A stretch of DNA of 64,000 nucleotides from Cyclina sinensis (lineage: Eukaryota; Mollusca; Bivalvia; Venerida; Veneridae). A model generated the notes under the pieces. It was not told the DNA's origin, ran no database searches, and worked only from the letters and a program-made list of their open reading frames with translations. Numbering within the stretch: the stretch's first letter is position 1; each line of letters starts with the position of its first letter. The stretch spans positions 733,197-797,196 of the forward strand of contig JAAONU010000009.1 in the NCBI GenBank assembly GCA_012932295.1, in the 5' to 3' direction. The position numbers and the translations under genes are program-made. Of the stretch, positions 1-64,000 are shown piece after piece.

Positions 1-1821
1 GGTCAAGGGTTACTGGGACAGTCTGGTTTACCATCACAGCCAGCCCCGCTACCTAACTTCTCTCAGTCTCCACTAGGGGGCGCAGGTAAGGTTCTGTTGT
101 ATTTCTGTCTCTCATGATTTATGTTGTTTGATTCAATAAATTCTGGTACATGCTCTATGTTAGAACTAAGAAATGAAATTCAAGAGCCATATTCTGTTTT
201 ATATAAAATACAAAAATGAAACAAAGGTAATAATTCCAAATAAATTTGAAAATTTAGCAACCAGGGACCATTACTATACTGGTTGCTTCTTTCAGTTTTT
301 GCTTTGCCCCAGAACACATGCTGTCTAGTGCATTTTATTTCCAATTCATTTTATCATAGTTTGTTCCAAGTATTTGTTGATACTTTTGCAATAGAATAAC
401 ATTTGGAAGTTTCCTCTTGAAGTGCCAGGTACTAGGAAAGTAGCTGAGACTCTTAACACATGTGAAATAAAAATCTCATTTAATAGCAAACAGTTGTAGT
501 CAATGAAACTGCACTATATTTTTAAAAATAAATGTTCTGTTATGTTCTGTTCTGATATTTAGTTTACCTCCTTTTACAGCATTTCCTCCACAGTCTACAT
601 TACCAAATTTAGGCACGATACCTGGGCCATTACCTCCGTTACAAGCTCCAATAACAATACCGGGAATGCCTCCAATATCATTGCCGCCTTTTAACCCAGG
701 TAAGTTCACTGTCGAATTAAGTTTCTGCTAAATAATGCAGCTTTTTCGGGTGTCTGTTTCGAAGAATATGTCGAGCTATTATGATCGCTGCCTCATTGTC
801 GTCATTGTCATGCAAAAACTTTAATGTAGCCCATTACTCAAACAATTTAAAAGGTATCAATATGAAACTTTGACAAATTCTTTTAGAAAATCACAAAAAA
901 AGTTGTCGGGCATGAATTATGATTTTATAGAATTTAAGCATAAACTTGCAAAAGACAGTCTTGGACATAGTTTTGGTAATACTGATATAAATATTCTGTT
1001 TGTTCTGTTATTTCAGCAAGTGTTGGTCCGTTTCCCGCTGGCATGAATTTACCAATGACATTGTCCGGACCAGCTACATTTCCGACTTTCTCTTCAACCA
1101 GTCCTGCTCTTTCTGGTAATGTTTGGCTTTCTTCAAGACATTTCATTCCAGCTTTTAATGAAAGATAGTACTCCCTTTGTTATTATACAGGCATTGAATT
1201 ATTAATTTATGTAAGAATTGAGTATTTAAAGAGAAAATTGACAAAGGAATTCTCAATAGTTCAGGTTATATTTTCTGTTGGAATTTTTTCTTTAAACATG
1301 AAGTTTCTTTTCTTATATTCATTTTAAGGTTAAAAATACTAAATAATATGGGATAGGGGCAGAATTTGAGGTTATAAATTATGTACACAATACGTGTTTT
1401 GGTTTAGATTAGCTTTTAAGGGCTTATCATTTAGAATTAACACTTGCAAAACAGGAGAACAGTTTAATTTACAGTACCTCCAAAAATATTTTCCCCATTT
1501 TTGTGAGAGAACGAGTAGTGTTTTGAAGAGATAAAAATGATAGAATGAAACTGTATGTGAATTTGTATTTCTTATTTAGGTCCAATGTCAGCTACTCAAG
1601 TTCCCAGTCAGACAGTAGGTGCAGCTTCCTCGACATCAGTGGCCCAAGGCTTGCCACAACAGAACACAGCAATGCAAGGGACATCACTCCCAGTCAGTTT
1701 AGTTCAAGGGACTTTACCAGTTACAAATGATAGCCAAGGGGCACAACTGCAGCATGTCTCTCCGGCAGGGGAGAGTACTGAAGCCAAACCAGTTCAAAAT
1801 GAAGGGGCTGCGGCTTCGTAA
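1..1821 (+). CDS. C-terminal exons of a GRASP55/GORASP2-like Golgi stacking protein (5' end outside window)
   Basis: Four exons can be joined in one frame: 1-85, 580-699, 1017-1115 and 1580-1821, all with AG acceptors and GT donors and every junction in phase 1, ending at TAA 1819-1821. The translated tail has about 180 residues of low complexity. The first part is rich in Pro, Leu, Gly and Phe (for example PGMPPISLPPFNPG); the last exon is rich in Ser, Thr, Gln and Ala and ends in GAAAS. No globular domain is visible here. This arrangement (Pro/Leu/Gly run followed by a Ser/Thr/Ala-rich end) resembles the C-terminal SPR region of GRASP55, which regulates membrane tethering by the upstream PDZ-like GRASP domains on the cytoplasmic face of the Golgi. 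Those domains would lie to the left of the window. Other Pro-rich proteins are possible because composition is the main evidence. The exon model is firmer than the name. Confidence 0.5.
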
Positions 1822-1873
1822 CAGTTGGGGGGAAAATATTTAGGATGTAATATAATTATGACAGTAAATTATT

Positions 1874-1879
1874 AATAAA
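1874..1879 (+). promoter_or_regulatory. Candidate polyadenylation signal of the GORASP2-like gene
   Basis: AATAAA lies about 55 nt after the TAA stop. Further AATAAA-type signals occur downstream (about 2870 and 3510), so a longer 3' UTR is possible. Confidence 0.4.
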
Positions 1880-4800
1880 ATGTTGGAGATGAAAACTGTT
1901 ACAAAGTGACGATGTTTTCATTTGCAATGGTGCATTTGCATTGAGATTGGAAGAAACAGTGATACAAATAAGAATTGAGGGTATCATCACAAGAGAGATT
2001 TACAGCTTGTAAATTCTGTGACCAATGGTGACCAGGGATAACTGGTGATTAATACAAGGCTGTGGATGGATAAACTTCTGTTTTGTTGAAGGAGAGATGT
2101 TTTTGTGACAGTCTTACTATATATTCTTCACCTATTCTTTAAACCATTCTTGGGAGGACATTTCCCCAGTTTTATTTGGATTTGAAATTCTCAGAAGTTT
2201 TGATGAGAATTTTGGGGACGGGTGCTTTCTCCCTTGTTATCTTTCAGCATATATACAGCTTTTTTGCTTTTACAAGTTTTCACTAATTTAACGTATTTCT
2301 TGGTTACTACTGGCATGCATCTTAAGCATAGAAAATCCTGCCCTTTTTTCCCTCTCTCTTGAAGCAGAAAATAGACTATGATCAAAGGTGCAACTATCTC
2401 CACCTCTCGTTGGCTAACAGTTTATAAAAAATTGTTTTCGAAAGGTGAAGGCCATTATGGCTTATGGCATCAGAAAATCCACAGGCCCAAATCCAGTTCC
2501 ATACAGGCCCGAATCTAGTTCCATAGGGCCGAATAATCAAAACTAAGAGTTGTAAAAACCTTTGTGGTCTGGCAAAGAATCTAGGTCCAGCCTAGGTCCA
2601 ACCAGAATTTTACAAGCCACATGCCTAAAGGCTGTGCTTTATTTCACAGACTGGACTAATACAAAGGAAGATGCAACCTTCCCCCATCTTTAATCACCCC
2701 AATTTACTTACTTTTCTTCACAGGCTGTGTCTCAGTTTTACTGTTTACAAAAATATTTCTTGGACAGTAAAATGCACACAAACTTGATTTTATCGAAATA
2801 AAAGTTTAACTTAATTTCTTCTTAAATTTCACAGGATTGAATAGGGTAGTTACATATTCCATGTTTCTTTAATAAAGGTAGCACAGTTTTATGACATACA
2901 TGTATAGATGTTATGTTAAAGAATGAACAGTTATAGTGAAAAAAGGGCCACAACTTTGAACTAAACTTCTTTTTTTTAACATTCTTCAGTAAGGTCCTCT
3001 ATGCATCTAAAAACAGTTCAGTATTGGAGGAAATTTGTTTTTAAAACATGGATTATCCAAACCTGTTGAAAATGGCTGAAGGTATGAGTCACAGACAGAC
3101 AAAAAAGTACTTAGTAGCACATGTATTTTCAGGGGTTTTTTTTAGAGATAAAAAAAAAACAATCTATAGTGGTTATTTTGCTCCGAGTTTCAATGGTAAC
3201 TTCAGTAAATGTTTTGTTTTTTTTCTTTTTTAACATCTTGGTTGCTAGAATATTGTTTCATTTGTTGAGAATCGTAATTTTTACCATTAACTGAACTCTT
3301 ATGAAGAATGACAAAATTTGATTGTCTTTTAGACTTAATGAATCTCTTTTAAACATTATATTGTTTCCAAAACTTAATCAGCAAAATTCCTCGCTTGTTT
3401 TTCCTCGAATGAGCAGTGCTTATACAGGTATGCACACAGTTTTGTCTACCAAATGAAAATAGGGTGTAAAATGTTAACTTTTTGTGAGTCTTTTAGATAG
3501 ACATTAAAATAAAGTTACATTCCCTGAATACTTGACTTTGTCCATTTTTGCACAGAAAGCAGAAGGTGGCCCTTGGGTACATTTTGAATTTAACTGTATT
3601 CTTGATCTGAGTCTGAATAGAGTAGCTTTCACATACCACTTCTATGGGAAAAGTTTATTGCATTGCATTTTCCTTTGAAATGATCTATTAAAAACTGGTT
3701 TAAGTAGTAAAGATTTTTTTCTAGTGCGATGTCGTTGAAACTTTAATATTCCTAGGTTTTAAATTTCTGAATTCATTTCTCTGTCGAACTTGAATTGTTT
3801 TTATATATAATTTGAATTGTTATTGCATAATAGCCCTGTGACCATTTACTGGACCCTTATATGGTTTAAAAGATTTTCTCTCATAATTGCACATAAACAT
3901 GTACACAGTTCCATCATTTCCATATCAGAAAGTAATAGTACTAATCTATGTTATATCTTCATCAATGATAAGGCTGTAAAACATGCTTATAGTGTGTGTA
4001 TGTATGATTATTTCCCTTTAGTAAGACCAATGTGATGAATTAATTACCTTGAGAATGTAACTTCTGTCCATCTCTAGAGCTTTTTCCATTGGTACCTGTT
4101 TCCCATATGACCGACACCTCCTGAAAGGTTTGGGAAATAGTGCAAAATACAGAGCATCCCATTTTAGAGACACTCCTTGTTATATTTATAAGCTCGGTAT
4201 ATAGCACTGAACATGGGATGTTGAATGTGGCTTTCAAAAGACAGTTATGTTTATGGAGGTGATCAAACTTTGATCCCCAGAATTTCCAGTCAAGTGCATT
4301 ACCTACAGACCAATGACCTGCTCCAAATGTGATGTTACGAGGGCAAAGATTAAAAGGGCACACCCTACAATTATTAGTGGATGATAGACTGTATATCTAT
4401 TTTGATGTCTCATCTGTTATAAAATCAAATATAATAGATGATTTAAAGAAGAACTTGTGTTTTAAAATTACTTCTTAGGCATTAAGACACCCAGAAAGAG
4501 TACATTTGGAATAAATAGCTATCGACCCAACATTTAACCCTTTCCTGCATATATACACCTTTATGGCTTATCCGTGCTGACTGATCAGGATCTACACTGC
4601 CTTTTAATACATTAGGTTATTTCTGACCAAAAAGCGACCAGTGCAGATCCTGATCAGATGGCACTTGTTTTATTTAATAGTTTTAACTGACATCTTGACA
4701 GTGAGTAAAAATTCATTCAATGTAATTGATATTTTCATGATCTGAATAGAAACAAAATACTTAATTTTAGGATATACCTGTTAAAATAATGAAATAATTA

Positions 4801-6750
4801 ACATTCATGTATACACTTATTGGTTGATGGGTATGTGCTACAAAAGCAGCCTTGTGTTAATTTTTTTTGGTTCTGAGTATAGATGACAAGCGCAGGTGTA
4901 ATGCTGATAAGCCACTGGCTTGACACAAAAGAACCTCTCCTGGAAATAGAGAATTAACCTATATGAGACTTTTCTGAGCATTTAAATAGCAAAGTGGGTA
5001 TGAATCATCATGTTATGTAATGTTTCTGCAGAGGGATAAAATTTTGGAGTATATCTGAGTTTAATTTGTCTATGTATTTTACACACGGGAAAGTCTTTCA
5101 TTTAATTGCTATAAGAAAGATTGCCAGAGCAACCTTCTACAAAATGTTTGAGTAAATATTTATCATTTGTTACTTTGTTTGTTGTCTCTGTTTTAAAATT
5201 TAAATTTGAATTTGACATAATGTTAAGATTCTGTAGTCATGGATTTTAAAGTTAAAATCTATATATTTAATTTGAAATGATCCATGTGGTATAAAAGTCA
5301 GACTGCATTTTCCCAAAATACTTTTAAGTTGTTGTTGTTGTTTTTTTAATTCAATTAATGTGGAAAGATTCACAGTTCAAAAACACTCAAAACTGAAAAT
5401 TACCTTTATATAAGTTAAAGTAAGAAGGCATACAGGTATTAACACAGGTTCCTCAAATTTAAATTCTCATTATGTAATTTAAAATCTTTTTTCTCTCTCA
5501 ATTTCTCTCCACTGTTCTTTGTACTTGTACTTCAGAATTTTAATAACAACTGACACTTGTGAAATATCTTCAAATAAAGAAAATATTACTGTATTATGTA
5601 TTACGTGTTTCTTAGTCCCTGTTTCCCTCTCAAAATTCTGGAACCAATTTCACAGCTTCTTTTATGTCATTTCACACTCGGTTTCAATGCACAAAGATAT
5701 ACTTTGATTTTGATCTATGTCATCTTGTCTTCCGCATACCTGTGCCACAGGTTCTGTGGAATACATTCTTCAGTTTTCAGTAGGAAGGAGTAAAACAAAA
5801 ATTTAAGTTTTTTTTTCAAGGGGAACAACTTTGTATGGAGTGCAAACATTTCACTCCAAGAACAGATGGAAAAAAGAGTCTTTTAGTCAGTAAGTTGGTA
5901 GTATCCTCAAAGTCGGCATTTAATACATTATGATTCGCATGCAAACAAAGACCATTATTTTCATTTTTCTTAAATATTCCTAGAACTTCCTGTAGCTGGA
6001 TACAGGTAATTGGTGATGAATTGATTGCTTGGATAGGATTGGTCAGTTTGTAGAGTGTCGGCCCTATTAGCAGATGGCCCTCAGTTTGAGTCCTAGTCGA
6101 GCTTCAATTTTTTCACCACCTGATTTATTCGCTATTTCAAAGGGTTCTGAAAGACACAGTAACTAAATTAAATGTTGCTTTAAAGGCAATATTACGGACT
6201 CAGTTATTCTTCATGAAATATCTCGTACTAGTTTGTTGTGTGTCAGAAATACCAAACGGTGGGGGTGCTTATTGCTTACTGCTCTACCAATCAATGTCAC
6301 TTTTACAAAATTGAATTTCAGTAAATTTTGTGTAGGACGAAACATATACTTATCTCTAATACTTTTAAAGGGAATTTCAGAATTTTCTAATTTGTTATTT
6401 TAGGTACGTAATTGGGGACGAAACAACACGTATACGTGATTATTGAGGTACGAGTAAAATGTGTATCACTTCCGGGTTGGTAGCGGAAGAATTAAAACAA
6501 AACAGACAATGGCATGCAAATAATAAAAGTTGTAAAGATTGTCAGTTATCTTTGAACATTTCGTTTATTAGTCTGAGCAATAAGGTTGTTTGTGTTAAAA
6601 GACTGCAATCGATACGCATTTCAATTGTCTTGAGTAACAAGCTGTGATCTGGTGTTGTTTACAAACTTTTCGTTGTAATTAGGGTTGTTTTTTTTGAGTC
6701 AAGTTAAAAAGTTAGTCAGACAAATGTGAGAAAAAAAATCTCTTTTTTTC
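1880..6750. other. Intergenic, no gene recognised
   Basis: This stretch is AT-rich, with homopolymer runs and only short random ORFs. It contains a dispersed repeat (2440-2660), a fragment of the TTAACCC-type inverted element near 4540-4690 (paired GATCAGGATCT / AGATCCTGATC segments), and a degenerate tRNA-like stretch around 6040-6120. The promoter and any 5' UTR exon of the gasdermin should lie toward its right end, but I see no convincing TATA box. Confidence 0.6.
2440..2660. repeat. Dispersed repeat, second copy at about 13005-13170
   Basis: Both places share the same ordered phrases: a 'gcttatggc / gcttgtggct' start, 'cagaaaatc', 'aggcccaaat', 'agaattttacaag' and 'ttcacagactg / ttgcagactgc'. 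The second copy lies inside gasdermin intron 4. No coding potential; family unknown. Confidence 0.6.
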
Positions 6751-6882
6751 TGTATAATGCAAATAAGATCTGGTTGGCAGCAGTTTCTTGCTTTGTTCCA
6801 AAACACGTCGATTCAGATAGGTAAACCTGAAGTGAAGGCGACTGGGCTTAAGCACATGAGACCAGAAATTACTGTTAAGGAT

Positions 6883-9800
6883 ATGTTTGCCGCAGCAAGT
6901 TACCAGTTCACTAAGTCAGTGGGAAAAAATACATTACATCCTGTGCCATCAATAGATGAAACAGACAATGTCAAACCATTTCAACTTGTGATTAAATCGA
7001 AGAAAAGAAAGTTTGTTATATTTGAGAAAGCTGTTTTCAGACCAACAGAGTTTCAGGTATGGCTAGATTTGAAATTAAATAAAGTATTTTTTGCATATTT
7101 TCTAAACTAAATCAAATATTTTAGCTGTGTAAAACTAATAACACTTGACTGTCAACTGCTTCATTTACAATGATGATAATTCTGGGTTAACTTTTTGGAT
7201 AATTGTTATACTTTAAACAAGCATTGAAATCTCTAAATTTTTCGATGTTGTTAAAACACACATCTGGTTGCCACATAAATTGTGATGATATCATACTTAC
7301 AATAAATTGATTGACATGAAAGTATTATACTTTATACTTATTATTCTGCATGTTAAAAAATACAAGTGTTGAAAACGTTGCAAGACTTAAGATTCAAAGT
7401 AGCTTCATTGAATCATTCATATATATTCGCAGATGTGACATCTATAACAGTGTTTTTACTAAGAACTGGGAGCCATCTGAAATGACTTGTTTAAATGATG
7501 TTTTAGATAGTTCGTACTCCATGATACTTTATTATGCTTAATAAATAAAATGTTGAACCGCTTTTATAGATCAGATATTTTTTAGTTGTTCACCCTTTAA
7601 GCCTAATTTTAAACTGCATATAACCGAGCAGAAATCTGGCAAAAGGAACACCTAGCTCTGGTAATTTCCTCTGCAACAATCACATCATTGCCTTCATCAC
7701 GGGGGAATTCCGAATGCCAAACTTTAAATAAAATGGCAGATAATTATGTAGAAAAGAAGTGTTTCAGTTAATACATGTACTCATATAATCTGTGTGTTTT
7801 TATGTCCCCACCACTTTGTGGGGTGCATATAGATTTGCCCTTGTTCATCAGTCCGACTGTCCAACTGTCGGTACATAGACCTGTTTGTGTCGCTCGTAAC
7901 TAGAAACATATAACTGTTATGGCCATGAAACTTTGTTAGAATAGTTTTCAGCATGAGAACTTAAGCTCCAGGGTATTTTGACCCAAATTTGTTGGAGATC
8001 GGTAGAGTTATACCCCCTCACTAAGCAAAAATAGCATTTTTAGACTTGTGTCGGATGTAACTCCAAATATATAATTACTAGAGCCATGAAACTTTCTAAG
8101 AATAGTTGTCAGCATGTAAACTTACACAACTAGGTACTTTGACACAAATTTATTGAAGATTGAGTTATGCCCTCTGATTAAGCTAAAAAATAACTTTTTT
8201 AGACTCCTTAATCTGAAGGACAATGTTCATACGCACCTGTAACTGTACATGATTTTTTGTGACATTAATACAGGGGAGGCATCGGTGTCCTATGGACACA
8301 TCTCTGGTTTTCTTAGATGAAAGGGACGGGTATTGTTAAAGTTATCTTATTTCATCTTAATGTCATCATTTTTGTTGTAAACTCTGCAAAATATGGGACA
8401 AACAAGTCATAATAATTATGTGCCAAATTGCATACCGCTACGTAGAAGACGTAGAAGTTGAACAACTATAAAATGTCAGCCTATAAAATTGGTTCACCTT
8501 AGGAGGTGAAATAGTGATACTAACTCCATGTATAATAATTTTGAATGGAGTCATAATACTTCAAGCTAGCTGCAGGCCTGATACTCTGGTATTTAGGCCT
8601 GTTAACATATAAAAGATAAAAGTTAATGAGAACTTTGTATAATCATGATTCACACTATTCAAATAAAATTGTAGGACTAACAAAGATTTCTATAATTCCA
8701 TAACCTGTTGCAGTTAACTGATGTAATGATAGACAATGAAGCCTTCAAGACAAAAGCAGTTGAGTGTCCACTAATGTCAGAGTACAACAGGACCACAAAA
8801 CTGTCCCTGAAAGGAAAATTTGGAGCAGAAATTAGCAAAGAGATTTTGGGTAAGATCCCTGGGCATTCGTGAAAGAAACAGAAGTATATACTCACTTGTT
8901 ATTGCTTCTTTTTTTGGGTTTTATATGGTTTAATCCACAGGGGGCAAGCAAATCATTGACAATGATACTACTTGATATATAGGGTTCATGCTTGTTTCTT
9001 CATTTTAGGTCACAATCAATCATAAAACACCATCCACACACTGCTGGCCCCTGTGGTTTAACCCTGACAATGCAAAATAGGAAAAAAAATGAAAAAGTGG
9101 TGGTCTTAATGAAGTGTTTTAACCCTTACCATGCTAAATATCTAAAATGGACTTGTCCATCTTTCAGTTTGGACAGATCCATTAATTTTGTATAGGGGTG
9201 CTAACTGAAAATTAATGAATGGTGAAAAGTGCAGACAATGACCAGCATGCATGCATGTGCAAGCTGATCTTGGTCTGTACTGGATGCAAAGACAGTCAGT
9301 TGCCTACAGTAAAGTATGATTTCAGTACATTCAAATTTTGTAATTTTCCAATGAGGTTTTGAAAGGGGAAGTTTTGAACAACTTTTTTTTTATAATATCT
9401 AAAACAAACAAGAATTGACTTTCTATTTTTAAACTCAAGGGCACTTCAGTTGATCAGGAAATGAAATGGAGCAAAGATGTTTTCCACAAATTCTTTTGTT
9501 TTAATCGAAGGGCAAACAGGAAGTTCTCAAGTAGTTAAGGAAGTTTAGCCTTTTTTAATTTATTTGTATTTTTTTGTGACAAAGTTTTTAACATGAGACA
9601 TTTTATGGATACTGTCTTGCAGCAACCTCTGCTACAAACTCTCTGGTTTTCCATTCACTATAAAGGAAATTTCTTTACAAGTCAACCTCCCAACAGCAAA
9701 ACACCTGTCAAGAACAAACTCAGAAAATGTTTTCAAAGAGGTGTATGCTTAGCACGGTTTCACTAAAATTGTTAACATTGCATAAAAAAAATTTGAATCA

Positions 9801-12800
9801 CTTGGTTTGCCTAATTACATTTTTTTTGTAAAAAAAAACATTAAAAAACAACAAAAAAAAAAAAAATGCTTCCACTTTTTTAGAAGGTAGTCATGAAACC
9901 ACAAAAAAGGGTACCATACATCCATTTCTAAATGCACTTAGGACTGTGTGTTTTGCTGACAAGTCAATATTCATAATTGAAATACCCTTTCCCTATACTG
10001 TTCCATTTTTTTGTTGTACCCTTTGCCATTAACATACACTTTATAATTGTTCTCTCTGAAATACTATCTCCCTTAAACATACATCTGTTGAGGTTGTCTT
10101 TGAAAAACCCTCTTCCATCAATGTACCCTTTATTGATATACTCTCTGAAATACCATCTTCCATAAATATACCCTTTATCATTGTTCTCTTTGAAATACTG
10201 TCACCCATTAACATAGACTTTATGGTTGTACTCTTAGAAATACTGTCACCCATTAACATCGACTTTATGGTTGTACTCTTAGAAATACTGTCACCCATTA
10301 ATATAGACTTTATTGTTGTACTCTCAGAAATACTGTCACCCATTAACATAGACTTTATTGTTGTACTCTCAGAAATACTGTCACCCATTAACATAGACTT
10401 TATTGTTGTACTCTCAGACATAGACTTTATTGTTGTACTCTCAGAAATACTGTCTCTCATTAACATAGACTTTATTGTTGTACTCTCAGAAATACTGTCA
10501 CCCATTAACATAGACTTTATTGTTGTACTCTCAGAAATACTGTCACCCATTAACATAGACTTTATTGTTGTACTCTCAGACATAGACTTTATTGTTGTAC
10601 TCTCAGAAATACTGTCTCTCATTAACATAGACTTTATTGTTGTACTCTCAGAAATACTGTCACCCATTAACATAGACTTTCTTGTTGTACTCTCAGAAAT
10701 ACTGTCACCCATTAACATAGACTTTATTGTTGTACTCTCAGAAATACTGTCACCCATTAACATAGACTTAATTGTTGTGCTCTCAGACATAGACTTTATT
10801 GTTGTACTCTCAGAAATACTGTCTCTCATTAACATAGACTTTATTGTTGTACTCTCAGAAATACTGTCACCAATTAAGATAGACTTTATTGTTGTACTCT
10901 CAGAAATACTGTCACCCATTAACATAGACTTTATTGTGGTACTCTCAGAAATACTGTCTCCCATTAACATAGACTTTATTGTTGTACTCTCAGAAATACT
11001 GTCTCCCATTAACATAGACTTTGTGGTTGTACTCTCAGAAATACTGAACATAGACTTTATTGTGGTACTCTCAGAAATACTGTCTCCCATTAACATAGAC
11101 TTTATTGTTGTACTCTCAGAAATACTGTCACCCATTAACATAGACTTTATGGTTGTACTCTCAGAAATACTGTCTCCCATTAACATAGACTTTATTGTTG
11201 TACTCTCAGAAATACTGTCTCCCATTAACATAGACTTTATTGTTGTACTCTCAGAAATACTGTCACCCATTAACATAGACTTTATTGTTGTACTCTCAGA
11301 AATACTGTCTCCCATTAACATAGACTTTATTGTTGTACTCTCAGAAATACTGTCACCCATTAACATAGACTCTATGGTTGTACTCTCAGAAATACTGTCT
11401 CCCATTAACATAGACTTTATTGTTGTACTCTCAGAAATACTGTCTCCCATTAACATAGACTTTATTGTTGTACTCTCAGAAATACTGTCTCCCATTAACA
11501 TAGACTTTATTGTTGTACTCTCAGAAATACTGTATCCCATTAACATAGACTTTATTGTTGTGCTCTCAGAAATACTGTCTCCCATTAACATACACTTAAT
11601 CGTTGTGGTCTTTGAAATACTGTCACCCATTAACATAGACTTTATTGTTGTACTCTCAGAAATACTGTCTCCCATTCACATAGACTTTATTTTTGTTCTC
11701 TTAGAAATACTCTCTCCCATTAACATAGACTATTGTTTTGCTCTTAGAAATACTGTCTCCCATTAACATACACTTAATCATTGTGGTCTTTGAAATACTG
11801 TCTCCCATTAATGTACCTTTTATTGGAGTACTCCCTCACCCATTTGCATACCCTTTGTTAAAGTACTCTTTGAAATTTCTTTTAAGATGAACATATCCAT
11901 TAGCTAGAAAAGTATATTTATGTGTCATTTATATGTGTTGCATGGGTTGCTGAATAGTATTTTGCATTAATGAAAATGTATTTATTGAATATTTATTGGA
12001 ATGTATTAGATTTATTTCAAAACATTATGGTTTGACTTCTCATTCTTATGCCAAATGGTTGAGGAGTTTATTAGATAGGGAGCATTTAAACATTATAAGA
12101 TATATGGTATGGACTTTGCTCTTCACTGACATAGGGCAGATTCAAGATTGCAGTTGCATCCAATTAAGAATACTTCTGGAGGGAAAACTTGCTTTTATAC
12201 TATGAAAGAATAAAGATTATTGTACAGTAATTAGTTTAGTTCAAGAATTTCTACAACTTTTATATAACAGATGCTGAACTGGAAGCCACAGACACAATAT
12301 CGCTGGCTATCAAGTTTGGCAGAGTGATGAAATGGGAAGTGAATGAGCCAGAACTATTAACAGAGTTGTCTGCTAAGTAGGTTACACAATGTTTAAATCA
12401 GAGGTGCTGTAACAGGCAGGGGTTTTCTATTTAATTATATGTTTTGTATGTTACTGTCTATATTTGCTACATCAACCAACCATTGAGGGTTCAAATCCCA
12501 CCAGGAATGAGAGTCTCATGTGTTTTTCCACATTCCACTCTTTCGGTGCAAATACTGGTCAGAAAGCATGGAATTGTCATCAGATTTATATAAGTTGCAA
12601 TAAAATGGATGTCAAATAACTGTGATTGAATGAATTGGAACAAAACTAAGTAACGGTGTTCTTCATTACTTTTCTTAATTTAGAATATTTGTTTGTAAAA
12701 GTTGTAATGGAAAACTGTCCATAGAAGAAAAACGAACTTTCAAGCAATAATTTTTTGGTATTTTGTAAAAATTAACGGGGAAAGACTTTGACATTACAGG

Positions 12801-15800
12801 AATATCAACATGGATCACCCATACATACGTCAGATACGACAAGATAGCCGAAAATCTTTGTGTCTGATAACAGGTGTAACGGTCCTGCCAGATGGTGGAA
12901 CAATACATCGTGTCTCAGAGCTGGACACAGATGCCACTCTTAAAGCTTCAGTATGTACATGTATGCAGTAACAGTGAATGAAATATTTTTTCAAAGAATC
13001 TGGCATTTTGGCTTGTGGCTACAGAAAATCTTTAGGCCCAAATACTAAAAAAAGCAAGATCCTGAAGCCCAGTAGTTACAAGTTCATTTGGCTTATGGTG
13101 TGCCAAACTTTTTAGGCCCAACAAGAATTTTACAAGACAAAGGCCTTGTATCTATGGCTTGTTTTGCAGACTGCAGTAGGCTGGCAATGAACTTCGAAAT
13201 AATATTTTATAGACAGTTTTAATGCATTTATCTTGTATCAAACCTTTCAGTTGGTTTCCTAAAACTGTGTATATGTATAACATTAAAAATGGTACGTGTT
13301 GCTTTAATTTAAAAACCTTTTAAAAGAGACTTCTAAGATTTTATCGCAAATTTAATAGATTTGTAGAAAAATGTAAAAATCATACAGCATGAATTGCACT
13401 AAAAGCAGTGGTACCTTTTGAAAAGTTGAATCTGTTGTACTTAATGATTCGATTGTATTTTAATGTTTCAGTTTGTAAAAGGTGCCGCAGCCAGTACAGG
13501 AAGTACATACAGCAAGGACAGGGATATAGGGCTGGCCCCTAATACACCCATAGCTTTCAATATACATGAACTTAATGTTGACAAGAAAACTGGGGCAATG
13601 CAGCTTGTCTTGGCAAAAGGTAGGAATGAGAGCAGGGAATATTGTCTCACGAGACTATCACCGTTGGCAAAATACATCAGACGAAATATTTTTGAGCCCA
13701 ACCTGTATGAGTTGAACCATTACCATCCTGACTGAAAGTCTGGCATTATACCTCTGAATAATTGTCGTCTGCATTACCTTCATGTAAGACAGAGATACAT
13801 TGTTTTAATAGCGTGTGAAGTTGATTTTTCAAATGTTTATGCTTTGACATCAGAATATCATATTCTTCAATCTTGGCAGACGGCTAAAAATTACAAGACA
13901 GGCATTGTGCTGTTGGTAAAAAGCTTGAAAACTAAAATTGACAAAAATACAGGTATAAAGAGATTTTAATTAGGCTTACCTCTGAAGTATTGTCACTTGC
14001 TAGTACCGAGCCTGGCACTTGTTATGTGGAGAATCTGAAAAAAAATTAGAATAAACTTGTAGCTAATAGCAAGCTTTATCAGAATAATTTGGGGGATGTG
14101 TATTGAACCCAAGTCACTGACTTTGATGGCAGATGCCTTGAACACTGAGCAAAGAGTATACATTTATAGTCATGTTCTTTTTTTTCTAACTGAAAGGTAA
14201 CATGACTATTTGCACGTCTTAAACTCCCAGTGATATGTAAAGCAAGGTACTTGTATCTTACATGATGGTTGATCATTTTAAAGTCAAAGTTTTTAATGAT
14301 CCAGGTCTTAAAGTCAAAGTTTTTAATGATCCAGGTTCTTATAGTCAAAGTTTTTAATGATCCAGGTTCTTAAAGTCAAAGTTTTTAATGATCCAGGTTC
14401 TTAAAGTCAAAGTTTTTATTGATCCAGGTTCTTAAAGTCAGTTTTTAATGATCCAGGTTCTTAGAGTCAAAGTTTTTAATAATCCAGGTTCTTAAAGTCA
14501 AAGTTTTTAATGATCCAGGTTCTCATGGAGGTTTCAAGGACTGTATAGGATATGATGAAGTGGATGCCCAGTGTATTGGCAGTGACAGACCAGATCAAGG
14601 GTATCAGAATAGAAGACAGATAGGTACAATACCCATACATTTATATTAATCTTCATAGTTTTTCTTGAAAATACGAGATCTGTTGTAAAATTATTTCTAT
14701 TACTGTTACAAAGTTTTGTTTGTATTTTGAACTGAGTTCTTTTCTAAATGTTGTATAAGCTTCAGAATTTCTACATCAGCGTACTTAAACCAAACACTCA
14801 TATTCATACACTGACCATTTATGAACATAATGTCTGTACACCAATCACTTATGACTGTACACTGACAACTTATGAAGGTACAATTGCAACTTATGAATAT
14901 ATACTGACTACTTATGACTGTACACAAATCCTCTGTGAATGTGTACTGACCACTTATGAATGCACACTGACCACTTATGACTGGACACTGACCACTTATT
15001 ACTTTACACTGACAACATGTTTGTGCACTGACCACTTATGGCTGTACACTGACAACATGTATGTGTACTGACCACTAATGAATGCACACTGACCACTTAT
15101 GAATGCACACTGACCACTTATGAATGCACACTGACCACTTATGGCTGTACACTGACAACATGTATGTGTACTGACCACTAATGAATGCACACTGACCACT
15201 TATGAATGCACACTAACCACTTATGAATGCACACTGACCACTTATGAATGCACAATGACCACTAATGAATGCACAATGACCACTTATGAATGCACACTGA
15301 CCACTAATGAATGCACACTGACCACTAATGAATGCACACTGACCACTAATGAATGCACACTGACCACTTATGAATGCACACTGACCACTAATGAATGCAC
15401 ACTGACCACTTATGAATGCACACTGACCACTTATGGCTGTACACTGACAACATGTATGTGTACTGACCACTTATGAATGCACACTGACCACTTATGAATA
15501 CACACTGACCACTTATGACTGGACACTGACCACTTATGACTGTACAATGACAACTTATGAATATATACTGACAACTTATGAATACACACTGTCTAACGAA
15601 TGAACGACGTTACAAAGCATAGCTAGAAAAATTTCCCAGGTGCCAGCCGGAATCGAACCCTGGACCTCTGGATTATGAAGCCACTACCATAACCACTGAG
15701 CTAAAGAGTCGACTCCCTAACGCAGTGGTTAGGTATTGGTTATGTACACACTACAGATTATAAGCAAAAGCTATGCATATTAAGGAGTGAGCGCCACCCA

Positions 15801-18800
15801 TAACAACGTAACAGTTATGTCTACACTAGTTACTTATGACTGTAAACAAATCCACTGTTAATATGCACTGACCACTTATGAATGTGCACTGACCACTTTT
15901 GAATGTACAGTGACCACTTAATACCATTTACTGACCACAATGACCATTTATGATCATATACAGACTCCATATGTATGTAAAGTGACCACTGATTATGATA
16001 TGACCATAAAAAGGGGAAAGAAAAAATGAATTTATTGAAAAGGGAAGATAAATGCCTGGCTTTATGTACATTGTTATTACTTGCAGAAATTGATCTCGGC
16101 CATCCAAAGAAGATATTCTCTCCGTTGTTTGACCTGTCCCCTGTAGACAGGTCTCAGCTGAATGGATGGCTCCTACAGTTAATGGCTATCCCTAGAGATA
16201 TGGTGGTTCTCTCAGATTTGGTTAGTACTGTAAACTGTAGCTTTGTTTGTTATATCTCAGTTTTTTCTTAACCCTTTTATGCCTAATGGATAATTCCAGC
16301 CTTGTCAGTTGGACGAGTCCATTTTCAGTTAAATGGGTTTCAGGAATAAATTTTCAACTTTTTTCTATTTAGTGAAGAAAGTTCTTATAGCAAACAGTGA
16401 AGAACCTGATTTGGGTCTGCATAGTTTGCCTATGTCTGCTTTTGTAGATGCTAAGCATTAATGGGTTAAAAAGTTAGGTGCTCCACCTTACTTTAGAGCT
16501 GTCATGTTGTAGTGGTGTGTTACATGCACCTGAAACATCTTTCCCTTATGAGACATGTATTGACATTAAGTATTGGTTGTCTCTCTGTCTTTGTCCATCT
16601 TCCTGTCTGTCTGAGCCAAATATTGATGGCTGTGGCTGAAAGAATACAGGAGGGAACAGTCACTTCCATGTCCATTTGTAAGAACATTTGTCTGTCTGTC
16701 CATCCTTCTGTCACAGATTTGTTGCATATTCAGTATTGTTGAAAGTACTTGAATTAGTGTGGTGAAAATTTGCATGTGAGGAGTTGTTTATCTCGGGTGT
16801 TCTGTTCCTATCAAAGTTCAGGTAGGATAAAGTAACATGACCTCATTGAATTAAAAAACATTTTAAACAGAGGATAAGCTTCTCGATTTAGTTTAAAACA
16901 TCTTTAACAAAGGTTAAGCAGAAAGGATGAAGTGAAATACTGGATGAGAAATTGTACAGTTTGTTGTTGTTGTTGTTTTTTCAGAATATTTTTGAAATCC
17001 AAATTCCAGTTTAAAAACATTTTTAAATTTAATGGGTGAATGCGAAAAAGTGCTATTTGATTGGCAGTCTCTAGAAGTACAGATCTGTATGGATCTGTAC
17101 CCCTAGACAATACTTATAGGATTGTCTATGGATACAGACCTTCTTTTACGATATAATTAAGAATTAATTTGATTAAGAAGCAGACAGAATTTTTTCCCAT
17201 ATTCATTTTAATGCTGTGGTGGATTTTTCGTTTGGACAGTTGGACGATGTTGAAAGAGGACAACAGATACAGGTCAAGATTGCAGATCTTAAGGAAAAGT
17301 TCCTGTCTGTGGATAATGTCTGGTTAGAGATTCTCCGCTTTGTGGAATTTCAAGTTAAGGTAAGTTGTAAAGGCTTTTTTTGTTTCATTTATAATATTAT
17401 ATACACATCCCTTTAAATATTTTAAAGACTCAAAATATAAAAATCTTAACTGATTAATATTTTGCTTGAATTTTAAGGTCAAAATATTGCACTAGGTAAC
17501 CTTTATCTCCACTGTTAAGCTCAAATTATGTCTCCCAAAATTTTTGGGAGATAAATTGTTTTTGGCTTCGCCGTCCGCCTGTCTGTCTGCATTAAGCTTG
17601 TCTGGCTTTCACAGGTCAAACTGCTGATGGGATTTCAATGAAACTTCACAGGAGTGATCAGTACTAACCCTAGTTGTGCATATCGCTGGCACTTTCTGCT
17701 TCGCTGCACAAAATGGCCACCAGAGCTAAAAATAGAAAAACCTTTCCAGCTTTCACAGGTCAAACTGCTGGCGGGATTTCGGCGAAACTTCACAGGAGTG
17801 ATCAGTACCAACCCTAGTTGTGCATGTCTCTGGCACGCTCCACTTCACTGCACAAAATGGCCACCAGAGTTAAAAATAGAAAAAACCTTGTCTGGCTTTC
17901 ACTTTTTTCCCCCATTTTCATGACATTAAAAACAATTACTTTTTCCACCAGACTGACGTTATAGCCCTTCAGGAAACGTGGACAAGTGCTAATGACATAG
18001 TTCAACTGCCAATACACAATACCAAGCTGTGTTCACTCATAGACCTATACACTAAAACAACCAGTCTCCAAGAGGAGGTGTTGGCATCTTTGTCCACCAG
18101 AACTTTGACTTTAACTTCTATGGCAGATATTGAATGTGTTGGTGTTCATATAACATCTCCGTCTATATCAGTTTTGAATGTTTATAAACCTCCACAACTT
18201 CACCTGCATTATTTCTTTAAACAGCTCCTGAACGACAGTTTGATTCTTAACAATTTACCATCTTCACAAACAGTTGTTCCTGGTGACTTTTATGCACCAA
18301 TGTCAGCTAATGAGCTATAACAAACCATGACTAACTTCAGTCAACTTATAACAACTCCCACTACAATTCGACAAACACTGATTGATCACATTTATGTGAA
18401 AAACCTTGCAGTTGTACAATCTGGAACTGTGCCAACTTATTACAGCTATCATGCAATTACATATGCAAACATCCGGATCAACAACAACACAGTGCCTCTA
18501 TAAACAACTGATAGATCAAATTCCATCTGTGTTTGATAGCTTAAACTACTTCTGATGTTCAACACCAGTTGTCACTAGGTAACCAATATCTTTACTTTCT
18601 GATTGTAAAAACATGAAGTATTTCCTCATTTCCACATCACTTTTCAGCTTCACCTTCATCTGTTAAATCTGTTAAAACCAACTGCAACTTACGTTTTGAC
18701 TTTCACCCTGCATACCAAAAAACTGTTCCATCCTTAGAGTACATAGTGGGGAGGCATATGTTTTTGTGACAAAAACCCCTTCTAGTTCTTAACTTACTAA

Positions 18801-21061
18801 CCTTTAGAACAAATTTTAAGCTTAAAATCTGAACTAGTTTACCCTTAGTTCAAATTTAAAGCTCAAAATCTGAACTTACTAACCTTTGAATACTTTTAGT
18901 ACATTGTTTTTGTTTTTTGGATAGTTTAAATTTGGTGCAGATTAAACTAGCTTATGTTAATTAATTGTTGACACAACTCCTAATTAAACCAGTAACTTGA
19001 TAGATCTAAAACGTCATTACCTTCGTTAAGCATAAGCTACATGTAGGTTAACTGAAGACAGAAGTAAATAGTCTGTCCTCCTTGGCCTTGTGTTTAATCC
19101 TTGGTTGTGCCTGCTTGATAGGACCTTAATTGTTGAAAGGGACTTAAAACCTTAGTTTATTCATCGATTCCTACAGAAACAAATGTGGCCTCAGGTTCTA
19201 CCATACTGAAAAGGAACACAGTATTTGGCATTCAAATATCATTTACCTCAAAATACAACAAAGGAATGGCAGTCCATTCTGCTAAAATTTTTTAGAATAG
19301 AATGAAATGTATAATTTGTAGTGATGTAGCAATTATCAAGTTGAATCAAATATTTAGCAGCAATCTATTTTCATTTACGAGATTCAGTGTCGCCAGGTGG
19401 CAAGGGAAGTAACTCTTTGCTTGCATCTGTTTTAACAGAATTACATTTGATGTTAAAAAAGCATTAAACGACTGGATAATATGTGGTTCAGTACTAGTTG
19501 ATTTGTTGTATCATGCATCTAAGCAGTACTTGTTGTGATTATACCCATTTGGGTTAAAGCGTACAAGACTTCCGAAAGTGTTTCCAGTTTCTCTATGTTT
19601 TTAACATTTCAGTTATTTTTCTGATTTAAATGTAAATGTTGGGTTCAGTCGATAATCAGTTTTCTTTTCAGTCTGATTTTTGAACACTTATAATTTGTGG
19701 TTTATACAGGATGGCAGTCTGTGTCACCCAGAAGCTCTGTCTGACAAGTTACATGCTCTTGGAGAATTTCTCGATGCTGCTACAATGCTCGACGATGACA
19801 TGCTTGATTTGTTACGAGAAATGCCAGCACGTGCAGCTGAACCAATGCTTCAAGTGGTAATAAAACTAGTCCATCATATTTTTTTTTTTTAAACAAGATC
19901 CAGACTCACTTGGAAAGATAATATACACTATAGGAACAGCATTTATGTATGCTGCATTATGTTATGTTCTAGGGCCTTTAAAATTATCTACTTTTATAGT
20001 AAGCTTGTTTCAGTCTCATACAATCTTGAAAGTTCTTAACCGAAATAAGCAATGCATCTTGATAAAGACAACCAGTAGCGGGATTAGAACTCGGGTCCTC
20101 CCACACCAGAAACCAATGCTTTAACTACTGAGCCCAAGAATCAATTGTCTGAAGCAAATGACAGAGGTTGTATTTATGCAATTATAGGCTGATGTATACA
20201 AGGACATTTCACCCTAGTTGAAGCTCTTCAAGCAAGTTGTAACTCATATTTAAGAGCATAATTATTTGAATTAAAAAAGGAAAATTTTCAAATCACAAAA
20301 TGTCACTATAAAAGCGAAGTTTGCAAAAATGAGATATATCTTAAAATAAGGTAAAGTCTGATGAAGAAGTCCACTTTAATGATTTAAAATCAAGCAAAAG
20401 TTGGTAAATTGAAAAAACTTAAGTCTAAATTTTCAACAGACACCCCCATAAACATTTATTGGATCCACCCAAATTGAAAGACTATTTGTCATGGTTAACA
20501 GTTCATCAAAACTGCCACTTTTTGACCGATTGTGTTTGCAGGACCACTGTTCAATGAACTGATTTTGTTGCCGGTTTGAAAAATTTCATTTCTTCCATTT
20601 ATCTTTCATTTTATTAGTATAGATGATTTTACTTCTTGGTTTCTTAACTGACAAAGACCTTTAAAAAGATTGGTAAATTTGTAGTTGATATGTCGATACA
20701 GAGAACAATGTATGCAGCAAGTAATTACTGTTTTTGTATCATTGTTTGCTTTTTCACTCAAAAAAACCTTTTTTAGTGTTGTATTTTTCAGATTAGTGTT
20801 AATTATTGACAGGTTACATGTATGTCTTGATATAACTTTGATGAGTAATTTCTTGTCTTTCAGCTTCACGAAGGAATTAAAGGACTGGCAGTGAAAGACC
20901 CACAGATAGTCAAATCATTGTTAGGAAATTCAGCGTGTCTGAAAATCCTCCTCGATCTACAATTCAGAATACAAGACGACATTTTCGAGGCACCGGTTGA
21001 CCTAATTTATACCATAGATGAAGTATACTGGGTTATTTTTGCTCTCTATGGCAACCATTGA
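6883..21061 (+). CDS. Gasdermin, GSDME/pejvakin type, ten exons, complete
   Basis: Exons: 6883-7056, 8714-8849, 12271-12376, 12800-12950, 13472-13619, 14519-14623, 16087-16220, 17240-17359, 19710-19856 and 20864-21061. All have GT donors and AG acceptors with matching phases, giving 472 residues and a TGA stop. The start MFAAASYQFTKSVG is the characteristic gasdermin N-terminus; the first exons run collinear with pejvakin/GSDME (HPVPSIDETD, NINMDHPYIRQ, ALA-rich end strands). Residues 1 to about 245 form the pore-forming domain, about 239-273 the linker (exon 6), and about 274-472 a helical inhibitory C-terminal domain. Members of the family are cytosolic and autoinhibited; cleavage in the linker frees the N-domain to form membrane pores (pyroptosis). 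The linker holds DEVD at residues 251-254. An in-frame ATG at 6757 would add 42 residues; I chose 6883 because it matches the family start. Introns carry large repeat arrays but no exon is broken. The family call is firm; subfamily less so. Confidence 0.92.
7800..8310 (+). repeat. Dispersed element in gasdermin intron 1
   Basis: It starts with TATGTCCCCACCACTTTGTG and ends with GGCATCGGTGTCCTATGGAC. It has an internal near-repeat of 'gccatgaaactttgttagaatagtt' type phrases (7922 and 8084). The same end sequence recurs at 50310-50340, which shows a dispersed family. No protein is encoded. Confidence 0.6.
9119..9310 (+). repeat. Truncated copy of the TTAACCCTTACC inverted-repeat element
   Basis: The sequence AACCCTTACCATGCTAAAT, the phrases 'tggacagatccatt' and 'ctgatcttggtctg' match the complete element at 49168-49380, partly in inverted orientation. 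The right terminus is not found, so this copy is incomplete. Confidence 0.6.
10010..11870. repeat. 45-bp minisatellite in gasdermin intron 2
   Basis: About 36 tandem units between 10200 and 11815, with degenerate units on both flanks. Unit landmarks are TTATTGTTGTACTCTCAG and AATACTGTCACCCATTAAC followed by ATAGAC. Variants include TCTCTC or TCTCCC for TCACCC and shortened units near 10420, 10580, 10785 and 11045. Because 45 is a multiple of three and the unit lacks stops in a frame on each strand, open frames of over 500 codons appear on both strands (10041-11675 minus, 10222-11766 plus). I treat these as by-products and not genes. Confidence 0.95.
12475..12605 (+). repeat. tRNA-derived SINE fragment
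   Basis: It contains a B-box-like GGTTCAAATCCCACC followed by the body shared with other copies in this window ('gagagtctcatgtg', 'cactctttcggtgc', 'atataagttgcaa'). It lies in gasdermin intron 3. Confidence 0.6.
13620..13735 (+). other. Open extension past gasdermin exon 5 (possible alternative terminal exon)
   Basis: If the exon 5 donor at 13620 is not used, the frame stays open for 37 more codons and stops at 13733-13735. The extension includes RRNIFEPNLYELNHYHPD. AATAAA at 14050-14055 could end such a transcript. The product would be an almost complete gasdermin N-domain of about 275 residues with no inhibitory domain. The extension could be open by chance. Confidence 0.3.
14270..14520 (+). 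repeat. 31-bp tandem repeat abutting gasdermin exon 6
   Basis: About eight to nine units with landmarks 'aaagtcaaagtttttaatga' and 'tccaggttctt'. The last unit runs directly into exon 6, and its TGATCCAG is the acceptor used in my model. Each earlier unit therefore carries a copy of the same acceptor-like sequence. Confidence 0.9.
14519..14623 (+). other. Gasdermin linker exon 6 with a DEVD caspase-type site
   Basis: This 105-nt exon (phase 1 to phase 1) encodes the interdomain linker. GAT GAA GTG GAT at 14554-14565 encodes Asp-Glu-Val-Asp (residues 251-254), followed by Ala. DEVD is the preferred executioner-caspase (caspase-3/7) tetrapeptide. Its place between the domains matches where GSDME is cut in vertebrates. 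Cleavage after D254 would release a 254-residue N-domain. Confidence 0.8.
14790..15990. repeat. 21-bp minisatellite in gasdermin intron 6
   Basis: The unit is about 21 bp (CTGACCACTTATGAATGCAC plus A), most regular at 15060-15540 and degenerate toward both ends. A tRNA-like SINE and flanking unrelated sequence (about 15600-15830) interrupt it, after which degraded units resume. As 21 is a multiple of three, spurious open frames occur on both strands. Confidence 0.92.
15640..15715 (-). repeat. tRNA-like SINE head
   Basis: On the minus strand it reads TAGCTCAGTGGTTATGGTAG (A box) and, about 25 nt on, GGTTCGATTCCGGCTGGCAC (B box). The spacing resembles a tRNA gene, but stems are imperfect and no terminator run follows, so a tRNA-derived SINE is more likely than a working tRNA. 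Confidence 0.6.
16268..16470. repeat. Short element bounded by TTAACCC / GGGTTAA
   Basis: It begins TTAACCCTTTTATGCC and ends GCATTAATGGGTTAA. Internal phrases ('ttggacgagtccattttcag') recur at 49520-49560. It lies in gasdermin intron 7. Confidence 0.55.
17528..17905 (+). repeat. Dispersed element with hairpin start and internal duplication
   Basis: It starts with the hairpin TCTCCCAAAATTTTTGGGAGA. A segment of about 165 bp is present twice inside: 'caggagtgatcagtac' at 17649 and 17792, and 'tgcacaaaatggccaccaga' at 17705 and 17849. Related 'aaaatggccaccagagctaaaaatag' phrases appear at 22170, linking it to the element family there. Confidence 0.6.
17945..18510 (+). pseudogene. Decayed endonuclease (EEP) domain of a transposable element
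   Basis: It encodes DVIALQETW near the start, a frameshifted GGVGIFVHQNFDFN, then GDFYAP (from a usual GDFN motif) and IDHIYV. These are in the order of an exonuclease-endonuclease-phosphatase domain such as those of LINEs or Helentrons. A frame change near 18070 and a TAA at 18318 show it is dead. It lies in gasdermin intron 8. Which element class it came from is not decided by this fragment. Confidence 0.6.
20070..20160 (-). repeat. tRNA-like SINE head
   Basis: The minus strand reads GGGCTCAGTAGTTAAAGCAT (A-box-like) and CCGAGTTCTAATCCCGC (B-box-like) at tRNA spacing. It is diverged and lies in gasdermin intron 9. Confidence 0.55.
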
Positions 21062-21127
21062 TTGACCAATGGAAATGTTTGAAAGAGATTTGCACACACC
21101 GGGTTAACAGAATGTTTAAATGCCTAA

Positions 21128-21133
21128 AATAAA
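21128..21133 (+). promoter_or_regulatory. Candidate polyadenylation signal of the gasdermin gene
   Basis: AATAAA lies 67 nt downstream of the TGA stop, in the expected place for a short 3' UTR. Confidence 0.55.
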
Positions 21134-21830
21134 GAATAAGAAACTCACCTGTTTACAGATGTCCAGGGCCCGAAATTGCAGTGAATTTAAAAAGGTTGAA
21201 AGACAGTGGGATTTAGATATTTGATGCCTGAAAACACATGTAACCAAAATGAGGTTTTTAGGCAGTGTTTTTATCAGATATTACACATGTCCATATAGAT
21301 ACATGTACCTGGTTTGATGAATCATTTAAACATATATCATGTTGCAGAAGTAAATGAACTGCTTTGTACTTGTGAACTTACCCGAATAAAAATATGTTGC
21401 GAGATTCCAATGACAGGTGTATTGTTGGCTAGAAGATGGTCTGTGTTCATTTGTAAAGAGTACACTGGTGTTTCCCATGCTATACTTTCACTGAAGTCCC
21501 TGTTTTTCTACTAGCTACATGAGTTATTATTTTGAATAAGCCCCGTATGATAATACTTGATATTAGCCCTGAAACTGCTGAAAGATTCACCTAAAATCAC
21601 TTGTGAAATTCTAGTGAGTGAGAAGTATAAAGCAATTTTTTTCCTTAGACCTTCTAAACATATAGTTGTCCCTATGATCAGATTTTGAAATTGCCTTATA
21701 TTTTTATGAAAAAAATGTAGGTTTAATATTGCATGAATAAAAACACCTGTCATCAAAATGTGCAACTTTCTGAAGATATATTAAAAGATGCTCTTTTAAT
21801 TATATTTAAGGAAATAAGCAGGAAGTTTTA

Positions 21831-22700
21831 GCACACCTGAGCAAATGCTCAGTGTGAGCTGTTGTGATCACCCAGAGTCCGTTATCGGTCGTCAACATAT
21901 TACTTTAAATGACATCTCCTCCTAAACCACAAAGCTATTTTTAACTTACCAGTAACTTTACAGAAATGTTCCTTATATTGCCGTTTTCTAAAATTGCTCA
22001 AACTGTTCCGCTCCATTGCACATAAGGGCTGCAAAAGCTAAAAATAGAAAAGTATTCAAACAACATCTCCTTCTAAACGGCTAAGTGATTTTCCACCAAA
22101 TTTCACAGATATGTTCCTTACATAGTCCTCTATTAAAATGGCTAAAACGGTTCCGCTTCATTGAACAAAATGGCCACCAGAGCTAAAAATAGATTTTCAT
22201 CAATATTGGGCTTCAAATGACATCTCCTCCAAAGCCACTTGGCCATTTTAAACCAAATTTGAAAGAAATGTTTCTTATATTGCTCTTTTCTAAAATTGTT
22301 CAAACCATTCCCTCCATTGCACATAGGGGCTGCAAAAGCTAAAGATAGAAAAAAAAATCAAACAGTATCCCCTCCTCAACGGCAAGGTAATTTTCCACAA
22401 AATATCACAGAAATGTTCCTCACATAGCTCTCTGTTAAAATTGCTTTAACGGTTATGCTCCATTGAACAAAATGGCCACTAGAGCTTAAAATAGATTTCA
22501 TCAATATTTTGCTTCAAATGACATCTCACAAGTTGTTATCTCGAAATTCCCTCTGCCCCATGGATTTTTTTTTGTATAAAATGTAAGATCTTTGAAAATC
22601 TTCAATTAGAAAATGTAATGTTGCATCTGATGTTTGCTTAACTGTAGACCCTAAGCCAAAGTACTCCTGTGAGTGATCCAAGGCCATCTTTGCCCTCTTG
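21831..22700 (+). repeat. Dispersed element family A, copy 1
   Basis: It begins CACACCTGAGCAAATGCTCA and ends GTGATCCAAGGCCATCTTTG plus CCCTCTTGTT. Inside, a module of about 300 bp ('gacatctcctcctaaaccac ... caaaatggccaccagagct') is repeated about three times. It encodes no protein. Confidence 0.75.
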
Positions 22701-22865
22701 TTACATTAATTTTTGAATTTACTATATATAAGATAATTGTAATATCAGATATTTAAATTATTTACTTTAACCTCCGTTATTTATATTTATTAGCAATTAA
22801 GGAAATATTTTGTATTAAGGTCACTTTTTTGGGGAGTGTTTGTTGTTGTTTTTGAAGTGCCTTTC

Positions 22866-23275
22866 TAGCTTTGAGCACAGGGTGCTCAGGGTGAGCCCTT
22901 ATGTTGGCCTTTGTCTGTTGTGTGTTGTGCATAGTCAACTGTCAGGTTCCGAATACTTTAGAGGCAACAGTTTTGATTAAGCTTTCGTTTAACCTGCTCA
23001 GATTGTTTGCCCTGATGATTTATCGAATGAGTTCGAAACTAGGCCATGTGAGTCCAAAACCAGGCCATCGTCTTGAAGGGGGAGCTTTGTATTTATAAAG
23101 GGTTGTCTTGCTCTCTGCCCTAAATTTAAAATGTAGCTGCATGGAGAAAAGAATTTAGTCATTTGTCTAAAATATCTCTTTTCTGTATGACAGGTTATAT
23201 TTGACCATAAAGTTTATATAATGGTACTCAGGGTAGCGATATCGGACCATCAGGGCCCTCTTGTTTATTTTATTC
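22866..23275 (+). repeat. Dispersed element family A, copy 2
   Basis: Its start ('gagcacagggtgctcagggtgagc') and end (GGACCATCAGGGCCCTCTTG) match copies 1 and 3, but the interior differs. This shows a family with conserved ends and variable cargo. Confidence 0.7.
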
Positions 23276-23584
23276 ATTAGAAAGGCTGTATTCTAACATT
23301 TTTGCAAAACTTTATTGTAAATACTACAATGCATTGCCTTATAGAAAAAAAAATATTCAGTTTAATGTGATAGAATATCTTATTTACTAAATGATTATGC
23401 TTTTTTTACCTATTTTTGTAGTGAGAACAAACTTAGAAACCAGTTTACTGCTTGATGCTGTAATATATCTTGTTAAAATTATTTCCAGGGGTTGAGGAGA
23501 TCATATGGTAAATTTTGGTAAATTTTAAGTAAGGCTGATAACAGTTGTTATACAAAAGGCTGATAAATATATCTACTGACAGTT

Positions 23585-24090
23585 CTAATGCTTATGCACA
23601 TCGTCTTGATTTCAGTAAACTACATTGATCTTCCCCTTGATCTCAGTAAACTACATTGATCTTCCTCTTGAATTCAGTAAACTCCATTGATCTTCCTCTT
23701 GATTTCAGTAAACTAATTTGATCATCCTCTTGAAATCAGTAAACTACACTGATCTTCCTCTTGATTTCAGTAAACTCCGTTGATCTTTCTCTTGATTTCA
23801 ATAAACCACATTGATCTTCTTGATTTCAGTAAACCACATTGATCTTCCTCATGATATCAGTAAACTACACTGATCTTCCTCTTGATTTCAGTAAACTACA
23901 CTGATCTTCCTCTTGATTTCAGTAAACTACACTGATCTTCCTCTTGATATCAGTAAACTACACTGATCTTCCTCTTGATATCAGTAAACTACACTGATCT
24001 TCCTCTTGATATCAGTAAACTACACTGATCTTCCTCTTGATTTCAGTAAACTACATTGATCTTCCTCTTGATTTCAGTACTACATATAGT
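23585..24090 (+). repeat. 31-bp minisatellite
   Basis: About 16 units with landmarks TCAGTAAACTACACTGATCT and TCCTCTTGAT. The most regular part is 23860-24070, where neighbouring units are almost identical, suggesting recent homogenisation. Confidence 0.93.
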
Positions 24091-24299
24091 TTGTACTATG
24101 ATCGTTGGATTTTTAGCTCACCTGAGCCTGCTCAGGGTGAGCTTTTGGGATCGTTGAATGTCCGGCGTGTGTCGTCGTGCGTCGTAAACAATTTGACTTA
24201 AACAACATCTCCTCCTAAACCGCTGAGCCAACATTGATGAAACATGCCTGGGATATTCCTTGCATGAAGCTCTACCAAAGTTGTTCAAAGAATTCAATT

Positions 24300-25730
24300 C
24301 CATCAAGAACTCTGGTTGCTATGGCAACTTAAAGGAAAAACTTTGAAAATCTTCTTGTCTGAAACCAAAAGGGCCTTAGCCTTAAGATTTGGTATGTAGC
24401 ATTGTCTAGTGGACCTCTATCAAATTTGTTCAAATTATGCCGCTGGGGTCAAATTTGGCCCCGCCCAGGGAGTCAATTGATTTTACATAGGCTTATATAG
24501 GAAAACTTAAAAAATCTTCTTGTCTGAAACCACAAGGCCTAGAGTAGTTTATATATTTGGTGTGCAGCATTGTCCAGTGGACCTCTACCAAGTTTGTTCA
24601 AATCATGGCTCCTGGGTCAAAAATGGCCCCGCCCTGGGGGTCACTTGATTTACATAGAGTTATATAGCGAAAACTTTAAAAGTCTTCTCGTTTGAAACCA
24701 CAAGGCCTGGAGCTTAGATATTTGGTATGAGGCATCATCTAGTGGACCTCTACAAAGATTGTTCAAATTATGACCCTAGGTCAGAACTGGCCCCGCCCTC
24801 GGGGTCACTTGATTTTCATAGAGTTATATAAGGAAAACTTTAAAAATCTTCTTGTCAGAAACTGCAAGGCATGGAGCTTAGATATTTGGTGTTGATCATT
24901 ATCTAGTTGATCTCTACCAAGATTGTTCAAATAATGACCCTGGGGTCAGAACTGGCCCCGCCCTGGGGGTCACTTGATTTACATAGAGTTATATAGGGAA
25001 AACTTTAAAAATCTTCTTGTCTGAAACCACAAGGCATGGAGCTTAGATATTTAGTATGAGGCATCATCTGGTGGACCTCTACCAAGATTATTCAAATTAT
25101 GACCCTAGGTCAGAACTGGCCCCGCCCTCGGGGTCACTTGATTTACATAGAGTTAGATAGGGAAAACTTTAAAAATCTTCTTGTCAGAAACCACAAGGCA
25201 TGGAGCTTAGATATTTGGTGTGTAGCATTGTCTAGTAGACCTCTACCAAGATTGTTCAAATCATGGCCACTGGGTCAAAATTGGCTCCCCCCAAGGGGTC
25301 ACATGTTTTACATAGAGTTATATAGTAAATTCTTTAAAAATCTTCTTGTCAGAAACTGCAAGGCCTGGAGCTTAGATATTTGGTATGAGGCATTATCTAG
25401 TGGACCTCTACAAAGATTGTTCAAATTGTGACCCGGAGGTCAGAACTGACCCCGCCCAGGGCTTATTTGATTTACATAGAGTTATATACATGTAGGGAAA
25501 ACTTTAAAAAGTTTCTCGTAAGAAGCTACAAGGCATTGAGCTTAGATATTTGGTGTGTAGCATTGTCTAGTAGACCTCTACCAAGATTGTTCAAATCATG
25601 GCCCCTGGGTCAAAATTGGCCCCGCCCAAGAGGTCACATGTTTTACAAAGAGTTATATAGCAAAAAACTTTTAAAATCTTCTTGTCACAAACTGCAAGGC
25701 CTTGAGCTTAGATATTTGGTAGTATGCACC
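24300..25730 (+). repeat. Tandem array, unit about 165 bp
   Basis: About eight to nine diverged units. Landmarks are 'aaaatcttcttgtcagaaac', 'gcttagatatttggt', 'gtggacctctaccaagattg', 'ctggccccgccctgggggtc' and 'tacatagagttatatag'. Spurious open frames at 25099-25763 follow the unit. Confidence 0.9.
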
Positions 25731-25799
25731 GTGACCACAGTGGGGTCATTCCCCCTCCCGTAGGGGGTCACTCGTCCCCCCCCACCAGCCCAAAATTTT

Positions 25800-27250
25800 T
25801 TATCTCATTTTATAAGTTTTCGCTATGGCAATAAAATTTGGACCATTTGTCCTTTTTTTTTTAAGATAATTTCAAAAACATTATTACTTGACCTATATTT
25901 TTGGCCTACTGACCTACTTTTTTGTTTTTTAGGTACAGCAATGAAATTTGGACCGTGTGCACAATTTTCATTTTGATTTTAAAAATGTCATCGCGTGACC
26001 TTAACTTTTGACCTACTGACCTCTTTTTTGTTTTTGGAGCTATGGCAATGAAATTTGGACCATGTATACAGTTTTTTGTCCTGATTTCAGAAACGTCATA
26101 TCATGACCTATATTTTTGACCTACTGACCTATTTTTTTGTTTTTAAGCTACAGCAATGAAATTTGGACCGTGTGCACAGTTTTTCGTTTCGATTTCAAAA
26201 ATGTCATCGCATGACCTATATATTTGACCTACTGACCTCCTTTTTTTGGAGCTATGGCAATGAAATTTGGACCATCTGTACAGTTTTTTGTTCCAATTTC
26301 AGAAATGTCATCGCATGACCTATATTTTTGACCTACTGGCCTACTTTTTGTTTGTGGAGCTATGGCAATGAAATTTTGAACATGTGTACAGTTTTGTGTT
26401 CCGATTTCAAAAATGTCATCGCATGACCTATATTTTTGACCTACTGACCTACTTTTTTGTTTTTTAACTACAGCAATGAATTTTGGACCATGCTCACAGT
26501 TTTTCGTTTCGATTTCAAAAATGTAATCGCATGACCTATATTTTTGACCTACTGACCTCCTTTTTGTTTTTCGAGCTGTGGCAATGAAATTTGGACTATG
26601 TGTACAGTTCTTTGTTTTCCCATTTCAAAAATGTCATCGCATGACCTATATTTTTGACCTACTAACCTTTTTGTTTTTGGAGCTATGGCAATGAAATATG
26701 ACCATGTGTACAGTTTTTTTCCGATTTCAAAAATATTATCGCATGACCTATATTTTTGACATACTGACCTACTTTTTTGTTTTTTAGCTACAGCAATGGA
26801 ATTTGGATCATATGCACAGTTTTTCGTTTCGATTTCAAAAATGTATTCGCATGAGCTATATTTTTGTCCTACTGACCTTCTCTTTGTTTTTGGAGCTGTG
26901 GCAATGAAATTTGGACCATGTGTACAGTTTTTTGTTTTCCCATTTCAAAAACGTCATTGCATGACTTATATTTTTGACTTACTGACCAACTTTTTGTTTT
27001 TGGAGCTTTGGCAATGAAATTTGGATCATCTGCACAGTTTTTGTTCCGATTTAAGAATGTTATTAAACATGAGGAAGACAGTTTTAATTTTTATGGTATA
27101 TAATTTTTAATAACAGACCTAGTGACCTACTTTTTTGTTTTTTTTTTAGCTATGGCAATGAAATTTGGACCATGTGTACAGTTTTTTGTTCCGATTTCAA
27201 AAACAGCATAGCATGACCTATATTTTTGACCTACTTTTTGTTTTAAAGCT
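25800..27250 (+). repeat. Tandem array, unit about 104-108 bp
   Basis: Roughly thirteen units with landmarks 'tatggcaatgaaatttggac', 'gtgtacagttttttgttcc', 'tttcaaaaatgtcatcgcat' and 'tttttgacctactgacct'. Units alternate between 'gctatggcaatg' and 'gctacagcaatg' forms, suggesting a higher-order dimer. Confidence 0.9.
27054..27116 (+). repeat. 63-bp segment duplicated at 27689-27751
   Basis: Both places read 'gaatgttattaaac', then 'gaggaagacagtt', then 'taatttttatggtatata' and 'atttttaataacag', with only a few differences. One copy is inside the tandem array, the other just outside the element's right end. Confidence 0.8.
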
Positions 27251-27516
27251 ACAGCAAATTTTTCCCTGCATGGATACTATATTCTGTCGGTAGGGTTTGA
27301 GGTCACAGGGTTAAGGTCAAGGTCACCATAGCTTATGATAGATATTTCTACTTTTTGTCATAGAGCCTGTATTTATTGACTGATATTTTACATGTTTACA
27401 TATTTATATTTACATTACTTACATATTTTCAATTAAAACATGAAATACTGCTTAACAGCAAACCTACCGCCAAAATACTTAAGTGAGCGATCTAGGGCCA
27501 TCATGGCCCTCTTGTT

Positions 27517-28394
27517 TTGTATATATGAGCTCTTGATTTAAAAAAAAACTGCATTGTAGTTTGTACTATGTTTGTTGGATCTTTTGTATATATTAGCTCT
27601 GCTGCATGAAATCAAGCATTTTTGGTACTTTTATACTTACTAAAATGGAAAGAGGAGGAGTCAAAACAGTGAAGACATGTAGTTGAAAGAATGTTATTAA
27701 ACTTGAGGAAGACAGTTATAATTTTTATGGTATATAATTTTTAATAACAGAAACTACGATGAAAATTATATTTGTTGCCCTCAGGTCCAGTAATTATATT
27801 TTGTACTAGAACTATCCAGTATCTAAGAGACGCTACTTTCTAAGGGAGATAACTCTATATAACGACAGGCTTACATTTCAGAAGATTTGTAATTGCCAAC
27901 TGTAAGTATTCAGACATATTTTTACTGCCAAGACGTTTTGTACAAGTCCCATGTATGAAATATAATTGTTTGATCGAAACTGCGTTGTTTCTTTTTTATT
28001 AAAAAAAAAGTTTTCTTTTTTATCTTATAAAAAAGAAAAGAAATGGTATTCCACAGAAGGAAGGGAAAATTATAGACTGGAATTGCAAATATATATTTGC
28101 TGTTGCACATACTTTTTAGATTAATAACCATAAATAAGTTATAGAAATATCACTCAGTTATTTGAAATATTTTCACTGTAAGAAACAATACTTTTTAAGT
28201 ACAACCCAGAAGTGTTGAAGGTAAGATTTTTCTCTAAGACGATGAACTTGCTAAAATATACAAGAACATGCTTAGAAATTGCTCGTTATGTACGAATTTC
28301 ACAACGAGGCTGACACACTGCGCTCACCAGTAGGAACAGTTGTTTAAACTTTTATTTTAATCAATGGAAGCAAATTCTTGCAACTTATATTAAT
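27517..28394. other. Intergenic, no gene seen
   Basis: AT-rich sequence with poly-A/T runs near 28000. Apart from the second copy of the 63-bp segment (27689-27751) I recognise nothing here. Confidence 0.5.
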
Positions 28395-28530
28395 CACTCT
28401 TGATGACTGCTGCTTGGGTTCAAACCAGTATAAGTCACTGGAGACTCGCACCCCTGGTGGGATTCGATCCAGCAACCTCTAGATCGTGAGTACGGCGCTC
28501 TAACCCCACGAACACTGCTCTTCCGATTAA
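28395..28530 (-). repeat. tRNA-derived SINE
   Basis: On the minus strand it carries GGTTAGAGCGCCGTACTCAC, then GGATCGAATCCCACCAGGGG (B-box-like), then the shared body 'gagtctccagtgac' and 'ttgaacccaagcagcagtc'. The same body is found at 12475, 32300, 45540 and 56260. Confidence 0.7.
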
Positions 28531-29038
28531 TATATACAGAAAATGTCTTGGTTTATCAAACTTCTATGTACATGTGTATTTCAACATAACATCTAATTGT
28601 TCTTTCCATTTTATCTATAGTCAACACATTGGTTTTTCAGAGAGAGAGATAATTAACGTATTGTACAGTATTTGAGTTTTATTTTCAAACATAACTAGCA
28701 CACTTTACATTTAAACATTCTGGAGTAAAAGATATTTAAAATGGCTATTGAAAAAATTTTGACACACAAAAAAGCCATTAATCGCTTGACAATACTAACA
28801 CTTGCATTTAGACAAAATCTTGAAAGACTCTGCTGTAAGACCTAAAATACCATATAAATCTTTGCTCTGCTTTCACATAAGCTGCTTATAGAATAAGATA
28901 TATTACATTCGCAACAAACAGAAACTAAAGCACGTAATCAATTTAGTTAATCAAGTAAAACTTTCTGTTGTTGTTTTTAATTTACTTGGTTCATTATTTC
29001 CCTGTGCAATACTTTGCAACGATTGCCTGTTTTACCAA

Positions 29039-29044
29039 TTTATT
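29039..29044 (-). promoter_or_regulatory. Candidate polyadenylation signal of the lectin gene
   Basis: AATAAA on the minus strand, about 135 nt past the stop codon. Confidence 0.5.
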
Positions 29045-29178
29045 TTCTATTACCAGTTTAAGGCAAACTCTCTGTTCAAGATAAGAATTAAGACATTTCT
29101 CCGTTCAAGATAAAATCAACTCTTCAACTGATAGCAAAACATTGTATATAGCTGAGACGTGTATATGGTCATGCTTCC

Positions 29179-29952
29179 TCAGTGTTCGATTACTTCACAC
29201 ATGGCGTAAAACACATCAGAGCAAGACACGTCATTCCATAACATTCGGAATCCTTTGACAGCTAGGCACTCTTCGCCTACACCATTGCTTGGTTCCCCCG
29301 AGGCCCATTGGAAGAATCCGTCAGTGCTACCGTATTCATACTCCCACACAGAACTGTCATATCTTCGTTGTCCGTCGATCCAGAATTGTGAAACGAAGTT
29401 TTGACTCTCAACAAAATCTTTTATATCCCTGTATTTTCGATCCGAATCGATGTTTATTAGGTTTCCGTCGTTTTGTTTACACTGCATGTCTGCTTCCAGT
29501 CGAGTCGTCTGCATGTTGTACAGTTTCACGCAATATCCGTTCTTCGTAATGTTATAATTTTCTGGACAATAACCAGTGCATATTTCTGATTCCTTTTTCT
29601 TAGCTTTCGTGTCGGAATCGCAGGCCGTATAATTCACACCGCATTCACGGGTACGGAATTTAGCGCCGAAACGATTCGCATGCGCATTGCACCCTGTCCA
29701 TTCCTCCCATTGAGAACAAGGGTGAAGATCGCAAATTTTGCCATTTATTCTGATTTCAAGCGTCTCTATAGCCTTACCAATCAGCTGCAGCATAGGTTTT
29801 TCGAGCTCCTTCGCCATTTCCTGTAACATGTTCCCATCCAGGTCTTGCACAGACGACTCATCGCTTTCCGTTAAAGGCGCACCAGATACACGGAGAACCA
29901 GTCCAATGATGCCAGTCCATATTACCCTTCTAACAAAAGCTTTAATTTTCAT
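29179..29952 (-). CDS. Secreted TSP1/C-type lectin domain protein, single exon
   Basis: A 257-residue open frame without introns. Residues 1-24 are a signal peptide (basic start, then a hydrophobic core IWTGIIGLVL, likely cut after VSG). Residues 25-70 are an acidic stretch with helical potential. Residues 74-129 form a TSP1-like module: CSQWEEWTGC gives the W-x-x-W-x-x-C motif, RTREC follows, and six cysteines fall in the region. Residues 130-255 form a C-type lectin domain with cysteines C141, C158, C229, C244 and C252 and the WND calcium motif at 239-241. The sugar-specificity motif reads EPS at 220-222 where mannose-type lectins have EPN. The protein is probably secreted and binds a glycan or other ligand extracellularly; immune recognition or mucus function is inference. 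N-glycosylation sequons occur (NYT, NIT). Molluscs have large lectin families, so an orthologue name cannot be given. Confidence 0.9.
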   Translation of the reverse strand: MKIKAFVRRVIWTGIIGLVLRVSGAPLTESDESSVQDLDGNMLQEMAKELEKPMLQLIGKAIETLEIRINGKICDLHPCSQWEEWTGCNAHANRFGAKFRTRECGVNYTACDSDTKAKKKESEICTGYCPENYNITKNGYCVKLYNMQTTRLEADMQCKQNDGNLINIDSDRKYRDIKDFVESQNFVSQFWIDGQRRYDSSVWEYEYGSTDGFFQWASGEPSNGVGEECLAVKGFRMLWNDVSCSDVFYAMCEVIEH

Positions 29953-30050
29953 TCTAGTAGTTTAAGAAATATACAGTTGATGCAAACTCTTAAAACTGAA
30001 GTCAGTTTGGCCTTTTTAGACTTATGTTGACAACGGGCGAAATTAAGATG

Positions 30051-30060
30051 ATTTATATAT
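30051..30060 (-). promoter_or_regulatory. Candidate TATA box of the lectin gene
   Basis: The minus strand reads ATATATAAAT about 100 nt upstream of the ATG, which would put the transcription start about 70 nt before the start codon. Confidence 0.4.
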
Positions 30061-30184
30061 GATTTAAACATCCCGTATTAATGAATGGACATGAGCTGTT
30101 GTTTTGGGACATTGTCCAAGTCATGATAAAGATGTTTTATTTACGTGTCGTTGTCTCACGATTATGAATGTAATTAACATATAA

Positions 30185-31065
30185 CCACCCACATAAAGTG
30201 TATGGGGTCTATATTGGATTCACATTTTGTCACTTCGTTCGTCCGTGCCTCTGTCCGTCTGTCCCGTTTCTTGTCCAGCGAAAAAATTCTCCATGCATAG
30301 AAAGATTTTCAAATACCTTGGCATATTTCTGAGGTTGATGAGACGGTGTAGCGTGTAAGACCCAGGTCCATAGCTCAAAGGTCAAGGTCACAGTCATGAA
30401 TAAAAGGAAAAAAATATTATAGATCTTGTCCGTGCCATAACTTCTCAATGCATCAAAAGACCTTTGCTTATTTGTTCACCTTGGTGAGTCGGTGTGTCAC
30501 GTGGTCAAGGTCAAGGTCTAAGTCACTGGTTTAAGGTAAAGAAATTTGGCAATGGACTTTGTTTGGACCGTAACTTCTCTATACAAGGAAGGATTTTGAT
30601 ACCTTTGCATATTTGTTCATCAAGATTAGATGTTGTGTCATTTGCAAAACGTAAGTGTTTTGCTCAAATGTCTAGGTCATAATGTCTTGTCAGATTATAG
30701 TCCTTGTCTGTGCCATCACTTCTATATACATGTGAGGAACGTTTAAGTCCCACGTCCATAGCTCAAAGGTCAAGGTCACAGTTACTGGTCAGATGTCAAA
30801 AATGTTTATAGTAGACCTTATCTGGACCAAAATTCTCCATATATGGAAGGCAAATATATGTCACCTTCCTGGTTATTTGCTTTCTTGGTATTCTATGACT
30901 TCCTATTACATCAGACCATTAAATAAAATGGCATCATAAGTATGTTTGTTTATTCCATTGCCGTGCAAGAATTTTGTAATGACCCCTTTTTCCTAAATCC
31001 TCTGTCCTGTGACCAAGCGGAGTGTGGGGGTATTCGTCACTTATGTGACAAGCTCTAGTTTTGTT
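30185..31065 (+). repeat. Dispersed noncoding repeat
   Basis: A module 'ccatagctcaaaggtcaaggtcacagt' recurs at 30369 and 30757, with related 'ggtcaaggtcaaggtctaagtcac' at 30506. The right part ends 'cacttatgtgacaagctcta'. Comparable 'aaggtcaaggtcacc' phrases occur at the end of the family A copy near 27320. No coding capacity seen. Confidence 0.6.
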
Positions 31066-32299
31066 TTGGCCGTTTAAAATCCGTACCAGCATTTACTCGT
31101 AATTAATACGTATTATGCGTCTTTTTAGTCAGCCACCTCAGAACATCGGCCTAAGTGATTGTGTGTAACGACTATACATTGCAGAACATCGCTGGATAGA
31201 CACGTTACTTTAAAATCCCACTTAAAATACATAATTTATTAACGGCCGATAAATTGGAGAGATACGGAATGGGTTGAACATGGGTATTCGACGATGATTT
31301 TAGACATGTCTCGGTTGTTGAAAGATACCAACATCTGCAAGAATCAGTAAAACAGACGGATCTTAAAACAGCTTTTCATGATGCTGACGCATGTTTTGTA
31401 TATAGGTCTTTTTTCCCGAAAATATGTGTACGGTAGTTTCACAGAAACTGCTAACCTAAAGCGACAACTCCTTTTCTTGGAGCAATTTCTTTTCAAGGGC
31501 CAGTATTCGTAATAGGAAAGAAATTGAAATTAAACATTGTTGTGCTAATTTACAGCTGATGCCAACACTTCCGCCAATAAAAAGATTTTGACCTTCAACA
31601 GAATCTTACCGACCAGCTATAAACTATTTTTTTCAGATATGATAGTCTATTATTTTCTTTTTTCGCCTCTGAAAAAAATGTGGAGACATTCTTGGACGAC
31701 TTTTCAGTCTACTATAGCCAGGGCGAATCATGTGTTCTGGATTTTTAGTGTATTATTGGGCCTTCTTTTAATTTAGTTGTAGAGTACCTGTTGGAAGACA
31801 ATACAGTGTGTCAGTCGTGACGATGACAAGTCACTTACAAGAAAATTTCGTGAAGATATTTAATGTATTCTCGACGTCCAACTAACCTCGTGACGGTCTT
31901 GTTTATAAGCTCATGAAATCCTTTACATGAACTCACGTTTAAACATGGCTGTGCATATATAATGGGCGGGTATATAATAAGGGCGATGTCCTTTAATCAG
32001 TTTACGAGGGTTCATTCAGAAACTTACGTACTCAGATGTCCACAACGAAAACTCATTGACATGGTTGCTTAATGTTTTTACTGACAGAGCATAATTTTTG
32101 TTAGTTTACATGTGTCTCGCGTAAGATCATCGATATTAGATACTTACTGTGTGTGGAGGTGGGGTGGGGGAGCGGTAGGGAAACCTATATGTAAACACCA
32201 GTTATCGAAATCTGCTCATCTGTATAACAGTTCAATAGCTTTCAAAATGAAATATGTAATGGGTATAATATATAAACAAAACCTATAAATGTTTAATTC
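31066..32299. other. Intergenic, nothing recognised
   Basis: Mixed-composition sequence with only short random open frames. I see no repeat family, RNA gene or splice pattern I can support. Confidence 0.5.
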
Positions 32300-32425
32300 T
32301 AGTTATAAGTGACTTTAGTGCCGGATTCGCTATCCGGAGATTGTTGGACTGATTCCCACCACGAGTGAGATTTCCGAGTGACTTTGCATTCCTCACTTTC
32401 GGCGCGAGAACAGATTTGAATCAAG
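32300..32425 (+). repeat. tRNA-derived SINE
   Basis: It carries the body of the SINE family ('gagtgactttgcattcctca', 'ctttcggcgcgagaa', 'tttgaatcaagg') behind a degraded tRNA-like head ('ggactgattcccacc'). Confidence 0.6.
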
Positions 32426-32589
32426 GACACAGACATTAAGGAGGATTAATAAAAGTTGTAAGAATTGGATGTTCTTCAATCTTAAACTTCTCATTGTACC
32501 ACGTGGTACGTAATTTAACTTGCACTTTACCTTATTTTTACTTCAGTACACTAGCAATACCTAACCCTAACCAAATTCTCTTAATATTT

Positions 32590-33450
32590 CCGAAAATTAA
32601 AGAATTGTGGAAGAAAGCAACCCTACGATAAAGTTACTTCAGCATTACGAAAAATACTGAAAAGTGAAAGAAAGCAATTTTAGGATAAAGTCACTTCAAC
32701 GTTACGAAAATTACTGAAAAGTGGAAGATTGCAGCCTTAGGATAAAGTCACTTCAACATTACGAAATTGACTGAAAAGTGGAAGAAAACAGTCTTAGGAT
32801 AAAGTCACTTCAACGTAAGGAAAATTATTGAAAAGTGGAAGAAAACAGTCTTAGGATAAAGTCACTTCAACGTTATGAAAATTACTAAAAAGTGGAAGAA
32901 AGCAACCTTATGATATAGTCTCGTTAACATTACAAATATTACTGAAAAGTGGAAGAAAACAGTCTTAGGATAAAGTCTCTTCAACATTACGAAAATTACT
33001 GAAAAGTGGAAGAAAGCAATCTTAGGATAAAGTCACTTCAATATTACGAAAATTACTGAAAAGTGGAAGAAAGCAATCTTAGGATAAAGTCACTTCAATA
33101 TTACGAAAATTACTGAAAAGTGGAAGAAAGCAATCTTAGGATAAAGTCTCTTCAACATTACGAAAATTACTGAAAAGTGGAAGAAAGCAATCTTAGGATA
33201 AAGTCACTTCAATATTACGAAAATTACTGAAAAGTGGAAGAAAGCAATCTTAGGATAAAGTCTCTTCAACATTACGAAAATTACTGAAAAGTGGAAGAAA
33301 GCAATCTTAGGATAAAGTCACTTCAATATTACGAAAATTACTGAAAAGTGGAAGAAAGCAATCTTAGGATATAGTCACTTCAACATTACGGAAATTACTG
33401 AAAAGTGGAAGAAAGCAACCTTAGGATAAAGTCAATTCAACGTTTTATTA
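32590..33450 (+). repeat. 57-bp minisatellite
   Basis: About 15 units. Landmarks are AAGTCACTTCAACATTACGA, AAATTACTGAAAAGTGGAAG and AAAGCAATCTTAGGATA. Central units (32960-33360) alternate between a 'tctcttcaacatt' and a 'tcacttcaatatt' form, suggesting amplification of a dimer. Confidence 0.94.
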
Positions 33451-33865
33451 GGTCATTTCAATTTCCGGACGCAATTTCCGGTTTCTCTTCATTGTTTCAC
33501 ACGACTTGGGCGTTCTTTGGTGAACGACATGTGTGAAAGACATATAACAACCCTTACGTCCGAGATATATTTGTATTGACTTTAAGACAGACAATGACGG
33601 ACAAAATTTTTCAAGGGTGCAGATTTACAATCAGATATTCAGTATGATGCTAAGTTGTTTGACCGCTCTATTTGACGGACATACACAATTTTAGAAAGCG
33701 TGTGATATTTTGTGTGTTTAACCCTGTCAGGAAAACATCCCAGAATGGTAATGAGTTTCTCTTACACACCAATGATACTTTATCTAAAATGTAATATACT
33801 TTTTGAAGTTTAAATTATCCATATCATACTTTAGCGTCTGGCCATGCTTAACTTACTTTTCAAAG

Positions 33866-35629
33866 TATACTGATGGAAAAAAGTTTAGCAATATATTTAC
33901 TCATTCAGTTCTCTCCTATAGATTAATGTCATTGAAACGTTTTTTTTTGCATTGGTAATTTGTGCCAAGCAATGAACATCACTATTCGATTTGTTTGTGT
34001 ACAAGTCGGTTAAACGTAAAGTAAGAATATCACGTGCGTCGACCTGGAATGACGTTTGAGCAACATCAGCGAGCCGTCGATATGCTTACCACTGACCTGT
34101 CAACAAGAGACGTCACTCGGCATTTCAATCGACATGGATCGACAATTAGTTGTATGCGGATCAGACTTCAGCAAACAGGGAACGTCTCTGATGGACCCAG
34201 ATCAGGCAGGTTTCGTTAGACCGAACCACTAGAAGACTGTTTTATTACAACTTCATGTTGACGTGATACATTTCTTTAAAGTCGGAAGTTAGCCCGTCTC
34301 CTATAGGATGCTACTGGGACTAGAGTTTGTAACAGGTGAGTCAGAAACAGTCTGGGCGCCGCTGGACTGAAAGCGTGTCAACCTTACTTTGGCATTCCAT
34401 TGACATTGAGACACCGTAAGGCACAGCTTACGTGACCGTTACAGTGTTGGTAGTGTGATGGTATGGACAGGAATATACCATGATGGGAAGATTGATATTG
34501 TTACAGTACTAGATAATTTGACTGCACAAAGGTACTATGACGGCATTATCAAGTCTTTTGTTGTACCATTTCTGCACAACTTAACGTTTGGATTTTCCAA
34601 CATGATAGTGCCCACCCACAAACCAAACGGCAAACGCAGAATGCTTACGCCTTAACGACGTGAATATGCTAATAGCCTACAAGATCACCGGGTCTCTCTC
34701 CTAACGAAACACTTATGTACGAAAGCCTTATAGTGCCATTTTAACTTACAACTTCGATATTAGAACTTGGAACTTAGGAATTAGAAATAAGGACTTCGAT
34801 ATTAGAATTTAAGAATTGGAACAAATGACTTAGGAGCTACGACTTGTATACCTGCATTTTGGCGGGACAAGTGTCATGGAGGACGATAGCGAGAAGGACG
34901 GAGAGAACGCAAATGTAGTAATTATCTTTTTTTCAAGTTTCCTCCGTAATTGTTTCTTTGTGCAAACAGAAGCCTAATTGTGCCATTTTAACTTACAACT
35001 TCGATATTAGAACTTGTATCTGTGACGTACTAAAACTGTGAAATGTCACTGTTTGCACTGAGAAACAATTACGGAGGAAACTTGAAAAAAAGATAATTAC
35101 TACATTTGCGTTCTCTCCGTCCTTCTCGCTATCGTCCTCCATGACACTTGTCCCGCCAAAATGCAGGTATACAAGTCGTAGCTCCTAAGTCATTTGTTCC
35201 AATTCCTAAATTCTAATATCGAAGTCCTTATTTCTAATTCCTAAGTTCCAAGTTCTAATATCGAAGTTGTCAGTTAAAATGGCACTATTAGGCTTCCGTA
35301 CTTATGGGACCACTTAGGTCGGCAGGTGAGAGAACGTCACGACATCAACAACGCACGTAACCTTGAAAGTGCCCTGCAAGATGAATTGGTCAGGATTTCT
35401 CTGTACGATATAAGAATTTGGAGCATGAGACGACGTTGTGTGGCAGTCTTGGCTGCTTATGATGGACACACTAGGTACTGAGACTTTCACGTGGAACAGA
35501 CACGCAGCAGAATTGTGTAACGACATTGATGCGTATCTTCTGTAATTAAAAATGTACTTGGTTTTATAGGTTTAGTACATACACTTACTTTAGAAATTAT
35601 GCATTTCCGAACATTTTTCCATCTGTATA
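33866..35629 (+). mobile_element. Dead Tc1/mariner-type transposon
   Basis: Candidate terminal inverted repeats are TATACTGATGGAAAAAAGTT at the left and its diverged complement AACATTTTTCCATCTGTATA (35610-35629) at the right. The transposase is in pieces. A helix-turn-helix start at 34034-34216 reads QHQRAVDMLTTDLSTRDVTR and SDGPRSGRFR. Part of the DDE catalytic domain is at 34452-34640 (MVWTGIYHDGKIDIVTVLDN, LTAQRYYDGIIKSFVVPFL). The tail lies at 35302-35500 after an inserted element. Frame shifts and stops separate the parts, so it cannot be active. Confidence 0.85.
34717..35301. mobile_element. 585-bp foldback element inserted in the transposase
   Basis: Near-perfect inverted arms at 34717-34969 and 35049-35301 (253 bp each) surround a 79-bp centre. 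Termini are GTACGAAAGCC and its complement form GGCTTCCGTAC. A 4-bp direct repeat TTAT flanks it (34713-34716 and 35302-35305). Taking out the element plus one TTAT rejoins the transposase reading frame across the site, which shows insertion. The centre repeats about 47 bp of the left terminus ('gtgccattttaacttacaac'). It has no coding capacity and is a MITE or foldback element. Confidence 0.92.
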
Positions 35630-37220
35630 TAATTTCTGGCGCACAAAATAAAAAAAAAGAAGTTATTTGCGGAAATTAATCATTTTGTGATTTCTGAACG
35701 GTTCGCGTGACACTCAAAAAACGATTTCAGTACCACGCGCCACAATTATTCTTGTTCCCATATGTATAAGACCGTGCTAAAATTACTGATTCAGAACTTT
35801 GCATCATTGTCTGATTCCCATGTGCACTTCTGCAAATGCAGTTGTCACTGCGTCATACATTAATTTAGCTCTTAATTTGTATTCGACGTTGAAATTTGTC
35901 TGATTAAAGAGACGGGGGGAGTGCGGGAATGGTCTGGCTCCGACTGTACGTGGCAGGAGAAGGTAATCCAGACTAGAGTAAAACAAAACATGAAAATGTT
36001 CAGTGTAGGGGTTCCGAAAATTAGTCTAGTTCTTTGGCATATTTTGAGTATTTCGCTTCCCATCTTTTATAGATGTAGTTTTCAGTCTGAATACCTCGGT
36101 AGACTTCATGGCCGAGATGTTACCGAGTAACTACAATACTGAATTATAGATGAAACAGCATAAATCACTTGCCGGAACTGAAATTATTTGATACGTGTAT
36201 ACACTACTACTATCTCAGGCGCCAATCTTAATGAATTCATGGAATTCATACCGTTTAGTTCTGATATAACTAAACTAGAGAATTGTCTATAATAATATTT
36301 AGTTTTTACTTGGATTAGTTCGACTAAGATGCAGATTGTTCGGTCCATTTACTAGGAGGGCCACCTGGAGGCATAAACCATGTTGTAATTCATAAGGTCA
36401 AAAGAGAATCCGTTCGTTCTCGTTACTTTTACCAATCTTGTTGTAAAAAAAAAAAAAAATATTTGACTTTCATTTGTGTTCAGGAAAAGTGGTCAAGGGG
36501 AAGAACTCTGGAGTCCCGATCCGAAAGTCCGTGCCAGGAAGCAGTGATCAAGTGAGTTTAATCAAAATGGCATTGACTTGTTTCCCAATCCATGAAATTG
36601 TTTTAACTAAACCAAAAAATAAGTTGACTAATGCAAGTGTTGAAATAAGGGCTTTAGCGCTTTGCCATGCGATTGTTTGTGACCTTTACCCTTTACTCTT
36701 CATAAAGGAGTTAAAATAGATTTTTTTCTAGAACTACAATCTCATTCGGAACATCTATGCGACTTCGATAAGTCTTTATACGAAGTTGTCGGAAAAGGCC
36801 GAGTTGTTACGATTGCTACAATCTCTGTGTTTTGTTGTGAAACAACGAAGATAATGATCTCAATGTTAATGATGACGTTTATTCAATCCAAACAAACCGC
36901 CAAGAGAACCTATTCAATATCATTCACTCGCTAAATGTCCGCTGATTATAAAATTGCTTGGCTGATGGGAGAAATTCAATTACAAAATGGAAATGAGTGA
37001 TACTAAATATGAATAATTTGTCATGGAACTTTATTCGAGAATGACATAAAAGTACTTATTAGATTTACACAACATTAGTCGGGAAAAATAATTTTTAAAA
37101 TTTTTCTAACAATAGTATGCATCTATTTAAAATATTATAAACCTAGAAGTATCTCCTTGTGTGTTTTTTTTGTTTAATATTATAAACCATATATTGAAAA
37201 AAAAGAGGAAGATTACAATT
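35630..37220. other. Intergenic, upstream of the receptor gene
   Basis: No gene supported. TATAAA at 37136-37141 and 37181-37186 precede the receptor ATG by 80 and 35 nt; the first is the better placed TATA box candidate. A poly-A run lies near 36450. Confidence 0.45.
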
Positions 37221-40200
37221 ATGCATATTACAAATACTTATAGCTTGGTACTGGCATATGTGTTACTTGGGACAATGTATAACTTTGATTGTAAGTATTG
37301 TTACAGTGTTATTTCTTTTATCAATTGCTTAATTTAAACTAAAAATAATTTTTATCTTTTTAGAACAAGAGTTTGTCAGCAAAATCGACACAAGCATTCA
37401 TTTGGCCAATGAACGCATCAGATATAAAATATAAGAACAGATTAAAGGTGGACCTATTACAATGATATACATACATTTAAAACGTTACAAGCCTCTTAAA
37501 AACAATGTTTGTAAGTTTATAAATACCTTTTTTTTAAAAAACTGATAAGTTACCATTACGGTTTTCTTATTTTTACACGCCAAAAGTCGAATAAATATGT
37601 TGAGAAGTATTTTAAAAATATTATATTATATCATATAATATCACGTCATATAATATCATGTCATATCATATCATATCATATTATGAATTTATATCAGTCG
37701 ACAGTCAACTCACATTTTGTATTTCAGTGGTTCTCGCAGCTTACAGTCCGGCCAAAGAAACGGAAATAAGAAATGAGACAATCCTCAGTGGTTCGTATGA
37801 TCCTGTCTCGAGACCCAGTGACGTCACACACATCAAAGCCGGTCTGAGTGTCCTTGCCATAGACGAACTGGTGAGTTTTACTTCTGGTTCCAGTTAATTT
37901 ATTTTGACACCGATTGAGAAGAGTTCATCCTTGTCATTTAGTTTAAACACAACAGAATCAGCGTTGTCTTGGTCTATGGTTTGAGAGGAGTATTAAATTG
38001 ATAATTCTGTCTGATTGGTTAAAAAATGGAAAAGTTGTTCTGAAAATTATTTTAACTTAAATTCAGTGTACATGTGGAGTAACAAATTGAAAATAGGCAT
38101 AAATATGCGGGGTATTTAAAGAAACCAGCAGCAGGAAAATTTGACAGATTTTAATAAAAATACTGAAGTGATTATGGTGAATTCCTTCGAGAATGTATAC
38201 CAGGAAAGCTGAATTGTCATTCTATGGAAAAAAATGAATGAAATTGTTTTTCATGATTGCCTCAGAATTCGGCAAAAGTAATATCTTTAGGCTAGATACT
38301 ACATTGACAATCAGAAAGATTTGATTCAGTTGTGCTTAACCTGTACATCCATATTGACTATCATCAATGATGGCTTTGGAGAGAAGTAGTCCAAGTTCGA
38401 TCCCCCGCTCCTCCACTATCATTACTAATTGTCTTTCGGATGAGACGTTAAACCGAGGTCCCATGTATCAGTGCTTTACTCTGAGCATGGAAAAGAACCA
38501 GGAGTTTCTCTTGAATGAAATGCTTTCTGTATCTTGCACTATCCAGCACAACCTAAAATAACTTACCTTTGCAGATGGGTGGTCGAAAGGAAGTGTGTGT
38601 GTGTGTGTGGGGGGGGGGGAGCGTCATTCATATAGGCAACCGGAACCGACGGTAAATAAACTCAGATAGATAGACATGGCTTCCTGAATTACATAGTACC
38701 AATATTCTCGCTTTAAAAGTCTGGATGTCGAAGTCCGCATCACTTATACTTACGGTATTTCAACGCTATCCATGTAAAAAATAGTCCGTAGTAGCTTCAT
38801 CTAGACATCCATAACTTCCATAACTCCAATCTGATTATATCATATCCTCATTTATATATAAATCTCTACGATACAAATGGGATCTAACTGTAGGAAGATC
38901 TAACGGTAATGCGATCTTACCAAAGGGCAGATTTAACCGTAGGATGGTCTAACCGTCGGGAGAAAGTAACCGTAATGATATCTTACCAAAGGCAGATTTA
39001 ACCGTAAGAAGATTAAACATTAGGGAGAATTTAACAGTAATGAGATCTAACAAAAGGCAGATCTAACCGACGGAAGGTCAAACAGTAGAGAGAATATAAC
39101 TGTAATGAGATATAATCAAAGGGAGATCTAACTGTAGGAAGATCAGAGATAGTCTAACCATAGGAAGATATAACCGTACAGTCTATACATAAATATCTAA
39201 ATGGCAGATTTTACCGTACAAATATCTAACCTTAGGCAGATTTTACATTAGACAGATCGTGTACTTCAGTCAGATTGCCATGAATCAATGTTGTGAAAAT
39301 TCTTAAATACATTTTATGAAGAAGTTTACCTTTATATTTTCTCGCCTTTAGTTTACGTTTGGTGCAGGACGATTTAGCACACAATACTTACAAAGCAGTT
39401 AAGGTAAATATGATTTCATCAGCAGTGCAAGGTTCAGAACAGCTTTCTTAGTTCCAGAGACAATCCTTCTTGTATGCTTAAAATATTGTATAAAGCTATA
39501 TGAAGCCGCACTTAGATAAAACTTTCAGCAGAAAGACCATATCACCGATGGCACGGGTTAAAGGACACCCGGACATCTTTTATATATGTACTATTGAAAT
39601 CATCATTGTAGTAACTGTAATGTAGCTACAATGAAAAAACTAAATCTATACGAAAAAATAAAGAGTAAAAATTGCTTTTAACGCATATCACAAAAACCTC
39701 ATAATTAGTCGGTAAATTATTAAATAAATCATTGAAATATTGAACACTCCTAGAGGTCTCAAAGTACCTTAGATTGCTGCTATTGACAGTAAAACACGAT
39801 TTGTACTTTGATATTAATTAAGGGATGAAAAACGTGACCCGAGTTCGAGATATAATATTAATGGAAGCAAGCAAATACCTTTGAAAAATGACCATTTCGA
39901 TTGAATCGCATTGTACTAAGTAATTAGCAAACATTATGTATACAAAATATGAAACAATAAACGAAGTCTGAAAAACCTTAATGAGCACTCAGAATGACTG
40001 ATCGATACCCAATTAGGGTTGTTTGAGTTTAGTTTTAGTTTATTCCATCAAGTAGTGTTTTCTGTGATGACAATATCTGATAGTTTCGGCAAACACTTAA
40101 AGGTTTACTGTTTCACTCGCTGTCAGAGAGATTTCAGTAAAGCTGTCGAAGCAACATTTGCTGGAATCAACCGTTCACATTTTTTATATTCTTAATTTCT

Positions 40201-43200
40201 GTTATCTTTCTACGGTTGTGTAAAGACTCTTTGATTGAATTCAAACGTATATGTTAATGCTTTAAGCCATCTCGTTTATATAAGTTTCCTTTATTTATGA
40301 AATTCAGATAAATTCGGTATTTATATTATTCCAGCTTCTCCCAAGGGAGTGGTTGTTATTGAAAACCCTACTTAACGCGAAAAAGTGAAACATTGTATCA
40401 AAAATGATTGATAACTGCGTTTTTACTTTGTATTTTAATGATTGATCTATTTTTATCTTCAACGAACATTAAGAATATAAAATCAATATAAACCTTTAAA
40501 ATGTCGAGTATTTGTCGGTTTATTGATTCATAAAATTGGACTTAAGAATGAAACATTTTGCAATGAATATTTGCCATCTAGCGCTGTTATATTAAATACC
40601 GTGCTTGTTGGGAAACCAATAACTAGAGACCTAAACTACCAAAGACTGGTTATTTGTTCAAATCTCTCAGAATCTCGTGGCATATAGATAAGATCTCGCA
40701 AAGCTTCTTTTACATTTTATCTAAGATATGACCCGCAATATTTAAGTTTGATAGAAACAAACTGTACCATGCAATAGGACTGCCTTTGTCTACGAAATGA
40801 AACCTTATTTATCAAAATCGGACAGGAACAAAAAAACATATGACATATTTAAGCCTTCAGTTCCGTTCAATTAAATAAAACATGTTTTGTATGAAACCTA
40901 CATATAGATATACAACGTATATAAATATATATATAATGCCATTTCTAGATCTACGAAACTAAAAATATACATAACATTTATTGACTGCGCATGCGTATCA
41001 CGTTTCACGTCCGCCATTTTCTTCGATAAGCTGTCAAGTCGGATATTTAATGAGACATCAATGTCTGTCGAAATCAGGCCATATAGCTAAATGACCAAGT
41101 GCATTAATTGTTTTTTTTCTGGATCTGCAGTGAATAAATCATTCGTTCGAGAGTAAATGTAACATTATTAAATATTAATTGATATAGAATATTGATAGTT
41201 GAATCAAAAACGAAAAGAAGACAAACACAGCAATAAGGCTTCGTTTTATAAAAAAAAAATATATAAATATAGATATATTAATCCATGTCCAGCAATGCAA
41301 CAGCTTATGATAAAATTTCCAATCTGTACCACAAGTATCTTTTTTCTTCACTGTGACAGAAACGGTACAATAAAAGTTTCAGACTAACAATTATTTGTAA
41401 AGAAATCAACGTGACCTTTTTGTATGTTTGTTTTCAGGATTTGAAGGGACAAAAGTTGACCATGGCAGGCTGGCTGACCTTTGTAAGTACTAAAATGGGT
41501 AGTAATTCATTTCTTATTCACCGCATTTGCCATCATTATTTCTATCCAGAATGAGGTTGAGGCTTTACGGACAATCCCGGAAATAGCCGATTTGAGTCTT
41601 CGTCGTGTACAGTATGTATCTCGACTTCTAAATATGATTATGATAATATTAGTACAATTTTTTTAATTTAAGTTATCGTACAGAGACGTGCGACACGAAT
41701 ATTTCAACTAAACTTTTTTTTTTAATCTTGGAAATATTCGAAAGCTAGATGTTATTGTGAATAAATCAAACTGCCTGCAGACTTCCCCTATCGATTCATA
41801 ACTGTATTGTAAGGAGAAATAACTGTTGCGAGGAGTTCGTAAGTGAAAATGTGATTGCAGGAGTGGGAAGATAACCGTATTGTCTGGGACAAGGCGGCTA
41901 AGGACGATATAGAGTATATCTTCGCTCAGCCCAAATACATTTGGAAACCAGAGCTCATAGTGGATAATGCGTAAGTATCTATAGTCAACTGTTGCATCAT
42001 TATAGAGCACGTCTTGGACACAACCTAATGCACCGTAGGGTAAAAGTACTAGCACAGTTTCGCTTTGTATCAAGCAACCATAATAATGTGTTTCATTGCG
42101 CTTTAAGAGCGTTAAAGCAAGGCCTGGGTCGGAAGAGTTGACGTCTTGTGAAGTAGTTAGTCGGCTTTTGTAGGGGACGTCTAAGGTAGAAACAAATCGT
42201 GTATAGCATTATACTGTCATACAATCAGGCACTGTACACTTTGTTATTTAATTACACTGATGTTAAAATAATCTTGACCAGGCTGTCACACCAATATGCA
42301 AAATCGGTTTACAAAGGTCATTCTCTACAAATCCTGCTTTAATAGACGCAATCAATAGCCACGAATATATCAATATCACAAATTAGCTGAACTGATCAAT
42401 ACAGAGATCTTTAGTTAATTTATACTATCACATACAAAGTCGTTGATTAACCGAGATACTTCAGATGATAAAATACTCTGTTTATATATTTGAGGATTTT
42501 TCCCTGTTTGCTTTCAAAAAAAAGATGTTGCATTTATCGTCCCCTCTTGACCTAAAGAGCTTTTAATGCGGGGATTAGAAATATTTAAGATAAATGTTTT
42601 GATAGAACGAATCAAACTTGTACAGTAACTGTATAATAGTGTGCTAGTGACGTCACAAAACTTCACGAACGGGAAGAAATGCTTGTCATCACTAGCATAA
42701 TACAAACGGTACTCCCTGGTAAGATTTAAACAAATAGGATAAAAGTTGATATCTGTCAAAGAAGGTTTATAATCCTTTAAGATGTACGGCCTTAAAGCAC
42801 AATAAAGAAATCTGGCACGTACAGTAACACTTCTACATAGCCGTTATATTATCTTGCGTTAACTGTAACATTTATTACTTTCTCCAAAAGTCTTGCTGAC
42901 CTTGGTGTTATACAGAGCAGCGAGCTTCTACTAAGAGTAAAAAATACCGGAAGTGTTGAATGGGAGCCTCCCATACTGTTGGCCACCCATTGTCAGGTAA
43001 CAAACGTATAAAACATAGCGTGCTCTGTATTTTCAACAGTTTCTACTTTGTGCGCACCATGTGTGTAAATATCGACACATTGTGAAAGTATAGTCATTGC
43101 ATGATATTCTGTACAATAGCTCGCTGAAATCTAGATAGGTAGAAAACAATGCTTGCTGTGTATGGTTCTCTGCTTTGCTTTGCTTGCAGTAGGTGAACTT

Positions 43201-46200
43201 TTGGAGTCATTTTGAGTTTTATCTTTGGCTCTATTGCTTTACAGACTTCAAGATTTAGATATACTGTCAAATGACGCACTCCTTCTTCGTCTAAGGTACG
43301 ACGGGATAGTGGACTGGGAACCACCTTTGTTGTTTTTAACCCATTGTGAGGTTGGTTCTTGCTTCATTACTTTATATAATGTACTTTGATTTACGACGTA
43401 ACAATGGACTCGGAACCTGCAGGTGATTGCATACTTGACTGGTTTTTGTTTTTGCATGTTTATTTTCATTCGTAACTACGCACCTGTTCATTTATCAGTG
43501 ATTGTTAAAAATTGTTCAAACATAGCATCTAACCACTTAACTGCCTACAATATCCCTCTTGCATGAAGAAGCAAGATTTAGTAAATTGGTTTCGCTGCAC
43601 AATTCTGTTCTAATAACCTTTTCACATAGATATTATACCACTGAGAATGCGTTTATAAATCTTAAGATGAAAAAATTGAGTCCTTTCACAGACTAATGTG
43701 CCTTGCAAAAAAATACCTCTGCTTTGAGAGAAAGGGTATAAGCCCCCCTTCCTTTATGCTGTGAAAACCACTAAATCAATCCTTCTTTATTAGTCGGCGC
43801 TCAGGAAAAAATAACAGGAAAATCGAGGAACGTGTTAAAAAAAACTATTTCTGCACAAGAACTTACCAAATTATCTGAGCCAATTTTCAGATTGGGGTAT
43901 GCAAAAAAAAAGTTCCTATCAATAATCCTATTATGAATGTATATAAGCATAAAATTGTTACCATACTATCAGTAACAGACAAGCAAAATGATTACAGCAA
44001 AACAAAAAAGAACAAAAAGCAAAGTTTCTAGCCGTCATATTTTGAGTTCTGATAGTCTGAATTTGTAATTTCATACCTCATCTGAACACTCAGAGAATAT
44101 TGGGGCCCTAATCTATGAAAGGACTATGATTTTAAACAGTTCCAACAACTTTGATATAAATATACGAGTCTAGTTTCCCGGATCTCGTGCAGTCTCCCAG
44201 GATCTCGTGCAGTCTCCCAGATTCTTATCCATTTACCCTACCAGTCATTCGGGAACAATTTGATATCTTCTTGTCTATTTAAAATAAAAAAGCAGAATGT
44301 GTTATTTTTTCTTAGATATCCACGTATATTATATAGAACTCCAAATTCGAAGAAAATCGATTATGTATAGAATTTTTGTATTTTCATGTATTTTTTGTTA
44401 TTAATGCTTTATTGATTTATTTTCTGTAAAAGTTTCTCATACGAACATTATTTATAAATTTCGATTACAAAATAATTTAGAAAAGAAAAACAAACCTACA
44501 TGAAAATATTGAATTGGGATTAGTGTAACATCTGCGCATAACTTGCTTAACTGTATACTGTTTCTAGGTGGATATAACGTATTATCCCTATGACCAGCAA
44601 AGATGTGCTGTGGAAATCGTGAGCTGGACCTACACAATAGAAGAAGTCAAACTTGAGCATTTGTTCGAAGAAGTAAACCTAGAGGATTTTGAGTAAGTAC
44701 AGATATCAGCTTAATTATATACAAGTCAAAGCTTCACATAGATGGTTGACTTAATTATATTTTCTATTTGAAGACACAGACTGACATACTGTAAAATTAG
44801 TAGCCTGTTTTACTGTTCCACGATACCTTATTCATAGAGGAAAATTGGAGTCTCATTAAGTATTGCTTGATACCTTGTCCATACAGAAAAACACAAGAAT
44901 GTTTAAATGGTTATGTTTTATATTGAAAAATACAAATTGACATACAGTAAAATGTGTAGCCTGGTAAACTGTAAAGTCAACGGAGTAATTTCATTTACTG
45001 TTCCTTGGTACCTTGTCCATTAAGAAAAATGAGTAGTTTGGATTACTTTATATTCATACCTTATCCATAAGTGGCGTCGCTTATAGTTACCCTATACATA
45101 AAATATTATGTTTTTTAGAGTAATAAATATTTGTCACTTTTTAAGCGAATAGTTATGATGAATGATAAGGTCTTCTGCTTTAAAAGAATTTGTAGTAAAC
45201 TGTATATGTAGAAAAAGCAACCTTGTGTCACATGCTTGAAGGAAAAGAATATATATATTCAAGTAGATTAAGAATGATAAATATACATATCACGTCACCA
45301 CACTGCAATTATCATTATTGTTAGAATACATGGAGAATGGGAGATAACTCGTACAGATATCGAAGACAAAAACCTGACAGAGCACCTACCGGATGGTTCG
45401 GTCAGGATTTATCCTCAGCTTGACTTCTGGTTGTTTCTTCGTAAGTTCTTTTAACTTACTCGTGTGCATCCTTCGTGCAGACAGTTTAGTTAAGACTGCT
45501 TTATTTTACATCGATTAGGAAACAAGTAATTCTTAGTAAGACTTATCACACTCGGCGATTGCTTCCTGGGTTCAAACCTTTTCTCGCGCTGGAGACTCCA
45601 CTTCAAATAGGATTCGAACCAGCGATTGCTCTAACCTCAGGACCACTGCTCCTCCAATGTATTCTGTTAGATCATGAGTTCTAAAGAATCATAAACATTA
45701 TGTCACAGTTGAAACAATCAATACAGTTCCAGTTGCAAACTTTAAACATATTGCTTGTTTTCATAGAAAATCAATTAAATGGATAATAAGGCATATTCAA
45801 CTCGTTTCTGTGCTTAATTGTCATAGATGAAGATGTCATTGTCCTCTGTGAGCAAAGCATGATATAAATTATGCATACCTAAAAAGGTTTAGCGTTCGCA
45901 TCCAGCTCAGTTGATATTACTCCTTTACAAATTTCAGGTCGAAGGACGCAGTTTTATAATCTAAACGTGATGATGCCGATTATTCTGACGTCACTTATGG
46001 TTGTCTTGGTATTTCTCGTGCCTGTTGATTCTGGGGAGAAAGTCTCGTATGTTCTCACGGTATTTCTGGCACTGGCTGTCTTACTAACCATCGTTGCTGA
46101 CTCACTTCCACCAACATCGATAACTTTATCTGTCCTCGGTAATTCAATTCGCCTACTCCTTATACAAAAACAGACAACATCAATGGTCCCACCAATCTGT

Positions 46201-47029
46201 AATTCACCCCATTTCTTTCAAAATAACCAGTTTTAGCTAACATTAAAAGCACCACCTGTTTGGTTAACTTTGAGTTTAATTAGAGTTTATCATACATTGA
46301 TGATAAATATATATAGATAAGATATATAGATATATATATACATATATCTAAAATCTTATATAATCAATAATGCTTAGAGAAAAAAGTCTGGGTTTTTTTA
46401 TATCATGCTTGTTGTGTTAGGCTACCCTAAAGACACTATTGAAACATCCAGGGACTAATTTCCTGACGAAAAAGTACACTTTTCTGTGTGATGAACGAAG
46501 GTTACGTTCCCTCCGTTGCTACAACATTAAATTGGTTGTAAATGTCAAAGGGTATTTATTTCCTTCAGGTCTGTACCTCGGGATCGTGCTGATTATGGCG
46601 GCATTCGGAATCTTACTGACGGTTTTTATCCTCATCCTCTTTCACAAAGAAGGTAAACCTGCAGGAAACACTTTCATTGTGACACTAGCAGTGTGCGCAG
46701 CCAAAATGATGTGCAGGAAGAATATTATTTTATCTTTCCCAACTAAAGACAAAGTTTCGCCTATGAAAAATTCAGAGAAAATGGAAACCCATGGTGTCGT
46801 TTCCTGCAACTTCCATACTGAGTCTAGAAATAGTAAAAATGATACAAAACACCAAAACAAAGATGGCGACCAGGTTGATGTGACGGAATGCAACTTTGAC
46901 GTCACATGGAAAGTCATAGCGCAAATTCTTGATCGATTTTGTTTTTATTTCTTTCTTGTCATAACAATAATCATGAATTTTTCCTTTGTTGTTGCCTTGG
47001 CTACAGGGGGACAATCGACCGGACACTAA
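37221..47029 (+). CDS. Nicotinic-type Cys-loop receptor subunit, plus copy, complete
   Basis: Exons: 37221-37290, 37728-37870, 41438-41482, 41861-41970, 42891-42996 (5a) or 43245-43350 (5b), 44568-44692, 45325-45440, 45938-46138 and 46569-47029. All phases match; 458 residues with one exon 5. Residues 1 to about 28 are a signal peptide. The extracellular domain has GSYDPVSRP, WLTFEWEDNRIVWD, loop A (WKPELIVDN) and a canonical Cys-loop C157-C171 with 13 residues between. Loop B is SWTYT. Membrane segments are TM1 (~247-268), TM2 (~274-294, with Glu at -1' in SGEKV and Leu at 9'), TM3 (~307-329) and TM4 (~430-450); the cytoplasmic loop is short, about 95 residues. Loop C (TRTDIEDKNLTEHLPDG) has no vicinal cysteine pair, so it is a non-alpha subunit. 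The -1' Glu predicts a cation channel. It is probably a plasma-membrane acetylcholine-gated subunit; ligand is inferred from family. Confidence 0.92.
38370..38490 (+). repeat. tRNA-derived SINE fragment in receptor intron 2
   Basis: It contains 'gtagtccaagttcgatcccc' (B-box-like), followed by 'gtctttcggatgagacgtta' and 'accgaggtcccatgtatcag', a body typical of tRNA-derived SINEs but different from the other family in this window. Confidence 0.5.
38880..39260 (+). repeat. Irregular short tandem repeat in receptor intron 2
   Basis: Repeated phrases 'gatctaaccgtaggaagat', 'gtaatgagatctaac' and 'aaaggcagatttaacc' recur every 20-60 bp without a fixed period. Confidence 0.7.
42891..42996 (+). other. 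Receptor alternative exon 5a
   Basis: A 106-nt exon with acceptor TCTCCAAAAG and donor CAG/gtaaca, entered in phase 2 and left in phase 0. It encodes the stretch from just after loop A to the first Cys-loop cysteine, ending WEPPILLATHCQ. By position it holds ligand loop E (LLLRVKNTGSVEW). It is homologous to 5b next door (17 of 35 residues identical by hand count). Confidence 0.85.
43245..43350 (+). other. Receptor alternative exon 5b
   Basis: A 106-nt exon with a strong acceptor (GCTTTACAG) and donor GAG/gttggt, same phases as 5a, ending WEPPLLFLTHCE. It begins 248 nt after 5a. Including both would add 212 nt, shift the frame and add a second Cys-loop start, so the two must be mutually exclusive. 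Confidence 0.88.
45540..45660 (-). repeat. tRNA-derived SINE, shared by both duplication arms
   Basis: The minus strand reads GGTTAGAGCAATCGCTGGTT, CGAATCCTATTTGAAGTGG and 'gagtctccagcgcgagaaaa'. A counterpart sits in the same intron of the minus receptor gene (56260-56400). Confidence 0.7.
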
Positions 47030-47267
47030 GACATATTGTAAACACTCACGTTCTTGAAATATCACTGTATTTATTGACGGTTCTTCAGACAATAGGTGAC
47101 TTGATCTTCTACGTACTAAAATTCATTACATATAACTTTTTATAAGTAGGCTTATGTGCAGATAGCTTATTCATTCTGTGACTATCGAAGATTTTCAGAT
47201 TTATTTGCCGCAGAGTCTTTCGACTTCATTATGACCAAATTTGTTACATATACATATAGTATTTCGG

Positions 47268-47273
47268 AATAAA
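47268..47273 (+). promoter_or_regulatory. Candidate polyadenylation signal of the plus receptor gene
   Basis: AATAAA about 240 nt after the TAA stop. The aligned position in the minus copy reads CTAAAC and lacks the signal. Confidence 0.5.
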
Positions 47274-48276
47274 CTTGTATTTACCGCTTATTGCTACAGT
47301 CTATGACTTTTTCTTCGTTTCTTTTAATTCTTTCAAACAAATGATAGTGAGGTGTACATGTAATTTTTTTAATATTTGATTTTATTTGAATAAATGAATG
47401 AATGAAAGAATACTTAACTTCAGTGTTATTTTTTTTCTTTAAATGATTAATTTTCTCTGTGTCCTTTTAAGAATCTCTCTTTGAATATATACAGTCTGTT
47501 ATATGTGTGTTTTTATCAGATTTTTGTACAACCTTCATACACAACGATGTATCTGTACCACCGTACTATCTTTCATTGATTCAGGAAATTATGCCCGATG
47601 GGATTGAAATTGCTAAACAAATAAAAGTATATAGGTAGTTTAATTCAGTGTTAAAAGAAAGTTTGGTATTTACCGTCTGCTTGGATCCAAAATTGGCTGA
47701 AAATATCTTAATCATACAGACGGCGACTGTGTTCAGTGAGAAGTGAATATTTAACAGGAAGTAACACTGGATGCCTAAAACTAGTACTGCTGGGCAGAGC
47801 ATGGGCATGAAAATATTGTTTTTAATTGACAGACTGTCAGTTTCTGAAACTCATTAAGTAATTATATTAGTCTGTTTCAGAGTCATGCTCCAATAAAAAC
47901 TATATCGATATCGTAAAATAAACGAAGGGCAATAATTCCGTAAAGACCGGTATCTGTGTTTGTGTTTTCTCTGCCGTCAAGGCATTATTTAAATTCTTAC
48001 TCGGTGTCTTCAGGGGCTAAATCTGAAAAGGTTTGGGTTATGATTCTTTGGTTAGTACTCCATTTTGTGTAACAGTATGCAAAATTGTAAAATGTTTAGA
48101 GTAGTCCTGACAAGATTTCTACTAAATTTTAGGAGTACCATGATGGCCCCAATCACCAATCTGAGTACAAATTTTCGAAAAGATAAGTGCATAGTCATAA
48201 GTCTAATTAAAAAAAAGATCTAAGCCAAGGGGTCCTCTTCTAAGCCAATTGGGTTATGAATAAGAAAACTTTCTAA

Positions 48277-48282
<6 letters not shown>

Positions 48283-48319
<37 letters not shown>
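48283..48319 (+). repeat. (CT)n microsatellite
   Basis: About 18 uninterrupted TC/CT dinucleotides in the region between the two receptor genes. Confidence 0.95.
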
Positions 48320-48323
<4 letters not shown>

Positions 48324-49167
48324 ATAGAACATGTAACCCTAAGGTTGTTTAAAAAAAAATATAAACATTATCGAAACTTGCTTCGTAGAGGTTTCATCGA
48401 CAATGCTTCAAGACAAATTTCTGAACTTTCAGCCCAGTGGTTTCAGACAAGAAGATGTTTATAGTTTTTTTTTTAAATCTTGTTGCAATAGCACGATCGA
48501 CGACAAAGTCCGATCGACAAGTTAGCCATTAGCACGATGTGCTATCAAAATTAATAACTTTGGAAAAGGAAAGGTAATTGGTAAATCTTACGCTATACAT
48601 TTTTCATCGTTTTCTAGTTAAAAGGAACAGTCTTTACTTTTATGCTCCAGTAAAATCTATCGAAGAAAATATTAAAGCAACACAGAAGGAAGAGTTATGG
48701 CTCTTGGGTTTCTTCTTACTTCATAGTGCCACCTTACTATCGTGTCATTTTAAATTAATATCACGAAAACTTTCCTAGCATGATTTAAAACTGAAATTAG
48801 TCAAAGAGGAAAAAACTATTGTAATGTGTACAATTGTCTTGGACAATTCTTACCTTCTGTCTTTTTTTCTCATTGCCATCTGATATTTCCACGGTTCTGA
48901 AATATTCATAAAGCTATCTCCGCGACAATGAAACGAGACGGATTAAAATACCCCTCTGTAGGCGAATTCGTGTGGAAAATACATGTAGAAATTTCCAACA
49001 TTTTTTAGCGTTCGTATCAACTGTCAATAATACGAGCAAATCAGTGTCGATCGACCCAAACTTTTTATGACATTTGTATGAAAAATTGTTTAGTACAAAT
49101 AAGGACACGTTTATTCTAACATATAAAGAATCGGTTATCCTGGAATTTTAAATGAAAGTTGCAGAAT

Positions 49168-49380
49168 TTAACCCTTACCCTGCTGGAGGCAGTTGACTCT
49201 GCCTTTGCGAAAAGTGCAGACCAAGATCAGCCTGCACATCCGTGCAGTCTGATCATGGTCTGCACTGTTCGCCATTCAGTTAGTAATTTTTCAATAAGCA
49301 CCCCTATAAACAATCAATGGATCTGTCTAAATTGAAAGGTGGACACGTCGATTTTAGATATTTAGCATGGTAAGGGTTAA
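49168..49380. repeat. Complete TTAACCCTTACC inverted-repeat element (MITE)
   Basis: It starts TTAACCCTTACC and ends with the exact complement GGTAAGGGTTAA, 213 bp in all. Internal inverted phrases 'gcagaccaagatcagcctgc' and 'tctgatcatggtctgcactg' add to the foldback shape. Related pieces lie at 4540, 9119, 16268 and 49491. The right arm of the duplication shows no equivalent at the matching place, so it probably inserted after the duplication. Confidence 0.75.
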
Positions 49381-50120
49381 GGGAAAATCATATAACTACG
49401 GTAAATCACAATTAGCAATTAAAAACGAAACAAAGTCAATATGATCCGCTATTAAGAACACTTCTTTGATAAGACCACTGTTTGACTAGTCTTAACCCAT
49501 TTTACACAATAGATTATGCCATCTTTGTTAGTTGGACGGGTTCATTTTCAATTAAAATGGTTTCTGGTCTGATTTGGGTCTGCACTGTTTGCCGATGTCT
49601 ATCCTTGCACGTGATACATATATACGGTACAGTTTTCTTAATTCCTAAGACACGTCAGTACATTCTTTGAACAAGATCTTAGGAAGTTATAGTCATAATG
49701 ATTGTGATTTGCTTCGTAACTGATCTTTTATATAAACCCTAGCCCAATTATCCTTTAGTTATCAAAACATGTGAGAAATGTTTTTCCCAAAACTTCACCT
49801 TTTCACGTTTAAACATTTGAATGCGACTTACATGTATTATAAACATTTACGTTCAACAGTTTTCAGTGTTGGTTTATATTTTTCAGGACAGTTAATTACA
49901 AATTTTTCGCGTTTTCTGATTTCGACAAAGCGTGAGGTTTACGCTCCGTGTTTGACACAGCATATGCAAACTTGACAGGTCAAAGGTCGTATCAGCTCGC
50001 GAACGTTGAAACAGCCCAGCCGTTTGAAAGACAAATTGTTAAATTGTTTACTAATAAAGTCATCTGCACGCGACAAGAAGGGGGCGGATTAAATACATGT
50101 ACTGGAGAACAAAGTAAAGT

Positions 50121-51614
50121 TGTGAGTGGTAGACTGAAAGCGGGGGCGGGGGGTATTTTTTTAACATCTAACTCATTTAGAAATATATTAGTATTTTATT
50201 TCATTATCGTTTTAGGTAAATCTTTAAACTTTATGTTTTAATGTTTTTTTTTGGCATAAAAATCTACTAACACACTAAAAACTCATTTAATTTTTATTTC
50301 TGGCCCATGTTGCGGGGCATCCGTGTCCTATGGACACATGTCAAGTTTTTTTTTTTCATCATGTCTAATCAATTCATTAAGATTTCTGATCCCTATGACA
50401 AAAGTTATATAAATTATGATATATATATAAAACCAATCTGCGTATATCTATTTCAAAACAGTTTTCAAGCCATTTGTCTCTCAGTGCAGTCGAAGCACCG
50501 TTTGGGCATGTTATATACCTAGTTTGATATAATCTTTACAAAGATGGTTTGGGAGTCAAGACTTCTATTACTGTAGAAGTAATCTATATCTGATAACTGA
50601 TGTTATACGGAATTTTACTAAACAAACATGACTTCAAAACAGTAACATGAAAACGCTTAATACATTTGCAAACACTTTATACTGTCCGACACTTCTTAGA
50701 CTGTATATTTTTAAATGTAACCCGGGTTTCGTATTTTTCATAACAATATATTTTTCGTCTACTCTTTTTGTGAAAAATCTACTTGTGGGTTATTGTTTAT
50801 CAAAAATTCAGAAAACTTAAATATGATTATTCTGTAAGGTTGGCACTGAATGAAGATGTTTTCTAGTTATGTAATAATTCTTATTTTTTATGTGGCCAAA
50901 TAATTATTGTCCGTTTTATTTCATAACTGTTATTGTTCTCCATTGAAACAACAATTTAATAGCATTGTAAATCATTATGAAATGTCAAACACTTTTTGGT
51001 CATTCTTTTTATTTTTATTGTGGACAGCAGTACACAAGTAACTTTAAAAGGTTTAATATCGTGAAGTACTGTACATAATAAATGGACTGCAGTGATATGT
51101 AAAATAATGTTTTATACTATAATCCTCATTTAATCTGGACTATTTTTTCACAGCACAAAACACAACTGAGTGTACTTTATTTTTATCATTACAGTTATAC
51201 AGTCACTATCAGATTTTTCGATGTGCAAATTAAATTGCATTACATTCTTAAACAAAGATTAAAAATATTAAACAAACTATTAAACATCTCCAAAATATTC
51301 ATGTTATGAATGTATAGAAGTCAAATTTCTAGTAACTACTAGTAACTAGTTACCCCCTTTTTAGGACTGCCATTTATTATAATTGATGAAAGAAAAAGTA
51401 TATTTTAAAATATCATATGTTTCAAGAGACGTGATGATTGAAGACACGATATGATGCATAGTTCCAGAAATAAAATTTAAATGTATTTATTGGTGTGTCC
51501 CTCGTATAAAAAAGAGGGAGAGAGTAGATTTTTTTTATGCCAAATACAGATAAAAGCCATTAAAACATAAAGTTCAAAGATTAACCTAAAATGATACTTA
51601 AATAAAAAAACTTA
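50121..51614. other. Spacer between the inverted arms
   Basis: AT-rich sequence, no gene. It holds an end fragment of the intron-1 element family (50310-50340, GGCATCCGTGTCCTATGGAC) followed by a poly-T run. Its lack of symmetry means the duplication is not a perfect palindrome. Confidence 0.7.
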
Positions 51615-52543
51615 AATATTGTTCTCCAGTAAACGTGTCCCCTTCTTACCGCATGCAGACGACCTTATTAGTAAACAATTAAAATGAACTCACTTTTTCT
51701 TTCATTTTTTCGTTCTTGATCGAACTGGATATTCAATATTTGAAAGTATTATTCTTTTTCACATGTCAATTTCAATTAAGTTTTCTTTTTATCACTTTAA
51801 TTCGACATAAAATTATATATATCGCTGACAGCTGGGTTGTTTCAACGTTCGCGAGTTTATACGACCTTTGATCTGTCAAGTTTACATATGCTGTGTCAAA
51901 CACGGAGCGTAAACCTCACGCTTGGTCGAATTTAGAAAACAAGATAAATTGGTTATCAGCTTTTCTGGAAGACTCTTTTAATTCTAACAAACACTGAAAA
52001 CTGTAGAACGTAAATGTTCACAATAAGTTGCATTTAAATGTTTAAGCATGATAAAAGTGTAAAGGATTATTTGGGCCCAAGACTTCACCTATTGACATTG
52101 GAGAGAGGGGTATTTTAATCCGTCTCGTTTCGTTATCGCGGAAATAGCTTTATGAATAGTTCAGAATCTTGGATATATCAAATGGCAACGAGGAAAAAGG
52201 ATAGAACGTAAGAATTTAACTCAACAACAATTCTACACTTTAAAGTTCGAATTATTATTCCCCTTTGACTAATTTCAGTTCTAAATAATGCTTAGAATAT
52301 AATCATGATATTTATTTAAATGGCATGATATTACAGTGGCACTGTAGGGAAAATCGAAACTCAAGAATTATAACTCTTCCTTCTGCGTGTAGAAAAGTTT
52401 CATTCTTTAATGTTTTCTTCGGTAGATTTTATTGGAGAATACAACTGTAGAATGTTTTGGTCTTCTAAAACACAAGTATAAAACAATGAAAAATGTGTAG
52501 CAAATATTCACCATTATCAAACCTTTTGCAATGTTTTTGATTC

Positions 52544-53040
52544 TGTTAGCTCATCTAAGATCAGAATGTTCATGGTTACCTTGTCTGGTCGGACTTCGAT
52601 TGTCGTCGTACATCGGACGTTAACACTAACTTCAGAAATTTTCTCTGCCAATGTTTGGAAGTTTGTGAAATTGGCAGATGGAGAAAGTTCTTTGCGACCA
52701 ATAATCGTAAAGAATTCCAGTCAATTAAGAGTCTTTGTTGCTATGGCAACAAGAATAAAACAGAACTATAAAAAAACTTCTTGCCTAAAGCCTCTAGACT
52801 ACCCTAGAGTTCTTAAATTTGACATGAACCATTGTTTATGGAACTACTACGAAGACAGTTCAGATAATTATTTTAGATCTATTTTTAGACCCATTGTTGG
52901 GGTTACATGTTTTAGAGAAAGAAAAGATATAGAAAATCCTTTGAAAGTTTTCTTATTTATAAACCAGTTGACTTAGACAAGGACCTTTTGATTTAGAGTT
53001 TTGGTTTTTTGGCATATAGCTTGGTCTAGTGGTTTTTTTT
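52544..53040 (+). repeat. Diverged, truncated copy of dispersed element family A
   Basis: It follows the order of copy 3: 'ttagctcatctaagatcaga', 'gattgtcgtcgtacatcgga', 'gttgctatggcaac', 'aaaacttcttgcctaaagcc', 'accctagagttcttaaatttg'. The 136-codon open frame across it (52566-52976) is a by-product. Confidence 0.65.
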
Positions 53041-54083
53041 CATTTGAATTAGATTTATGACAAAACTTGTCTTTTCGAGAATTTGTACTCACTTTTGCGA
53101 TATAGGGCTATTATTGTTCCCCTTTAATTTAGTAGAAATCTTGCGAGTACTATAAACAGTTAACAATTTTGCACACTGTTACACAAAATGAAGTACTAAG
53201 AAAAGAATTGTTTTGTTTACATGGCAGCTCTCATACCAGATTTAGTCACTGAAAACACCGAGTTAGAATTTGAAAAAATGCCTAGACGGCAGAGAAAAGA
53301 CGGCAGAGAAAAGAGTACATGATAACGATGTTTACAAAATAATAGTCCTTAGTTTATTTCACGTCATCGATATAGTTTTTATATTTAGAGCATGACTCTG
53401 AAACAGTCTAATATAATTACTGAAAGAGCTTTTATAAATTTTTGTTTAGAATAACTGACAGTCTGTCAGTTAAAAAAAAATAATGCTCAAGCTCTGTCCA
53501 GCAATACTGATTTTCCAGGCTTCCAGTTCTATTTCCCTTTATATATATCCACTTCTCACCGAACAAAGTCGCCGTGTGTATGAATAAAATAATTACAGGC
53601 AATATACGTTCTTTTAACACTCTTTTAAAATACGTGTACACTTTTATTCGTATAGCAATTCCAGTTCACATTGGGCGTAATTTCTGAATCAATGTAAGTT
53701 AATACGGTGGTACATACAGATACATCGTTTTGTATGAAGTTGGTACAAAATGTGTTGAAAACCCATGTATATCAGATAGTATTTATTCATAGGCTATGTT
53801 CAAGAAATATCTCTATAAGAAAACAAAGCAAATCGTTGCGCTTGAATCATTTAAAGAAAACACACACAGAGAGGCAACAACTGAAGTTAAGTAGTCATTC
53901 ATTCATTCATTCATTCATTCATTCAAAAATACTATATATACACCTCACTGTTTCAACATGTGTTTGAAAGAATTAAAAGAAACGACGAAAGATCCATAGA
54001 CTTTAGCAGTAAGCGTTAAATGCATAAAAGTTTAGCCCGAACCACAATGACATGTCTAGTATATGTAGATCAAACGAAGTTAG

Positions 54084-54682
54084 TCATACAGGATGTTTCA
54101 TAATTTCTGATACATTTTCAAATGAATGCCTTTTCACTAATGAGACAGATATCAAAATTATTCTTACACCAAAATGACAAGGAGACTTCAACATTTTATA
54201 TGTAATGTCAAATATGGGAACACATTGATGTCATGACGTCATCAATTGATCTTTCTTTCACTGATGACGCTGTCCATGGACAATTGCCAGGACATCATAA
54301 ATAGATTTTTCCTCTGGGGTCATCTCAAGGATCGTGTATAGAGATCACAGCCGACATCAGCAGACGAATTTAAACTGTCAGCTGCACATGAAATCCAAAA
54401 GATCACCAATGACACATGCAGGTCTGTCATCACAAAGTTGTTGAATGTGTGGAGGTCCTGCGACGTCAAAATGTACGTCATTTTGAATATATGCTTTGAA
54501 AATGACGTCTTTTCAAAAGGCAATTACTGTTTTGGAGATAATCACAATGTAGCAAGTTGTACATGTTAAAACTGTCTAACTATTCCCTTTAGCATGATAA
54601 TTTATTAATTGTTTCTATTATCGGAATAAAAGTGTGTCAATGACTTGAAAGTGTATCTTATAATATGAAACACCCTGTATGA
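54084..54682. mobile_element. 599-bp element with terminal inverted repeats
   Basis: It begins TCATACAGGATGTTTCATAA and ends with the complement form ATATGAAACACCCTGTATGA. The left receptor arm continues without it at the matching place (near 47213), so it inserted into the right arm only. It has no transposase, so it is a non-autonomous DNA transposon. On the minus strand it offers AATAAA (54601-54606) 263 nt after the receptor stop codon. Confidence 0.8.
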
Positions 54683-54868
54683 GGTGAACAGACACTCTGC
54701 GGCAGATAAATCTGAAAATCTTCAATAGTCACATAATGAATAAGCTATCTGCGCATAAACCTACCGATAAAAAAGTTAAAGGTTATGAATTTAGAACGTA
54801 GAAAAATCAAGCAACCTAATGTCAAAAGAACCGTCACTAAATACAATGGTATGTCAAGAATGTAAGTC

Positions 54869-57800
54869 TTAGTGTCCGGCCGATCGTCCCCCTGTGGCCA
54901 AGACAACAATAAAGGAAAAATTCATGATAATTGTTATTACAAGAAAAAAATGAAAACAAAATCGATCAAATATTTGCGCTATGTCTTTCCATGGGACGTC
55001 ACAGTTGCACTCCGTCATATCGACCTGATCGCCATCTGTGTTCTCGTGTTTCGTATCAGTGTTTTCAGACTCAGTATCGAAGTCGCGGGAAACAACATCG
55101 CACGTTTCCATTTTCTCTGAAATTTTCATCGGCGAAACTTTTGTCGTTGTTAGGGAAGATAAGATAACATTCTTCCAGAAAATCATTTTAGCTGCACACA
55201 CTGCTAGGGTCACAATGAAAGTGTTTCCTGCAGCTCTACCTTCTTTGTGAAAGAGGATGAGGATAAAAACCGTCAATAAAATAGCGACAGCCGCCAGAAT
55301 CATCACGATCCCGAGGTACAGACCTGAAGTAAAAAAAATACTGTTTGACATTTACAGCTTTGAATTCAATGTTGTAGCAACTGAGGGGAACGTACACTTT
55401 GTTTCATCACACAGAAATCTGTACTTTTACGTCAGAAAATTTGCACATGGAGTTTTCTTTAGTGTCATTAGAGCAGTTTAACAATAACAAACTTTTGTCT
55501 TTAGGTATTATTGATTAGATTAGCTTTTAGATAAACTGTCTATATTTGATAGACTCTAATTTAACTCAAAATTAACAAAACAAGAAGTGGTTTCCATTTT
55601 TGCAGAAACTGGATATCGCAAAAGAATAGAGGTAACAGACAGACTAGTGGACTCTTAAGTTAGTCTTCATTGATGCTGTCTGCTTTTTTCTATATAGAGT
55701 AAGCAAACTGAATTACCTAGGACGGATAAAGTTATTGATGTTGGCGGGAGTGATTCGACAACGATGGTTAAGAGGACAGACAAAGCCAGAAATACATGTA
55801 GAACATGCGAGACTTTCTCCCCAGAATCTACAGGCACGAGAAATACCAAGACAACCATAAGTGACGTCAGAATAATCGGCATCATAACGTTAAGATTGTA
55901 AAACTGCGTTCTGCGACCTGAAATTTGTAAAGAAAACTAAACTGTGAAAGTATTTTTATTGAACAGTATCAACTAAACTGGAAGCAAATGCTTAGGGTTG
56001 TTGTAAAGTATGCATAAACTTTAGCATGCATTTCGCACAGAGGATAACAGCATCTTTATCTATGACAATACAGAAGAAAGCAAAAGAGTTGAATATGCCT
56101 AAGTACCCATTTTATTGATTTCTTGTAAAAACAAGCAATTTATAAGTATGTTTTTCTTTTGTAAAACTTGCAACTGGGACTGTATTTATTGTTTTAACTG
56201 TACTATAATGTAGGTGATTTTTTAGAACTCAAGATTAAACCGAATACATCGGAGAAAGTGTAGTCGAAGGATTAGAGCGGACCGGAGATCGCTGGTTCCA
56301 AATCCACTTAAAGTTGAGAGTCTTTAGTGACTTTCCGCATTCTGCACTTTTTACAAGAGTTTGAACCTAGGAAGCAGTCACCAAGCGTGATTGGTCTTAG
56401 TTAGAAGAACTTGGTTCCTAATCGATTTAAATAAATAAGTCTCAACTAAACTGATTGCATCGCGGATGCAAACGAATAAGTTTAAAGAACTTACGAAGAA
56501 GCAACCAGAAGTCAAGCTGGGGATAAATCCTGACCGTACCGTCCGGTAGGTGCTCTGTAAGGTTTTTGTCTTCGATTTCTGTATGAGTTATCTCCCATTC
56601 TCCGTGTATTCTAAAAATAATGATAATTGCAGTCATTCTGATTCTTCTTGAATACTTGAATATATTTTCTTTTCATTATAACGTATCACACAGGTTTGCT
56701 CTTTCTATATAACAGTGTACTGCCTACTGATTCAAAGTGTAGGAGCTCATCAAACGTCATTATTCACATAAAAACAGGAAATTACTTAGTACTCTAGAAC
56801 ACATAATACTTTTTAGATACGGTTATTATTGGCGACACTAGGCATGGATAAGGTATGAATAAAAGACAATCCAAACTACTATTTGTCTTAAAGGATCAGT
56901 TAATGAGACCTCTCCGTTTACTTTACAGATAAGATTGCGAGAAACAATTAACTGGACTAGGCCTACTTATTTTATTTTTGGACAAGGTGTCGGTGAACAG
57001 TTGGCAATCTACTCATTTCTCGTTATGAACTAGGTGTCTAGCCGGTTGTAGATAGATTCACGTTTTATTTTATGGATAGGCCATAATCAAATAATAATCC
57101 AAGATATTGGTTTTCTTTATAGATAAGGTATGAACGAACAGTAAGCTAGACTACACATTTCCTTTAGGGAAAACATATAGTATACCAGATTTCTCATTTT
57201 TTCTTTAGGGATAAAAATTCAGGACAAGTTAAGCACTGCTCATTTTTCTTGATTTACAAAAAGAAACAATGAGCATTTTACCAGCCTACTCATTTTACTG
57301 GACGTCATTCTGTGTCTTTAAATGAAAACATTTTTCTGTATTGATATAGGAATCAAGGAAGAGTGAAGGAGATATCGATATTCCATGATGGATAAGGTAT
57401 CGAGAAATAGTTAACCAGACTACTTATTTTCCGTTATGAATAAGGTATCGGTCGGGAAAAAGTTAACCAGGCTACTCATTTTCCTTCAAGGATAAGGTAT
57501 CGGGAAAAAAGTTCATCATACAACGAATTTTCCTTTATGGACAAGGTATCGGGAAACAGTTAAACAGACCACTCATTTTCCTTAAAGGCTATGGTATCGG
57601 GAAATAGTCTACCACACAACTCGTTTCTCTTATGCATTATGTTTCAGAAACAATTTTTTAACCAGACTGCTCATTTTCCTTTATGGATAAGGTATCGGGA
57701 AAAAGTCTACTAGATTTTTATTTCTTTCATGCATACGGTATCGGAAAATAGTTAACCAGACTGCTCATTTTCCTTTACGGATAAGATATCCGGAATAAAA

Positions 57801-60800
57801 AAAACTGTCAAAACTTCTTGAACATTTTCCTTTTAAAGAAAGGTATAGAAAAGAGTCAACCAGACTGCTCATTTTACTTTATAGATAAGGAATCAGAAAA
57901 TATTTAACTAGTTCCCTCATTTTTCTACATGGATAAGGTACTAGGAATACCAGACTACTCATTTTCCTTAAATGAGAAGGTATCAGGAAACGAAAGCCAG
58001 ACTACTCCTAAAATATTCCGATAATGTTTCAGACAACTCATTTTCCTATAAGGATAAGGTATCGGAAAATAGTCAACGAGACTATTCACTCTCCTTTAAC
58101 GATAAGGTATCGGGAAAAAATCAAGCAGACTACTCATTTCCTTTTTAGATAAGGTATCTGGAAATAGTTAACAAGACATTTCATTCTCCTTTTAGGAAAG
58201 GGTATAATGAAAAGTTAACCAGACTACTCATTTTCCTTTATGGGTAAGATATCGAGAAAAAGTTAACCAGACTACTCATTTTCCTTTATGGGTAAGGTAT
58301 CGGGAAAAAGTTAACCAGACTACTCATTTTCCTTTACGGGTAAGGTATCGGAAAAAAGTTAACCAGACTACTCATTTCCCTTTATGGGTAAGGTATCGGG
58401 AAAAAGGTAACCACACTACTCATTTTTCTTTATAGATAAGGTATCGGGAAATATATAAGGTAACGGGAAAAAGTTAACCAGACTACTCATTTTCCTTTAT
58501 GGATAAGGTATCGGGAAATATATAAGGTAACGGAAAAAAAAGTTAACCAGACTACTGATTTTCCTTTATGGATAAGGTATCGGGTAATGTATAAGGTAAC
58601 GGGAAAAAATTAACCAGACTACTCATTTTTCTTTATGGATAAGGTATCGGAAAAAAGTTAACCAGATTACTCATTTTCCTTTATGGGTAAGGTATCGGGA
58701 AAAAGTTAACCAGAATACTCATTTTCCTTTAAAGATAAGGTTTCATGAAATAATCACCTAGACTTATAATCTTCCTTTATGAATAAGATATTGGATAATA
58801 GACTACTCATTTCCCTTTAACTTGGAAAATAGTTAGTTAGACTACTCATTTTCCTTTGATGATACGGAATCTTGAAATGATCACCTAGACTTGTTTTTTT
58901 CAATACTTACTCAAAATCTTCAAGGTTGACTTCTTCGAACAAATGGTCAAGTACGACTTCTTCAATTGTGTAGCTCCAACTTACGATTTCCACGGCACAC
59001 CTCTGCTGGTCATATGGATAATACGTTATATCCACCTAGAAACAGTGTGCAGTTAAGAAAGTTATTCCTAGCTCTAAGTAACTTGGCCCTTTTTTTTTGC
59101 TGGAAACATTACTGATAGTATGATACTATAATAATATTGAGATTATGGTAACAATTTTATGCTCAAATACATTCGTAACAAGATTAGTGACAGGGAAGTT
59201 CTTCACATACCCAAATCTGAAAATTTGCTCAGAGGTTTTGTTAAGTAATGAGCAAAAATATCTTTCTTGTTTGAAACTCAACCCGAAGTTTTCTTGTACA
59301 GACGCAAATCTACAAGAATATGTAAGTTAAAGCGAATTTTAATTGGTATTGCTATACTTTACAGCCCTGTAAATGATATGAATTTTATAAAGAATAAAGA
59401 ACAACTATTGTAATTGTTTTAAAACCATAAGGTGGGGTGGGGAGAAAGCGGCGACGGTTATTGCTTTTTGACATTGAAAAGTTTATAAGGGAGATTAGTC
59501 TGTAAAAGGAATCAACTGTTTTATCTAATTTTTTATAAACGCATGCTCAATGTAATGTTCAGGTTCGAGGTTGATAGAACAGAATTGTGCAGCGAAACCT
59601 ATTTACTATATCTTGTTTGTTCTTGCAAAATGGATATAGTAGGTCAGTTAAGAGGCCAGATGCTATGTTTAAACAGTCTTAACATTTTTTATCACTGATA
59701 AGTAAAAAAAAAAAACAATCAAGTAAACAAGCACCTGTTGATAACATTGCAGGTTCCCAGTTCATTGTGATGAGGTAAATATAACTACATTACATATAGA
59801 ATAACCAAGCCAGAACCAACCTCACAATGTGTTAAAAACAACAAAGGTGGTTCCCAGTCCACTGTCCCATCGTACTTTAGACGAAGAAGTAGTGCGTCAT
59901 CCGCTATTATATCTAAATCTTGAAGGCTGGAAAGCAATAGAGTCAACGATAAAACTCTAAATAACTCTAAAAGTTTATTAACTTTTTAGGACAGATTTAT
60001 AATTCCTTTTCAGGCATTTTTGTCTTAAAGCAACAGAGCTACCTTACCTACCTACTGAAAGCAGAGCAAAGCAGAGAACATTTTTCTGCCTATCTATGTT
60101 TCAACGTGCTATGGTACATTATATCATGCAATTGACTTTATGTTTATAATGTGTCGATATTAATACACAAAGTAAACACTTATTAGACGTACAAAGTAAC
60201 AACTGTTAGAATAATAATGATAATAAAAAAAGACAGAGCACGCTTTTTATATACGTCAGTTACCTGACACTGGGTGGCCAACAGTATGGGACGCTCCCAT
60301 TCAACACTTCCGGTATTTTTTACTCTTAGCAGAAACGCGCAGCTCTGTATAAGACAGCATTTGTCAGAAAAACATAAGATTTCTTCAATATTTTATTAAA
60401 ATTCGTTTGATAAATAACATAAATATATGAAAATGCATGAGGGGGTTTTGTCCACCGTGTAAAATGAATGAGAGGACAGGTGTCCACCTTGTTAAATGCA
60501 TGAGCGGGATTTTGTTCTCCTATACGAAATTGGGGGGGGGGGGGCTCTATGTCCGGGTTTTTTTGTCCTTCACTCGACTGCAAACCTTCTATGCCAGACA
60601 TCAACTTTTATCCTTTTTGTTTAAATCTTACAGGTAGTACTGTTAGTATATTGCTAAAACTGGCATTTCTTCATGTTCCCTGACTTAGATAGTTTTGCGA
60701 CGTCCCTAGCACACTATTCTACAGTAACTGTACAAGTTTGGTTCTAACAACCCATTTGTCCTAAGGTATTTCTAAATTCTGCAATTACAAGCTTTTTGCG

Positions 60801-62296
60801 ACGTCCCTAGCACACTATTCTACAGTAACTGTACAAGTTTGGTTCTAACAACCCATTTGTTCTAAGGTATTTCTAAATTCTGCAATTACAAGCTTTTTAG
60901 TTCTAGTGGTGGACGAAAAACGCAACATCTTTCTATAAAAACAAGGAGAAGGTTCCTTAAATGCAGAAAAAATCTAAAATCTTGGCAGGCGATGTTTGAA
61001 AAAATGCAAAGATGAAGTAGCTCGGTTAATCAACCACTTTGTGTGTGAAAGTATAAATTAACTAAGCTCTCCATATCAGTTATACTAACTTCGGACGTTA
61101 ATATATACTTGGCTATCGATTACGTCTATTCTAGCAAAATTTGTTAAGATTTACCCTAGTAAACCTATCTGCTCGAGATAATTTCAACGTCAGTGTAATT
61201 AATAACAAAGTGTAGTGTTACCAATTAGAATAATGCTATACACGACTTTTTTTAATTGTTTCTACTAGGGATGGCACAATTAGTTGATTTTGGCTTTCAG
61301 ATATTTGGATAATTATGCATGCGAATAGTTGAACGTTTGAATAAATCATACTCAAAAAGAACAAAATATATCCCGACGTAGTACACTTCGAAAACTTCGA
61401 GTGTTTTAACTTTACTGGACAATGGACATTTCTCTTTATCCGGTTTCAGTATTGAAGATGTTGCTATTATTATCTATAATTTGTCGCATTTTATTGCATT
61501 CAAAAATGGGATGACGTCTACGAAGGTGATCGCTTAAGTTACTGGTTGTTCCAGAGTATGAGCATGTAACGTTGCAACAGTTGCACGTGACGTTATTTTG
61601 GACAAACGAACGTTGAAAATGATTCTAAACGTTTTAAGAAACTGAAGATGGCATGATTTATCGCAATATATGTGAATTGTTAGAGAATTCTGCGAGAGAA
61701 TAAATTAAACCAAAAATTAGGGCCATTAAAGTAAAGACTTGGTTATTGCCAATTACTGACTGACAAGTTCATATATTTAGTTCCTTTCTGCGACACAGTC
61801 ATTCTGTCCCCAAGTTTAACCTCTCTCTTTGACACGTACATACCTCTATCTTAAGTCTAACCTATTGTAGGTGATACTTACTAATACACAGGCCACCAAA
61901 ATTAGATGACACATGTGTTCACGCACACACGGAACACGTTATTACGGTCACTTGACGAAAAGCAAACGTGTGCTGTTACTTTTACCCTATGGAACATTAT
62001 GTTGTGTCTCAGACAGACGTGCTGTATAATGTGGCAAATCTTGACAACAGATACTTACGAATTATCCACTATGAGCTCTGGTTTCCAAATATGTTTGGGC
62101 TTTGTGAAGATATACTCAATATCGTCCTTTGCCGCCTTGTCCCAGACAATACGGCTATCTTCCCACTCCTGCAAAAATATTTTCACTTACAAACTCCAGC
62201 GGTAACTTACCCTTTCAAAACAGTTATGGTTCGATAGGTGAAGTAACTCTGCAGAGAGATTGATTAATTCACAGTTACATCTGGCAAGGTGAAATT

Positions 62297-62332
<36 letters not shown>

Positions 62333-62632
62333 TTTAGTTGAAATATTCGTGTCGCACGATAACTTAACAAGAACGAACCAGTGTAACAATATCTTCATAC
62401 ATGTATTTAGAGGTCGAAATATATACTGTACACCACAAAAATTAAAATCGTGTCAACTCGGCTATATCCGGGATTGTCCAAAAAAGCAACCTTACGTATT
62501 CGACAAATGTGATTAGACGAGATGAATTCTGGATAGAAAAAATAATTGAGTAAGAGTCGACTTATAACCAAGTTTAATATTACTTACAAAGGTCAGCCAG
62601 CCTGCCATAGTCAACTTTTGTCCCTTTAAGTC
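54869..62632 (-). CDS. Nicotinic-type Cys-loop receptor subunit, minus copy, N-terminal exons outside window
   Basis: Exons in transcript order: 62588-62632 (exon 3), 62059-62168 (4), 59821-59926 (5b), 58911-59035 (6), 56495-56610 (7), 55717-55917 (8) and 54869-55323 (9). Lengths and phases equal those of the plus gene exon by exon, except the last, which is 6 nt shorter. The signal-peptide exon and exon 2 should lie right of the window. Kept features: loop A (WKPELIVDN), the Cys-loop with 13 spacer residues, loop B SWSYT (SWTYT in the plus copy), -1' Glu in SGEKV, TM1-TM4 and the short cytoplasmic loop. Loop C again lacks the cysteine pair. No frameshift or stop is seen in the listed exons, so the copy looks functional, although exon 5a is damaged. 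It is expected to assemble with other subunits in a pentameric cation channel at the plasma membrane. Confidence 0.9.
56260..56400 (+). repeat. tRNA-derived SINE, partner of the one at 45540
   Basis: It reads 'gtagtcgaaggattagagcg', 'agatcgctggttccaaatcc' and 'gagagtctttagtgactttc', in the same intron of the minus gene and inverted with respect to the plus arm. Its presence in both arms dates the insertion before the duplication. Confidence 0.7.
56850..58870. repeat. About 48-bp minisatellite in the minus receptor intron 6
   Basis: Some 35-40 units, regular at 58200-58720. Landmarks are GATAAGGTATCGGGAAAAAG and TTAACCAGACTACTCATTTT plus CCTTTATG. Three or four degenerate units lie at the matching place in the plus gene (44820-45080, complement strand), so the array grew in this copy. 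Confidence 0.93.
59821..59926 (-). other. Minus receptor alternative exon 5b
   Basis: A 106-nt exon with acceptor CTTTCCAG and donor GAG/gttggt. It differs from plus 5b at about five of 35 residues and keeps DWEPPLLFLTHCE. Confidence 0.88.
60264..60365 (-). pseudogene. Minus receptor exon 5a, damaged
   Basis: The 3' half and the CAG/gtaact donor match plus 5a (LLRVKNTGSVEW), but WEPP has become WERP and THC has become TQC. At the 5' side the acceptor AG is gone and the first codons are altered. One substitute acceptor (ACAGAG, exon 60264-60342) would keep the frame with nine residues lost. Confidence 0.7.
60693..60897. repeat. 101-bp tandem duplication
   Basis: Two units with 'gcgacgtccctagcacacta' at 60697 and 60798, nearly identical (one C/T change seen in 'tcctaagg' against 'ttctaagg'). 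The plus arm has a single diverged counterpart near 42610-42660. Confidence 0.9.
62299..62330 (+). repeat. (CA)n microsatellite
   Basis: About 16 CA dinucleotides in the intron between minus receptor exons 3 and 4. Confidence 0.95.
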
Positions 62633-62905
62633 CTGAAAATAAACATACAAAGAGTTTTCTTACAAAAATGTAGTTAATCTAAAAACTTTTCAGAGAGTGC
62701 ACGTTTCTATCAGAGTGAGATAAACAAAATGGTGCGGATTTATTTTTTTCAGGTCATAAGTAGTACATTAGTATCATTTTTGTAGAAATCCTAGTCCTAT
62801 CCCTGTTTGTTTTCTTTTCGTGTTTTGATTCAGCTATCAATATTCTATGTCAACTGATAACGTTAATCGAAAACGAAATAAGTGTTCTGTACAGTAAACA
62901 GAACA

Positions 62906-63220
62906 AGACGGCCATGATGGCCCTGGATCGCTCACCTAAATACTTTGGCTGTGGGTCTGCTTTGAATAAAATTCAGATGCAAAATTACAGTTTCCGATGT
63001 CAAGATCTTAGAAGATACTATATATATCATACGATTTTCATCTCAGGGACGTAATTTTAGCTACACAATGCTTCGTAAAAAATATCTAAGCTATTGGGCA
63101 TACAGTTCCAGGCAAGAAGATTTTCCAAGGTTTTCCTACACAAACTTAATGTAAAACAAGTTTCACTTAGACAGGGTCCATTTCCACTCTATTGAAAAGC
63201 TCACCATGATCACAAAGTGT
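62906..63220 (-). repeat. Dispersed element family A, short copy
   Basis: The minus strand begins near TGTGATCATGGTGAGCTTTT and ends GATCCAGGGCCATCATGGCC plus GTCTTGTT, matching the left and right ends of the copies at 21.8-27.5 kb. The left arm has no clear equivalent. Confidence 0.65.
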
Positions 63221-63584
63221 TTTTATACAAAAGGTGTTTATTTTTAAGCTTTTATACAAAAAGTGTTTATTTTTAATTGAACGCAACTGTAAGCTTGAAT
63301 ATGAAGATAAAAAATTGATAATCGCTTCTTCAAACACACGATAGCTTAACTGAAACCTCTTTGACAGTGAGTGAAACAGTAAACTTGTAAGTGTTTGCCG
63401 AAACCATATATACTGCCATTAAAAGAAACACCACTTGATTGAATAAACTAAAAGTAAACTAAAACTACCTTAATTGGGTATCGATCAGTCATTCAGGGTG
63501 CTGAATTATTCAGAACAACGAACAAAACAGTCAAATAATATAAAAGCTAGTTAGACGTTATTGGAAAATGTACCATTGATTATT

Positions 63585-63606
63585 ATCGCCGTCCCTGGAC
63601 GGCGAT
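63585..63606. repeat. Perfect short hairpin
   Basis: ATCGCCGTCC, a CT spacer and the exact complement GGACGGCGAT. It lies beyond the last clear match to the left arm and may mark another inserted element. Confidence 0.6.
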
Positions 63607-64000
63607 ATTATACAATTAACAAGATTTGAACAGTTTTGCCTGTACACCGCCTGCCTTTAGCCAATCAAAGCAAAGCATTTCATATCACATGATAACAAAA
63701 TGGACGTCAAAATTCTTCTGCAAGGGATGCGTAAATGGACTCGCCCAACCGCCATGTTTGTCGGGTTACTTATTCTTACAACTGAAAAATACCATCATGA
63801 ATGTACAATCTCAGGACCAGTCTTCAGGCTGGTGTAGGATAAACACAGGATAATCGCAATATTTTTTGCTACATGTCATTTTTAACTAGAGAATGTAGTC
63901 TAAATAAGAGTATGGTTTGTTTGTTTTTTCCAAAACTTGCACTTAAAGAAAAAAATAAATGCTTGCTTCCGGGCGGTTCTAATCAGGAAACAAACTCCCT

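Follow-up and report, generated by a model that had tools for sequence, protein, structure and literature searches.

The closest precedent for the exon pair described here comes from insects, in which the nicotinic acetylcholine receptor (nAChR) subunit alpha4 (Dalpha4, Tcas alpha4 and Bm alpha4) is described with the alternative exons 4 and 4' (PMC2064938, PMC2045683, PMC8505678). Alternative exons of Cys-loop receptors are also described for insect nAChR alpha6 (exons 3 and 8), RDL (exons 3 and 6) and GluCl (exon 3; PMC2064938), although these alter other parts of the protein, near loop D or in the TM2 region, and the genes are, as far as tested, not orthologous to the clam gene treated here (gene A). 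In molluscs, swapped exons 12a/12b are described for a snail Cav3 channel (PMC9694082), and the nAChR family of bivalves is reported to be expanded, with 99 to 217 genes in five bivalves and tandem arrays among them (PMC6896357). The available text of the latter study deals with tandem arrays and intronless retrogenes, not with alternative exons, and uses the word stem 'splic' once. For human PGM1/PGM5, CACNA1C/D/F/S and the FYN family, one paralogue is described as retaining both of two tandem-duplicated exons when the gene itself was duplicated, the others having one (PMC9741552, citing Abascal et al. 2015). Among the literature matches listed, which came largely from outside the subscription literature, no paper dealt with mutually exclusive exons of a Cys-loop receptor from molluscs.

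Gene A resembles insect alpha4, as described in these papers, in having two tandem-duplicated alternative exons in a nicotinic subunit gene, which alter loop E and residues near the Cys-loop. The 3' end differs: a figure legend marks the insect exon with both Cys-loop cysteines (PMC2064938), while the clam exon includes the first of them and stops one residue later.

Gene A and its two versions of exon 5

The window, the whole 64-kb stretch of DNA that was analysed, comes from contig C18 of a genome of 903 Mb. Gene A lies on its plus strand (35990-47029) and comprises nine exons (Table 1) that encode a nicotinic-type Cys-loop receptor subunit of 471 aa. The protein matched both Pfam domains of Cys-loop receptors (ligand-binding and transmembrane profiles); its closest annotated proteins were from two venerid clams, Mercenaria mercenaria (74% identity) and Ruditapes philippinarum (73%), and its best solved relative by sequence was human nAChR alpha4 (E = 2.5e-52). 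Exons 3 and 4 of vertebrate nAChR genes are usually 45 nt and 110 nt long (compare Table 1). The Cys-x13-Cys loop, C-QVDITYYPYDQQR-C, spans the junction of exons 5a and 6, and is identical with 5b. In the alignment with human alpha4, a GEK motif precedes M2 (DSGEKVSY vs ECGEKITL), consistent with a cation-selective channel. The same alignment placed no Cys at the ECC positions of loop C, so the database label alpha-2-like is nominal, and gene A is, judging by its sequence, a non-alpha-type nicotinic receptor subunit gene. An additional exon between exons 1 and 2 (36484-36551) was rejected because its inclusion breaks the frame.

Table 1. Exons of gene A and parts of gene B within the window.
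Feature	Position	Strand	Remarks
Gene A exon 1	35990..36098	+	start codon, likely signal peptide (predicted); open frame into exon 2; least certain exon
Gene A exon 2	37728..37870	+	homologous exon in all six paralogues
Gene A exon 3, 45 nt	41438..41482	+	
Gene A exon 4, 110 nt	41861..41970	+	loop D Trp and loop A region; donor 41970
Gene A exon 5a, 106 nt	42891..42996	+	acceptor ctccaaaag, donor CAG/gtaaca
Gene A exon 5b, 106 nt	43245..43350	+	acceptor gctttacag, off-consensus donor GAG/gttggt (6/6 paralogues)
Gene A exon 6	44568..44692	+	remaining Cys-loop and loop B Trp
Gene A exon 7	45325..45440	+	loop C region without vicinal cysteines
Gene A exon 8	45938..46138	+	M1-M2 (GEK motif) and onward
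Gene A exon 9	46569..47029	+	runs to stop codon
Gene B exons 3 to 9	54869..62632	-	in window; exon 2 beyond it at C18:800796-800933
Gene B exon 5b, intact	59821..59926	-	
Gene B exon 5a remnant	60264..60353	-	5' end and acceptor replaced; EPP -> ERP, THC -> TQC

An earlier note on this DNA had described 42891-42996 and 43245-43350 as adjacent 106-nt exons of equal phase that share about 17 of 35 residues. The coordinates, lengths, flanking AG/GT and phases were verified, the donor (41970) and acceptor (44568) given for the neighboring exons were both correct, and the two peptides, LADLGVIQSSELLLRVKNTGSVEWEPPILLATHCQ (5a) and LQDLDILSNDALLLRLRYDGIVDWEPPLLFLTHCE (5b), were identical at exactly 17 of 35 positions. 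Chance resemblance was rejected, as the peptides scored 103 with BLOSUM62 against a maximum of 19 among 5000 shuffles. At the nucleotide level, 57 of 106 positions were identical, with matches at 21, 25 and 11 of 35 for codon positions 1, 2 and 3, respectively. When the 64 kb were scanned on both strands for matches of 35 residues, the gene A pair scored 179 and 187, and the gene B pair 169 (5b type) and 111 (5a type); no third copy of exon 5 emerged in the window, the next-best match scoring 23.

The exon order 1-2-3-4-5x-6-7-8-9 left an open frame of 471 aa with either 5a or 5b. Including both exons resulted in a stop at codon 181, inside 5b and 521 nt upstream of the last junction, and without any exon 5 translation would end at codon 139, which lies in exon 6, 435 nt ahead of that junction. 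Nonsense-mediated decay is expected for stops placed this far before the final junction. Two neighboring exons that are homologous and equal in phase, and that break the frame when both are included or both skipped, show the sequence pattern of a mutually exclusive pair, and 5a and 5b very probably form a tandem-duplicated pair of this kind, of which one exon is used per transcript. That the two exons form a mutually exclusive pair, as claimed earlier, was borne out by the frame, by an intact pair in a paralogue (gene F), by a purifying pattern, by relative-rate tests and by other clam proteins; the exclusive use itself we infer from the frame, because only one copy at a time keeps it open. 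The spliceosome would then pick one of the two exons per transcript, and transcripts with both or neither would be removed owing to their early stops. The two exons might instead belong to two overlapping transcription units, or to transcripts with different starts such as a short 5b-only form, in which one of them would suffice; however, both depend on an identical phase at the end of exon 4 and both feed exon 6, and their joint inclusion disrupts the frame, making such an arrangement highly improbable.

Each of the two alternatives had one off-consensus splice site, namely the donor of 5b (gttggt in 6/6 genes) and the acceptor of 5a (ending in aaaag in A and gtaag in F). Off-consensus sites on opposite sides would fit a regulated competition in which out-of-frame products are removed. 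The intron between 5a and 5b was 248 nt long in gene A and 3.5 kb in gene F, which would be too long for simple steric exclusion, at least in F. A comparison of A and F for conserved intron elements gave nothing beyond one 23-nt match (E = 0.035), and in a coarse test for intron-intron pairing in A the best duplex energies were within or weaker than those of five mononucleotide shuffles each. Beyond the frame, the sequence gives no support for a mechanism of exclusion.

Paralogues, clam proteins and the age of the pair

Searches by tblastn with the exon peptides against C18 693001-949000 (2500 N included) and 1467001-1516000 revealed six genes in these two stretches: A (+), B (-, in the window), C (-), D (+), E (+) and F (-). 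In whole-genome searches with 5a and 5b, 16 candidates were scored each, and further distant copies may exist. Gene B, a second gene copy inside the window with a broken 5a-type exon, had been missed in the first reading.

Exon 5b was intact in all six genes, with the donor GAG/gttggt in each, while an intact 5a was found in genes A and F only. Gene F, an older paralogue located 0.7 Mb from gene A, contained exons 2, 3, 4, 5a, 5b, 6, 7, 8 and 9 once each and in order, with both alternatives intact (5a at C18:1495368-1495473, 5b at C18:1491752-1491857). Besides the remnant in gene B (Table 1), 5a of gene D had a 1-nt deletion, a 2-nt insertion and a lost Cys codon, and that of gene E had lost its Trp as well as, through a deletion, its acceptor and initial bases. 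No 5a remnant was detected in gene C by a protein scan of the gene C loci or by exon match. The flanking intron of gene C matched that of A until offset 691 and resumed at 1027, with 5a at 920-1025, suggesting that the exon was deleted or has changed beyond recognition. A Pro-to-Ser change was common to 5a of D and E, so these two losses may be partly linked. No stops occurred in the other exons, among 2 to 9, that were shown for genes B to E. Gene A was separated from B-E by synonymous distances of 0.34-0.38 and from F by 2.66; the distances among B-E were 0.17-0.29.

Exons of the same type were more alike across genes (A5a-F5a 24/35, A5b-F5b 28/35) than the two types within a gene (A5a-A5b 17/35, F5a-F5b 19/35), and judged by these sequences the pair predates the split of gene A from paralogue F. 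Between A and F, dN was 0.21 for 5a, with dS saturated, and dN was 0.12 and dS 0.76 for 5b. With F as outgroup, 5a of gene A had 2, 3 and 2 private changes compared with 13 in B, 14 in D and 16 in E (p = 0.007, 0.013 and 0.001, uncorrected, from small numbers and tests that share the A and F sequences). When the first 16 bases of 5a were left out, the counts were 1 vs 5 for B (p = 0.22), 3 vs 13 for D (p = 0.02) and 2 vs 16 for E (p = 0.001), the significance for gene B being lost because its replaced 5' part was excluded. The same tests on 5b revealed no difference in any comparison. Exon 5a of gene A therefore looks to be under constraint, and two outgroup genes, X1 and X2 (C18:22.09 and 22.12 Mb), had a single exon 5 in 7-kb stretches.

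That B, C, D and E, four of five tandem copies, have lost 5a and that the acceptor ctccaaaag is weak would also be expected if 5a of gene A were a fossil on its way out, leaving gene A with the 5b form only. Yet this exon has kept its frame, both splice sites and its conserved residues (Gly, Trp, Pro and Cys), its private changes are far below those of the D and E copies, F retains 5a too, and Mercenaria has annotated proteins of the orthologous type (P0001, P0003 and P0004), all of which makes decay of 5a unlikely. As far as can be judged from the genome sequence, the exon pair in gene A is real and old.

A segment corresponding to exon 5 could be cut out by pattern from 20 of the 25 proteins of the first homologue search, and 18 of those 20 were placed in a tree of the flanking sequence with genes A-F. 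Three Mercenaria proteins of the 5a type (P0001, P0003 and P0004) and Ruditapes P0002 of the 5b type stood beside A-E (support 0.62), and P0005 and P0006, both of the 5a type, stood with F (0.82). The flank tree thus sorted by gene, whereas the segment tree, which rests on 35 columns, united the full set of ten pieces of the 5b type (0.97) and likewise those of the 5a type (0.87). Ruditapes P0002 (5b) matched Mercenaria P0003, P0001 and P0004 (5a) at 95, 92 and 86 of 100 flanking positions, respectively, vs 18, 18 and 17 of 35 segment positions; the predicted fold of P0002 had a pLDDT of 77, with 62 for the first part of the segment. In a wider protein set, the segment was obtained from 33 of 71 proteins (528 pairs), and flank identity exceeded segment identity by more than 0.2 in 33 of these pairs, most strongly in P0007/P0019 and in P0002 vs P0003, P0001 and P0004, many of the other high-difference pairs involving the divergent P0007 or distant proteins. 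The two Mya proteins P0007 and P0019 were identical at 99 of 100 flanking positions and at 14 of 35 segment positions, but both segments scored better as 5a than as 5b, the P0007 segment was divergent (WTLPQ..TTSC) and the P0019 model was irregular past exon 6. With these irregularities and no 5b-like segment, the two Mya proteins may represent an independent pair or be misannotated in part.

Loop E and the possible role of the swap

In the alignment with human alpha4, the segment began behind loop A, ended one residue beyond the Cys that opens the Cys-loop, and covered the loop E hairpin, as the earlier note had placed it. Loop E is located on the complementary face (PMC4006026), and gene A, with the loop D Trp kept and the loop C vicinal cysteines missing in that alignment, has features as expected of a subunit that lends this face. 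Choosing between 5a and 5b would replace the strand-loop-strand segment as a whole, and might tune the complementary face of the subunit interface, be it in ligand response, partner choice or assembly, with the pore unaltered.

Segment positions were counted relative to the Gly of the hairpin; in beta2, residue 130 was assumed to be the first Cys of the Cys-loop, and the AChBP loop E residue set was used as reference. The beta2 pocket residues Val111, Ser113, Ser117 and Phe119, whose pocket is described as taking a conotoxin residue (PMC4772116), mapped to G-5, G-3, G+1 and G+3 under the assumed beta2 numbering. One of these four positions was Arg in both types, one was mostly Lys/Arg in both, and G+1 and G+3 differed consistently by type. 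Among 5 type-a and 10 type-b segments, the columns that fully separated the types were 2, 6, G-1 (Thr/Asp), G+1 and G+3 (Glu/Asp). The type-a segments were those of A, F, P0001, P0005 and P0006; P0003 and P0004, as near-copies of P0001, were left out together with the Mya proteins P0007 and P0019, and P0007, counted as type a, would break column 2. The Asp at G+3 of 5b looks derived, because X1 and X2 have Glu there. All 17 segments listed had Arg at G-5 and Glu at G+5. The loop E side chains of AChBP are described as hydrophobic (PMC4006026), and the charged G-5 and G+5, which are unlike these, put the natural ligand in question.

The earlier note had suggested that the choice could alter agonist or partner preference. 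The support for this suggestion is partial: two of the four mapped pocket positions differ by type, but most of the differences lie outside those positions. The sequences make an effect on ligand or partner plausible, and since most 5a/5b differences fall elsewhere, assembly or gating is an equal candidate. The chance that the swap serves receptor assembly, trafficking or gating, and not ligand preference, may be put at a little under even. The loop E pocket positions G-5 and G+5 are unchanged between types, of the 18 residues that differ between the gene A versions, most are outside the four mapped positions, and in insect alpha4 the exon 4' form is described as assembling less efficiently than that with exon 4 (PMC2045683); the consistent difference by type at two of the four positions across 15 segments speaks for ligand preference instead. 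A broader reading, offered tentatively, is of a bivalve loop E switch that arose independently of that of insects, gained a derived Asp at G+3 of 5b and, once the gene had begun to multiply, was repeatedly fixed in single-version genes, with A and F keeping the choice; the charged G-5, G+3 and G+5 may in that case mean a ligand other than acetylcholine.

Relation to known exon swaps

The clam pair is apparently independent of exons 4/4' of insect alpha4, here known by description, since exon 5 is single in X1 and X2, where it begins and ends at the same points, and since the 3' end differs from that of the insect exon. Gene A would thus represent a new, apparently independent case of an already known kind of exon swap. 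Later tandem duplication would have been followed by loss of the 5a option in four copies and its retention in gene A; compared with the human cases as described (PMC9741552), four tandem bivalve copies lost the same alternative by different lesions.

If confirmed by RNA, this would make a second phylum with a nicotinic loop E swap by splicing, apparently via a separate exon duplication. The gene set would then represent a natural experiment, in which A has both options, B-E are fixed for one and the older F has both, so that the trade between splicing and gene duplication would be directly testable within one genome. The paired isoforms, with 18 residues different and the channel otherwise identical, would offer a test of the role of the loop E segment.

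Donor of exon 5b among the paralogues

The unusual donor gttggt follows exon 5b, the second of the two alternative exons 5, in all six of the receptor genes compared (gene A and its paralogues B to F), including the older paralogue F. Judged from the sequences, retention of this donor in genes A to F suggests selection for a weak site.

Tandem cluster and neighbouring features

Together with paralogues B to E, gene A forms a five-member tandem cluster that spans about 150 kb with both orientations represented; gene B lies in the same window as gene A, in inverted orientation. The intron 3' of exon 6 in gene B carries, as judged by eye, a long run of imperfect repeats with a unit resembling gataccttatccataaaggaaaatgagtagtctggttaact, and the corresponding intron of gene A holds a few related units. 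Both strands carry long, overlapping open frames (544 and 568 aa) in a repeat array whose unit resembles MGDSISESTTIKSML; this array is probably a minisatellite devoid of coding content. An open frame of 260 aa resembles, by eye, a secreted C-type lectin.

Coordinates of the cluster and other features
Feature	Position	Strand
Paralogue cluster A to E	window 54869-62632 (-) and JAAONU010000009.1:788068-917287	both
Gene B intron repeats	window ~57300-58900	
Repeat array	window 10041-11766	
Lectin-like frame	window 29179-29961	-

Exon-6-like sequences in the genome

A genome-wide search of Cyclina sinensis with exon 6, in which 150 of 156 candidates were scored, returned at least 50 matches at E <= 0.01, with 13 of the matches located inside open frames of at least 400 aa. 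Matches within long open frames are in line with the intron-poor nAChR expansion of bivalves (PMC6896357).
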